This document shows, piece after piece, positions 1-45,807 of a DNA stretch of 45,807 nt. The DNA is taken from assembly GCF_002843425.1 (NCBI RefSeq), contig NZ_NKXO01000030.1:1-45807 (forward strand), written 5' to 3'. Origin of the DNA: Raineya orbicola. GTDB lineage: Bacteria > Bacteroidota > Bacteroidia > Cytophagales > Thermonemataceae. Under the pieces are notes generated by a model, which saw only the letters and a list, made by a program, of their open reading frames with translations, was not told the DNA's origin and ran no database searches. How positions within the stretch are numbered: position 1 is the stretch's first letter; the number at the start of each line of letters is the position of its first letter. The position numbers were made by a program, and so were the translations under genes.

Positions 1-4
1 TAGA

Positions 5-83
5 GGTAATTGACTCATATGATTAAATATTTAAAAAGTACAACTCAAAGTTAATCATTTTTTCAATTACCCTAAGTTTTTTT
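5..83 (+). terminator. Nested hairpin with T-tract at left edge
   Basis: Two nested perfect inverted repeats are visible: GGTAATTGA (5-13) with TCAATTACC (63-71), and inside it ATGATTAA (19-26) with TTAATCAT (51-58), leaving a loop of about 24 nt. A run of seven T follows at 77-83. On the plus strand this looks like an intrinsic terminator for a gene lying left of the window, although the bipartite stem is longer than most. It could also be a structured RNA element. No coding sequence is evident in 1-132. Confidence 0.45.
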
Positions 84-132
84 ATTTAAATCCCTTGAAA
101 ACAATAAGTTAGACTTATAATTCACGTAAATT

Positions 133-170
133 TAAAGAAAAGAGGTTGCTATAGCACCCCCTTTTCTTTA
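133..170 (-). terminator. Terminator of gcvP
   Basis: An 18-bp stem around the centre GCTATAGC lies 9 nt past the gcvP stop codon. Read as minus-strand RNA, the stem has one G-U pair and one mismatch and its 3' arm ends in a pyrimidine-rich run (CTCTTTTCTTTA). It has the shape of an intrinsic terminator for gcvP. Confidence 0.6.
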
Positions 171-178
171 TCACTATT

Positions 179-3079
179 TCAAGCTCCTACTTCTACACTT
201 TGCGTTTCTTGGTTGTATGCTTCCACAGGAATACAACTACACACCAAATTTCTATCGCCGTATGCACTATCAATACGACTTACAGAGGGCCAGAATTTAG
301 CTTTTTTCACAAAAGGCAAAGGATAAACCGCCTTCTCCCGTGAATAAGGATAACTCCAAGTATCCGCCAAAGCAACGGGGGCAGTGTGAGGAGCATTTTT
401 CAAAACATTATTTTTAGCATCGTACTTGCCCTGCTCAATTTCACGGATTTCGTTGCGAATGGCAATCATAGCCTCGCAGAACCTGTCAAGTTCTGCTTTA
501 CTTTCACTTTCAGTGGGTTCAACCATTAGCGTGCCCGCCACAGGGAATGAAAGCGTAGGAGCGTGAAATCCATAATCCATCAGACGTTTGGCAATGTCTT
601 CGGCTTCTACGCCAAAAGTTTTGAAAGGACGACAATCTAAAATCATTTCGTGGGCGGCTCTGCCATTTTTACCCGAATAAAGCACCTCGTAATGTCCTTT
701 CAAACGCTCTTTAATGTAGTTAGCATTCAAAATTGCCATTTGGGTAGCTCGGGTAAGTCCTTCTGCCCCCATCATAGCGATGTAAGCATAAGAAATTACC
801 AAAATGGAGGCACTACCGAAAGGGGCGGCAGAAACTGCTCCGTTGTTTCCTTCGTGATGTGTGAGCGTGAAATGTTTTGCCATAAACGGAGCTAAATGAG
901 CTTTCATACAAATAGGTCCCATACCCGGTCCGCCTCCGCCGTGCGGAATACAGAAGGTTTTATGTAAATTCAAATGACAAACATCTGCACCAATCGCCGC
1001 AGGTGAGGTAAGCCCTACTTGAGCATTCATATTGGCTCCGTCCATATACACCTGCCCTCCGTATTGATGAATGATAGCACAAATTTCCTGAATACTTTCC
1101 TCAAAAACGCCGTGAGTAGAAGGATAGGTAACCATCAAGCAAGACAAATTATCTTTGTGTTGTTCGGCTTTGGCTTTGAGGTCTGCTACATCAATATTAC
1201 CTTTTTCATCGGTTTTTACCACCACTACTTGCATACCCGCCATTACAGCCGAAGCAGGATTGGTACCGTGAGCCGAAGCTGGAATAAGAGATACGTTTCT
1301 ATGCCCCTCGCCTCTACTCTCGTGGTAAGCTCTAATAACCATCAGCCCTGCATATTCGCCTTGAGCCCCCGAATTAGGTTGCATACTCACTGCATCAAAG
1401 CCTGTAATTTCAGCAAGCCACGCCGAAAGTGTGTCAATCATTTCTTGATAGCCCAAAGCCTGCTCTTGCGGTGCAAAGGGGTGAATTTTACCAAGTTCTG
1501 CCCAAGTAACAGGAATCATTTCGGTAGTGGCGTTGAGTTTCATAGTACAACTACCCAATGAAATCATAGAATGCACCAAAGAAAGGTCTTTGTTTTCCAA
1601 TTGCTTCATATAGCGAAGCATTTCGTGTTCGGTGTGGTAGCTGTTGAAAACAGGGTGCGTGAGATATGCCGATTTACGAATCAGATTTTCAGGTAAAGCA
1701 AGCGTAATGTTTTCTGCTAAATTTTTATCCAAAATCACATTTTTGCCTTCGGCAGTTGCAAGAATTGCAATAATTTGCTCTACATCGGCAAGTGTAGTAG
1801 TTTCATTCAGGGAAATTCCAATGTAGCTATCAGCAAAATAACGGAAATTTACTTCTTGTTTTTCAGCCTCTTTGCGGATAGATGCTTTGTTTTGTACTTT
1901 AATTTTGAGCGTATCAAAATGATTTTGATTGATAACTTCAAAACCTGCCTTTTGTAAAGATAATTTCAGTAGTTCAGTAAGTCCGAAAATTCGTTCGGCA
2001 ATTTGTTTAAGTCCTTTGGGTCCGTGATAAACGGCATACATTCCTGCCATTACAGCAAGTAGAACCTGAGCAGTACAGATGTTAGAAGTTGCTTTTTCAC
2101 GGCGAATGTGTTGCTCACGGGTTTGCAGAGCCATACGATAGGCTTTATTGCCGTGTGCATCTACGGAAACGCCGATAATTCTGCCGGGTATATTTCGTTT
2201 GTATTCGTCTTTGGTAGCAAAGAATGCGGCGTGAGGTCCTCCATAGCCCATTGGCACGCCAAAACGTTGCGAACTGCCCACTACCACATCAGCTCCCATT
2301 TCGCCGGGCGATTTGATAAGCGTCAGAGCTAATAAATCTGTTGCAACGGCTACCGATACATTATTTTCTTTGGCAGAGGCAATAAAATTGGTATAGTCGT
2401 GTATTTCTCCGTTTTGGTCGGGATATTGTAAAAGCACCCCGTACAAATCTGAACGTGTAAGGTCTAAACTTGATACATCGCCTACTTCAATTTTAATATT
2501 CAGAGGTTCGGCACGGGTGTAAAGTACATCAATTGTTTGAGGGAAAACTTCTTTGGAAACAAAAAAAGTAGTAGCGTTTTTCTTTTCATTTTTGCGTTGA
2601 GCCAGTAGCATTGTCATAGCTTCGGCGGCGGCGGTGGCTTCATCTAAGAGCGAAGCATTGGCAATTTCCATACCCGTCAGGTCAATGACCATAGTTTGGA
2701 AATTGATGAGAGCTTCCAAGCGTCCCTGTGCAATTTCAGCTTGATAAGGCGTATAAGCAGTGTACCAAGCAGGATTTTCTAAAATATTTCGCAGTATTAC
2801 GGTAGGTGTGTGGGTATCATAATAACCCATTCCGATATAAGACTTGAAAATTTTATTCTTTTGGGCAATTTTTTTGAAATGAGCTAAAAATTCTGCTTCT
2901 GTAAGAGGTGCAGGTAAATTCAAAGTTTTTTTCAAACGAATAGAAGCGGGTATAGTTTGCTCCACCAATTCTTCTAACGATTTTACCCCAACCACTTCAA
3001 GCATTGCTTTGAAGTCATCACCAAAATAGCCGTGATGGCGATTTTCAAATTTTTCGGTTTGCAAAATACTGATTTTCAT
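179..3079 (-). CDS. gcvP: Glycine dehydrogenase (decarboxylating), P-protein
   Basis: P-protein of the glycine cleavage system. It decarboxylates glycine with pyridoxal phosphate and passes the aminomethyl group to lipoyl-GcvH in the cytoplasm. The 966-aa chain is the fused homodimeric form, with the N-terminal pseudo-catalytic half and the C-terminal catalytic half in one polypeptide. The PLP lysine is in [18 protein letters not shown] at residue 707, close to the E. coli position, and the glycine-rich loop follows it. The open frame runs 47 codons further upstream, but I chose the ATG at 3079. It gives the normal family length ([17 protein letters not shown]), and the upstream extension would contain a TAnnTTTG promoter box and a terminator hairpin. 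No gcvT or gcvH lies nearby, so the operon is split in this genome. Confidence 0.97.
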
Positions 3080-3122
3080 TGCTTTGAAAGGAGTTCTGAT
3101 GTTTCTTGCTAAAAATCTTTGG

Positions 3123-3130
3123 CAAAGATA
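3123..3130 (-). promoter_or_regulatory. Promoter -7 box for gcvP
   Basis: TATCTTTG on the minus strand matches the Bacteroidota -7 consensus TAnnTTTG and ends 43 nt before the chosen gcvP ATG. No clear -33 TTG is present at the expected distance, where the preceding gene's terminator hairpin lies. Confidence 0.55.
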
Positions 3131-3140
3131 CAAAAAATTT

Positions 3141-3179
3141 GGGTTTTGATATTTTTCACTTGAAAAAACATCAAAACCC
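3141..3179 (-). terminator. Terminator of the outer-membrane protein gene
   Basis: GGGTTTTGAT (3141-3150) pairs perfectly with ATCAAAACCC (3170-3179), with an inner TTTTTC/GAAAAA stem. On the minus strand it is followed by AAATTTTTT, and it lies 27 nt past the stop codon of the gene ending at 3207. Confidence 0.7.
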
Positions 3180-3206
3180 TTAAAATTTTGGGTAAAACGA
3201 GTAATT

Positions 3207-4019
3207 TTACTTTTTTTCAAACCAATGAAACACCATTCTTACGCCCGCACTTACCCAAAGAGGCAAAATTTCGTCCCCTGCAATGCCCTTGCCAATAGTG
3301 CTATCAATTTGCAAATCATCACTGAAAAAGTGCCTGAAACCCGCTTGAAAGGAAGTTCCCGAACCGGGTACATAAGGGTCTCCTGAAAAAATCTCTCCAA
3401 CCAAATGAAACCCACCATAAGTTTTAATTTGCGTACCCAATCCCCAAGTATTGAGCCACTGATGCTCACCTGCAATGTGTAAGTAATTGAACCCAACGTT
3501 TCCGTGAATAAGCAATTTATCTCCTTCACCCAGACTTTGCGTTATGGTCAGATAACCAAAAGTACCATAGCCGGGTGGCTTAAAAGAACCTTTTCCGTGG
3601 GGCAGAAAAGTACCTATCACCATACCAAACCCAGGCATTTGATTAGGTTTGTACTCTTTTAGGAGAAATTTAGCTTGTATGAGCGGCAAAGCATAGGCAA
3701 AACCACGTTCAGGCTCAAAATCAAGACCTTTTACCCAGCCTGTTGTCAATTCCAACCAAGGCGTAGGTCCGTAGGCGGCAAGCACCCACCATTGCAGATT
3801 AGCTTCATCAACTCTGCCCCAAGTTTCAATTTGAAATAACTGGTTGCCTACTACACGAGCATCATCTGTGATGAAGGGACGTACTTCGGGCTTGAGGATT
3901 TTTTCAGGTTTGGCAAAGAGATATTGCAAAGAATGCTTCTTTGTGGAGTCTTTTAAGGGGTCAGCGGCTAATTGCAATACCAGACACAAAAATACAAGTT
4001 GTAACCATAATTTTTTCAT
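3207..4019 (-). CDS. Predicted outer-membrane beta-barrel protein
   Basis: A 270-aa protein with a clear signal peptide (residues 1 to about 19, [21 protein letters not shown]). The remainder alternates aromatic and small residues in short predicted strands and ends near a C-terminal FEKK, which suits a small outer-membrane barrel. The segment [12 protein letters not shown] after the signal peptide resembles the start of the MetA-pathway phenol-degradation transporter-like family (RP-x-TDDA pattern); that link is family memory only. No substrate can be named. The start ATG at 4019 follows directly from the signal peptide. It has its own terminator before gcvP, so it is probably monocistronic. 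Confidence 0.75.
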
Positions 4020-4053
4020 AACATTAAAAATAAGAATACCTATATTAAATTTT

Positions 4054-4142
4054 TTCAGATGGACGATACAAAAAACTTAATAAAACAAACTATAATTTTT
4101 GTTTTTTTAACCTTACGTAACTCTAATACAAAGCCATCTGAA
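4054..4142. repeat. 9-bp inverted repeat framing an 89-bp intergenic segment
   Basis: TTCAGATGG (4054-4062) and CCATCTGAA (4134-4142) are perfect inverted copies 71 nt apart, between the EamA gene stop and the outer-membrane protein start. The interior is AT-rich and non-coding. The loop is too long for a standard terminator, and chance is a real alternative. Confidence 0.3.
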
Positions 4143-4145
4143 CTC

Positions 4146-5099
4146 TTAAAAATGCTCTATTTGGCTTTCTACAAGTGGTTTTGAAGTTATGAGTTGATTA
4201 CGTTTCTTACGCTGTGCTGAAACGTACATCATTAGTGGATATGAAAACACTGCCAGCAAAATAATACTTGCCCCTAAATAAAAATTGGCAGACATTTTTT
4301 CCTTCTCCCCAAAAATAACAAAAGCCAACAAAATTCCATAAACAGGCTCCAAATTCACCGTCAGATTTACTGCAAAGACCGAAAATTTTTTCATTAACTT
4401 TACGCCCATAGGATAAGCAAAAACCGTACAAACCAAAGCCAAGATTCCAATCCAAAGCCATTCCCATTCGGTAGGGTAAAGTTTAAGATTTTCCAAACCC
4501 ACTGCCCCCCAAATAACCGAAAATAAGGTAATAGTCAAAAATGCACCTATCATTTCGTAAAAAGTAATCGTAAATTGGTCATAACGACGAATAAATTTAG
4601 AATTGAATACACTAAAAATCGCCCCTGCCAGAGCCGAGAACATTCCTAATAAAAAACCTTCGGCATATTGAAACTCCGCCCTAAATACCTGAAAAATACC
4701 CGCAAAAGTTACAATTCCTAAAAAAATTTGAAATGTGCGAAATTTTCGTTTATAGAAAAGTGGCTCAATCAGGCTTGTCCAAAAGGTAGTTGTGGCAAGT
4801 CCTACCAAACAAATAGAAACGTTAGAAACTCGCGAAGCCCCAAAAAAAAGCAACCAATGTACTGCAATGATACCGCCTGTTCCGAGTATTTTCCAAAAAT
4901 CTTTTGTAGGCAGTTGAAAGGGCTTTTTTGCCCACAGAAACCAAATCCACAGAGCTATGGAAGTGATAAGCGTTCTATAAAAAACCACCATCAGCGAACT
5001 TAAATCTACCAAGCGTTTATCGCCTAAAATAGCCGTAAAGCCCCAGATAAGTACAATCAGGTGCAAAAGAAAATAATCTTTGAGCGTGGGTTTTTGCAT
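4146..5099 (-). CDS. EamA/DMT-superfamily transporter
   Basis: A 317-aa inner-membrane protein with about ten hydrophobic helices in two EamA repeats: the first begins with LHLIVLIWGFTAILGD, and the second covers roughly residues 155-290, ending in a PVYGILLAFVIFGE segment. Members export or import small metabolites by drug/metabolite exchange; the substrate is not readable from sequence. The frame is open to 5174, but the ATG at 5099 removes a 25-residue polar extension and an overlap with the upstream gene. It leaves a 5-nt gap to the LptF/G stop, so the two are probably co-transcribed. The soluble C-terminal tail (about 25 residues) is polar. Confidence 0.88.
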   Translation of the reverse strand: MQKPTLKDYFLLHLIVLIWGFTAILGDKRLVDLSSLMVVFYRTLITSIALWIWFLWAKKPFQLPTKDFWKILGTGGIIAVHWLLFFGASRVSNVSICLVGLATTTFWTSLIEPLFYKRKFRTFQIFLGIVTFAGIFQVFRAEFQYAEGFLLGMFSALAGAIFSVFNSKFIRRYDQFTITFYEMIGAFLTITLFSVIWGAVGLENLKLYPTEWEWLWIGILALVCTVFAYPMGVKLMKKFSVFAVNLTVNLEPVYGILLAFVIFGEKEKMSANFYLGASIILLAVFSYPLMMYVSAQRKKRNQLITSKPLVESQIEHF

Positions 5100-5104
5100 A
5101 AAAG

Positions 5105-6301
5105 CTAATTTGAAACTTCTGAGATTTTTTGTTTTGAGATAATTTGCGTTTTGAACCCAAAAATTGTTTGCCAATCTTTCAAAAATTCTCCTGTAACAAT
5201 TCTTTTCAGTTTTTCGTCGTTGAGTATCATAATGCGATACATTATCCAGCCTAAAAGTACAAAAATTGTATTAGGAAGCCAAACGGCAATGAGCGGAGGC
5301 ATAGTACCACTTGTCGCAATCGCTTTAGTAGCCAAAATATAAAACAAAATATACACAAAAGCCAGTACAAAACCTGTGGCAATTTGAGCCCCTACACCTC
5401 TACGATTTTTACGAGACGCCATCAGAACACCAAAAAACGTAAGGATAATCACGGCAAAAGGGTATGTATAGCGAGCGTATTTTTCAGTTACATACAAATC
5501 TACCCCTTCCGAACCACGCTGACGAAGCAAAGCGATATAAGCGTCTAATTCATCAAAGGTAAGTTTTTCCTGAAAAAGGTGTTTATCAGCAAAATCTTCG
5601 GGGTTGATGTTCAGCGTAGTATCCACAGGCTTATCGTGAAAAATTAGCTCCTCTTCTTCTCCCTTGAATTTTCGTAAAACATACTTATCTATTTTCCATT
5701 TCCTTTTGGTGCTATCCCAAGCAATGGTAGGGGCTTCTAATTTTTCTACAAGTTTATTCCCCTGTATTCTCTCCAAAGTAAAACGATAACCCACTTGCGA
5801 ATAGCTCTGATAGTCTTGCATATACGCATACACATTGGGGGCTATGCCTATATGCAAATTCCGATAGGCTTTGATATCTTTTCCTTTGATGTGTTCTATA
5901 TCAAAATTCACACGTACTTTGTTGGCATTGGGGATAACCCAACCTGTAAGGATAAAGGTAATCACCGCAAAAATGGTAGAAGCCAGCAAAAAAGGTCTGA
6001 AAAAACGCCAAAAAGTTACGCCTGCACTCAAAATAGCTATAATTTCTGTACGCGAAGCCATTTGAGCCGTAACAAATACCGCCGCAATGAAAATCAGCAA
6101 AGGGCTGACCAAATTGATAAGATAAGGAATATAGTTGAAATAAAATTGCGTGATAATTTCCACCCAGGTAGGCTTCATTTTGCGGAAATATTCAACTTTT
6201 TCCACAATGTCAATGATTAGTACTATCAAAACAAAAATCAAAACAACAAAAAAGAAAGTTTTCACAAACTTTCTGAACACATACCAATCCAGAATTTTCA
6301 T
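5105..6301 (-). CDS. LptF/LptG-family lipopolysaccharide export permease
   Basis: A 398-aa member of the YjgP/YjgQ family, the membrane subunits of the LptB2FG ABC transporter that extracts lipopolysaccharide from the inner membrane. The layout is classic: two or three helices at the N-terminus (from VFRKFVKTFFFVVLIFVLIVLI), a periplasmic beta-rich domain at roughly residues 130-270 (beta-jellyroll position), and three helices near the C-terminus (YPFAVIILTFFGVLMASRKNRRG). Bacteroidota members are hard to split into LptF or LptG by eye, so no symbol is given. The frame opens with a TTG at 6310, but the ATG at 6301 gives the usual MKILDWYVFRKF start. The EamA gene follows 5 nt after its stop. 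Confidence 0.92.
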   Translation of the reverse strand: MKILDWYVFRKFVKTFFFVVLIFVLIVLIIDIVEKVEYFRKMKPTWVEIITQFYFNYIPYLINLVSPLLIFIAAVFVTAQMASRTEIIAILSAGVTFWRFFRPFLLASTIFAVITFILTGWVIPNANKVRVNFDIEHIKGKDIKAYRNLHIGIAPNVYAYMQDYQSYSQVGYRFTLERIQGNKLVEKLEAPTIAWDSTKRKWKIDKYVLRKFKGEEEELIFHDKPVDTTLNINPEDFADKHLFQEKLTFDELDAYIALLRQRGSEGVDLYVTEKYARYTYPFAVIILTFFGVLMASRKNRRGVGAQIATGFVLAFVYILFYILATKAIATSGTMPPLIAVWLPNTIFVLLGWIMYRIMILNDEKLKRIVTGEFLKDWQTIFGFKTQIISKQKISEVSN

Positions 6302-6428
6302 AGCTGACAAGAAAGGTCAGGAAATTGCAAGCAAAAATTTTGCCGTTTTTGTTTTTTGCTACAAAGAAAAGAAATTGCTTTAATCTTGGAAAAAGATTTG
6401 AAAAGAATATTTTTCCCCAAAAAGCCTG

Positions 6429-6554
6429 CTAATCTACTCTTGGCTGATAGCGTTCCTCTTGTTTTTTAGAACGCTGTTGGGTAGTTTCTTGCTTTTTAGC
6501 CTTTTGAGGTTGGCTATTAGGGGCAAAAGCCGTCCGATTCTCAATGGGTTTCAT
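6429..6554 (-). CDS. Small basic hypothetical protein (41 aa)
   Basis: A 41-codon reading frame (MKPIENRTAFAPNSQP... ending YQPRVD) rich in Lys, Gln and Arg, predicted disordered and without membrane segment or Cys. Its ATG overlaps the TGA of the 83-aa gene just upstream as ATGA (6551-6554), the usual sign of translational coupling, and this is the main evidence that it is real. I do not recognise a family. A small nucleic-acid or protein-binding peptide is possible but is not shown by the sequence. Confidence 0.5.
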   Translation of the reverse strand: MKPIENRTAFAPNSQPQKAKKQETTQQRSKKQEERYQPRVD

Positions 6555-6802
6555 AGCTCAATTTTTTGAATTTTTAGCATTTTCCCTTTTTTATACTCAC
6601 TCATTTTCTCGGAAAGTTCCTGTATGAGTTTTGCTTGCCTTTCTAACTCTTTACGAAGTAAAACTATTGCTAATTTTTCTTTTGGATTCACCTCTAACCA
6701 ACGTATCGCAAAATCTTTGCCAAAATTTTGCTTGTGCTTCTGAATAATGCTCTCAAAAGCCTTCTGAAGTTTATGCTCTTTGCAAGTTCCTACTTTTTCC
6801 AT
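6551..6802 (-). CDS. Small hypothetical protein (83 aa)
   Basis: An 83-aa, Lys/Glu-rich and mostly helical protein. The N-terminal half contains an ordered-looking segment (FAIRWLEVNPKEKLAIVLL), and the C-terminal part (KELERQAKLIQELSEKMSEYKKG) looks like a short coiled coil. No signal peptide or motif is recognised. It is divergent from maeB across 166 bp and overlaps the next 41-aa gene by 4 bp (ATGA), so the two form a mini-operon. A toxin-antitoxin pair is conceivable from size and overlap, but neither product resembles a family I know. Confidence 0.6.
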   Translation of the reverse strand: MEKVGTCKEHKLQKAFESIIQKHKQNFGKDFAIRWLEVNPKEKLAIVLLRKELERQAKLIQELSEKMSEYKKGKMLKIQKIEL

Positions 6803-6907
6803 AGCACTATCATTTTGTTTTTATGCAACAAAGAAATAATCTTACTCCGTAAATTTTTTGTGGAGAGAAAAAGTTTTTCAAAACTTTTGTAAAAAACCAA
6901 GAAAAAT

Positions 6908-6938
6908 TTTGGTTTTTTTGAGGCTTTTTGTAGCTTGG
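6908..6938 (+). promoter_or_regulatory. Candidate maeB promoter
   Basis: TTTG (6908-6911), a 19-nt spacer, then TAGCTTGG (6931-6938), which differs from TAnnTTTG at one position. It ends 30 nt before the maeB ATG. Confidence 0.4.
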
Positions 6939-6968
6939 CATAGCAAAAAATACTAAAATTTACTGACT

Positions 6969-9230
6969 ATGTCTATCAAAGTACGCCGCGAAGATGCTTT
7001 GGATTATCACGCCAAAGGCAAACCAGGAAAAATTGAAGTTGTGCCTACCAAATCACTCATTTCACAAATTGATTTAGCATTAGCGTATTCACCGGGAGTG
7101 GCAGAACCTTGCAAGGAAATCGCCCAAAAAGTAGAAGAGGTGTATAAATACACTGCCAAAGGCAATTTGGTAGCTGTTATTTCTAATGGTACGGCTGTTC
7201 TGGGGCTGGGAGATATTGGTGCCGAAGCCTCTAAACCTGTAATGGAAGGGAAAGGAGTGCTTTTTAAGAAATTTGCAGGAATTGATGTGTTTGATATTGA
7301 AATCAATGAAAAAGACCCCAAGAAGTTCATTGAAATTGTCAAATCGCTTGAACCTACCTTTGGAGGTATCAATTTGGAAGATATCAAAGCTCCCGAATGT
7401 TTTGAAATTGAAAGCCGTTTGCGTGAAGAGATGAACATTCCTATAATGCACGACGACCAGCACGGAACAGCCATCGTAACAGCGGCGGCACTATTAGGAG
7501 CAGTGGAGTTAGTGGGAAAAAAACTTTCTGAAATCAAAGTAGTAGTGAATGGGGCGGGTGCTTCGGCTATTTCTTGCACCAAATTGTATGTGGCTATTGG
7601 TGTAAAAAAAGAAAATATCGTAATGCTGGATAGCAAAGGGGTTATCCGTAAAGGTAGAGAAGGATTAGATGCTACCAAAGCTGAATTTGCTACTGATAGA
7701 GACCTCAACACATTGGAAGAGGCAATGAAAGGAGCAGATATGTTTTTGGGACTATCCAAAGGAAATGTCGTTACGCCTGAAATGCTCCTTTCTATGGCGG
7801 AAAAACCCATAGTTTTCGCCTGTGCCAACCCAGACCCCGAAATTGCCTACGATTTGGCGATTAAAACCCGTCCCGATGTAATTATGGCAACGGGGCGTTC
7901 CGACCACCCCAACCAAGTGAATAATGTACTGGGTTTTCCCTATATTTTCAGAGGAGCTTTGGACGTAAGGGCAACTAAAATCAATGAGGAGATGAAACTT
8001 GCCGCCGTCTATGCCATTGCCGAGCTTGCCAAACAGCCTGTTCCTGAAATGGTAAAAAAAGCCTATAACAAAAACGATTTGAAGTTTGGTAAAGATTATA
8101 TTCTTCCCAAACCCATAGACCCTCGTCTTATTACTACTATTGCCCCTGCGGTTGCCAAAGCCGCTATGGAGTCAGGCGTAGCTCGCCAACCCATTACCGA
8201 TTGGGAAGCCTATAAACAGCAACTTTCTGAAAAGCTCGGCATTGACCAAAAACTGATGAATGGCATCATTCAAAAAGCTAAGATGAACCCTAAAAAAGTA
8301 GTTTTTGCCGAAGGCGACCATCATAAAATTCTCAAAGCCGCTCGTATCGTAGCCGATGAAGGCATTGCTATTCCTATTTTACTGGGTAACCAGAAAGAAA
8401 TTGAAGAGGTTGCCGAAAAACACTCTATTGACCTCAACGGCTTCACTATCATAGACCCTCGCGAACACGAAGATAGAATTTTAGATTTCGCCGAAAGAAT
8501 GTACCAAAAACGCCAACGCAAAGGTATGACTCGCTATGAGGCTCAAAAACTGATGCGAGAAAGACATTATTTTGGTTCTATGCTTGTAGAACTGGGAGAA
8601 GCCGATGCCTTTATTTCGGGTATGAGCCGAGATTTTGTAAAAGCGGTTCGCCCTGCCTTGCGTGTAATCGGAGGTAGAGCCAATGAACTTGTGGCAGGAA
8701 TGGGTATCGTGATAAATAAAGGTAGAACCTTATTTTTCGCAGATATTGCCGTAAATGAGCGTCCTTCGGTAGATGAATTAGTAGAAATTGTAGGACTTGT
8801 AAAACGAGGTGTAGAGTTTTTTGGCTTTGAACCACATATTGCTTTGGGAGCTTACTCCAACTTCGGGGCGGCACAAGGAGAAATCCCCAGTAAAATGCAA
8901 GAAGTGCTGGCTATCTGTAAAAAACGCTACCCTGATTTAATCATAGATGGCGAAATTCAGCCTCATATCGCCCTAAACCCCGATTTTCTCAAAGAAGTAT
9001 ATCCATTCAGTGTTTTGGCGGAAAAGGAGTGTAATACCATTGTTTTCCCGGGAATTTCATCAGGTAACATCTCTTTTAGCCTTTTGCAAGAAGTAGGCAA
9101 TTGCGATACAATTGGTCCTATATTATTAGGTATGAACAAGCCTGTTCATATCTTGCAACTGGGTAGCTCGGTAAGCGAAATTGTAAATGTAATTGCCATT
9201 GCAGTAGTAGATGCCCAACAACACGGATAA
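6969..9230 (+). CDS. maeB: NADP-dependent malic enzyme with phosphotransacetylase-like domain
   Basis: A 753-aa MaeB-type enzyme that oxidatively decarboxylates malate to pyruvate, giving NADPH. Residues 1 to about 430 are the malic-enzyme part: [11 protein letters not shown] near residue 41, the [20 protein letters not shown] signature, [13 protein letters not shown], and a Rossmann dinucleotide loop [13 protein letters not shown] near residue 195. Residues 435-753 form a phosphate acetyl/butyryl-transferase-like domain ([20 protein letters not shown]...), known in this family as a regulatory acetyl-CoA-sensing module. Length and fusion are standard for MaeB. With malate synthase at the other end of the window it suggests malate-pyruvate traffic. 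The start ATG at 6969 gives the usual [14 protein letters not shown]. Confidence 0.96.
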
Positions 9231-9277
9231 AATTGCGTTTTTTCTTACTTTATCAAAAAAAATCTAATAAAAAAGAC

Positions 9278-9285
9278 TATTTTTG
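9278..9285 (+). promoter_or_regulatory. Promoter -7 box for the 58-aa gene
   Basis: TATTTTTG matches TAnnTTTG and ends 39 nt before the ATG at 9325. No TTG stands at the -33 distance. Confidence 0.45.
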
Positions 9286-9324
9286 CTTAAAATGTGTTAT
9301 TAAACAAAAGCCTTATTCAATTGT

Positions 9325-9501
9325 ATGGAAACCAAAGTCATCAACAAAGCGGTAAATCTTACCCAAACCACTGCCATAGATTTCAAGGAGGTAGAAGATA
9401 TGCTTAAAAATGGGTGGCAAATTAAAGAAACCCACTCCAACGTAGAACTTGTAGCCGATAAGCATATTCTCTACATTACCTTCACTTTTGTAAAATCGTA
9501 G
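9325..9501 (+). CDS. Small hypothetical protein (58 aa)
   Basis: A 58-codon gene: METKVINKAVNLTQ at the start and YITFTFVKS at the end. The middle has a helix-like DFKEVEDMLKNGWQIKE followed by two beta-like strands (VELVADKHILYITFTFV). This alternation and the NGWQ segment recall small DUF4177-like beta proteins, but I cannot assign it. It has its own -7 box upstream and a strong intrinsic terminator 25 nt downstream, so it forms an independent transcription unit. Codon use looks like the neighbours'. No membrane segment or Cys is present. Confidence 0.65.
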   Translation: METKVINKAVNLTQTTAIDFKEVEDMLKNGWQIKETHSNVELVADKHILYITFTFVKS

Positions 9502-9525
9502 CAAGTGGAAAGAGTTTTATATCTG

Positions 9526-9567
9526 CCTAAGTAAGTCTATTGATAAAAACTTACTTAGGTATTTTTT
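9526..9567 (+). terminator. Intrinsic terminator of the 58-aa gene
   Basis: CCTAAGTAAGT (9526-9536) pairs perfectly with ACTTACTTAGG (9549-9559), with a 12-nt loop, followed by TATTTTTTT. It is one of the clearest terminators in the window. The first codon of the longest open frame of the next gene (TTG at 9540) falls in its loop, so that codon is not the start. Confidence 0.85.
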
Positions 9568-9626
9568 TGCTTTCTTGTAAAAAAAAACTACTTTTATTCT
9601 CGCAAAAATTTTCACTCTTCAATGTA

Positions 9627-11900
9627 ATGCTTTATCGGATAGCAGTAATACTCTTTTTGTGGAATAGCATCATATATGCTCAAAAGCCTGCTATGCAAAA
9701 AATCGTTGATTCTACTTGGAATGAAATACAAAAAAATATTTTCACCAAAGATATAGCCTATAAAATCAACGATTTTCTGATAGACAACCCCGACCAAAAC
9801 ATTAGCAAAGAAATCGCTACAATAATTAGCTCGCAATTAGAAGAACAAGCAAAGTCGGACACCAATTCTGTAAAATATTATGTTTCTTATCTAAATTATC
9901 TGGCTTACTGGTATCTGAAAAATGATAAAAATTCGCTCATTGCAGAAAAATATTTGGATAAAATTTTTCAAGTTATTGCAAAAAACAACAAGACTTGTCA
10001 ATATTATCCATTATTAGATGTTTTACCTGATGTACTTTCAAGTAGAAAACGCGATTTTGATATAGTTGAGGATTTGCTTAAACTTTCTCTGAAAAGAATT
10101 GAAAAATATAAATGCTATGCGGCTTTGGTATTTTTTGAATTTGATTTAGCCACATATACAGGACAACGAAAAGGAGATTTTAAGCAAAGTCTTAAACATC
10201 TTTTAAGAGCCAATCAACTCATTGAAACCTACTATAATCAAATACCTATCCAACAAGTCATTGAACTTTATGATATTTTAGGAAGCACTTTTTATAGAAG
10301 TTCCAACTACGAAAAAGCTATTTTGTACTGGGGAAAATTAGAAAAAATCCTTGCAGAAAAATTTGCCAAAAACGAAAAGTATCATTACCCCTATGCTCGT
10401 ATTCTAAACAATATCGGACTAATGTATTTTCGTCAGGAAAAATACGATGAGGCTATGCCTTATTACCTAAAAGCTATTGAAGTCGCTAAAAAAGAAAAAT
10501 TAGATTTTTGGGTAAGTTTGCCTAAAGGAAATATCGGGGATATACTACTAAAAAAAGGCTATGTAGATAGTTCTTACACCTATTTCCAAGAATATCTGAA
10601 CAATGCCTACAAGCATCAGGACTGGAGCATCGTAGTAGCAGGGCATACCAAAATGGCAAACTATTATTTGAAAAAAGGTAACCTCGCCAAAGCTCAAGAA
10701 AATGCTTTCAAGGCTGATAGTATTCTTAATGCACGAAATAAAGATATTTTCATTCTTAACCCTATTCTCATTAACATTTCTCGCAGAAATATCTTGCAAG
10801 CTCAGGCAGAAATCTTTGAGAAAACAGGTAAGTATCCCGAAGCCCTCAAAGTTCAAAAAGAATTCATACATCTTTCTGACTCAATCAATAAGGCAACGAA
10901 TGCCCAACAAGTTTTAATGCTCAACGCTGAATTTGAAGTGCAAAAAGAAGAATTAGAAAACGATAAACTCAAAAAAGAAATCAAGCAAAGAGAGTTATTT
11001 TTGGTAATTTCTGCTATAATTTCCCTTGTCAGTATTATTTTAGGAATTGTAACCCTTCTGAGCCGACTCAAAATCCAAAAACAAACTGCCTTGCTACAAG
11101 AAAAGAACGAAGAAATTTTAGCTATCAATGAAGCTCTGGCTGTCAAGAACCAAGATGTAATGGATAGCATACTATACGCCGAACGCATACAGAAAACTTT
11201 CTTGCCTTACGAAAATCGCTTGAAAAAAACTTTACAAAACTATTTCATTCTCTACAAGCCCAAAGATATAGTTAGTGGAGATTTTTATTATGTTACCCAG
11301 CAAAATCAGGCTACCTTTATTATTTTAGGCGACTGCACTGGTCACGGCGTACCCGGTGCTTTGATGAGTATTATGGCTGTTACGCTTTTAGACCAAATCA
11401 TCATTGATAAGCACATTCACGAGCCTGCCCAAATTTTACAAGAACTTGATAAAAGTGTCGTCAAATTCTTGCATCAGCAAGAAACCCACAACCACGATGG
11501 AATGGATATTTCAATTTGTGTTTGGTATCCTGCTACTCGCAAACTTGTTATCGGAGGGGCAAAAACTTTTATTCTGCTAAAATCACAAGAAACCTTGGAA
11601 GAAATCCGAACCGACCGCTACAATATTGGTGGCTACAATACACAAATTGAAAAAATATTTACACAGCAAGAAAGAATTTTAGCTCCTTCCACGCTCATTT
11701 ATTTATTTTCCGATGGCTACATTGACCAATTTAATACAGAACACCGAAAAATTGGCAAAAAACGCTTTATTGAACTTATTGCCGAAAATATGCACAAGCC
11801 CCTCCAAGAACAACAAAAAATTCTTTCGGATTTTGTAGAAACTTGGAGAGGCGGCGAAGAGCAAATTGATGATATTGCCGTAATGGGTGTTTTACTTTGA
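9627..11900 (+). CDS. TPR-containing SpoIIE-family protein phosphatase
   Basis: A 757-aa predicted membrane-anchored serine phosphatase. In order: signal peptide (MLYRIAVILFLWNSIIYAQ, residues 1-19); a helical region with TPR-like repeats up to about residue 430 (clear units around SSNYEKAILYWGKL and QEKYDEAMPYYLKAIEVAKKE); one transmembrane helix near residues 457-480 (LVISAIISLVSIILGIVTLL); a coiled-coil linker; and a PP2C/SpoIIE domain from about residue 540 to the end, with SGDFYYV, GDCTGHGVPGALMS and a late DD in EEQIDDIAVMGV as metal-binding acidic sites. The TPR part would be periplasmic and the phosphatase cytoplasmic, which fits partner-switching signalling. The ATG at 9627 is preferred because it starts the signal peptide. 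The 3' end overlaps lysC, on the other strand, by 9 bp. Confidence 0.9.
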   Translation: MLYRIAVILFLWNSIIYAQKPAMQKIVDSTWNEIQKNIFTKDIAYKINDFLIDNPDQNISKEIATIISSQLEEQAKSDTNSVKYYVSYLNYLAYWYLKNDKNSLIAEKYLDKIFQVIAKNNKTCQYYPLLDVLPDVLSSRKRDFDIVEDLLKLSLKRIEKYKCYAALVFFEFDLATYTGQRKGDFKQSLKHLLRANQLIETYYNQIPIQQVIELYDILGSTFYRSSNYEKAILYWGKLEKILAEKFAKNEKYHYPYARILNNIGLMYFRQEKYDEAMPYYLKAIEVAKKEKLDFWVSLPKGNIGDILLKKGYVDSSYTYFQEYLNNAYKHQDWSIVVAGHTKMANYYLKKGNLAKAQENAFKADSILNARNKDIFILNPILINISRRNILQAQAEIFEKTGKYPEALKVQKEFIHLSDSINKATNAQQVLMLNAEFEVQKEELENDKLKKEIKQRELFLVISAIISLVSIILGIVTLLSRLKIQKQTALLQEKNEEILAINEALAVKNQDVMDSILYAERIQKTFLPYENRLKKTLQNYFILYKPKDIVSGDFYYVTQQNQATFIILGDCTGHGVPGALMSIMAVTLLDQIIIDKHIHEPAQILQELDKSVVKFLHQQETHNHDGMDISICVWYPATRKLVIGGAKTFILLKSQETLEEIRTDRYNIGGYNTQIEKIFTQQERILAPSTLIYLFSDGYIDQFNTEHRKIGKKRFIELIAENMHKPLQEQQKILSDFVETWRGGEEQIDDIAVMGVLL

Positions 11901-13286
11901 AAAAACCGCTCCTCTTTCTGCAAAGCACTGATTGAGCAAGCTAATTGCCTTGCGAAAATACTGCCTTTCTACTACCACCTGAATATTCACTTGGCGTAAA
12001 GCACAACCCACACTCAGAATATTGATAGCATTTTCGGCAAGCACTTGGGCTGTACGAGCCAAAATGCCCGGCTGGTGAATATTAGTGCCTACCAAGCACA
12101 CCAAAGCCGCTTCTTGTATAGTTACGGCTTCGTATTTGTTCTGCAAAGCCTCTAATAGCTCCTTTTTAGCATCTTTTTCCCAAATTACCATTGAAATACT
12201 ATTGGCACTTGTAGTCTTGAAAATATAACTTACGCTATGCTTTTCAAGCTCTTGCATTATACGCAAATCGTAGCCTACCGAGCCTACCATTAGTGGGTCG
12301 TGAATATCTAAAATCATTACTTTATCCGAGCCTGTAATAATTTCCACACGACTTTCAGGACATACATAGTTTTTGGTAATCAGTGTACCTTCGTGAGTAG
12401 GCTCAAAAGTGTTTTTGATACGCAAATTGATGCCATTTATTTCCAAAGGTTTTGAGGCTTTGGGGTGAATAGCCTCCATTCCTACATCAGCGAGCTGGTC
12501 GGCTACATCATAGTTAGTCATTCCTACGGGGCGGCAGTTTTCAACGCCTACAATATTGGGGTCGGCAGATGAAAGATGATATTCTTTGTGGATAATGGCT
12601 TCATCAGCTTTTACAAGCACTGCTACTTTACTAAAAGTAACTTCGGAATAACCTCTGTCAAATTCTCTCATAATACCTTCTATGCCCTTGGCGTAGCCCG
12701 TAACAACGCAAATGGTCTGATTAAAATCTATACCTGCCAGATATTTTCTAATACGCTCATCAATTGTTAGCGGTTCAGAATCGTGAAAGCCGCTCAAATC
12801 TATAAGTGTAGCATTATAGCCTTTGTTTTGTAAAATATTGACAGCATTAAAGGCTGAATGGCTTTCTCCGATAGAAGCTAATATTTCTCTTGCCGCCTGA
12901 TAAATGTTTTCTTGTGGCAAGTAGCCCGAAGCTAAAACATCTGCCAAACTCTCCAAATACTTTTGAGCATCACTGATACGCTTCTGAATAAAATCGTTGG
13001 CTACTGCTACCTCTAATCCTAAATGTTGATAGGTAGCATTCATTTCTTGCAGTTTCAAACTCAGTTCCTCTAATTTTTGAGCATAATTCTGCTTTTTTAC
13101 AAAAAAATGATAGATACCTGCCTCTTTGGTTTTCTTATCTTCCAGCAGCCAGTTGGTTACCCCCGAATATGCCGAAACTACATAAATTCGGTTGTAAATA
13201 CGATTGGGGTTAAAGAGAATGATGTTTTGCAAAACTTCTCCAAAAGCGGACATAGACGTTCCGCCGATTTTTTCCACGGTGAGCAT
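11892..13286 (-). CDS. lysC: Aspartate kinase
   Basis: A 464-aa monofunctional aspartokinase that makes aspartyl phosphate for Lys, Thr, Met and diaminopimelate. The N-terminal kinase signature is KIGGTSMSAFGEVL (from residue 6) instead of the usual KFGGTS. The TGYAKGIEG and FDRGYSEVTFSKVAVLVKADEA segments are the substrate and nucleotide core. Residues of about 310-464 are two ACT regulatory units, the second starting VCLVGTNIHQPGILARTAQVL. The KIGGTSMS start and overall length recall the Ask_Ect-type kinases of ectoine clusters, but no ectABC genes are present here. No homoserine dehydrogenase domain is fused. It converges on the phosphatase gene with a 9-bp overlap. Confidence 0.93.
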   Translation of the reverse strand: MLTVEKIGGTSMSAFGEVLQNIILFNPNRIYNRIYVVSAYSGVTNWLLEDKKTKEAGIYHFFVKKQNYAQKLEELSLKLQEMNATYQHLGLEVAVANDFIQKRISDAQKYLESLADVLASGYLPQENIYQAAREILASIGESHSAFNAVNILQNKGYNATLIDLSGFHDSEPLTIDERIRKYLAGIDFNQTICVVTGYAKGIEGIMREFDRGYSEVTFSKVAVLVKADEAIIHKEYHLSSADPNIVGVENCRPVGMTNYDVADQLADVGMEAIHPKASKPLEINGINLRIKNTFEPTHEGTLITKNYVCPESRVEIITGSDKVMILDIHDPLMVGSVGYDLRIMQELEKHSVSYIFKTTSANSISMVIWEKDAKKELLEALQNKYEAVTIQEAALVCLVGTNIHQPGILARTAQVLAENAINILSVGCALRQVNIQVVVERQYFRKAISLLNQCFAERGAVFSK

Positions 13287-13798
13287 AAATTTTTTAATTT
13301 AGGTTGAAGGAATTGCCGTAAAAATAAAGATTTTTCGTCCTATTTGTGTTCAAAATGTTCAAGGTTTGAAAATTTTGAAAATACATTTTTCAGCAAAAAA
13401 CGTTACAAGCTACTTTTTCATTGTCTAATCTTCTCAAAAAGTGATACTTTGATTTTCAAAACTTATTTCAAATATCCAAAAAAGCCACTTTTTTTTTCAA
13501 AGTAACTTTTCAAGAAACAGGCTTTTACTTCAAAAATAAAAGTGAGTTGTAAGGCTTTTTAGGAAAAACTTTACTTATCAAAGTTAATTTTATAGTTTCA
13601 AAAAGCAAAATTTTTCAAAAAAAAGTGCCTTAATTTTGCATACTAAAACTTTTAACAAAATTTTGATTTTCAATACTTTGATAAATAAAGTTGAAAATTT
13701 TTGAAAAAAAAATGATTTTTTTTATTGCACTTTTCAAAAGAATATTTAGATTTGGAAAGTTAATCGTCATTATTTGTTTCACTTAAACCCTTACTACT
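13287..13798. other. AT-rich 512-bp intergenic region with repeated ATCAAAGT motif
   Basis: No convincing gene lies between lysC and the histone-like gene, which diverge from here. The stretch is very AT-rich. It holds an 18-nt near-perfect inverted repeat (17 of 18): AACTTTACTTATCAAAGT at 13567-13584 against ACTTTGATAAATAAAGTT at 13675-13692. Related copies are ACTTTGAT at 13446-13453 and TCAAAGT at 13497-13503. A second -7-like box, TAATTTTG (13631-13638), sits between the repeat arms. Confidence 0.5.
13725..13754 (+). promoter_or_regulatory. Promoter of the histone H1-like gene
   Basis: TTG (13725-13727), 19-nt spacer, TAGATTTG (13747-13754): a full match to the Bacteroidota TTG / TAnnTTTG promoter, ending 44 nt before the ATG. 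Confidence 0.65.
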
Positions 13799-14059
13799 AT
13801 GTCAGCAAAATTCAAAAAAGTAAAGGAAATTGTGGCTTCTATTGAAGCAGATGTAGAAAAATTCTACGACAAAGACAACCAAGCCGCTGGTACTCGCGTG
13901 CGTAAGGCAATGCAAGATTTGAAAGTGCTTGCCCAAGACATTCGAAAGGAAGTTCAAGAAATTAAAAACAAAAAAGCGGCTTCCAAAGCAAAAAGCGGAG
14001 GAGCCAAAAAAGCCTCTGGCGGAAAATCTACCGCAAAATCAGGAGGAAAGAAAAAATAA
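13799..14059 (+). CDS. Histone H1-like DNA-binding protein
   Basis: An 86-aa nucleoid protein. Residues 1-57 are a helical segment (FKKVKEIVASIEADVEKFY ... GTRVRKAMQDLKVLAQDIRK) of the Hc1-like histone H1 family common in Bacteroidota. Residues 58-86 are a Lys/Ala/Gly/Ser tail (KAASKAKSGGAKKASGG...) typical of H1 C-terminal DNA-binding tails. It should bind and compact DNA non-specifically. The gene stands alone, with a good promoter and a terminator, after the longest intergenic stretch of the window. Confidence 0.9.
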   Translation: MSAKFKKVKEIVASIEADVEKFYDKDNQAAGTRVRKAMQDLKVLAQDIRKEVQEIKNKKAASKAKSGGAKKASGGKSTAKSGGKKK

Positions 14060-14081
14060 TTTCCCCCCTGCATCTCACTAC

Positions 14082-14114
14082 AAAGGGCTTCCCAACGGAA
14101 GTCCTTTATTTTTC
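14082..14114 (+). terminator. Terminator of the histone H1-like gene
   Basis: AAAGGGCTTCC (14082-14092) and GGAAGTCCTTT (14097-14107) form an 11-bp stem with one G-U pair and a CAAC loop, followed by ATTTTT. Confidence 0.8.
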
Positions 14115-14128
14115 TGTACGCAAGTAAA

Positions 14129-14159
14129 TTTGCCTTACATCAAAATTAGCGTATCTTTG
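14129..14159 (+). promoter_or_regulatory. Consensus promoter of pheT
   Basis: TTTG (14129-14132), 19-nt spacer, TATCTTTG (14152-14159): one of the two best-matching promoters of the window. It ends 17 nt before the pheT ATG, so the leader is very short. Confidence 0.75.
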
Positions 14160-14176
14160 CAAGTAAATAATGTAGT

Positions 14177-16621
14177 ATGAAAATATCTTACAATTGGCTC
14201 AAAACCTTTCTTGACCTCAACGAAACACCTGAACACCTTGCCCAAGTACTTACCCAAGCAGGTTTGGAAGTGGAAAGCGTAGAAAAAATATATTTATATC
14301 AAGGCAAAAAGCTCAATAATGCCCTTGAAGGTCTGGTAATTGGCGAGGTACTTACTTGTGAAAAACACCCCAACGCCGATAAACTTTCCAAAACTACTGT
14401 TAGTGTTGGCTCAGAAACTTTGCCCATAGTTTGTGGTGCAAGCAATGTTGCCCAAGGGCAAAAAGTAGTAGTAGCTACGGTAGGTACTACCTTATATCCT
14501 ACAACAGGTGAGCCTTTTACCATTAAGAAAGCCAAAATTCGTGGCGAAGAGTCCATAGGTATGATTTGTGCCGAAGATGAAATCGGCATAGGTGAATCTC
14601 ACGAAGGAATAATAGTTCTGCAAACAGATTTACCTAACGGCACACCTGCCACAGAATTTTTCAACATTGAAACAGACTATATTTTTGAAATAGGGCTTAC
14701 TCCCAACCGCATTGATGCCGCTTCACATTTAGGCGTAGCCCGAGATTTGAAAGTGCTTTTACAAAAAGAACTATGCCAGCCCTCAAATGCTCAATTCGTA
14801 GAAGGTTTAGGCAAAGCTATTCAGGTAATTGTAGAAGATACCCAAGCCTGCCCTCGCTATGCAGGAATTCTCATTGAAGGTGTAAGCGTGCAACCCTCTC
14901 CCGATTGGCTGAAAAATAGATTAAAAGCCATTGGTCTGAACCCTATCAACAACGTTGTTGATATTACAAACTACGTTTTACATCATTTAGGGCAACCCCT
15001 ACACGCCTTTGATGCCGATTGTATTGCAGGGGGCAAAATTATTGTCAAAAAACTTGCCGAAAATACACCATTCGTAACACTTGACGGCATAGAACGCAAA
15101 CTTTCTGCCCAAGACCTAATGATTTGCGACACTGAAAAACCTCTTGCTTTGGCAGGTGTTTTTGGGGGGCTACATTCGGGTGTTACTGAAAATACCACCA
15201 AAATATTTCTTGAAAGTGCCTATTTCCACCCTGATACTATTCGTAAAACAGCCCAAAGACATAGCCTCAAAACAGACGCTTCCTTCCGCTTTGAGCGTGG
15301 CACAGACCCCAATATGCCCGTATATGCCCTCAAATTTGCTTCTATACTGATTTCTGAGGTAGCAGGGGGCAAAGTCGCTTCTGAAATTATTGATATTTAC
15401 CCACAACCAATTACACATTTCAATTTTGAAGTAAGTTACAAAAACTTGGACAGACTTATTGGTAAATCTTTGGATAGAACGCTCATCAAAAACATTCTCA
15501 AAGGTTTAGAAATTAAAATTACAAATGAAACAGCACAAGGATTTAGCGTGAGTGTGCCTCCTTATCGTGTAGATGTGCGTAAAGAAGCTGATATTGTAGA
15601 GGAAATTTTACGCATTTATGGCTTCAACAACATTGAATTTAGTGAAAATTTAAGTGCTTCTTTTATAGCTTCCTTTCCTAAAACAGATAAGCACAAACTT
15701 CAACAAAAAATCACGGAAATTCTTACCGCAAACGCCTTTAATGAAATTATCACTAATTCCCTTACTAAACCTGAGTATGCCCAGATATTGAAAAATATTG
15801 ATAAATCTCAAAATGTGGTTATTCTTAATAAGTTGAGCGAAGAGTTAGAAGTATTGCGTCAGAGTTTGATTTTTTCGGGATTAGAAGCCATTTCCTACAA
15901 CCTAAATCGCAAGCAAAGAGATATTAAAATTTTTGAATTTGGCAAAATCTATCGTAAAAAAGGCTCACAAGGTAGTGTAAGCGAAAAATATGAAGAGCAA
16001 ACCCAATTAGCTCTCTGGGTAACAGGCAATTGGAATGCCGAAGGCTGGCAACATAGCCCTGCACCCAAAACTACTTTTCATCATTTGTATAATATTGTGG
16101 ATAAAATATTGCAAAGTCTGAAAGTTTCTGATGTTAGAAAACAAGAGGCAGATGAGCGAGTTTTTGCTTACGGCTTGGCGTTACAAAAAAATGATAAAAT
16201 TTTTGCTCAAATAGGAGAACTACAACCTTATATTCTCAAAACAGCAGATTTGAAAGGCTCGGTGTTTTATGCCGAATTAGATTGGGATTGGCTCATAGCA
16301 CAATACAATGATGAATTTACCTACCAAGAAATCCCCAAATTCCCCGAAGTTCGCCGCGATTTGTCTTTGGTTTTAGATAAATCCGTTTCTTACCAAGAAG
16401 TAGAACAAAAAGCCTTTGCTTTGGAGAAAAAATTGCTCAAAGCTGTAAATATTTTTAGCGTGTATGAGGGAGAGCAAATAGGTGAAGGAAAGAAGTCTTA
16501 TGCCGTTAGTTTTATTTTGCAAGACGAAACGCAAACCCTTACCGAATCGCAAATTGATAAAACTATGCAGAAACTTATGGAAGGGTTTAGAAAAGATTTG
16601 GGAGCAGTTATTAGAGACTAA
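14177..16621 (+). CDS. pheT: Phenylalanine--tRNA ligase beta subunit
   Basis: An 814-aa subunit of the alpha2-beta2 phenylalanyl-tRNA synthetase, with all expected modules. An EMAP-like tRNA-binding OB fold lies at about residues 40-150 (GLVIGEVLTCEKHPNADKLS, ICAEDEIGIG). The B3/B4 editing domain follows (GLNPINNVVDITNYVLHHLGQPLHAFDAD), then the B5 DNA-binding-like domain around residues 410-480, a class II-like catalytic core lacking catalytic motifs, and a C-terminal FDX-ACB anticodon-binding domain (FPEVRRDLSLVLDKSVSYQEVE, about 720-814). pheS is not adjacent, unlike in many other phyla. Full length with no internal damage. Confidence 0.97.
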   Translation: MKISYNWLKTFLDLNETPEHLAQVLTQAGLEVESVEKIYLYQGKKLNNALEGLVIGEVLTCEKHPNADKLSKTTVSVGSETLPIVCGASNVAQGQKVVVATVGTTLYPTTGEPFTIKKAKIRGEESIGMICAEDEIGIGESHEGIIVLQTDLPNGTPATEFFNIETDYIFEIGLTPNRIDAASHLGVARDLKVLLQKELCQPSNAQFVEGLGKAIQVIVEDTQACPRYAGILIEGVSVQPSPDWLKNRLKAIGLNPINNVVDITNYVLHHLGQPLHAFDADCIAGGKIIVKKLAENTPFVTLDGIERKLSAQDLMICDTEKPLALAGVFGGLHSGVTENTTKIFLESAYFHPDTIRKTAQRHSLKTDASFRFERGTDPNMPVYALKFASILISEVAGGKVASEIIDIYPQPITHFNFEVSYKNLDRLIGKSLDRTLIKNILKGLEIKITNETAQGFSVSVPPYRVDVRKEADIVEEILRIYGFNNIEFSENLSASFIASFPKTDKHKLQQKITEILTANAFNEIITNSLTKPEYAQILKNIDKSQNVVILNKLSEELEVLRQSLIFSGLEAISYNLNRKQRDIKIFEFGKIYRKKGSQGSVSEKYEEQTQLALWVTGNWNAEGWQHSPAPKTTFHHLYNIVDKILQSLKVSDVRKQEADERVFAYGLALQKNDKIFAQIGELQPYILKTADLKGSVFYAELDWDWLIAQYNDEFTYQEIPKFPEVRRDLSLVLDKSVSYQEVEQKAFALEKKLLKAVNIFSVYEGEQIGEGKKSYAVSFILQDETQTLTESQIDKTMQKLMEGFRKDLGAVIRD

Positions 16622-16692
16622 GTAAATCAAATAGCTCATTTCAAAACATTCATAAGCAGCCGTTTGTTTTTGAGGGCGTTTAAGCTGAATTT

Positions 16693-17766
16693 ATGAGATG
16701 TACTGCTTGGATTCTTGCTTTCTGTATTTTTCATAAAGCTTTTACCCAAAATGATAGCACCAAAAGTATTTTTCGTTTGGGGGGGCAGTTACATTATGGA
16801 ACTATCTTTGCCCACTCTCCCGAAGTGGAAAATACAGCAGGCTCGTATCCTTGGGGATTGCAATTGGAGGCAAATTGGCAAAAAATTTCTGAAAAAGTTT
16901 GGCAAAATTGTCTTTGCTATCCACAATCGGGGCTGGTTTTTAGCTACTATAACTACGACAACGCAGTTTTGGGGCATAGCCTTCAAGTAGGTTATTTTTT
17001 AGAACCTACTTTTTATCTTTCCAAACGCTTACAATTTACATTACGAGGAATTGCGGGTTTTTCTTATCTTACTAATCCTTTTGACTCAATTAAAAATCCG
17101 AACAATCGCTCTTACAGCTTGCCTATGAGTGCTTATTTGAATGTAGCAGGAGGCTTACAAGTGCGTGTAAATAAATTTTGGCATTTTCAATGGCAAATCA
17201 ATTATCAGCACATATCTAATGGAGGCATCAAAGACCCTAATAAGGGTATCAACTGGATTACTACTTCCGTAGGTTTGCTTTATACTTTACACCCTTTTGA
17301 AATTCCTCAACGTCCGAAAACTCCCTTTCAGCCCCACCCAGAATGGGAAAGAGAGGCATTCTTATTTCTTTCAAACAAAGGGGCAGGTGTGGGGCAAAAA
17401 GAACGTTTTATGATATTCGGAGTAGGTGGGCAACTGCACAAACAAATAGGACGTTTGAGTATTGTAGGCGGCGGAACAGAAGTGTATTGGGACGGCTCAC
17501 TGCAAGAACGTATCAGGCAAGCCAATTTATCTCAAAATGCTTGGCGTTGGGGGGTATTTGCAGGGCATCAGTTTGCTCTGGGTAGGTTTCGTTTCACACA
17601 GCATTTAGGTTTATATCTTTACAATGACACCGATTTTTTTCATTGGTGGTATCATCGTTGGGGGCTTACTTATCAGGTTTGGCAGAAATGGAAAGTGGGC
17701 TTTTCTATGAAAGCCCACCGACATATTGCAAATTTTTTAGATATACGTTTGCTTAAAAGTTTCTAA
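16693..17766 (+). CDS. PagL-like / acyloxyacyl hydrolase family outer-membrane protein
   Basis: A 357-aa secreted protein with a short signal peptide (residues 1 to about 18, ending AFTQ) and an aromatic-rich beta-barrel composition. Residues 170-187 read INYQHISNGGIKDPNKGIN, close to the PagL lipid A 3-O-deacylase active-site segment. His173 and Ser175 match the PagL His-Ser pair, but the position 14 residues after His, where PagL has its catalytic Glu, is Asn187. The second half (about 205-357) is another beta-rich domain seen in Bacteroidota members. The role is probably outer-membrane lipid A related; activity is uncertain. It lies 71 nt after pheT and overlaps the convergent DUF349 gene by 14 bp. 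Confidence 0.75.
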   Translation: MRCTAWILAFCIFHKAFTQNDSTKSIFRLGGQLHYGTIFAHSPEVENTAGSYPWGLQLEANWQKISEKVWQNCLCYPQSGLVFSYYNYDNAVLGHSLQVGYFLEPTFYLSKRLQFTLRGIAGFSYLTNPFDSIKNPNNRSYSLPMSAYLNVAGGLQVRVNKFWHFQWQINYQHISNGGIKDPNKGINWITTSVGLLYTLHPFEIPQRPKTPFQPHPEWEREAFLFLSNKGAGVGQKERFMIFGVGGQLHKQIGRLSIVGGGTEVYWDGSLQERIRQANLSQNAWRWGVFAGHQFALGRFRFTQHLGLYLYNDTDFFHWWYHRWGLTYQVWQKWKVGFSMKAHRHIANFLDIRLLKSF

Positions 17767-19585
17767 TCATTTTAAGCTGATTTTTAAGGCTTTTGATTTG
17801 AGCCTCTGTTTTGCGAATTTTTTCTTCAAAACTACCCCGAATAGCATTTTCTTTGCCCGAAACCTCAAAAAATCCTAAATTATTGTTAAGCGTTGAAATT
17901 TCATCTTCCAATAGTGAAATTTTCTTACGAATAGCTTGTTCTTTTTTGGCGAGGTCTTTGGCAGAATTTTTACCATTGAGGTTTGCCCATTTAATTTCCA
18001 CAATCAAATCAACATAATCTCTCTTTTCGCCGTCTTCTACTTTTTTTGCAAGCGATTTGAGAGCATTATAGAATTTATCTTTGATTTTGGTAATTTGTTT
18101 GCGTGGTACAAAGCCAATAGATTTCCACTCTTCAATGGCTTGGTCAATAAGGCTTTCTATATCCAAATTTGCTAAATCTTCGGCAGAGTAATTTTTCAGA
18201 CGCTCACACAAGGCATTTTTCTTGTCATAATTTTCTTTTTCTTCCTTATCTTTTTCTGCAAAAAAGCTACGGCGTTTGTCAAAAAATTCGTCTAACACTT
18301 TTCTAAAACGTTCAGCAATAGCTTCTTTTTGGTTTTCAGGAACAGCTCCAATTTCTTTCCACTGCTCTTGGAGTTTTTTGAGTTCTTCAGCAATTTCCTC
18401 TAAATTTCCTTCAGTAGCGTTGCTGGTCAAACTTTCTGCTTTTTCACAAAGGGCAATTTTTTGTTCTAAATTTTTCTGACGATTTTCGTCTAAACTCTTG
18501 AAAAATTCAGATTTTCTGCGGAAAAAGATCTTGAAGCAGTGCCAAAATTCTTTGGTGATTTCTTTGGATTTTTCCAAAGGAACTTGTCCTATGGCTTCCC
18601 ATTCTTTTTGCAGTTCCATAAGATAGTGGGTAGCATCTTGCCATTGCTTGATTTTCTCACCCGAAAAATCTGCATATTCTTTTGCTTTGTGCAAGAGAGC
18701 CTCTTTTTTAGCAAGATTTTCTTGAAGCTCTTTCTTACGTTCTTCTATGAGTTCTTTTTTACGGCTATAAATCACATCAGAGGCTTTTTTGAAACGCTCC
18801 CAAAGAGCTGTTTGGTCTTCTTTGCTACCCACGGGTCCGATGTGTTTGTATTCTTCGTGTAAATCGGTAAGTTGCTTGATAGCCTCTTTGATAGAAGGCA
18901 ACTCTGCCAATTTTTCTGCTTTTTCGCAGATGGCAAGTTTGGCTTCGTAATTGCGTTTTCGGTCAAGTTCTTTGAGTTCATTATAAATGCCTAATCGGCT
19001 GTAATACATATCAATCAGGGCATTATAGCTTGCCCATAAATTTCCTGATTGCCCTTTGGGTACGTTTCCTATTTTACGCCACTCTTGTTGCAAGTTCTTG
19101 ACCATTTCGTTGGTCTGTCGGCTTTCTTGTTCGAGTTGTATAAGCTCACGCAATTTTTCAATAATTTCTTTTTTGCGTTCCAAATTTTTTTGGAGTGTTT
19201 CTTCTATTTTCTTCTGTATTTCTTTGCGACTTTTGGCAATCTGATTGTATATCTGATAAAATTTCGCTTCTGTAAGACTTGGCTTATAGATAAAACTATC
19301 CTCTTCTCCTCCTTCGGCAATATATTTATGTAAGGCTTCCTCTTTCTGATGAGCCACCCAAGCATCAAAAACACGCTTTATTTGCCTTAATAGCTGATAA
19401 GCCTCTTCTACCTCTTGCTCGGGCAGTTCTTTTTTATGATATTTTTCAACCAAATGCAGGAGTTGTTCGGCTGAATAATGAGAAAAATCTTCTGTGTGAT
19501 TTTCTTCTGTTTCTGAAACAAGGCTTTCAGATGCCGTTTCCACCAAGTTTGCTTGGTTACCGAGTACTTTATCTTCTTCCATCAT
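17753..19585 (-). CDS. DUF349 repeat protein
   Basis: A 610-aa, charged, all-helical cytoplasmic protein. After an acidic N-terminus (about 110 residues) it carries five DUF349-type repeats of roughly 75 residues. Each has a core like LQxEWKxIGxVP: LQQEWRKIGNVPKG, LHEEYKHIGPVGSK, LQKEWEAIGQVPLE, LQEQWKEIGAVPEN, AIEEWKSIGFVPRK. Each core is followed by a helix starting with Arg/Lys/Phe and by a CEKAE-like stretch. The last 60 residues form a coiled coil (IRKKISLLEDEISTLNNNLGFFEVSGK...). The function of DUF349 is not established. The open frame starts at a TTG at 19591; the ATG at 19585 (or 19582) is the likely start. It has a TATTTTTG box 44-51 nt upstream. Confidence 0.88.
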   Translation of the reverse strand: MMEEDKVLGNQANLVETASESLVSETEENHTEDFSHYSAEQLLHLVEKYHKKELPEQEVEEAYQLLRQIKRVFDAWVAHQKEEALHKYIAEGGEEDSFIYKPSLTEAKFYQIYNQIAKSRKEIQKKIEETLQKNLERKKEIIEKLRELIQLEQESRQTNEMVKNLQQEWRKIGNVPKGQSGNLWASYNALIDMYYSRLGIYNELKELDRKRNYEAKLAICEKAEKLAELPSIKEAIKQLTDLHEEYKHIGPVGSKEDQTALWERFKKASDVIYSRKKELIEERKKELQENLAKKEALLHKAKEYADFSGEKIKQWQDATHYLMELQKEWEAIGQVPLEKSKEITKEFWHCFKIFFRRKSEFFKSLDENRQKNLEQKIALCEKAESLTSNATEGNLEEIAEELKKLQEQWKEIGAVPENQKEAIAERFRKVLDEFFDKRRSFFAEKDKEEKENYDKKNALCERLKNYSAEDLANLDIESLIDQAIEEWKSIGFVPRKQITKIKDKFYNALKSLAKKVEDGEKRDYVDLIVEIKWANLNGKNSAKDLAKKEQAIRKKISLLEDEISTLNNNLGFFEVSGKENAIRGSFEEKIRKTEAQIKSLKNQLKMIRNF

Positions 19586-19628
19586 AAACAATACCGCTCT
19601 TTAACGTTTGCGAAATATTTTTGAGGTG

Positions 19629-19636
19629 CAAAAATA
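19629..19636 (-). promoter_or_regulatory. Promoter -7 box for the DUF349 gene
   Basis: TATTTTTG on the minus strand matches TAnnTTTG and ends 43 nt before the ATG at 19585. A -33 TTTG is not at the standard distance. Confidence 0.45.
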
Positions 19637-19766
19637 GCATTTTTTTCAAAAGAAAACTATTTTTTACACTACTTTTTAGAAGGCAGTTATTTTTTGCAAA
19701 AAAACTTTCTGCAAGCCGAGCATTTACCAAATTTTATTTGTAAATTCGCACAAAAACTGAAATCTT

Positions 19767-20618
19767 ATGACAAAGATTGTAGGCAAAAAAGTTTTGGTTA
19801 CAGGTGGAGCCAACGGCATTGGCAAACTTTTGGGAGAAAAATGTTTGCGTGAAGGAGCTTCTGATTTGATAATTTGGGACATCAATGCTGAAAATTTAGA
19901 GAAAACAGCCCAAGAACTAAGCGAAAAAGGCTATTCGGTGCATCCTTATGTGGTAGATGTTTCCGATTTAGATGATATTACACGTGCCGCAACCCTTACT
20001 CTTTCAGAAGTGGGCAGAATAGATATTCTTTTTAATAATGCGGGGGTTGTAGTTGGAAAAAATTTTCACGAGCATTCTCACAAAGAAATTGAAAAAACCA
20101 TTCGTATCAATGTATTAGGGGTTATGCACGTAGCACGATGCTTTGTGGGCGAAATGGTAAAGCAAAAAAGCGGACATATCATCAACATTGCCTCGGCGGC
20201 AGGTTTGCTCGCTAATCCTAAAATGAGTGTGTATGTGGGTAGCAAATGGGCGGTTTTGGGTTGGTCGGAGTCTTTGCGTTTAGAGTTAGAAGAAATGGAA
20301 GGGGATTTGCACGTTACTACGGTTTGCCCCAGCTACATCAAAACAGGAATGTTTGAAGGCGTAGAAGCTCCTCTTTTAGCCCCATTGCTTGAGCCCGAAG
20401 AAATCACTGACCAAATTATTAAAGCAGTAAAATACAATGAAATAGAGGTAAAAGCTCCTTGGTCAGTGCATCTGATACCCATTTTGCGAGGCATTATGCC
20501 CACACGTCTTTTTGATTTGGTAGTGGGTAAGGGGCTGAATATTTACAACTCAATGGCGAGCTTCATCGGCAGACCCGCCAAAGAAGCCCTACCTGAAAAA
20601 GAAAAATTGCAAAAATAA
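19767..20618 (+). CDS. Short-chain dehydrogenase/reductase
   Basis: A 283-aa classical SDR oxidoreductase. The cofactor loop is TGGANGIG (residues 12-19), with a cofactor-discriminating WDIN acidic end of strand 2 that suggests NAD(H). The NNAG motif is at 90-93. The catalytic residues are Ser143, Tyr156 and Lys160 (IASAAGLLANPKMSVYVGSK). The C-terminal 60 residues include a hydrophobic segment (VHLIPILRGIMPTRLFDLV), typical of retinol-dehydrogenase or lipid-acting SDRs, so a lipid or steroid-like substrate is possible. The substrate is not known. Single gene with a terminator shared with menA. Confidence 0.92.
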   Translation: MTKIVGKKVLVTGGANGIGKLLGEKCLREGASDLIIWDINAENLEKTAQELSEKGYSVHPYVVDVSDLDDITRAATLTLSEVGRIDILFNNAGVVVGKNFHEHSHKEIEKTIRINVLGVMHVARCFVGEMVKQKSGHIINIASAAGLLANPKMSVYVGSKWAVLGWSESLRLELEEMEGDLHVTTVCPSYIKTGMFEGVEAPLLAPLLEPEEITDQIIKAVKYNEIEVKAPWSVHLIPILRGIMPTRLFDLVVGKGLNIYNSMASFIGRPAKEALPEKEKLQK

Positions 20619-20625
20619 AAAAACA

Positions 20626-20653
20626 AAAAAGGATAGTCTCAACTATCCTTTTT
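20626..20653. terminator. Bidirectional terminator between SDR and menA
   Basis: AAAAAGGATAG (20626-20636) and CTATCCTTTTT (20643-20653) form a perfect 11-bp stem with a 6-nt loop. The A and T runs serve both strands, so it can end the SDR transcript and the convergent menA transcript. Confidence 0.85.
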
Positions 20654-20657
20654 CTTT

Positions 20658-21560
20658 TTAGTGCCAAAAAATTCCTATTCCGAAAAGCATCACAAAAAGC
20701 AAAGTAGTAAGAGCCATTTGTTTAAGGTAACTATCTAATTGCAATCCTTGTAAATGGCGAACCGCCCAAGCATTTTTCCACAAAAGTGGTAGAATAAGCA
20801 AAAATAGGTATTGTCGTAGAGGAACAGAAATAAGCAAATTGTACAAGACAACTAACAAAACACCTGTAATGAGCAAAAAATAATGATACCATACTGCTTT
20901 TTCTTTCCCCAAACGCACAGGGATAGAGTTTTTTCCTGCTTGGCTATCGCTTTCTATATCGCGTATATTGTTGATGTTCAGAACAGCAACCGAAAGCAAT
21001 CCGCAAGAGGTTGCAGGCAATACAATTAACCAGTTCCATTGGTGAGTATGTAAATAAAAAGCCCCTATCACACCTACCCAACCGAAAAAAATTAGTACCG
21101 CCAAATCTCCTAAACCTACATAGCCATAGGGTTTTTTGCCTATTGTATAGGTTATTGCCGCAACAATAGCAAGCAAACCCAATCCTAAAAAGCTCAAAAA
21201 ACGATAGATTTGTGGCGTACCCCTAAAAAAGGCTTCATACAAAAGCCATATCCCCGAAAAAAGCGAAAGAAAAATAAAAACAAATACAGCTTTCAACATC
21301 GCTTGGTGGCTAATCAAACCACTTTGCACCATTCTTTGCTCGCCTTTGCGGTTTTTATCAATACCACTGCGAGCATCGCCATAATCGTTGGCAAGGTTGG
21401 AAAGTATCTGTAAAAAAGTGGTTGTAGCAATCGTAAGCCAAAAAATTTTTACTTGAAAATTACCATATTGATACGCCAAAATAGCTCCCATTCCTACGCT
21501 ACACAAAGCCAAAGGCAAAGTTCGCAAGCGAAAAGCCTTTATCCAGTATTTTATTTGCAT
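20658..21560 (-). CDS. menA: 1,4-dihydroxy-2-naphthoate polyprenyltransferase
   Basis: A 300-aa integral membrane UbiA-family prenyltransferase that attaches the polyprenyl chain to dihydroxynaphthoate in menaquinone synthesis. Two Asp-rich Mg-diphosphate sites are visible: LANDYGDARSGIDKNRKGEQRMVQSG (about 57-82) and NNIRDIESDSQAGKNSIPVRLG (about 196-217). Eight to nine hydrophobic helices cover the rest. The GEQRMVQSG text after the first motif is characteristic of MenA rather than UbiA or heme O synthase. Menaquinone would serve the respiratory chain that includes NuoB, encoded elsewhere in the window. It starts 42 bp after the cas6 stop and has its own -7 box there. Confidence 0.95.
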   Translation of the reverse strand: MQIKYWIKAFRLRTLPLALCSVGMGAILAYQYGNFQVKIFWLTIATTTFLQILSNLANDYGDARSGIDKNRKGEQRMVQSGLISHQAMLKAVFVFIFLSLFSGIWLLYEAFFRGTPQIYRFLSFLGLGLLAIVAAITYTIGKKPYGYVGLGDLAVLIFFGWVGVIGAFYLHTHQWNWLIVLPATSCGLLSVAVLNINNIRDIESDSQAGKNSIPVRLGKEKAVWYHYFLLITGVLLVVLYNLLISVPLRQYLFLLILPLLWKNAWAVRHLQGLQLDSYLKQMALTTLLFVMLFGIGIFWH

Positions 21561-21582
21561 ACAGAAAAAGCTAAAATTTGGG

Positions 21583-21590
21583 CAAAGCTA
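21583..21590 (-). promoter_or_regulatory. Promoter -7 box for menA
   Basis: TAGCTTTG on the minus strand matches TAnnTTTG, 22 nt before the menA ATG and inside the short cas6-menA gap. It suggests menA is transcribed independently of cas6. Confidence 0.5.
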
Positions 21591-21602
21591 TAAAATTTGA
21601 AC

Positions 21603-22433
21603 TTAAAATTCATCTTTGGTATTCACTTTGATAACTTCTAAATCTTCATCAATCATCTCCCAATGGGGCAAAATAAATTTTTGAGTTTGGCTATGGTCGG
21701 CTAAATCTAACATTCCGTAGCCCCTGTACGTATAAGAGCCTAACCCACAAGCCAAAACAAAATCCTGAACTTTGGGGTGAGCATACAAGGTAAAAGGAAA
21801 GGTATAACCTCGTATTTCGTAGCGAATACCACTTTCTTGTAAAGTATAGATGCGAGCAAATTTTTTGTCATTGTTTTTGATGCGTTCCAAATACTCTGCA
21901 TCAGGAACAATTTGAAATTTGCTAAACTCTTTCATTTCATCAGGCGAGTATAAATGAGAGGCTTCCATACGCGAAAGTGTAGCCTCATAGATTAAATCAG
22001 AAAATAAACTACTCGAAGGGGAAACAAAATGCTTGGCATAAAAACTATTTTTATTCGGATTGGCAAGCACTATCGGAGAAATACATAAAAACTGCGTTTT
22101 ATTGCTCAAATCGGGCAAAAGTTCTTTTTCAACATATTCAGGTTTAAGCAAAAGTTCGCCGATATGCAATTCTTTTTGCTGAAAAATAGCCGAAACTAAT
22201 TGTTTTAGAAAACTTTTGCTTACACTTGAAACGACCCAAGTAACCTTTGAGGAATAAAAATGCAATCCCTTTTGCGTAGTTTGAGTTTGCCCTTTCAAAC
22301 CTGAAAAACTGTAAGTGTAAAGATTGTAGGTAGGAGGTAATAGCCTCATTACCAGCTCATAAAGCAAGTGTTGATGATGAAAAGGCACGCAAGCCCCTTT
22401 GTTTTTTAAGCCAAAAACGATTCTAACTCTCAT
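21603..22433 (-). CDS. cas6: CRISPR-associated endoribonuclease Cas6 (orphan)
   Basis: A 276-aa RAMP-fold protein matching Cas6, which cuts the CRISPR precursor transcript within each repeat. The N-terminus MRVRIVFGLKNKGACVPFHHQHLLYELV is typical of Cas6, with His residues at 19, 20 and 22, near where the general-base His commonly lies. The C-terminal glycine-rich loop is GLGSYTYRGYGMLDL (about residues 230-244). I chose the ATG at 22433 over the open-frame start at 22466, because the earlier 11 residues (MCCKSTKTQKE) do not fit the family. No other cas gene, CRISPR repeat or adaptation gene is present in the window, so it either acts in trans on arrays elsewhere or is a relic. Confidence 0.85.
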   Translation of the reverse strand: MRVRIVFGLKNKGACVPFHHQHLLYELVMRLLPPTYNLYTYSFSGLKGQTQTTQKGLHFYSSKVTWVVSSVSKSFLKQLVSAIFQQKELHIGELLLKPEYVEKELLPDLSNKTQFLCISPIVLANPNKNSFYAKHFVSPSSSLFSDLIYEATLSRMEASHLYSPDEMKEFSKFQIVPDAEYLERIKNNDKKFARIYTLQESGIRYEIRGYTFPFTLYAHPKVQDFVLACGLGSYTYRGYGMLDLADHSQTQKFILPHWEMIDEDLEVIKVNTKDEF

Positions 22434-22624
22434 TTCCTTCTGTGTTTTCGTGCTTTTGCAACACAATGTAAAAGGCTTTTGTTTGGATATTTTTTGCTTT
22501 TTTGTAAAATTTCAATATAGTTTAGAACAGATTTGTGAAGAGTAATTTTTTTTACTTCTTTCGTTGAATAAAACGAGTTGAAAAAGCAAACTTTTTGACT
22601 TAAAAAGCAGAAAAGTGTATAGCA
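22434..22624. other. Divergent cas6/pgeF intergenic region
   Basis: 191 bp, AT-rich, with no repeats of CRISPR type (no regularly spaced units). I see no clean TAnnTTTG box on either strand. It must contain the promoters of both divergent genes. Confidence 0.4.
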
Positions 22625-23410
22625 ATGTTTTTAAAGTTCCAGATTTTAGCAAAATTTTCTTTTCTTAAGCATTTTATCTCTACAAGACAAAGTGGAGTAA
22701 GTGCCGCCCCTTTTGATAGCCTCAATTTAGGTTTTGGCACAGATGATTTGCCCGAAAATGTAGTACAAAACCGAAAAATACTTGCCGAAGCTACGCAAAT
22801 GCCATTAGAAAATTGGTGCGTACCACGTCAAACCCATAGCGATAATATTTTGTGTATTTCTGTTTTGGAACGTGGCAAAGGAGCTTTCTCTCGGAACAAC
22901 GCCTTACCCGATACTGATGGCTTGCTCACTAAACACAAACATATTGCCCTTGTGGTGCAATCTGCCGATTGTGTTTGTTCTTTGTATTACGACCCTGAAA
23001 AACAAGTAATTGGAGCCGCACACGCAGGCTGGCGAGGCACGCTCAAACTTTTACCCAAAAAAATGATACAAACAATGCAGAAGGAGTTTGGCTCAAAACC
23101 TGAAAATATTTGGGTCGGCATAGCTCCTTGCATAAGCGTAGAAAAATACGAAGTAGGCGAAGAGGTAGTAAGCGAAGTGGAAAAAGTTTTTGGAACAAAA
23201 GAAAATTTCTTATTGTGGAATGCTCAAAGTCAGAAATTTCATTTCAATTTGCGATATTCGCATCTATTTCAACTTCAAGAAGCAGGAGTACTTAGCAAAC
23301 ACATTGAAGTAATGCCTCAATGCACCTACACCGAAAAAGACTTATTTTTTTCAGCTCGCCGAGATAAAAATCAAACAGGTAGGTTTGGAGCAGGTATAAT
23401 GCTCATTTAG
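22625..23410 (+). CDS. pgeF: Peptidoglycan editing factor PgeF / YfiH (multicopper-like laccase domain)
   Basis: A 261-aa YfiH/DUF152-family protein. Members act as purine nucleoside phosphorylase/adenosine deaminase-like enzymes, and PgeF removes misincorporated residues during murein synthesis. Zinc-ligand candidates are His71 in VPRQTHSDNI, Cys116 in QSADCVCSL and His133 in GAAHAGWRGTL; VGIAPCISVEKYEVG follows. All are in the family order. The C-terminus has the CTY and FSARRDKNQTGRFGAGIML signature. Length is normal. It ends immediately before the convergent hemW stop with no spare base. Confidence 0.93.
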   Translation: MFLKFQILAKFSFLKHFISTRQSGVSAAPFDSLNLGFGTDDLPENVVQNRKILAEATQMPLENWCVPRQTHSDNILCISVLERGKGAFSRNNALPDTDGLLTKHKHIALVVQSADCVCSLYYDPEKQVIGAAHAGWRGTLKLLPKKMIQTMQKEFGSKPENIWVGIAPCISVEKYEVGEEVVSEVEKVFGTKENFLLWNAQSQKFHFNLRYSHLFQLQEAGVLSKHIEVMPQCTYTEKDLFFSARRDKNQTGRFGAGIMLI

Positions 23411-24535
23411 CTAAACCCAAAACAAGTCTGCGGCGATTTGGTCGGCAAAAAATTTACCTTCGTGAGTAAGGTAAATTCTCTCATCATTCCAAAAAATTAA
23501 GTTTTGTTTTTCAAATCTCTGCAATAAATCCCGATTTTCTCTGAAAAAATTAGGTTCAAGTGCTTGTATTCTGCTTTTTTCTGCTCCCCATTGGGTACGC
23601 AAACTTGTGAGCAAATATTCATTCAGTTTTTCTTTGGGTGATAGTTGCTCAATGGTAGCTGGTATTTTGCCTGCAAAAATTTCTGCAATATAACTTTTGT
23701 TATCAGCAATATTGTATTGCCTGCTTTCGCCGTTGTAAGAATGAGCCGAAGCCCCAATCCCCAAATATTCACCACCTAACCAATAATTAGAATTGTGTTT
23801 AGAGTAAAAGCCTTTTCTTGCGAAATTTGAGATTTCGTAATGCTCAAACCCTGCACTTGTAAGCGTGCTAATAAGTATTTGCATTTGCTCGCGGGCAAAG
23901 GTTTCGTCAATGGGTTGCATTTTACGTTTTTCAAGTTTTTTGCCAAAAACGGTGCGAGGTTCAATTGTAAGGCAATACGCTGAAATATGAGGTACATTCA
24001 AAGAAAGGGCTTTTTGTAAATCTTGTTCCCAAATGTGGTGATTTTCGGCGGGAATAGCGTATATCAAATCTATGGTGATATTTGAAAAGCCTACGTCTTG
24101 GGCAATTTTCACGCAATTTTCCGCCTGTAAAGCAGTATGGGAGCGGTGCAAAAAAATCAAATGAGGCTGATGAAAACTCTGCACACCAATGCTCAACCGA
24201 TTGATACCCACTTTTCGTAAAATGTGCAGTTTTTCCAAAGTTAAATCATCAGGGTTAGCCTCCAACGTGATTTCAGTTTGAGGTGTAAGGGCAAAAAAAC
24301 GCTGAATTTGCTCAAAAATCTTTTCTAAATCTTGCTTGCTCAAAAGGGAGGGCGTTCCTCCGCCAAAATAGACAGATTGAAGCGTTTTGTTTTGTAGATA
24401 ATCTTTTTGCAGTGCTATTTCCTGACAAATAGCTTTCACCATATTCTCTTTTTGGGCTATTTGCGTGGAAAAATGAAAGTCGCAATAATGGCAAGCCTGT
24501 TTGCAAAAAGGAATATGTAAATACAAAGCTGACAT
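23411..24535 (-). CDS. hemW: Radical SAM heme chaperone HemW
   Basis: A 374-aa radical SAM protein of the HemW (formerly HemN-like) family, which delivers heme to acceptor proteins. The [4Fe-4S] cluster motif is CxxxCxxC at residues 11, 15 and 18 (LHIPFCKQACHYCDF). The VYFGGGTPSLLS and EITLEANPDDLT segments and GINRLSIGVQSFH are family hallmarks, and a HemW-type C-terminal domain is present. It lacks the extra Cys and length of true coproporphyrinogen dehydrogenase HemN. Its ATG comes 2 nt after the moxR stop, so it is almost certainly co-transcribed with moxR. Confidence 0.93.
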   Translation of the reverse strand: MSALYLHIPFCKQACHYCDFHFSTQIAQKENMVKAICQEIALQKDYLQNKTLQSVYFGGGTPSLLSKQDLEKIFEQIQRFFALTPQTEITLEANPDDLTLEKLHILRKVGINRLSIGVQSFHQPHLIFLHRSHTALQAENCVKIAQDVGFSNITIDLIYAIPAENHHIWEQDLQKALSLNVPHISAYCLTIEPRTVFGKKLEKRKMQPIDETFAREQMQILISTLTSAGFEHYEISNFARKGFYSKHNSNYWLGGEYLGIGASAHSYNGESRQYNIADNKSYIAEIFAGKIPATIEQLSPKEKLNEYLLTSLRTQWGAEKSRIQALEPNFFRENRDLLQRFEKQNLIFWNDERIYLTHEGKFFADQIAADLFWV

Positions 24536-24537
24536 TT

Positions 24538-25497
24538 TTACTGCGTAATAGGCACGTTTTTGAGTATATTTTCAATGATTTGTCGTGTATTGATGCCATC
24601 GGCTTCGGCTTCGTAGTTCAAAATAATACGATGATTGAGTACATCAACAGCTACCTCTTTGATATCTTCGGGTAAAACGAAATCTCGTTGTTTTAGATAA
24701 GCAAGGGCTTTGGCGGCTCGGTTCATACTGATAGAGGCTCGCGGCGATGCCCCAAACTGAATGTATTGAGCTTCTTGTGTTAAGCCATATTCAGCAGGAT
24801 AACGCGTAGCAAATACAAGCTCTATGATGTATTTTTCCAAAGTTTCGGAAATGGTAATCTGATTGATTTCATCTCGAATTTTAGCAATATCTTCTTTATT
24901 CAGTATTGCATTGATTTCGGGTTTGAAATTGATATTTGCCATTTTTCGCATTACAGCAAGTTCTTGCTCTTTGCTCGGATAGCCCACAAAAATTTTCATC
25001 ATAAACCTATCTACTTGGGCTTCGGGCAAAGGGTAGGTGCCTTCTTGCTCTACGGGATTTTGAGTGGCAAGCACTAAAAAGGGATAATCCAATGGATAGG
25101 TATTTTCTCCGATGGTTACTTGCCTTTCTTGCATAGCTTCCAAAAGAGCCGATTGTACTTTGGCAGGCGAACGATTGATTTCATCAGCGAGTATCAGATT
25201 GGCAAAAATGGGGCCCTTTTTTACTTCAAATTCGGCTTCTTTGGGATTAAAAATCATTGTTCCTACCAAATCGGCAGGCAAAAGGTCGGGGGTAAATTGT
25301 ATGCGTTGGAAAGATAAATGAAGTGTTTTAGCAAGTGTGCTGATAGTAAGTGTTTTAGCAAGACCGGGCACTCCTTCTAAAAGTATATGTCCATTGGTGA
25401 AAAGTCCTATGAGCAGGCGGTTTATCATTTTTTCTTGTCCTATCACTACTTTTCCGATTTCAGCAAGCAGTATTTGTATTTTTTCCTGATTTGACAT
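24538..25497 (-). CDS. MoxR-family AAA+ ATPase
   Basis: A 319-aa AAA+ ATPase of the MoxR type, which acts as a chaperone-like maturase. The Walker A is GVPGLAKT (usual MoxR form), and the Walker B region reads LILADEINRSPAKVQSALLEAMQERQV. The VLATQNPVEQEGTYPLPEAQVDRFMMKI sensor-1 region and the C-terminal lid domain (RASISMNRAAKALAYL) follow. The open frame extends to 25641, but the ATG at 25497 (MSNQEKIQILLAEIGKVVIGQ) gives the normal length. DUF58 and von Willebrand-domain genes, the usual MoxR partners, are absent here; hemW follows 2 nt after the stop. Confidence 0.93.
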   Translation of the reverse strand: MSNQEKIQILLAEIGKVVIGQEKMINRLLIGLFTNGHILLEGVPGLAKTLTISTLAKTLHLSFQRIQFTPDLLPADLVGTMIFNPKEAEFEVKKGPIFANLILADEINRSPAKVQSALLEAMQERQVTIGENTYPLDYPFLVLATQNPVEQEGTYPLPEAQVDRFMMKIFVGYPSKEQELAVMRKMANINFKPEINAILNKEDIAKIRDEINQITISETLEKYIIELVFATRYPAEYGLTQEAQYIQFGASPRASISMNRAAKALAYLKQRDFVLPEDIKEVAVDVLNHRIILNYEAEADGINTRQIIENILKNVPITQ

Positions 25498-25504
25498 AAG
25501 TTTT

Positions 25505-25536
25505 TTTGGCTTTTGGCTTTTTTGGTAATATTTTTG
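25505..25536 (+). promoter_or_regulatory. Promoter of the OstA-like gene
   Basis: TTTG (25505-25508), a 20-nt spacer, then TATTTTTG (25529-25536), 30 nt before the ATG at 25567. It lies in the 69-bp region shared with the divergent moxR gene. Confidence 0.6.
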
Positions 25537-25566
25537 CAAGGCAAAATAAGAAAAATTAGGTGGAAA

Positions 25567-27399
25567 ATGCTTGCAAAAAAAACTTTTTGTTGGCTTATAG
25601 GACTGATTTTGGTATTTGGAGCAACTGTTTTGCAGGCTCAACCTAAAACCAAGAAAAAGCCTCGCTTGCCCGAAAATGTCTTTGAAAAAGATACCTTTCG
25701 CTACCAGAAACTCCCTTACGACACAGCTAAATACGAAAAAGGCGACCCCATAGAACTTTTAAGTGGAGCTTTGCAAAGCGAAGGTTTTGGCTATGATAGT
25801 CTTATCAAGGTTACGGGCAGAAATATCACCGTAAAGCAAGGCAATAGATATATTTTTTGCGATTCAGCGTATTTCTACCCTCGCAAGAATTTTATCAAGG
25901 CGATGGGAAATGTACAAATCACTGATGATGTAGGCACAACCCTTTCGGCTCGGCAAATGGATTTTGATGCTAATTCAGGAACGCTAATGGCTCGCGGTGA
26001 TGCTAATTTCACCAAAGACCAAACCAATGTGCGAGCTCCCGCTATTGACTACAACATCAATTCCAAAATTATGTATTACTATGGCGGAGGAAAACTCTCT
26101 GACGCTCAAAACGAACTTACCAGCGAGTCGGGGGCTTATGATACCAACACCAAAAATCTTTTTGCCCGCAAGAACGTAAAAGCCAAAGGTATCAGCGAAG
26201 ATGGCGAGCCTTATGAAGTTCGTTCCGATACCCTTTCTTACAACGATTTCAGCAAGAATATTAAAATTCTTGGCAAAGAAGCCCAAATTAAAACCAAAGA
26301 TGGCATTATTTACACTACCGATGGCGAGTTCAATACCAAAACCAAAAAATCCAAACTCAAAGGCAAACCTCGCATAGAAACTGATGAGTACTCTCTCAAA
26401 GGCGATTTTTTAGATTATGACCAAAACCAGCAAAAAGGCGAAGCCGAAGGTAATGTGGAATTTTTTTCTAAGAAAGATAACGTGTTCATCAATGCAGGTA
26501 AAGGTAAAATGAATGGGCGACAGGGAATTTCTCGTTTCTATGGGGGCAGAGCCTATATGCGTATAATTGATGAAGACAAAGATACGCTCTGGATTGTTGC
26601 TGATACACTTGTTTCCATAGGTACAAAAATGGAAGATAAAGAGCAGAAAGCCAAAAAGACGAAAAAACAAATGGAAGAGGATAGCCTACGCAAAGCACAA
26701 GAACCCAAAATGCTTTTTGCCTACCGAAATGTAAAAATTTACAAAAGCAATTTGCAAGGACTTTGCGATTCGCTCACTTACAATATGAAAGATTCGGTAA
26801 TACATTTTTATCGTTTGCCTATTCTGTGGAGCAAAAAAAATCAAATTTTCGCCGATTCTATTCACATTCTCACTAAAAACAACAAACCTGATAGGCTCGT
26901 AATGCGACACAATGCCTTTATTATTTCCAAAGATAGTGCAGGTAATTTCAATCAAATCAAAGGCAAATTCATAGATGCCCTGCTGAAAGATAACAAAATG
27001 GATAAGGTATTCGTACGAGGCAATAGCGAAAGTATTTACTTTCAGTTTGATGAAAACGAGAATTTTATCGGAATGTACAAAGTAATCTGTGGGAGTATCA
27101 AAGCCGAGTTTGAAGAGAATGAACTTTCAGAGGCTACCTTTTACGAGCAAATAAACGGCGAGCTTATTCCTCCTCACGAATTGCAAGAAGGAAATAAAAA
27201 ATTGAGCGGTTTTTCGTGGCAAGAAGAGTATCGTCCCACAAGGCAAAATATTTTAGAACCTCCTAAACCACGTAAAGCCCCTAACACACCCACGAGTACC
27301 CTCGCTGAAAACAAGCCACAAAGCACGCCCAATCTGCAAAATAAACCCAATACGCAGAAAAAACGCGATAGCTTGATGAAACTCGGAAAAGAGAATTGA
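25567..27399 (+). CDS. OstA-like (LptA-domain) periplasmic protein
   Basis: A 610-aa OstA/LptA-family protein, expected to take part in lipopolysaccharide or outer-membrane transport. A signal peptide (MLAKKTFCWLIGLILVFGATVLQAQ) precedes repeated beta-jellyroll OstA-type units, for example FCDSAYFYPRKNFIKAMGNVQI and DFLDYDQNQQKGEAEGNVEF. A second series of similar beta units fills the C-terminal half. The last 60 residues are Pro/Lys/Asn-rich and low in complexity. I took the ATG at 25567 because it starts the signal peptide; the open frame begins at a TTG at 25513. The LptF/G permease encoded near 5-6 kb could belong to the same transport route. Confidence 0.88.
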   Translation: MLAKKTFCWLIGLILVFGATVLQAQPKTKKKPRLPENVFEKDTFRYQKLPYDTAKYEKGDPIELLSGALQSEGFGYDSLIKVTGRNITVKQGNRYIFCDSAYFYPRKNFIKAMGNVQITDDVGTTLSARQMDFDANSGTLMARGDANFTKDQTNVRAPAIDYNINSKIMYYYGGGKLSDAQNELTSESGAYDTNTKNLFARKNVKAKGISEDGEPYEVRSDTLSYNDFSKNIKILGKEAQIKTKDGIIYTTDGEFNTKTKKSKLKGKPRIETDEYSLKGDFLDYDQNQQKGEAEGNVEFFSKKDNVFINAGKGKMNGRQGISRFYGGRAYMRIIDEDKDTLWIVADTLVSIGTKMEDKEQKAKKTKKQMEEDSLRKAQEPKMLFAYRNVKIYKSNLQGLCDSLTYNMKDSVIHFYRLPILWSKKNQIFADSIHILTKNNKPDRLVMRHNAFIISKDSAGNFNQIKGKFIDALLKDNKMDKVFVRGNSESIYFQFDENENFIGMYKVICGSIKAEFEENELSEATFYEQINGELIPPHELQEGNKKLSGFSWQEEYRPTRQNILEPPKPRKAPNTPTSTLAENKPQSTPNLQNKPNTQKKRDSLMKLGKEN

Positions 27400-27418
27400 A
27401 ACTTTTTTGTAAAAATAT

Positions 27419-27443
27419 TGTTTTAACAATAGATGTTAAAACA
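27419..27443. repeat. Inverted repeat upstream of the pirin gene
   Basis: TGTTTTAAC (27419-27427) pairs with GTTAAAACA (27435-27443) across 7 nt, ending 8 nt before the pirin ATG. There is no clean T-tract, so an operator is at least as likely as a terminator for the OstA-like gene. Confidence 0.4.
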
Positions 27444-27451
27444 TTTATTTT

Positions 27452-28161
27452 ATGAAAAAAGTCATTCATCGTGCCACAGATAGAGGCTATGCTAATTTTG
27501 GTTGGTTAGAAGCCTATTATTCGTTTAGCTTTGCGAATTATTACAACCCCGAAAAAATACATTTTGGAGCTTTACGAGTGTTGAATGATGATAAAATATT
27601 GGGGGGAACAGGTTTTGCTACGCACCCTCACGATAATATGGAAATTGTAACCATCCCTTTGGAAGGAGGGTTAGCTCACGCTGACAGCACAGGGCAGTCG
27701 GGGGTAATTCTCAAAAATGATGTGCAGATAATGTCAGCAGGAACAGGAATTTATCACTCTGAAAAAACGCCTTCGCCGACCAAATTACAAAACACTTGCA
27801 AATATGGGTTTTTCCAAAAATTCGGAACATAGCACCTCGTTATGCTCAGAAATCTTTCTCTCCTGAAAGCTATCAGAACCGCTTACAAGTAATAGTTGCT
27901 CCCGATAAACCCGATGCCCTTTGGATAAACCAAGATGCCTACTTTTGGCTTGGTAATTTTGAAAAGGGGAAAACAACAACTTATCAAATTCAAAAACAGG
28001 GGAATGGTGTGTATGCTTTTGTAATTGAAGGGAAAACTCAAATTGCCCAAGAAGCACTCAATAAGCGAGATGCTTTAGGGGTGTGGGAAACAGATAACTT
28101 TGAGATTGAATTTCAGGAAAATACCCAAATTTTACTGATAGAAGTGCCAATGCAAATTTGA
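27452..28161 (+). pseudogene. Pirin family protein, frameshifted
   Basis: A bicupin pirin-like protein whose reading frame is broken once. The N-terminal part (27452 to about 27832, MKKVIHRATDRGYANFGWLEAYYSFSF...) carries the metal-binding cupin region with FATHPHDNMEIVTIPLEGGLAHADS and GTGIYHSE. The C-terminal part continues in another frame from LQIWVFPKIRNIAPRYAQ to 28161. At 27761-27770 the sequence GAAAAAACGC contains an A6 run; one extra A restores a single 236-aa frame through EKNAFADQITKHLQIWVFP, which is normal pirin length. It is either a real inactivating indel or a sequencing/assembly error. Some pirins are quercetinases or transcription cofactors; no function is claimed here. Confidence 0.85.
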
Positions 28162-28168
28162 AGCTAAC

Positions 28169-28207
28169 ACTTTTTCGGTGCTTGGCTCATTCAAGCACCG
28201 AAAAAGT
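28169..28207. terminator. Bidirectional terminator between pirin and glyS
   Basis: Fifteen nt at 28169-28183 pair perfectly with 28193-28207, giving a stem of about 16 bp with core CGGTGCTT/AAGCACCG. A T5 run on one arm and an A5 run on the other let it end transcripts on both strands. Confidence 0.85.
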
Positions 28208-28227
28208 AAAAAATTGAAACAACTATA

Positions 28228-29730
28228 TTAGGACACAATCTTTTGCCAAATATTTTTAAGCGAAACTTCTTTTTCAATTACGCTATTAAGTTCGGCTATT
28301 GGCAAACGCACCTGCTCGGCAGTATCTCTGTAACGCAAAGTAACGGTGTTATCTTGCAGAGTTTGGTGGTCTATGGTTACGCAGAAAGGCGTGCCAATTA
28401 AATCCATACGCGTATAATTCTTGCCAATAGAACCTTTTTCCTCATAAATTGTATTGAAATCATAACGCAGTTGCTCAAACACTTCACGAGCCTTTTCGGG
28501 CAAGCCATCTTTGCGTAAAAGCGGGAACACCGCTACTTTCACAGGGGCAATTGCAGGGTGAAACTTCAAAAATATCCGTTTAGTTTCTTCCCCTTTGGCA
28601 TTGATTTTCACCTCTTCGGTATAAGCATTACAAAGAATAGCAAGAAATAATCTATCAGCACCGATAGATGTTTCCACTACATAGGGTACGTAGCGTTGCT
28701 TGGCTTTATCCGTAATTTCATCGTCAAAATATTGCAATTTCTTTTTAGAAAACTCTTGATGCCTGCCTAGGTCGTAGTCGGTGCGAGAATGAATACCCTC
28801 TAATTCTTTGAAGCCAAAAGGAAATTCATATTCAATATCTAAAGCGGCGTTGGCGTAATGAGCGAGCTTTTCGTGAACGTGAAAACGTAACTTTTCAGCA
28901 GGCAAACCCAAAGCAAGCAAAAACTTATAGCGTTTTTCTTTCCAATATTCGTACCATTCCATTTCCGTACCCGGACGGCAGAAAAATTGCATTTCCATTT
29001 GCTCAAACTCACGCATACGGAAAATAAATTGCCTTGCGACAATTTCATTTCGGAAGGCTTTTCCGATTTGAGCAATGCCAAAAGGGATTTTCATTCTGCC
29101 TGTTTGTTGTACATTCAAAAAATTGACGAAAATACCTTGTGCTGTTTCAGGACGCAAATAAATCACAGAGGCTTCATCAGCTACTGAGCCGAGCAATGTA
29201 CCAAACATCAGATTAAACTGCCTTACCTCTGTCCAATTGCTTGTACCCGAAACCGGACAAACAATTTTTTCCTCCTGCAATAGCTTACCCAAACCTTCAA
29301 AATCTTCTTTTTCCAGCAAGCTATTCATTTGGCTAATAAGTGCGGCGGCTTTGTCGGGAAAGCCTTGCTCTTCGTACTCGTAGGCTTTCGCCTCAATGAG
29401 ATGATCTACCCGATAGCGTTTTTTGGAGTCTTTGTTATCTACCATTGGGTCGTTGAAGCTATCCACGTGTCCAGAGGCTTTCCATACGAGCGGGTGCATA
29501 AAAATTGCGGCATCAATACCCACGACGTTTTCGTTGAGCATTGTCATTGCCTTCCACCAAATTTGTTTGAGGTTGTTTTTGAGTTCTACGCCGTTTTGCC
29601 CATAATCATAAACGGCTTGCAAACCATCATAAATTTCCGAACTTGGAAAAACAAAGCCGTATTCCTTGGCGTGAGCGACAATTTTTTGCAAAGTTGCTTC
29701 TTCGGGGGTAACTTGTGATTTATTTGCCAT
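28228..29730 (-). CDS. glyS: Glycine--tRNA ligase (dimeric type)
   Basis: A 500-aa class II synthetase of the alpha2, eukaryote/archaea-like type, not the bacterial alpha2-beta2 form. Visible features are the N-terminal GFVFPSSEIYDGLQAVYDYG, motif 2 around FGIAQIGKAFRNEIVARQFIFRMREFEQMEMQFF, motif 3 near SIGADRLFLAILCNAY, and the C-terminal anticodon-binding domain (KVAVFPLLRKDGLPEKARE). An insertion holds WFY-type residues for glycine pocket closure. It starts 40 bp after the topA stop, on the same strand, so it may be expressed with topA. Length and motifs are complete. Confidence 0.96.
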   Translation of the reverse strand: MANKSQVTPEEATLQKIVAHAKEYGFVFPSSEIYDGLQAVYDYGQNGVELKNNLKQIWWKAMTMLNENVVGIDAAIFMHPLVWKASGHVDSFNDPMVDNKDSKKRYRVDHLIEAKAYEYEEQGFPDKAAALISQMNSLLEKEDFEGLGKLLQEEKIVCPVSGTSNWTEVRQFNLMFGTLLGSVADEASVIYLRPETAQGIFVNFLNVQQTGRMKIPFGIAQIGKAFRNEIVARQFIFRMREFEQMEMQFFCRPGTEMEWYEYWKEKRYKFLLALGLPAEKLRFHVHEKLAHYANAALDIEYEFPFGFKELEGIHSRTDYDLGRHQEFSKKKLQYFDDEITDKAKQRYVPYVVETSIGADRLFLAILCNAYTEEVKINAKGEETKRIFLKFHPAIAPVKVAVFPLLRKDGLPEKAREVFEQLRYDFNTIYEEKGSIGKNYTRMDLIGTPFCVTIDHQTLQDNTVTLRYRDTAEQVRLPIAELNSVIEKEVSLKNIWQKIVS

Positions 29731-29770
29731 ACTTCAAATGCTTATTTTGAAAGTGTAAAATCAGGTCATC

Positions 29771-32092
29771 TCAAGATTTTTTCTTGCTTCCACTTTTGGT
29801 TTTTTCTTTATCGTTTTGTTCTTGGGCAAGTTGCAAGCACTCTTCAAGTGTTAGAGTTTTGGGTTCTTTACCTTTGGGAATTTTGACATTCTGCTTACCA
29901 ACTTTGATATACGCTCCATACCTGCCATTCAGAACTTGTACTTCGGGATTTTCAGGGAAAGTTTTAATGGTTTTTTCGGAATCAGCTTTGCGTTTGGCTT
30001 CAATAATTTCAATGGCTCTTTCTTCGGTAATGCTGTAAGGGTCATCATCTTTACCCAAAGAAAAAAACTCATTTCCCATTTTTACATAAGGACCGAACCG
30101 ACCAATCGCCACCGTAAGCGTTTTGCCCTCGTAAGAGCCTACCTCACGAGGCAATTTGAAAAGCTCTAAGGCTTCTTGCAGGGTAATCGTTTCTAAAAAT
30201 TGCCCTTTTTTGAGTTTGGCAAAAATAGGTTTTTTATCGCTACCTGCTTCGCCAATCTGCACATAAGCTCCATATTTTCCCAGTTTGGCAAATACTTTTT
30301 CGCCTGTTTCAGGGTGTATGCCAAGCTCTCTATGGGCAACTACCTCACTTTTCTTGATTTCTTCGGTTTCTTCTATTTTGGGGTGAAAATCTTTGTAAAA
30401 GTTTTTTATCATTTTCACCCAATCTTGCTTGCCTTCGGCAATTTCGTCAAATTGTTTTTCTACTTTGGCGGTAAAAGAATAATCTACAATGCTTTCAAAG
30501 TGATTTTGCAGAAAGTCATTCACAACCATAGCTACATCAGTAGGGAAAAGTTTGGCTTTTTCCGAACCAACGATTTCGGTTTTGGTTTTGGCAGAGATTT
30601 TACCATTTTTAAGGGTTATCTCCTGATATTTTCGCTCTTTGCCCTCACGATTTTCTTTTACCACATAGCCTCTTTTAAGTATAGTAGAAATGGTAGGGGC
30701 GTAAGTGGAAGGTCTGCCAATGCCTAATTCTTCCAATTTTTTTACCAAACTTGCCTCTGTATAGCGAGCAGGCGGACGTGAAAAACGCTCCAAAGCCTTC
30801 ATTTCAAGCAGTGGCAAATCTTGTCCTACTCGCAAAGGTGGTAACATTTTGCTAGTGCCTTCCTCATCAGTTTCTTCGTCAGTATCTTCCAAATATACTT
30901 TCAAAAATCCTTCAAACTTGATTACTTCCCCTTCGGCAAAAAATAAAGCGGGGTTAGTGGATATATCAATAGTAGCAATAGTACGTTCTAATTGAGCGTC
31001 AGCCATTTGTGAGGCGATTGCACGTTTCCAAATGAGCTCATAGAGGCGTTGTTCGTTTCGGTCGCCATCTACTTGATGTGCCGAAAAATCCGTAGGGCGA
31101 ATAGCCTCGTGAGCCTCTTGGGCTGTTTCGGATTTGGTTTTGTACTGACGCGATTGTACGAAGTTTTTGCCAAAAGCCTTTTCAATTTCCTTTGCCGCCG
31201 CACCGATAGCCTCTTGGGAAAGGTTAGTGGAGTCGGTACGCATATAAGTTATTTTACCTGCTTCGTAAAGTTTTTGGGCAATTGTCATTGTTTGAGCAAC
31301 CGAAAAACCTAACTTACGACTCGCTTCCTGTTGGAGCGTAGAGGTTGTAAAAGGCGGTGCAGGCGATTTTTTGGCGGGTTTAACTTCTAAATTTTTAATG
31401 GAAAATTTTGCACCGATGCAAGATTGCAAAAAGGCTTGTGCTTCAGTTTCGGTGCTAATTTTATCTTTGAGTTCGGCGATGAGAGTTTTTCCGCCACCCA
31501 CTTCAAATTGAGCTGTAATTTTGAAGGTAGAAGTCGCCTGAAATTTCTCAATTTCTCTTTCTCTTTCTACAATCAGACGCACCGCAACTGACTGCACTCG
31601 TCCTGCCGAAAGCCCCGATTTGACTTTTTTCCAAAGTACAGGCGAAAGTTCATACCCTACAAGGCGGTCTAAAATACGGCGAGCCTGTTGGGCATTTACC
31701 AAGTCTATATCAATTTTACGCGGATTTTGGATAGCTTTCAGAATCGCATTTTTAGTAATTTCTCTGAAAACTATTCTTTTCGTTTTGCTGTCGTCTAAAT
31801 CCAAAGATTCTTTCAAATGCCAAGAAATCGCCTCGCCTTCGCGGTCGTCGTCAGTGGCAAGCCAAACATTTTCAGCCTCTTTTGACATTTTTTTGAGTTC
31901 CTTCACAATTGCCGTCTTATCGGGCGAAATCTCGTAAGTAGGTGTAAAATTTTTTTCAATATCTACACCCAATCCTTTTTCGGGAAGGTCGCGTATATGC
32001 CCATAACTGGAACGTACCGTGAAGTCTTTACCTAAATACTTTTCAATAGTTTTAGCTTTGGCTGGCGACTCCACAATCACAAGATGCTTCAT
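29771..32092 (-). CDS. topA: DNA topoisomerase I
   Basis: A 773-aa type IA topoisomerase that relaxes negative supercoils. The Toprim domain (VIVESPAKAKTIEKYL near residue 5; WLATDDDREGEAI near 78-89) precedes the central domain with catalytic Tyr283 in ITYMRTDSTN. The C-terminal 180 residues hold about three Toprim_C repeats (KLGKYGAYVQIGE, AIGRFGPYVKMGN, LNGRYGAYIKVGK) and a basic tail (KEKTKSGSKKKS). No zinc ribbons of the Cys4 type are present, as expected for Bacteroidota forms. It has its own promoter, then glyS 40 bp downstream. Confidence 0.97.
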   Translation of the reverse strand: MKHLVIVESPAKAKTIEKYLGKDFTVRSSYGHIRDLPEKGLGVDIEKNFTPTYEISPDKTAIVKELKKMSKEAENVWLATDDDREGEAISWHLKESLDLDDSKTKRIVFREITKNAILKAIQNPRKIDIDLVNAQQARRILDRLVGYELSPVLWKKVKSGLSAGRVQSVAVRLIVEREREIEKFQATSTFKITAQFEVGGGKTLIAELKDKISTETEAQAFLQSCIGAKFSIKNLEVKPAKKSPAPPFTTSTLQQEASRKLGFSVAQTMTIAQKLYEAGKITYMRTDSTNLSQEAIGAAAKEIEKAFGKNFVQSRQYKTKSETAQEAHEAIRPTDFSAHQVDGDRNEQRLYELIWKRAIASQMADAQLERTIATIDISTNPALFFAEGEVIKFEGFLKVYLEDTDEETDEEGTSKMLPPLRVGQDLPLLEMKALERFSRPPARYTEASLVKKLEELGIGRPSTYAPTISTILKRGYVVKENREGKERKYQEITLKNGKISAKTKTEIVGSEKAKLFPTDVAMVVNDFLQNHFESIVDYSFTAKVEKQFDEIAEGKQDWVKMIKNFYKDFHPKIEETEEIKKSEVVAHRELGIHPETGEKVFAKLGKYGAYVQIGEAGSDKKPIFAKLKKGQFLETITLQEALELFKLPREVGSYEGKTLTVAIGRFGPYVKMGNEFFSLGKDDDPYSITEERAIEIIEAKRKADSEKTIKTFPENPEVQVLNGRYGAYIKVGKQNVKIPKGKEPKTLTLEECLQLAQEQNDKEKTKSGSKKKS

Positions 32093-32141
32093 AAAAGAAA
32101 TGAGTTTGGCGTAAAACTGCCGAAATCAGGCAATTTTGGCA

Positions 32142-32174
32142 CAAAAATAAAAACTTTTGCAAAAAATTCTCAAA
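32142..32174 (-). promoter_or_regulatory. Promoter of topA
   Basis: On the minus strand TTTG (complement of 32171-32174), a 21-nt spacer, then TATTTTTG (complement of 32142-32149), about 50 nt before the topA ATG. Confidence 0.55.
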
Positions 32175-32195
32175 AATGTGAAAGTTTTTGCGTTT

Positions 32196-33086
32196 TTACA
32201 ATCGTCCATACTTTTTAGGAACACTGAAAGGAAAATCAAGGGGGGTATCAGAAATTTTCGTTTTTTTGTGGTCTATATCCAATTTGAGTTGGAAAGTCCC
32301 TTGTGCGTTCCGATAGTTGAGTGTTATTTGATTTTTGTCAGGGAAAAGCCCTTCTGCAAGCGGCTGAAAATTGCTGTAAATAATCTGCAACTGACTGCCT
32401 CGTTCCATATCGCTTACCCAAAGTTTTTCCATTTGACTATCTTGCAAACGCAAATAGTTATCAATTTGCAAAAAATTCATTCTCTGACGAATAATGTAGT
32501 GGGCAGTATCTTTCAGCACTTTTTTCTCGTCAAATTCTTTAATAGGCATTTCACCTATAAGAATAGCCTGACAAAGAGCATAATTCAATGAGATGCCATA
32601 TTGTTCGCTTAACTGCCCAAAAGAATAACTCTGATAAGTTTTGGCTTGATAATTCAGGAAGCGAATGGAGTCTTTATCAATGAGAATACGCATACCTTCT
32701 ACGCCTACATTTGCCTGCAAAGAAAGCCAAATAACACTATCCTTGCGAATTCGCATTGTAGTTTTGAATTTCTCCTCGTTGGTGCCGTCTGTGAAATCAA
32801 TTTTGGAATTGGAAGAGAGGTACTTAAAATTCAGCAAAGCAGGTTTCTGAGAAAGCGAAAAAAAGTTTTCCTTGCTTTCTTGCACATCTTGCCCCGCAGG
32901 CAAAGGATTTTGAATAATTTGTGTATTATCTTTGATGGGCTGTATTCGCTTTTTTCGGCAAGAGCTACCCAAAAAAAGCAAGGCAAAGGCAAAAGCAAAA
33001 AGTAGAATGACCTTTTTTCCGTGCAAGCCCCCAAAGGGAATAAAAAATAAGGTAGAAGTTGGTTTTGAAACGATAGAGTTACTCAT
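32196..33086 (-). CDS. DUF4292 lipoprotein
   Basis: A 296-aa predicted lipoprotein of the DUF4292 family, a LolA/LolB-like fold found in Bacteroidota. A hydrophobic segment (VILLFAFAFALLFLGSSC) ends in Cys43, a slightly atypical lipobox. The mature part has the family text SSNSKIDFTDGTNEEKFKTTMRIRKDSVIWLSLQANVGVEGMRILIDKDSIRFLNYQAKTY around residues 85-150. The N-terminus is long before the hydrophobic segment, and a TTG at codon 21 could be the real start. The ATG at 33086 lies 1 nt after the stop of the TPR gene, showing tight coupling. The role is probably lipid or lipoprotein handling at the envelope; exact function unknown. Confidence 0.85.
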   Translation of the reverse strand: MSNSIVSKPTSTLFFIPFGGLHGKKVILLFAFAFALLFLGSSCRKKRIQPIKDNTQIIQNPLPAGQDVQESKENFFSLSQKPALLNFKYLSSNSKIDFTDGTNEEKFKTTMRIRKDSVIWLSLQANVGVEGMRILIDKDSIRFLNYQAKTYQSYSFGQLSEQYGISLNYALCQAILIGEMPIKEFDEKKVLKDTAHYIIRQRMNFLQIDNYLRLQDSQMEKLWVSDMERGSQLQIIYSNFQPLAEGLFPDKNQITLNYRNAQGTFQLKLDIDHKKTKISDTPLDFPFSVPKKYGRL

Positions 33087-33087
33087 T

Positions 33088-34836
33088 TTACTCGTAAAGC
33101 TGTTTGTCGGTTAGTTTTTTAGAAAGCAAGGTGCTACCACCTTTGAGGTCTTGGGCTTTTTGCCAATGGCTTATGGCTCTTTCTTTCTCTCCCATTTTGA
33201 AATAAATATCGCCTAAAAGTTCTTGCAACTTTGCTCCTTGTTTGTATTTAAGGGCATTTTCAAGGGTTTTTAGGGCATCGGAAAGTTTATTTTGGCGATA
33301 TTGTACGTAAGCCAACGTGTATAAATACTCACCATTTTCGTTTTCTAAATCTACAATCTTACGAGCTATTTTCAGAGCTTCATCAAGTTTTTGTTTTTTG
33401 TGAGCAAGAAAGTAAGCATAAAAATTCAGAAAATCGTTGTTTTCATTAAGAGTTGGCTGCAATTCTGCAATTATATTTTCAACTTCCTTACTTTTGTTTT
33501 CTGCTAAATAAACCTCAGCAATAGCGGTTTCAAGAATAGCAGATTTATTTTTGCGTGTAAAACTTTTTCCTTGCTCATAACTTTCAAGAGCTTTTTTGTA
33601 GTTTTTGCGTTCAAAATAAGCCTTGCCGTTGTACCACCATATTTCGGGTTGAGTAGGGTACAATTCTAAAGCCTCTTTGGAGTGTTCAAGCAATTGTTCT
33701 ATTTCATAAAGTTGCCAATCATACAATAAAAGTTTTTTCCAAGCCTCAAAATTGTTGTTATCAAGTTTCACAACCTCTACGTAAGCCTCACGAGCTTTGG
33801 AGAAATCTTTTTGTTTTTCTGCTTCTTTGGCAAGCATTAACCAACTTTCTGCGTTTTGAGGTGTATTTTTCACAACTTGCTCAAAATTTTGAGCGGTTTT
33901 ATTTACAAAATTTTTCAAGATTTCACTCCTAACCTCATCAGGTAATTGGCTGTTTTTCAGCAAATCGCCTACTAATTGCTCTTTTTGAGTGTTTTTGTTT
34001 TGTTTTTGATAGGCTTGCAAAAGTTGCAAATGGGTTTGAAACGTGTAATCTGAACCGATTTTAGGCAATAAAAACTGCTCCGCCTGAGCATCTTTTCCGC
34101 TCAAAAGCAAAATTTTGGCATAATTGGCTTGCCACTCGGGTTTTTCAGGGTAAAATTTGACTAATTTTTCTGCTTCTTTCAGTGCTTCGGTAAGATTTCT
34201 TTGCTCCAAAAAAATTTCTTGCTTGGGAGCATTGATATGCTCCATAATGCCGTATTTGCGTTCTAAATCTTCATAGATTTTGAGGGCTTTTTCAGATTTT
34301 TGGAGCTTTTTATGATAGAGTTCTGCTAAATCTTTCCAGTAAATTTCGGTATTAGGAAGTTTCTTATCAAACATTTTTTCATAAGTGCGTGCCGCTTCGC
34401 CGAAAAGACCTTGTTCTTGGTAAATTTTTACAAGTAGCAAATAGTAATCAGGAATATGGTTTTCCAGATTGATAGCGGCGTTGGCGTATTCGGTGGCTTC
34501 GCTGTATCGTTTGAGTTCCAAAAGTGTAAGGGCTATCTGATAATTGATACCCGAGCTTTTAGGATTGATTTTAAGAGCCCTTTTGAATTTTGGCAAAGCA
34601 CTTTCATATTCTTCCACAGAAAAATCAAAAAAACCCTCTAAAAGAGCAGTTTCCGCCGTAAGGCTGACTTGCCTTTCTTTATCAAAAGTAGGATTTTCGG
34701 TAGAGCCATCATCGCCCAAAATTTCTTTTATTTTTTTTTGCCGTTCTTTTCTTTCCTTTTCAAGCTGTTGATAAGATTGAGCAAAACTCATTTGCACAAC
34801 TACAAGCAAAGCGAAAACTATCCAAAACCTATTCAT
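33088..34836 (-). CDS. Secreted TPR-repeat protein
   Basis: A 582-aa protein with a signal peptide (MNRFWIVFALLVVVQMSFAQ, residues 1-20) and at least ten TPR-like helical repeats. Clear ones are EEYESALPKFKRALKINPKS, KRYSEATEYANAAINLENHIPD, LFGEAARTYEKMF and KMGEKERAISHWQKAQDLK. It should be a periplasmic or outer-membrane-associated scaffold. The frame opens at 34857, but the ATG at 34836 matches the signal peptide. It begins 34 nt after nuoB and runs into the DUF4292 lipoprotein with a 1-nt gap, so TPR and DUF4292 genes form one unit; this pairing recurs in Bacteroidota. Confidence 0.85.
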   Translation of the reverse strand: MNRFWIVFALLVVVQMSFAQSYQQLEKERKERQKKIKEILGDDGSTENPTFDKERQVSLTAETALLEGFFDFSVEEYESALPKFKRALKINPKSSGINYQIALTLLELKRYSEATEYANAAINLENHIPDYYLLLVKIYQEQGLFGEAARTYEKMFDKKLPNTEIYWKDLAELYHKKLQKSEKALKIYEDLERKYGIMEHINAPKQEIFLEQRNLTEALKEAEKLVKFYPEKPEWQANYAKILLLSGKDAQAEQFLLPKIGSDYTFQTHLQLLQAYQKQNKNTQKEQLVGDLLKNSQLPDEVRSEILKNFVNKTAQNFEQVVKNTPQNAESWLMLAKEAEKQKDFSKAREAYVEVVKLDNNNFEAWKKLLLYDWQLYEIEQLLEHSKEALELYPTQPEIWWYNGKAYFERKNYKKALESYEQGKSFTRKNKSAILETAIAEVYLAENKSKEVENIIAELQPTLNENNDFLNFYAYFLAHKKQKLDEALKIARKIVDLENENGEYLYTLAYVQYRQNKLSDALKTLENALKYKQGAKLQELLGDIYFKMGEKERAISHWQKAQDLKGGSTLLSKKLTDKQLYE

Positions 34837-34870
34837 TACACAAAAGCATTTAAGCAAAGATAAGCAAAAA

Positions 34871-35374
34871 TCAGTCCGAAGCAGTATTTTCGGTAGATTT
34901 TTTTAAGTCTGATAAAGGTTTTTCTTGCAAAATTTTCTTTTGCAGTTCTAAAATAGCCCCTACCAAGGCTTCGGGTCGTGGCGGACAGCCCGGTACATAT
35001 ACATCAACAGGAATAATTCTATCAACCCCTTTTACCACGTGATAGCCGTGTTCCCAATAAGGACCTCCACAATTTGCACAACTGCCCATAGAAATTACAT
35101 AACGAGGTTCGGGCATTTGTTCGTAAATTCGGCGTATGCGGTCAGCCATTTTGAACGTAACCGTACCCGAAACTATCAGCACATCAGACTGGCGAGGCGA
35201 AGTGCGAGGAATAACGCCAAATCTATCTAAATCGTAATGCGAGGCATAAGTAGCCATCATCTCTATGGCACAACAAGCCAACCCAAAACTCATCGGAAAA
35301 AGCGAAGAAGCTCTTGCCCAATTGAGCAAATCTTCCAAACGCGTAGTAATAATTTCTCCCTCGCCTGTTTTCAT
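34871..35374 (-). CDS. nuoB: NADH-quinone oxidoreductase subunit B
   Basis: A 167-aa subunit of respiratory complex I that holds the terminal [4Fe-4S] cluster N2 and passes electrons to quinone. Cluster ligands are Cys34, Cys35, Cys99 and Cys130 ([34 protein letters not shown]), with the expected spacing. An in-frame TAA shortly upstream fixes the start. The C-terminal tail (about 20 residues) is polar. No other nuo gene lies beside it, unlike the usual nuoABCD order. It has a TACCTTTG promoter box and is followed 34 nt later by the TPR gene on the same strand. Confidence 0.96.
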
Positions 35375-35424
35375 ATTTTGGAGTTCTTAAAAGTTCAAAC
35401 GCTGAATGATACATCTTTGTTTCA

Positions 35425-35432
35425 CAAAGGTA
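35425..35432 (-). promoter_or_regulatory. Promoter -7 box for nuoB
   Basis: TACCTTTG on the minus strand matches TAnnTTTG, 50 nt before the nuoB ATG. A CTTTGT/ACAAAG inverted repeat (35415-35429) overlaps the expected transcription start. Confidence 0.5.
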
Positions 35433-35508
35433 CAAAAACTTAGGGTATTTCGTAAATTTTACAGAGCAATGCCCAAAAGAACAAACTTTTAGGTGTAAAA
35501 CGTTGTTG

Positions 35509-35516
35509 TAAATTTG
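35509..35516 (+). promoter_or_regulatory. Promoter -7 box for the FAD oxidoreductase
   Basis: TAAATTTG matches TAnnTTTG and ends 24 nt before the ATG at 35541. Confidence 0.45.
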
Positions 35517-35540
35517 ATTTTACGACAAATCAAGGCTTTT

Positions 35541-36578
35541 ATGTACGATTGTATTATTGTGGGGCAAGGCATTGCGGGAACGGTTTTGGCTTATACTTTT
35601 CTGAAAAATCAAAAAACACCTTTTGTCATCAGTACCGACAAGTTGCCTTCGGCTTCGCAAGTCGCAGGCGGTATTTTTAACCCTCTTACAGGCAAAAATC
35701 TTGTAAAAACTTGGCTCGCTGATGAATTATTTCCCTTTTTGCATACATTTTACAGAGAGTTGGAGCAGGTTTTGGGTGAGAAATTTTTGCACTCCACGCC
35801 TATTTATCGTCCTTTTCGTTCTATTGAAGAACAAAATGAATGGCTGGCTAAAAGTGCTTTACAAGAGTTTAAGCCTTATCTGAATACAGATGTAAATGAA
35901 AATCAATATTGCTCTGACATTAAAAATCCTTTTGGCGGAGTAGAAACCTTACAAGCAGGTTGGGTTGAACTCCCTAAACTTCTCAATTCGTTTCATTGCT
36001 TTTTGAAAAAAAAATCTTTATATTTCAGGGAAATTTTTGATTATTCGGCTTTGCAGATTTTTTCAGAAAAAGTCGCTTACAAAGATATTGAAGCTGAAAG
36101 AATTATTTTCTGTGAAGGGACTCAAGCTATTCATAACCCTTTTTTTCAAAATTTGCCTTTCAACTTTGCCAAAGGAGAAATGATAGATGTTTGGGTAGAA
36201 GATGCAAGTTTTGAGAGTATTGTTAATCAGGGAGTTAGTTTGATACCTTTGCAAGAAAATACTTACCGAGTAGCTTCAACATATAGCTGGGAAGGCTTAG
36301 ATTGGGAAATTTCCGAAAAAGCCCGAACCGAATTGATAGGAAAGGCAAGAAATTTGCTTAAAAAAGATTTCAGAGTAATTGCCCAAAATGCGGGGGTACG
36401 TCCTGCTACTAAAAACCGCCGACCCATTATCGGCTTACACCCACAAATGCCCCGAGTAGGCATTTTTAATGGTTTAGGTAGCAAAGGCGTTTCGCTTGCA
36501 CCTTATTTGGCAGATAGGTTTTACAAACATATTTACGAAAATGCTCCACTACCTCACGAAATTAACCAACCTGCTTAG
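35541..36578 (+). CDS. FAD-dependent oxidoreductase (DAO family)
   Basis: A 345-aa flavoprotein with an N-terminal Rossmann motif VGQGIAGTVLA (GxGxxG, residues 7-17) and the overall layout of the D-amino-acid oxidase/glycine oxidase superfamily. The C-terminal GVRPATKNRRPIIGLHPQ and FNGLGSKGVSLAPYLADRF segments close the FAD site. The substrate is not evident. The frame opens at TTG 35514; the ATG at 35541 puts the FAD motif at the usual distance from the N-terminus. It overlaps the next gene by 38 bp in another frame, so the two are very likely co-transcribed. Confidence 0.87.
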   Translation: MYDCIIVGQGIAGTVLAYTFLKNQKTPFVISTDKLPSASQVAGGIFNPLTGKNLVKTWLADELFPFLHTFYRELEQVLGEKFLHSTPIYRPFRSIEEQNEWLAKSALQEFKPYLNTDVNENQYCSDIKNPFGGVETLQAGWVELPKLLNSFHCFLKKKSLYFREIFDYSALQIFSEKVAYKDIEAERIIFCEGTQAIHNPFFQNLPFNFAKGEMIDVWVEDASFESIVNQGVSLIPLQENTYRVASTYSWEGLDWEISEKARTELIGKARNLLKKDFRVIAQNAGVRPATKNRRPIIGLHPQMPRVGIFNGLGSKGVSLAPYLADRFYKHIYENAPLPHEINQPA

Positions 36579-39500
36579 AAATTTTGGCAAAATCATTTTT
36601 GCCTTTGCAACTATTCTTTGCTTTTCTTTTCCGCTCTATTCACAAGTAGAAGGGATTACACAAAGACCTTTTGGAAAAAATCGTGTGCAGTTTCAAGAGT
36701 TTGACTGGCGAATGAAAACTACTACCAATTTTGAAGTGTATTACTACGATTTTGGGAGTGCTATTGCCGATTTTGCTTTGCTTTATGCTGAAAGTGAATT
36801 TGATAGAATTACCACTCTTTTAGGGCATAACCCCACTGCCAAAACCAAACTTTTCATCTATAATTCCGTTTCCGATTTGCAACAAAGTAACGTTGGGCTT
36901 GCCAATGAGAACAGCCGTACCATAGGTGGGCAAACGAATTTTATTAAGCCTAAAATTGAAATTCCTTTTACGGGCAGTTTGTACGAGTTTAAGAAAGAAA
37001 TTTCTTTCGGCATTGCCCAGATTTTTGTCAATGAAATGATGTACGGCGGTAATATTCGTGAAATCTTGAAAAATGGAGCTTTGCTCACCCTGCCCGATTG
37101 GTTTATGCCGGGCGTAGCCGCTTTCGTCGCTGATGCGTGGAGTAGCGAAATGGACGATTATATGCGAAATTCTATTGAGTATCCGCAACTCAAACGACCT
37201 CATAAATTAGTGGGCAAAGAGGCAATGCTCGTAGGGCAATCTATTTGGAATTATATTGCTATCAAATACGGCGAAAATAATATTTCCAACATTCTAAACC
37301 TTACGCGTATCATACGTAGCGAAAAAGATGCCATTGCCAGCACTTTGGGCATTTCGTATGAGGATTTTATTGAAGATTGGCGAAATTTTTATTTAGAAAT
37401 GGCAAAACAAGCCAAAAACGATTACGAAGCACTGGATTTTGATACCCAACTCAAAAAACAAAATCATAAACGGAAAACCTACAACGAGGTAAAAATTAGC
37501 CCCAACGGAAAATTTGTCGCTTATTCTGAAAACCGAAACGGACATTACGCCGTGGTGGTGAGGAATTTGGATAATATGAAGCGAAAAGTGGTTTTCAGAG
37601 GCGGCTTTAGACTCAATGCACAAAGAATAAACGAAAAAATCCCACTTTTGGCTTGGTCTGACGATAATCAACTCGCTATTTGTTACAAACATAAAAATAA
37701 AACTCGCTTCCGAATTCTTAAAGTAGGTGAGAGAAAGGTAAAAAAAATAGAGCAACTGCAATTTGAGTTTTTCAATCAGGTTACGGGTTTTGATATTTCA
37801 GCAGATGGGAGTGTGTTGGCTATCAGTAGCGACCGCATCGGTTCGGCAGGCGTGCAAGCAGGTAGTAACGACTTGTACCTTTACACCATTCGTGAGCGTT
37901 TTATGAAACGCCTCACCAATGACCTCTACGACGACACAGACCCCGTTTTTGTGGGCAAAAGCAACGAAATTCTTGTTTTTGCCTCTAATCGCCCTGCGGA
38001 TAGTTTGAACGTTCCGCCCGGTGATTTCAGAACTATTGGAGAAAATTATGACCTTTTCTATTACAATCCGCAAGAATCTGCTAACAAATTAGTTCGTCTT
38101 ACCAATGCCCCGCAAAAAGAATTGTATCCTGTAATGTTTGACGAACAAACAGCTATGTTTTTGAGCGAGCAGAATGGCATTTCTAATCTTTTCAGCGTGA
38201 ATTTGATAAGTAAAGAGGTTCGTCAGCTTACTAATTCAAGGCATAGCATACAGAAATTTAGTGTAGCAGAGCGAGGAAATTTATTTGCCTTTCGTTCTTG
38301 GCACAAGCGTAAAGAAAAACTTATGCTCAAACGAAACTTTGATTTTTCTCAAAACAGAAAAAGCATTCCCACTTCTCGTATTTTGTATTTGAAGCAAAAA
38401 GGTCTTTTACCCGAGCAACAAGCTATTACAGATACTTCTGCCCAAGAAAAACAAGAAGAAAAAGCACAGCAACCCGCAGAACCCGATTACAAACCTGAAA
38501 AACCTTACAATCCCGAAGAAATTGACACAGACGATTATCAGTTTGACCCCGAGGTAGTTAAGGACGTCAAAGAAAAGATGAAAAATCAGAAAAACGATAA
38601 CCTGACAATGGTGAGCGGTTTTTCGCAAAGAAAAAAACAAAACAAAAATCCTGAAATACGTGGTGCCTATCCCTACGAACCGCTTTTTACTACTGAAAGT
38701 AGTGTTTCTACGCCATTTATAGACCCTATTCGTGGCTTTGGCTTGCTTTTTGAAATGGAAGTAAGCGATTTGCTCGAAAATCACCGAATGAAAGGCGGCT
38801 TGTTAGGACTTTTTGACCTTCGTAGTGCCAATTATTTTGCAGAATATCAGTATCTTGCCAATCGTCTTGACCTCATCGCTCGTTATGACAGAAAAAGCAT
38901 TTTTGCCAATAATCCCTCGGTGGGCATTGCTCAACGTTACGCAAGTAATCGTTTTACACTTACCGCTTCCTATCCCTTTACCAATTCTATGCGTGTGAGC
39001 CTAACAGGCGGGTATATGGACAGACGCTCTGTAAATTTGCTTCTACTCACAAAATTCCCCGAGTACATCAGTTATTTGCACACAAGAGCCGAATTTAATT
39101 TTGATAACACCATTTTGAAAGGAGCAAATATGGTGGAGGGAACAAGAGCAAAAATTTATTACGAGTTCAATCCCTCATTTAGCCATATCAACGAAGGTTT
39201 TGATAAGTTAATGTTAGACATTCGCCACTATCAATCTTTGCACAAGGAAATTACTTTTGCTACTCGTTTCAGTGCAGGGGCTTTCGGGGGGCGTTCGCCC
39301 AAACGCTTTATGCTTGGCGGTGTGGATAACAATCTTTCACAACAAGCAGGTTTAGGGGGCAATCCGCCATTAGACATAAGTTTTGAACAGGGCAATCCTG
39401 ATGTGCTTTTTCACGAATTTGCAACTAATTTGCGAGGATTTAACTTCAATAGCCAAAACGGCAAATATTTTATGCTTCTTAATGCCGAATTGCGAGTGCC

Positions 39501-39825
39501 GATTATTAAATATTTGCTTCAAAACTCAATCTCTTCTAACTTTTTCAAAAATCTGCAATTTATTGCCTTCGGTGATTTTGGCTCGGCTTGGAACAATACA
39601 GCCCCTTGGAACAGACAAAATGACGTAAATACACAATTTATTGATACTCCTCCTTTTACCATTATTGTGAATAATTTCAAAAGTCCTTTCCTTGCAAGCT
39701 ATGGTTGGGGCTTTCGGACAACCTTTTTGGGCTATTACCTGAAAGCCGATATAGCTTGGAAAGTGGAAGATTTTGTGGTTACTCCTCGTCCCGTGTGGGT
39801 TATTTCTATGGGGTATGATTTTTAG
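36541..39825 (+). CDS. Outer-membrane protein: peptidase-MA-like, beta-propeller and barrel domains
   Basis: A 1094-aa exported protein. In order: signal peptide (about residues 1-35, ending FPLYSQ); a domain resembling gluzincin peptidase MA (FEVYYYDFGSAIADFA..., then LPDWFMPGVAAFVADAW); TolB/PD40-type beta-propeller repeats around 315-610 (ISPNGKFVAYSENRN, ISADGSVLAISSDR); a Pro/Glu/Lys-rich linker near 625-680; and a C-terminal BamA/surface-antigen-like barrel (about 715-1094) ending VISMGYDF, with the terminal Phe of outer-membrane barrels. Where a peptidase would have HExxH the sequence is EISFGIAQIFVNEMMYG, so the protease fold appears inactive. Start chosen at the ATG before the hydrophobic segment. 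It overlaps rimO by 4 bp. Confidence 0.8.
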   Translation: MLHYLTKLTNLLRNFGKIIFAFATILCFSFPLYSQVEGITQRPFGKNRVQFQEFDWRMKTTTNFEVYYYDFGSAIADFALLYAESEFDRITTLLGHNPTAKTKLFIYNSVSDLQQSNVGLANENSRTIGGQTNFIKPKIEIPFTGSLYEFKKEISFGIAQIFVNEMMYGGNIREILKNGALLTLPDWFMPGVAAFVADAWSSEMDDYMRNSIEYPQLKRPHKLVGKEAMLVGQSIWNYIAIKYGENNISNILNLTRIIRSEKDAIASTLGISYEDFIEDWRNFYLEMAKQAKNDYEALDFDTQLKKQNHKRKTYNEVKISPNGKFVAYSENRNGHYAVVVRNLDNMKRKVVFRGGFRLNAQRINEKIPLLAWSDDNQLAICYKHKNKTRFRILKVGERKVKKIEQLQFEFFNQVTGFDISADGSVLAISSDRIGSAGVQAGSNDLYLYTIRERFMKRLTNDLYDDTDPVFVGKSNEILVFASNRPADSLNVPPGDFRTIGENYDLFYYNPQESANKLVRLTNAPQKELYPVMFDEQTAMFLSEQNGISNLFSVNLISKEVRQLTNSRHSIQKFSVAERGNLFAFRSWHKRKEKLMLKRNFDFSQNRKSIPTSRILYLKQKGLLPEQQAITDTSAQEKQEEKAQQPAEPDYKPEKPYNPEEIDTDDYQFDPEVVKDVKEKMKNQKNDNLTMVSGFSQRKKQNKNPEIRGAYPYEPLFTTESSVSTPFIDPIRGFGLLFEMEVSDLLENHRMKGGLLGLFDLRSANYFAEYQYLANRLDLIARYDRKSIFANNPSVGIAQRYASNRFTLTASYPFTNSMRVSLTGGYMDRRSVNLLLLTKFPEYISYLHTRAEFNFDNTILKGANMVEGTRAKIYYEFNPSFSHINEGFDKLMLDIRHYQSLHKEITFATRFSAGAFGGRSPKRFMLGGVDNNLSQQAGLGGNPPLDISFEQGNPDVLFHEFATNLRGFNFNSQNGKYFMLLNAELRVPIIKYLLQNSISSNFFKNLQFIAFGDFGSAWNNTAPWNRQNDVNTQFIDTPPFTIIVNNFKSPFLASYGWGFRTTFLGYYLKADIAWKVEDFVVTPRPVWVISMGYDF

Positions 39826-41135
39826 ACAAGAATGCCAAACAAATCAAACTCTTGGGCTTCAGTAATGCGAATATTGGCGAAATCGCCTATGCGTACATAG
39901 GTGTTTTTATCGGCTTTTACGAGTACTTCATTATCTACTTCGGGGGAGTCGTGTTCAGTTCTGCCTATAAAATACCCCCCTTCTTTTCTATCAAAAAGCA
40001 CCTTGAAAACTTTGCCCACTTTCTGCTGATTGAGTTCCCAAGAAATTTCTTGCTGAATGTTCATTATTTCAGCGGCACGTTCCTGCTTTACTTCTTGCGG
40101 AACATCATCGGGCATTGTGTAAGAATGTGTTTGCTCCTCGTGAGAATACGTGAAAACACCTAATCTATCAAAACGCATTTTTTCTACAAACTCACACATC
40201 TCTTCAAAGTGTTTTTCGGTCTCGTAAGGGTGTCCGACAATGAGCGTAGTTCGTAAAGCAATTTCAGGTACTTTCTGACGAATTTTGTCCAAAAGCACTT
40301 CTGTTTTTTCACGCGTAATGCCTCTACGCATAATTTTGAGCATTTCCGTTGAGCCGTGTTGTAAAGGCATATCCAAGTATTTGCAAATGTTGGGGTACTT
40401 TTGCATAACGTCCAAAATTTCCATAGGAAAGCCCGCAGGATAAGCATACTGCAAGCGTATCCATTCAATACCTTCTACTTCAGCGAGTTTTTCTAATAAC
40501 AAGTGCAGAGTTCTTTTCCCTTCGGTATCTAATCCATAGTAAGTAAGGTCTTGGGCAATAAGAATAAGTTCTTTGGTGCCTTTTTTAGCAAAATTCTTGG
40601 CTTGCTCCACAAGTTGCTCCATAGGACGCGAAACGTGCTTGCCTCTCATTAGCGGAATGGCACAAAACGAACAAGGGCGGTCGCAACCTTCGGAAATTTT
40701 CAAATAAGCATAATGCGAAGGAGTTGTAAGCAACCTTTCGCCTACGAGTTCGTGTTTGTAGTCGGCTTTAAGGGTTTTGAGCAAACGAGGCAATTCATTT
40801 GTGCCAAAAAAAGCATCTACCTGCGGAATTTCAGCAGAAAGTTCATCTTTGTATCGGTGCGAAAGGCAACCTGTAACGTAAAGTTTATCAATCAAACCTT
40901 CATCTTTGGCATCGGCGTATTGCAAAATGGTATCAATGGATTCTTGCTTGGCATTTTCAATAAAGCCGCAAGTATTGATAATGACAATATTGGCATCGGA
41001 ATTTACTTCTTCGTGAGTAACTTCAAAACGATTGGCTTTGAGTTGGGTAAAAATTTCCTCCGAATCCACCAAATTTTTCGCACAACCCAGAGTAATGATA
41101 TTGACCTTATTTTTGCGTAAAGTTTTGGTTTTCAT
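39822..41135 (-). CDS. rimO: Ribosomal protein uS12 methylthiotransferase RimO
   Basis: A 437-aa radical SAM methylthiotransferase that modifies an Asp of ribosomal protein S12. The N-terminal UPF0004 domain carries cluster ligands Cys18 (TLGCAKNLVDSE), Cys56 (INTCGF) and Cys90 (VTGCLSHRY). The radical SAM cluster is Cys151, Cys155 and Cys158 (SEGCDRPCSFCAIP). A TRAM domain occupies the last 65 residues. TLGCAKNLVDSE and PLMRGKHVSRP point to RimO over MiaB. The methyltransferase gene ends 4 nt upstream, forming a two-gene operon. Confidence 0.96.
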   Translation of the reverse strand: MKTKTLRKNKVNIITLGCAKNLVDSEEIFTQLKANRFEVTHEEVNSDANIVIINTCGFIENAKQESIDTILQYADAKDEGLIDKLYVTGCLSHRYKDELSAEIPQVDAFFGTNELPRLLKTLKADYKHELVGERLLTTPSHYAYLKISEGCDRPCSFCAIPLMRGKHVSRPMEQLVEQAKNFAKKGTKELILIAQDLTYYGLDTEGKRTLHLLLEKLAEVEGIEWIRLQYAYPAGFPMEILDVMQKYPNICKYLDMPLQHGSTEMLKIMRRGITREKTEVLLDKIRQKVPEIALRTTLIVGHPYETEKHFEEMCEFVEKMRFDRLGVFTYSHEEQTHSYTMPDDVPQEVKQERAAEIMNIQQEISWELNQQKVGKVFKVLFDRKEGGYFIGRTEHDSPEVDNEVLVKADKNTYVRIGDFANIRITEAQEFDLFGILV

Positions 41136-41139
41136 TGTT

Positions 41140-41910
41140 TTAATCTTTGTAAGCTACGAAAATCATTTCATTAACATCAAGAGCATAGCGTTTAGTTTCC
41201 TCTGCTGAAAGTGTTTTTACAAAATCATCAACAACTACCCGAAACCCAACAGAAGCAATGCGTTCGGCATAATCTCTGCCATAGAGTCTCAAATGGTCGC
41301 TTTGTCCGAAGGCTTTTTCACGTTCTTTGGGCGAGGTAATGTTTTTATCTTCATAAGTTTGCGGTAAGTTCCAATCCAATGGCGATTGCAAAATAGCCCA
41401 ACCGCCTCGTTTCAGCACTCTACGAATTTCTCGCAATGCCTGCAAATCATCTGTTACGTGTTCTAAAACGTGATTGCAAAAAACCACATCAAAACTATCA
41501 TCAGCAAAAGGCATTCGGTGAATATCCATTTTCACTTTTGCCCAAGGCGATTCTAAATCAGCAGTGATGTATTCTTGTAAATTAGAGAGCTTTTCAAATT
41601 TTTTCAGAAAACAAATTTCAGGGGCAATATGCAAGACTTTTAGCGGAGCTTGGAAAAAATTGGTTTTTCTTTGTAAGTAAAGCCAAAGCAAACGATGACG
41701 CTCCAATGAAAGAGAATCAGGGCAAAGGGCGTTCTCGCGAGGTTTTATTCTGCCATAAGGCAAAAATTTTCGGTAAGTTTTGCCTGAAATAGGGCATTGT
41801 ACCTGATTGCCTCTGTAAAATACCGACACCACACGCAAAGCACCTATGCCAAATTTCTGCAAATACTTACGAGGTACAAAACGAATAAAGAAACGAATTA
41901 AATGTTTCAT
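41140..41910 (-). CDS. Class I SAM-dependent methyltransferase
   Basis: A 256-aa methyltransferase of the Methyltransf_11 type. Residues of about 90-110 (LKVLHIAPEICFLKKFEKL) are a divergent motif I. YITADLESPWAKVKMDIHRMPFADDSFDVVFCNHVLEHVTDD and LREIRRVLKRGGWAILQSPL are the following motifs. The N-terminal part holds QCPISGKTYRKFLPYG and NALCPDSLSLERHRLLWLYL; related proteins often have CPxC pairs there, but here the second Cys of each is Ser. The substrate is unknown. It precedes rimO by 4 nt and has a TACCTTTG box upstream. Confidence 0.88.
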   Translation of the reverse strand: MKHLIRFFIRFVPRKYLQKFGIGALRVVSVFYRGNQVQCPISGKTYRKFLPYGRIKPRENALCPDSLSLERHRLLWLYLQRKTNFFQAPLKVLHIAPEICFLKKFEKLSNLQEYITADLESPWAKVKMDIHRMPFADDSFDVVFCNHVLEHVTDDLQALREIRRVLKRGGWAILQSPLDWNLPQTYEDKNITSPKEREKAFGQSDHLRLYGRDYAERIASVGFRVVVDDFVKTLSAEETKRYALDVNEMIFVAYKD

Positions 41911-41929
41911 TTGTTAGTAAAATAAGGCA

Positions 41930-41937
41930 CAAAGGTA
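41930..41937 (-). promoter_or_regulatory. Promoter -7 box of the methyltransferase-rimO operon
   Basis: TACCTTTG on the minus strand matches TAnnTTTG, 19 nt before the methyltransferase ATG. Confidence 0.5.
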
Positions 41938-41987
41938 CAAAATTTTGTAAAATATTCTGCAAGTTAGAGTAATCCAAAGAAGTTACG

Positions 41988-41995
41988 TATCTTTG
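41988..41995 (+). promoter_or_regulatory. Promoter -7 box of the purF-like gene
   Basis: TATCTTTG matches TAnnTTTG, 40 nt before the ATG at 42036. It shares the 125-bp divergent region with the methyltransferase promoter box. Confidence 0.5.
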
Positions 41996-42035
41996 CAGAA
42001 AAATTGTAGTTTTTGGTTTCTAAACTTTTGGCAAA

Positions 42036-43874
42036 ATGTGTGGCATTGGCTTTATTCGCTTGCGAAAACCTTATCAATACTACCTGGATAAATACGGCTC
42101 TGTGCTTTATCCTTTGCAAAAATTGTATATGCTAATGGATAAACAAAGCAACCGCGGACAAGACGGAGCAGGAGTAGCGGTTATAAAGTTAGATGTACCA
42201 CCAGGGAATCGTTACATAAGTAGGTATCGTTCTATCAAACAACAGGCTACGCATAAAATTTTCAAAAAGATTGCCAAGAAAATCAAAAAAGCTGTCAAAG
42301 GGCATAAAAAAGAGGCTCTCAATGCCCAATGGCTCAAAGAAAATGTAGCTTTTACAGGAGAATTGCTTTTAGGACATTTACGCTACGGCACACACGGCTT
42401 GAATAGCATAGAAAATTGCCACCCATTTTTGCGTCAGAATAATTGGAGAAGCAGAAATTTAGTGTTGGCAGGCAATTTTAATATGACCAACAACGATGAA
42501 CTTTTTGAAAAACTGCTTCAACTTGGTCAGCACCCCAAAGAAAAAATTGATACCGTAACCGTACTTGAAAAAATCGGGCATTTTTTAGATGAGGAAAATC
42601 AACTCATTTATGACGCTCACAAAGAACTCTACACCAAGCAAGAAATGTCGGCGGTGATTGAGGAAAAAATTGATTTACAAAGAGTTTTACGAAGAGCTTG
42701 CAAAGATTTTGACGGAGGCTATGCCATTGTAGGAATGACAGGCTATGGGGCGGCATTTGTAGCTCGCGACCCTGCGGGTATTCGTCCTGCTTATTTTTGG
42801 GCAAATGATGAATTTATCGTAGTAGCTTCTGAAAGAGCCGCTATTAAACTTGCTTTTGATGCTTCCTATGAGGAAATTGAAGAAATAAAACCTGCTCACG
42901 CTCTTATTATTCATAAAAATGCTACTTTTGAGCAAAAACCTTTTGCCGAGCCTTTGCCTCAGAAATCTTGCAGTTTTGAACGCATTTATTTTTCACGGGG
43001 AACAGACCCTGCTATCTATCAGGAACGCAAGCAGTTAGGCTTTTTACTTGCTCCCAAAGTTTTAGAAGCCATTGGGTACGATTTGGAAAATACTATTTTT
43101 TCTTACGTTCCTAATACAGCCGAAACCTCTTTTTTAGGACTTCTGAAAGGTTTAGAGTATCATTTAGAGCAAAAACGAAAAGAACTTTTGCAAAAGCAAG
43201 ATTATCAAAATCTTGAAAAAATCATTTCCTCACGCATACGTGTAGAAAAGTTGGTTATCAAAGATGCCAAACTCCGTACTTTTATCACTGATGATAGCCA
43301 TCGCAAAGAGCTGGTAAATTCTGTCTATGACACTACTTACAACGTAGTTCGTAAAAAGCAAGATACGCTTGTTATCATTGATGATTCTATCGTAAGAGGC
43401 ACTACATTGGAAGAGAGCATTTTGCAGATGCTTGATAAACTTGAACCCAAAAAAATCATTATTGTTTCTTCTGCTCCGCAAATTCGCTATCCTGATTGTT
43501 ACGGAATTGATATGTCCAAAATGGGTGAATTTGTTGCTTTTCGGGCAATGTTAGAACTACTGAAAGAACGAGGCGAACATATTGTTTTTGATGAAAAATT
43601 GCTTAGTGAAAATGAAAATCTCGCTCAAAAATGGTATAATCTTTTCACCGAAGAGCAAATTTCTGCGAAAATTGCTCAAATGATTAAGCAAAAAAGTAAA
43701 ATTCAGGCAGAAGTGGAAGTTATTTATCAAAGTATAGAAAACCTGCACAAAGCCTGCCCCCAACACCAAGGCGATTGGTATTTTACAGGTAATTATCCCA
43801 CACTTGGCGGCTATAAAGTCGTGAATAAATCGTTAAAAAACTATTTGGAGGGCAGATTGGAAAGGGCTTATTGA
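42036..43874 (+). CDS. Amidophosphoribosyltransferase, long Bacteroidota variant
   Basis: A 612-aa protein of the PurF type, which makes phosphoribosylamine from PRPP and glutamine. The N-terminal Ntn glutaminase domain begins MCGIGFIRL with nucleophile Cys2, followed by NRGQDGAG, HLRYGTHG and the DGGYAIVGM and RDPAGIRPAYF segments. The C-terminal phosphoribosyltransferase domain has the PRPP loop VIIDDSIVRGTT at about 446-457. It is about 130 residues longer than classical PurF because of inserts (for example around 65-105) and a C-terminal extension. No propeptide precedes Cys2, since a TAA stands in frame 15 nt upstream of the ATG. Whether it replaces or accompanies a classical purF is not visible, so no symbol is given. 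Confidence 0.87.
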   Translation: MCGIGFIRLRKPYQYYLDKYGSVLYPLQKLYMLMDKQSNRGQDGAGVAVIKLDVPPGNRYISRYRSIKQQATHKIFKKIAKKIKKAVKGHKKEALNAQWLKENVAFTGELLLGHLRYGTHGLNSIENCHPFLRQNNWRSRNLVLAGNFNMTNNDELFEKLLQLGQHPKEKIDTVTVLEKIGHFLDEENQLIYDAHKELYTKQEMSAVIEEKIDLQRVLRRACKDFDGGYAIVGMTGYGAAFVARDPAGIRPAYFWANDEFIVVASERAAIKLAFDASYEEIEEIKPAHALIIHKNATFEQKPFAEPLPQKSCSFERIYFSRGTDPAIYQERKQLGFLLAPKVLEAIGYDLENTIFSYVPNTAETSFLGLLKGLEYHLEQKRKELLQKQDYQNLEKIISSRIRVEKLVIKDAKLRTFITDDSHRKELVNSVYDTTYNVVRKKQDTLVIIDDSIVRGTTLEESILQMLDKLEPKKIIIVSSAPQIRYPDCYGIDMSKMGEFVAFRAMLELLKERGEHIVFDEKLLSENENLAQKWYNLFTEEQISAKIAQMIKQKSKIQAEVEVIYQSIENLHKACPQHQGDWYFTGNYPTLGGYKVVNKSLKNYLEGRLERAY

Positions 43875-43943
43875 AATGCAAAGGGCGAAAATAATACGCT
43901 TTTATCGTAGCAAGCCATAAAATTTATTTCCAAAATTTTCACT

Positions 43944-43963
43944 TTTAGCGAAATTTCGCTAAA
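43944..43963. promoter_or_regulatory. Perfect 20-bp palindrome upstream of aceB, candidate operator
   Basis: TTTAGCGAAATTTCGCTAAA is a perfect palindrome ending 36 nt before the aceB ATG. Its right end overlaps a degenerate -7-like TAAATTG (43960-43966). No T-tract follows, so it is more like a dimeric regulator site than a terminator of the preceding gene. Confidence 0.6.
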
Positions 43964-43999
43964 TTGCCAATCCATACTTCAACCCCAAATTTTGGAATA

Positions 44000-45586
44000 A
44001 TGATGCTCAATGCCCAAATTTCAGCCGCCAATCGGTACAGCGAAGTGCTCACCGATGAGGCAGTCGCTTTCTTGGTACATTTACACAAAAAATTCAATCC
44101 CAAGCGTAAAGAGCTACTTGCGAAGCGTCAGGAGCGTTTGCAGGAACTCAAAAATGGCAAGTTGCCTACTTTTTTGCCCGAAACTCAAGCTATACGCGAA
44201 GACTCATCGTGGAAAGTAGCCCCCATACCCGCCGATTTGCAAGACCGCCGTGTAGAAATCACGGGTCCGGTGGATAGAAAAATGGTTATCAATGCCCTCA
44301 ATTCAGGGGCAAAGGTATTTATGGCAGATTTTGAAGATGCCAATTCGCCCACTTGGGAAAATTGTTTAGAGGGGCAAATCAATCTGAAAAATGCTATTTT
44401 ACGACAAATAGATTTTACCGCTGAAAATGGCAAAACTTATCGGCTCAATGAAAAAACTGCTGTACTGAAAGTTCGCCCTCGTGGTTGGCACTTGGTAGAA
44501 AAGCACTTTTTAGTAGAAGGTGAGCCTATTTCTGCATCTTTGTTTGATTTCGGGCTTTTCTTTTTCCATAATGCGAAAAATTTGCTTGCTCGTGGCACAG
44601 CTCCTTATTTTTATTTGCCTAAAATGGAAAGTCATTTAGAAGCTCGCCTATGGAACGAAGTTTTTGTAGAAGCACAACATTATGTAGGCATTCCCGAAGG
44701 TACTATCAAAGCAACGGTACTTATTGAAACCATTTTGGCGGCTTTTGAAATGGAGGAAATCATCTACGAGCTTCGCAACCATTTGGCAGGGCTAAACGCA
44801 GGTCGTTGGGACTACATTTTTAGCACCATTAAAAAACTTCATCATTTGCCCCAAGCTCAATTTCCCGATAGAGGTCAAATCACGATGCAAGTGCCTTTTA
44901 TGCGTGCCTACGCCCAACTGCTCGTAAAGATTTGCCACAAACGCAATGCCCACGCTATTGGTGGAATGTCGGCGTTTATTCCTTCTCGCAAAGATGAGGA
45001 AGTCAATAAAAACGCTTTCGCCAAAGTACGTGCCGATAAAGAATTAGAAGCCACGACAGGTTACGATGGCACTTGGGTAGCCCACCCCGACCTTGTGCCT
45101 ATTGCCCAAGAAGCCTTTGATAAAGTGCTGGGCTCAAATCCTCATCAGAAACACGTTTTACGCGAAGATTTGCAAATTTCGGATAAAGATTTGCTGAATT
45201 TTCACATTGAAGGCGGTAAAATTACCGAACAAGGTTTGCGAACAAACATCAATGTAGGCATTTTGTATATTGAGTCTTGGCTTTCGGGAGTGGGTGCGGC
45301 GGCTCTCTACAATCTGATGGAAGATGCCGCTACAGCTGAAATTTCCAGAGCTCAGGTTTGGCAATGGCTCAAAACACTGGCTAAATTAGATGATGGTAGA
45401 ACGATTGATGTACCTTTCTACAAGCAAATCTTGCAGGAAGAAATAGAAAAGTGCAAGAAATTGCTTGGAGAAACAAGAATACAAGCGGGAAATCTGGCAA
45501 AAGCTATCAAAATATTTGATGAAATTGTTTTGAATGAAAATTTTGTAGAGTTTCTGACCATTCCTGCTTACGAATATTTAGATTAG
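44000..45586 (+). CDS. aceB: Malate synthase A
   Basis: A 528-aa malate synthase that condenses glyoxylate with acetyl-CoA in the glyoxylate bypass. Visible signatures are [15 protein letters not shown] (metal and substrate region, about residue 100), [14 protein letters not shown] with the catalytic Arg, [26 protein letters not shown], and [17 protein letters not shown]. Isocitrate lyase is not in the window. The frame opens at TTG 43964, but the ATG at 44000 gives family length and leaves the 20-bp palindrome outside the gene. A terminator follows 5 nt after the stop, so it is monocistronic. Confidence 0.95.
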
Positions 45587-45590
45587 CAAA

Positions 45591-45622
45591 CAAGAGAGGC
45601 AAAGAATATTTTGCTTCTCTTG
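45591..45622 (+). terminator. Terminator of aceB
   Basis: CAAGAGAGGCAAA (45591-45603) and TTTGCTTCTCTTG (45610-45622) form a 13-bp stem with one G-U pair and a 6-nt loop, followed within 10 nt by a T5 run. Confidence 0.75.
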
Positions 45623-45689
45623 TGCTTAAATTTTTATTTCATTCAGTTCAGTCCTCCGACAAAATTTTTAGTTTGAAAAAGTAAAAAAA

Positions 45690-45733
45690 GAGCCATATAA
45701 TTGTTGAGAGAAAAAACAAAGTTTATATGGCTC
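45690..45733 (+). promoter_or_regulatory. Hairpin enclosing the start codon of the last gene
   Basis: GAGCCATATAA (45690-45700) and TTATATGGCTC (45723-45733) are a perfect 11-bp inverted repeat around a 22-nt spacer. The ATG at 45727 lies in the right arm, so the folded RNA would hide the start codon. It could be a translational control element or the end of a mobile element. Confidence 0.45.
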
Positions 45734-45807
45734 ACACACAAGGGAAAGCTTTACGCAAAGGTAATGAAATGTTAGCTGTTTTGCAAAAATATTTATCAGA
45801 TTGGCAT
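45727..45807 (+). CDS. N-terminus of an unidentified gene, cut by the window end
   Basis: 27 codons are visible with no stop: MAHTQGKALRKGNEMLAVLQ followed by KYLSDWH. The start is an ATG inside the hairpin described at 45690-45733. The helical, basic N-terminus does not let me name a family. Being downstream of a terminated gene and starting within a perfect inverted repeat, it could be a mobile-element gene, but this is only a possibility. Confidence 0.4.
   Translation, partial: MAHTQGKALRKGNEMLAVLQKYLSDWH

Follow-up and report, generated by a model that had tools for sequence, protein, structure and literature searches.

Introduction

Does the perfect 20-bp palindrome ahead of aceB, the malate synthase gene of Raineya orbicola, serve as an operator, and if so, for which protein? 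The original prediction, which concerned the 45,807-nucleotide stretch of DNA analyzed here (the window), read the palindrome as the operator of a dimeric regulator of the glyoxylate bypass and left this regulator unnamed. We consider it very probable, based on genome comparisons, that the palindrome forms the central dyad in the operator of an ScfR-like factor (of the RamB/PccR/PrpR type) encoded elsewhere in the genome, which would repress genes for growth on acetate or fats until an acyl-CoA signal arrives. Among CC-licensed PMC papers, we found none on a Bacteroidota regulator of the glyoxylate bypass and none that presents this motif as an operator, the ScfR family paper (ref. 36 of PMC10370305) lying outside this scope.

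Results and Discussion

The Palindrome and the aceB Promoter in the Window

The dyad has the form 10+10, TTTAGCGAAATTTCGCTAAA, and is perfect, with a gap of 36 nt to the aceB ATG, just as the original prediction had described it (Table 1). In the genome of 3,070,213 bases, the exact 20-mer has a single occurrence, and allowing for up to three mismatches yields four places, compared to none for a reversed control pattern. When the aceB upstream regions from three species of the genus are aligned, the palindrome is their longest invariant block. Two perfect 20-bp palindromes are present in the window, where ~0.07 would be expected from composition; the other one, TATCAACAACGTTGTTGATA (14944-14963), lies inside an ORF (14177-16621) that we take to encode phenylalanyl-tRNA synthetase beta, and is probably a coding coincidence. 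We also observed an 11-bp inverted repeat, TTCCAAAATTT/AAATTTTGGAA (43928-43938/43987-43997), which brackets the palindrome and which, in the upstream alignment, is not conserved in the sister species G001. The palindrome has no T-tract, in agreement with the original description, and no terminator-like site was found in 43600-44300.

Table 1. Features of the aceB Upstream Region and Gene, in Window Coordinates
Feature	Position	Strand	Remarks
Proposed central operator dyad, 20-bp perfect palindrome	43944-43963	.	Core GCGAAATTTCGC at 43948-43959; core conserved in relatives
aceB, malate synthase A, proposed regulated gene	44000-45586	+	NCBIfam malate_syn_A 786.8 bits vs cut-off 594.5; Pfam malate synthase domains
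TTG, candidate -33 element	43964-43966	+	Read by eye; shifted 4 nt vs the usual site after the core
AAATTTTG, candidate degenerate -7 box (uncertain)	43987-43994	+	By eye 7/8 to TAnnTTTG

The sequence TAAATTG, which had been taken for a -7-like element, is better read as the end of the palindrome followed by a -33-type TTG. The candidate -7 box in Table 1 begins 23 nt after the start of this TTG, as in canonical sites, and the scripted -7 box scan of the 65 promoters described below called none at this aceB. We consider this promoter uncertain, because the -7 candidate would leave almost no leader. In the portion of PMC9723704 drawn on here, the -7 box of a flavobacterium is located at -12 to -5 and leaderless mRNAs make up 5.5% of those examined, and thus a leaderless aceB mRNA would be possible rather than established.

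Further Sites in the Genome

A search with up to two mismatches finds a copy (C25:23889-23908) directly ahead of the isocitrate lyase gene aceA (assigned by Pfam and NCBIfam isocitrate lyase matches), where recurrence had been anticipated in particular. Read in gene direction, this site comprises the core, a GCGAA 18 bp upstream and a TTCGC 18 bp downstream, forming a four-half-site array, and its promoter is a textbook Bacteroidota promoter in the usual register, with TTG adjoining the core and TATCTTTG following at a distance of 23 nt from it. The aceB of the window is an outlier, having the central dyad core without outer half-sites, and a degenerate promoter.

A second copy with two mismatches (C31:12133-12152) is found in the intergenic region that separates an HMG-CoA reductase gene from a divergently oriented Nfu-type gene; this site, TTTTAGCAAAATWTCGCTAA (near-palindrome TTTTAGCAAAATTTCGCTAA, in L003:1407-1596, G000:C31), could serve either gene. 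Nine HMG-CoA reductase loci were found and eight scored (the partial locus of G017 was left out), with TTTTAGCAAAATWTCGCTAA being present in three species of the genus (G000, G001, and G003) and absent in G002, G004, G006, G007, and G009. A place with three mismatches on C8, which runs into the start of a lipoprotein-like ORF, was taken as chance, and 16-mers with two mismatches at C14, C33, and C52 were set aside as lying inside ORFs. A looser R/Y pattern was too noisy, with 107 places vs 8 in the reversed control; among its matches listed, we kept two zero-mismatch places, namely the aceB and HMG-CoA reductase sites, and inspected two with one mismatch. The sequence TTAGCAAAAAATTGCTAA (L233:1200, G000:C5:95799-95816) is found a short distance ahead of a serine-dehydratase-like gene, and is a weak candidate site. 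In motif scoring, the upstream region of the pckA gene of this genome does not score high, and the regulator gene discussed below has no good upstream site (best score -5.3), such that self-control is not supported in this genome.

Co-occurrence of Dyad and Regulator in Relatives

To follow the dyad beyond R. orbicola, 59 genomes (own genome included) were searched, giving malate synthase matches in 23, of which G011 (35% identity, partial) was dropped. In the resulting 22 Cytophagales genomes with malate synthase A, again including our own, the core GCGAA-NN-TTCGC stands ahead of aceB in 18 and is absent there in four (G005, G028, G043, and G057); in other genomes it stands ahead of aceA or pckA. 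The recurrence in relatives on which the original prediction depended is thus observed, with the dyad conserved before aceB across the order and the flanks diverging. In 10 of the 18 genomes that carry the dyad before aceB, the gene running divergently from aceB encodes an XRE-HTH protein of ~490 aa; in the other eight, this regulator gene is located elsewhere. Using a profile built from seven such proteins, and counting matches of >500 bits as full-length relatives, we found the full-length regulator in 24 of the 59 genomes (47 when short HTH-only matches are counted). Each of the 18 genomes in which the dyad precedes aceB has it, and none of the four lacking the dyad there does (Fisher p 1.4e-4), where we note that these four are not independent, because three belong to one family.

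The strict palindrome WAGCGAAWWTTCGCTW is present in 20 of the 59 genomes, that is, in 19 of the 24 with the regulator and in 1 of the 35 without it (p 5e-10; reversed control 0). Its 30 places comprise 16 before aceB, five before aceA, two before pckA, two at the start of a serB-like gene, one each before a glutamate-synthase-like and a glutamate-dehydrogenase-like gene, one before the regulator gene itself (G024), and two inside ORFs. The gene names at the places other than aceB are mostly presumed ones, the aceA of our own genome and the pckA loci being backed by search matches. Of the five regulator genomes without the strict palindrome, G030 and G045 have a looser core before aceB, G050 has a CG-centred variant beside pckA, and no site was found in G017 and G035. 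The pckA gene is present in 42 of the 59 genomes, and two of the 30 loci scored (G036 and G051) were high, the upstream stretch of L206 perhaps having been slightly mis-set. In G025, which has the regulator and no aceB, sites precede the glutamate-synthase-like and glutamate-dehydrogenase-like genes (L181, L182), hinting at a shifted regulon.

Scanning GTDB contigs with an alignment of 15 regulators gave 552 confirmed loci, the best 80 of which were used; judging from their names, we take these to be Bacteroidota, mostly Cytophagales genera. This set overlaps with the 59 genomes in at least four common contigs (L075, L076, L082, and L129, which are G001, G024, G030, and G017). Within the best 80 of 552 loci, aceB is divergent from the regulator in 42, and the core lies between the two genes in every one of these 42, compared to 0.02 expected from dinucleotide shuffles, the rest of those loci (370,916 nt) holding one core. 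The 38 of the best 80 of 552 loci without aceB nearby divide into eight with a core and 30 without any. In L121, L149, and L153, the core stands ahead of a gene that is presumably pckA. The Spirosoma utsteinense locus has a perfect 50-bp palindrome between pckA and the regulator (L149:3887-3936), whose core is GCGAACGTTCGC and whose outer half-sites read GCGAt, again with a period of 18 bp. A 48-bp perfect palindrome before pckA in Rudanella (L153, around 2469) shares the core GCGAACGTTCGC, and both represent a variant of the proposed operator. The pckA sites in some relatives suggest a regulon that joins the glyoxylate bypass with gluconeogenesis.

Promoter Geometry

We aligned 65 promoters on the core (42 aceB promoters from the GTDB loci, 18 from the 59-genome set, and five aceA promoters). 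In 36 of the 65, the distance from the 12-bp core to the start of a TAnnTTTG -7 box is exactly 23 nt, and in six it is 22 nt; TTG follows the core immediately in most, with G at the third place in 32 of the 47 sites tallied. A third half-site, TTCGC, is found 13 nt after the core in 44 promoters and 12 nt after it in six (50/65), and a GCGAA precedes the core by 17 or 18 nt in 23/65, with both outer half-sites being present in 16/65; the corresponding means from letter shuffles are 0.06 and 0.05. Most commonly, the core is followed by TTG and then by a half-site located between -33 and -7. We note that the invariance of GCGAA/TTCGC in the core is by construction, because the scan required those letters, which is not so for the flanking columns.

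A protein sitting on the -33 element and the spacer should block RNA polymerase, and therefore repression is the likelier mode, this being an argument from position only. As to stoichiometry, further half-sites ~18 bp away would suit a tetramer. The proposal of an operator of the glyoxylate bypass is supported, and its dimeric part is refined, in that the usual operator extends beyond a single dyad.

A Predicted ScfR-like Regulator

The original prediction was right that the window holds no candidate regulator: the gene is located on another contig (G000:C18:25896-27347, L061:1498-2949), starts with GTG and encodes a 484 aa protein that scores 698 bits against the seven-protein profile. The factor can now be named as ScfR-like. 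A PF09856 search of the whole genome gave no match (two control genomes were positive). An ScfR protein thus initially appeared to be ruled out, until the profile of the relatives detected it. The protein has an N-terminal XRE-type HTH (PF01381 HTH_3, 60.8 bits, cut-off 23) and an IrrE-like middle domain (DUF955, now PF06114, Peptidase_M78; 50.9 bits, cut-off 22). Its C-terminal PF09856 (ScfRs) match is below the curated cut-off (14.8 vs 24 bits), and Reg_Aceta_RamB is its best NCBIfam hit (E 2.2e-15), yet at 56.3 bits vs an equivalog cut-off of 700. As neither curated cut-off is reached, we class the protein as ScfR-like, on a divergent branch, rather than as RamB. Among 21 regulator genes, the start codon chosen is GTG or TTG in eight (L061:1498, L056, L057, L060, and L062-L065); the G003 regulator has one TAG in the profile-matched stretch, and its frame from a TTG to L062:2949 is open.

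For the fold, we modeled the relative L075, which is 88% identical to the R. orbicola protein, with a 50-sequence alignment (pLDDT 87.7, pTM 0.79). The best fold match is MtPrpR (Foldseek E 1.7e-13), with VIA-align 2 giving Z 26.4 against 6cyj_A (rmsd 4.7, 299 residues, 20% identity, model residues 136-481), and the model contains the MtPrpR fold of DIII, GAF-like, and C-terminal regions. CapP, PprI, and IrrE come next at Z 13-15, the top entry of unrelated function reaching Z 14.8. Sequence searches of the PDB with the full protein return HTH proteins only; without the HTH, PrpR comes first, at a weak E of 0.0068.

The predicted [4Fe4S] ligands, C361 and C448-X2-C451-X4-C456, are present in 50/50 sequences and also invariant in 15/15 with the R. 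orbicola protein as the first sequence; the cluster ligands of MtPrpR, in the part of PMC6765138 used here, are Cys363 and C447-X2-C450-X4-C455. In that same part, Arg159 of MtPrpR contacts the succinyl carboxylate in a RamB-like mutant. With the register taken from alignments, the Arg159 place is Arg in 50/50, and the Phe155 place is Phe in 41/50 and His (the MtRamB residue) in 0/50. These residues point to CoA, acetyl-CoA, or another short acyl-CoA as the likeliest predicted ligand. By its predicted fold and cluster motif, the regulator is an ScfR homologue, and it would also function like one; we regard it as divergently related to the acyl-CoA-sensing ScfR family (RamB, PccR, and PrpR).

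Comparison to Known Systems

The RamB of Corynebacterium glutamicum is a repressor that regulates acetate metabolism and glyoxylate genes; our protein falls short of the RamB equivalog cut-off, and the two boxes presumably differ. Deinococcus IrrE/PprI, a DNA-damage regulator, has the IrrE-like middle part in common with our protein, at Z 13.3-14.4, below PrpR.

Closer parallels are provided by two further ScfR-family systems. In the sections of PMC10370305 considered here, Paracoccus denitrificans RamB, a class 2 member of the ScfR family, is divergent from ms-icl, has two boxes with an 18-bp spacer, mainly activates, and has CoA esters as its ligands, and its authors propose that the tetramer represses while a dimer formed with the CoA ester activates. 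The present system resembles it, so far as those sections describe it, in the divergent gene of many relatives, in its intergenic boxes, and in its predicted control of the glyoxylate cycle and predicted CoA-type ligand, with RamB-like divergence from malate synthase in 42/80 GTDB loci (best 80 of 552) and 10/18 dyad genomes, and not in the R. orbicola genome. Unlike the two spaced boxes of Paracoccus RamB in those sections, the half-sites here are inverted and abut over the -33 element, often with outer ones 17-18 bp off, and the regulator gene in the genome of the window is unlinked to aceB. According to the part of PMC6765138 used here, MtPrpR and MtRamB have the box TTTGC(A/G)AA; MtPrpR activates methylcitrate-cycle genes through two boxes, one self-palindromic and the other imperfect, separated by 1 bp, and its tetramer was crystallized without the DNA-binding domain. 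Our regulator is like MtPrpR, its best fold match, in its four matching cluster cysteines and in its half-site TTWGCGAA, which is close to this box and fits it partly, in an arrangement that differs from that of MtPrpR.

Proposed Mechanism and Alternatives

Taking these observations into account, the factor would most likely be an acyl-CoA-responsive tetramer that needs a [4Fe4S] cluster. We infer that it binds inverted TTWGCGAA half-sites at -33, with another half-site in the -33/-7 spacer at most promoters, and that the targets of its repression would be malate synthase, isocitrate lyase, and, in certain relatives, PEP carboxykinase. During growth on acetate or fats, a short acyl-CoA would change its oligomeric state, and transcription would start. 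Far more tentatively, and with less than even confidence, we suggest that a lineage-specific acyl-CoA- and Fe-S-dependent tetramer may use all four HTH domains simultaneously on a symmetric ~48-bp operator, GCGAA-13-GCGAANNTTCGC-13-TTCGC, over -33/-7, and may act across much of Cytophagales as the master repressor both of acetate assimilation (aceB, aceA) and of gluconeogenesis (pckA), the HMG-CoA reductase (or Nfu) gene having been added in the genus of the window.

Several observations count against the preferred reading, an operator dyad of a repressing ScfR-like factor. The aceB of the window has the dyad only and a degenerate promoter, the regulator gene of this genome is unlinked and without a good upstream site, 5/24 regulator genomes lack the strict palindrome, and 30/38 aceB-less loci (best 80 of 552) lack the core; further, the PF09856 score is below its cut-off, and Paracoccus RamB, in the text of PMC10370305 cited above, is mainly an activator. 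The last point leads to an alternative that we hold to be somewhat unlikely, namely that the same regulator and operator are mainly activating, the dyad being needed to recruit RNA polymerase. In the parts of the sources used here, Paracoccus RamB, whose divergence from ms-icl is shared by many relatives, activates via two boxes with a proposed tetramer/dimer switch (PMC10370305), and MtPrpR also activates its targets (PMC6765138); on the other side stands the argument from position only, in that the dyad adjoins the -33 TTG or overlaps with it, and a protein on the spacer half-site found in 50/65 promoters should block polymerase. It is improbable, in turn, that an unrelated regulator binds the dyad and that the ScfR-like gene is merely a frequent neighbour. 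While the two are unlinked in the genome of the window, and binding is a prediction here, the co-occurrence holds when unlinked (8/18 genomes with the dyad before aceB), the G024 site precedes the regulator gene itself, and the half-site TTWGCGAA resembles the MtPrpR/MtRamB box given in the cited part of PMC6765138.

A role in RNA, with the palindrome acting as the terminator of the upstream gene or as an attenuator hairpin, appears very improbable. The transcript could fold, with an MFE of -22.6 kcal/mol (z -1.84), where 7/200 shuffles fold as well or better; T-tract and terminator call are absent, however, and the half-sites show fixed letters instead of paired exchanges, with the flanking A/T columns, which the search did not require, keeping the DNA motif. 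Furthermore, at most of the aligned promoters the aceB transcript would lack the core, because the core lies upstream of the -7 box, which speaks against an RNA role. We give almost no credence to chance or a scattered repeat element: the second perfect 20-bp palindrome in the window (14944), in an ORF, is probably due to chance, but the aceB palindrome has just four places in the genome at up to three mismatches, and order-wide conservation before aceB with diverging flanks.

Significance

Repression by an ScfR-like regulator, the reading that we prefer, offers a nameable regulator along with its presumed DNA motif, the geometry of the promoters, and a small regulon, all of which can be tested with one purified protein. 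For the family as a whole, it suggests how an ScfR-family tetramer may sit on DNA, on four half-sites with a period of ~18 bp.
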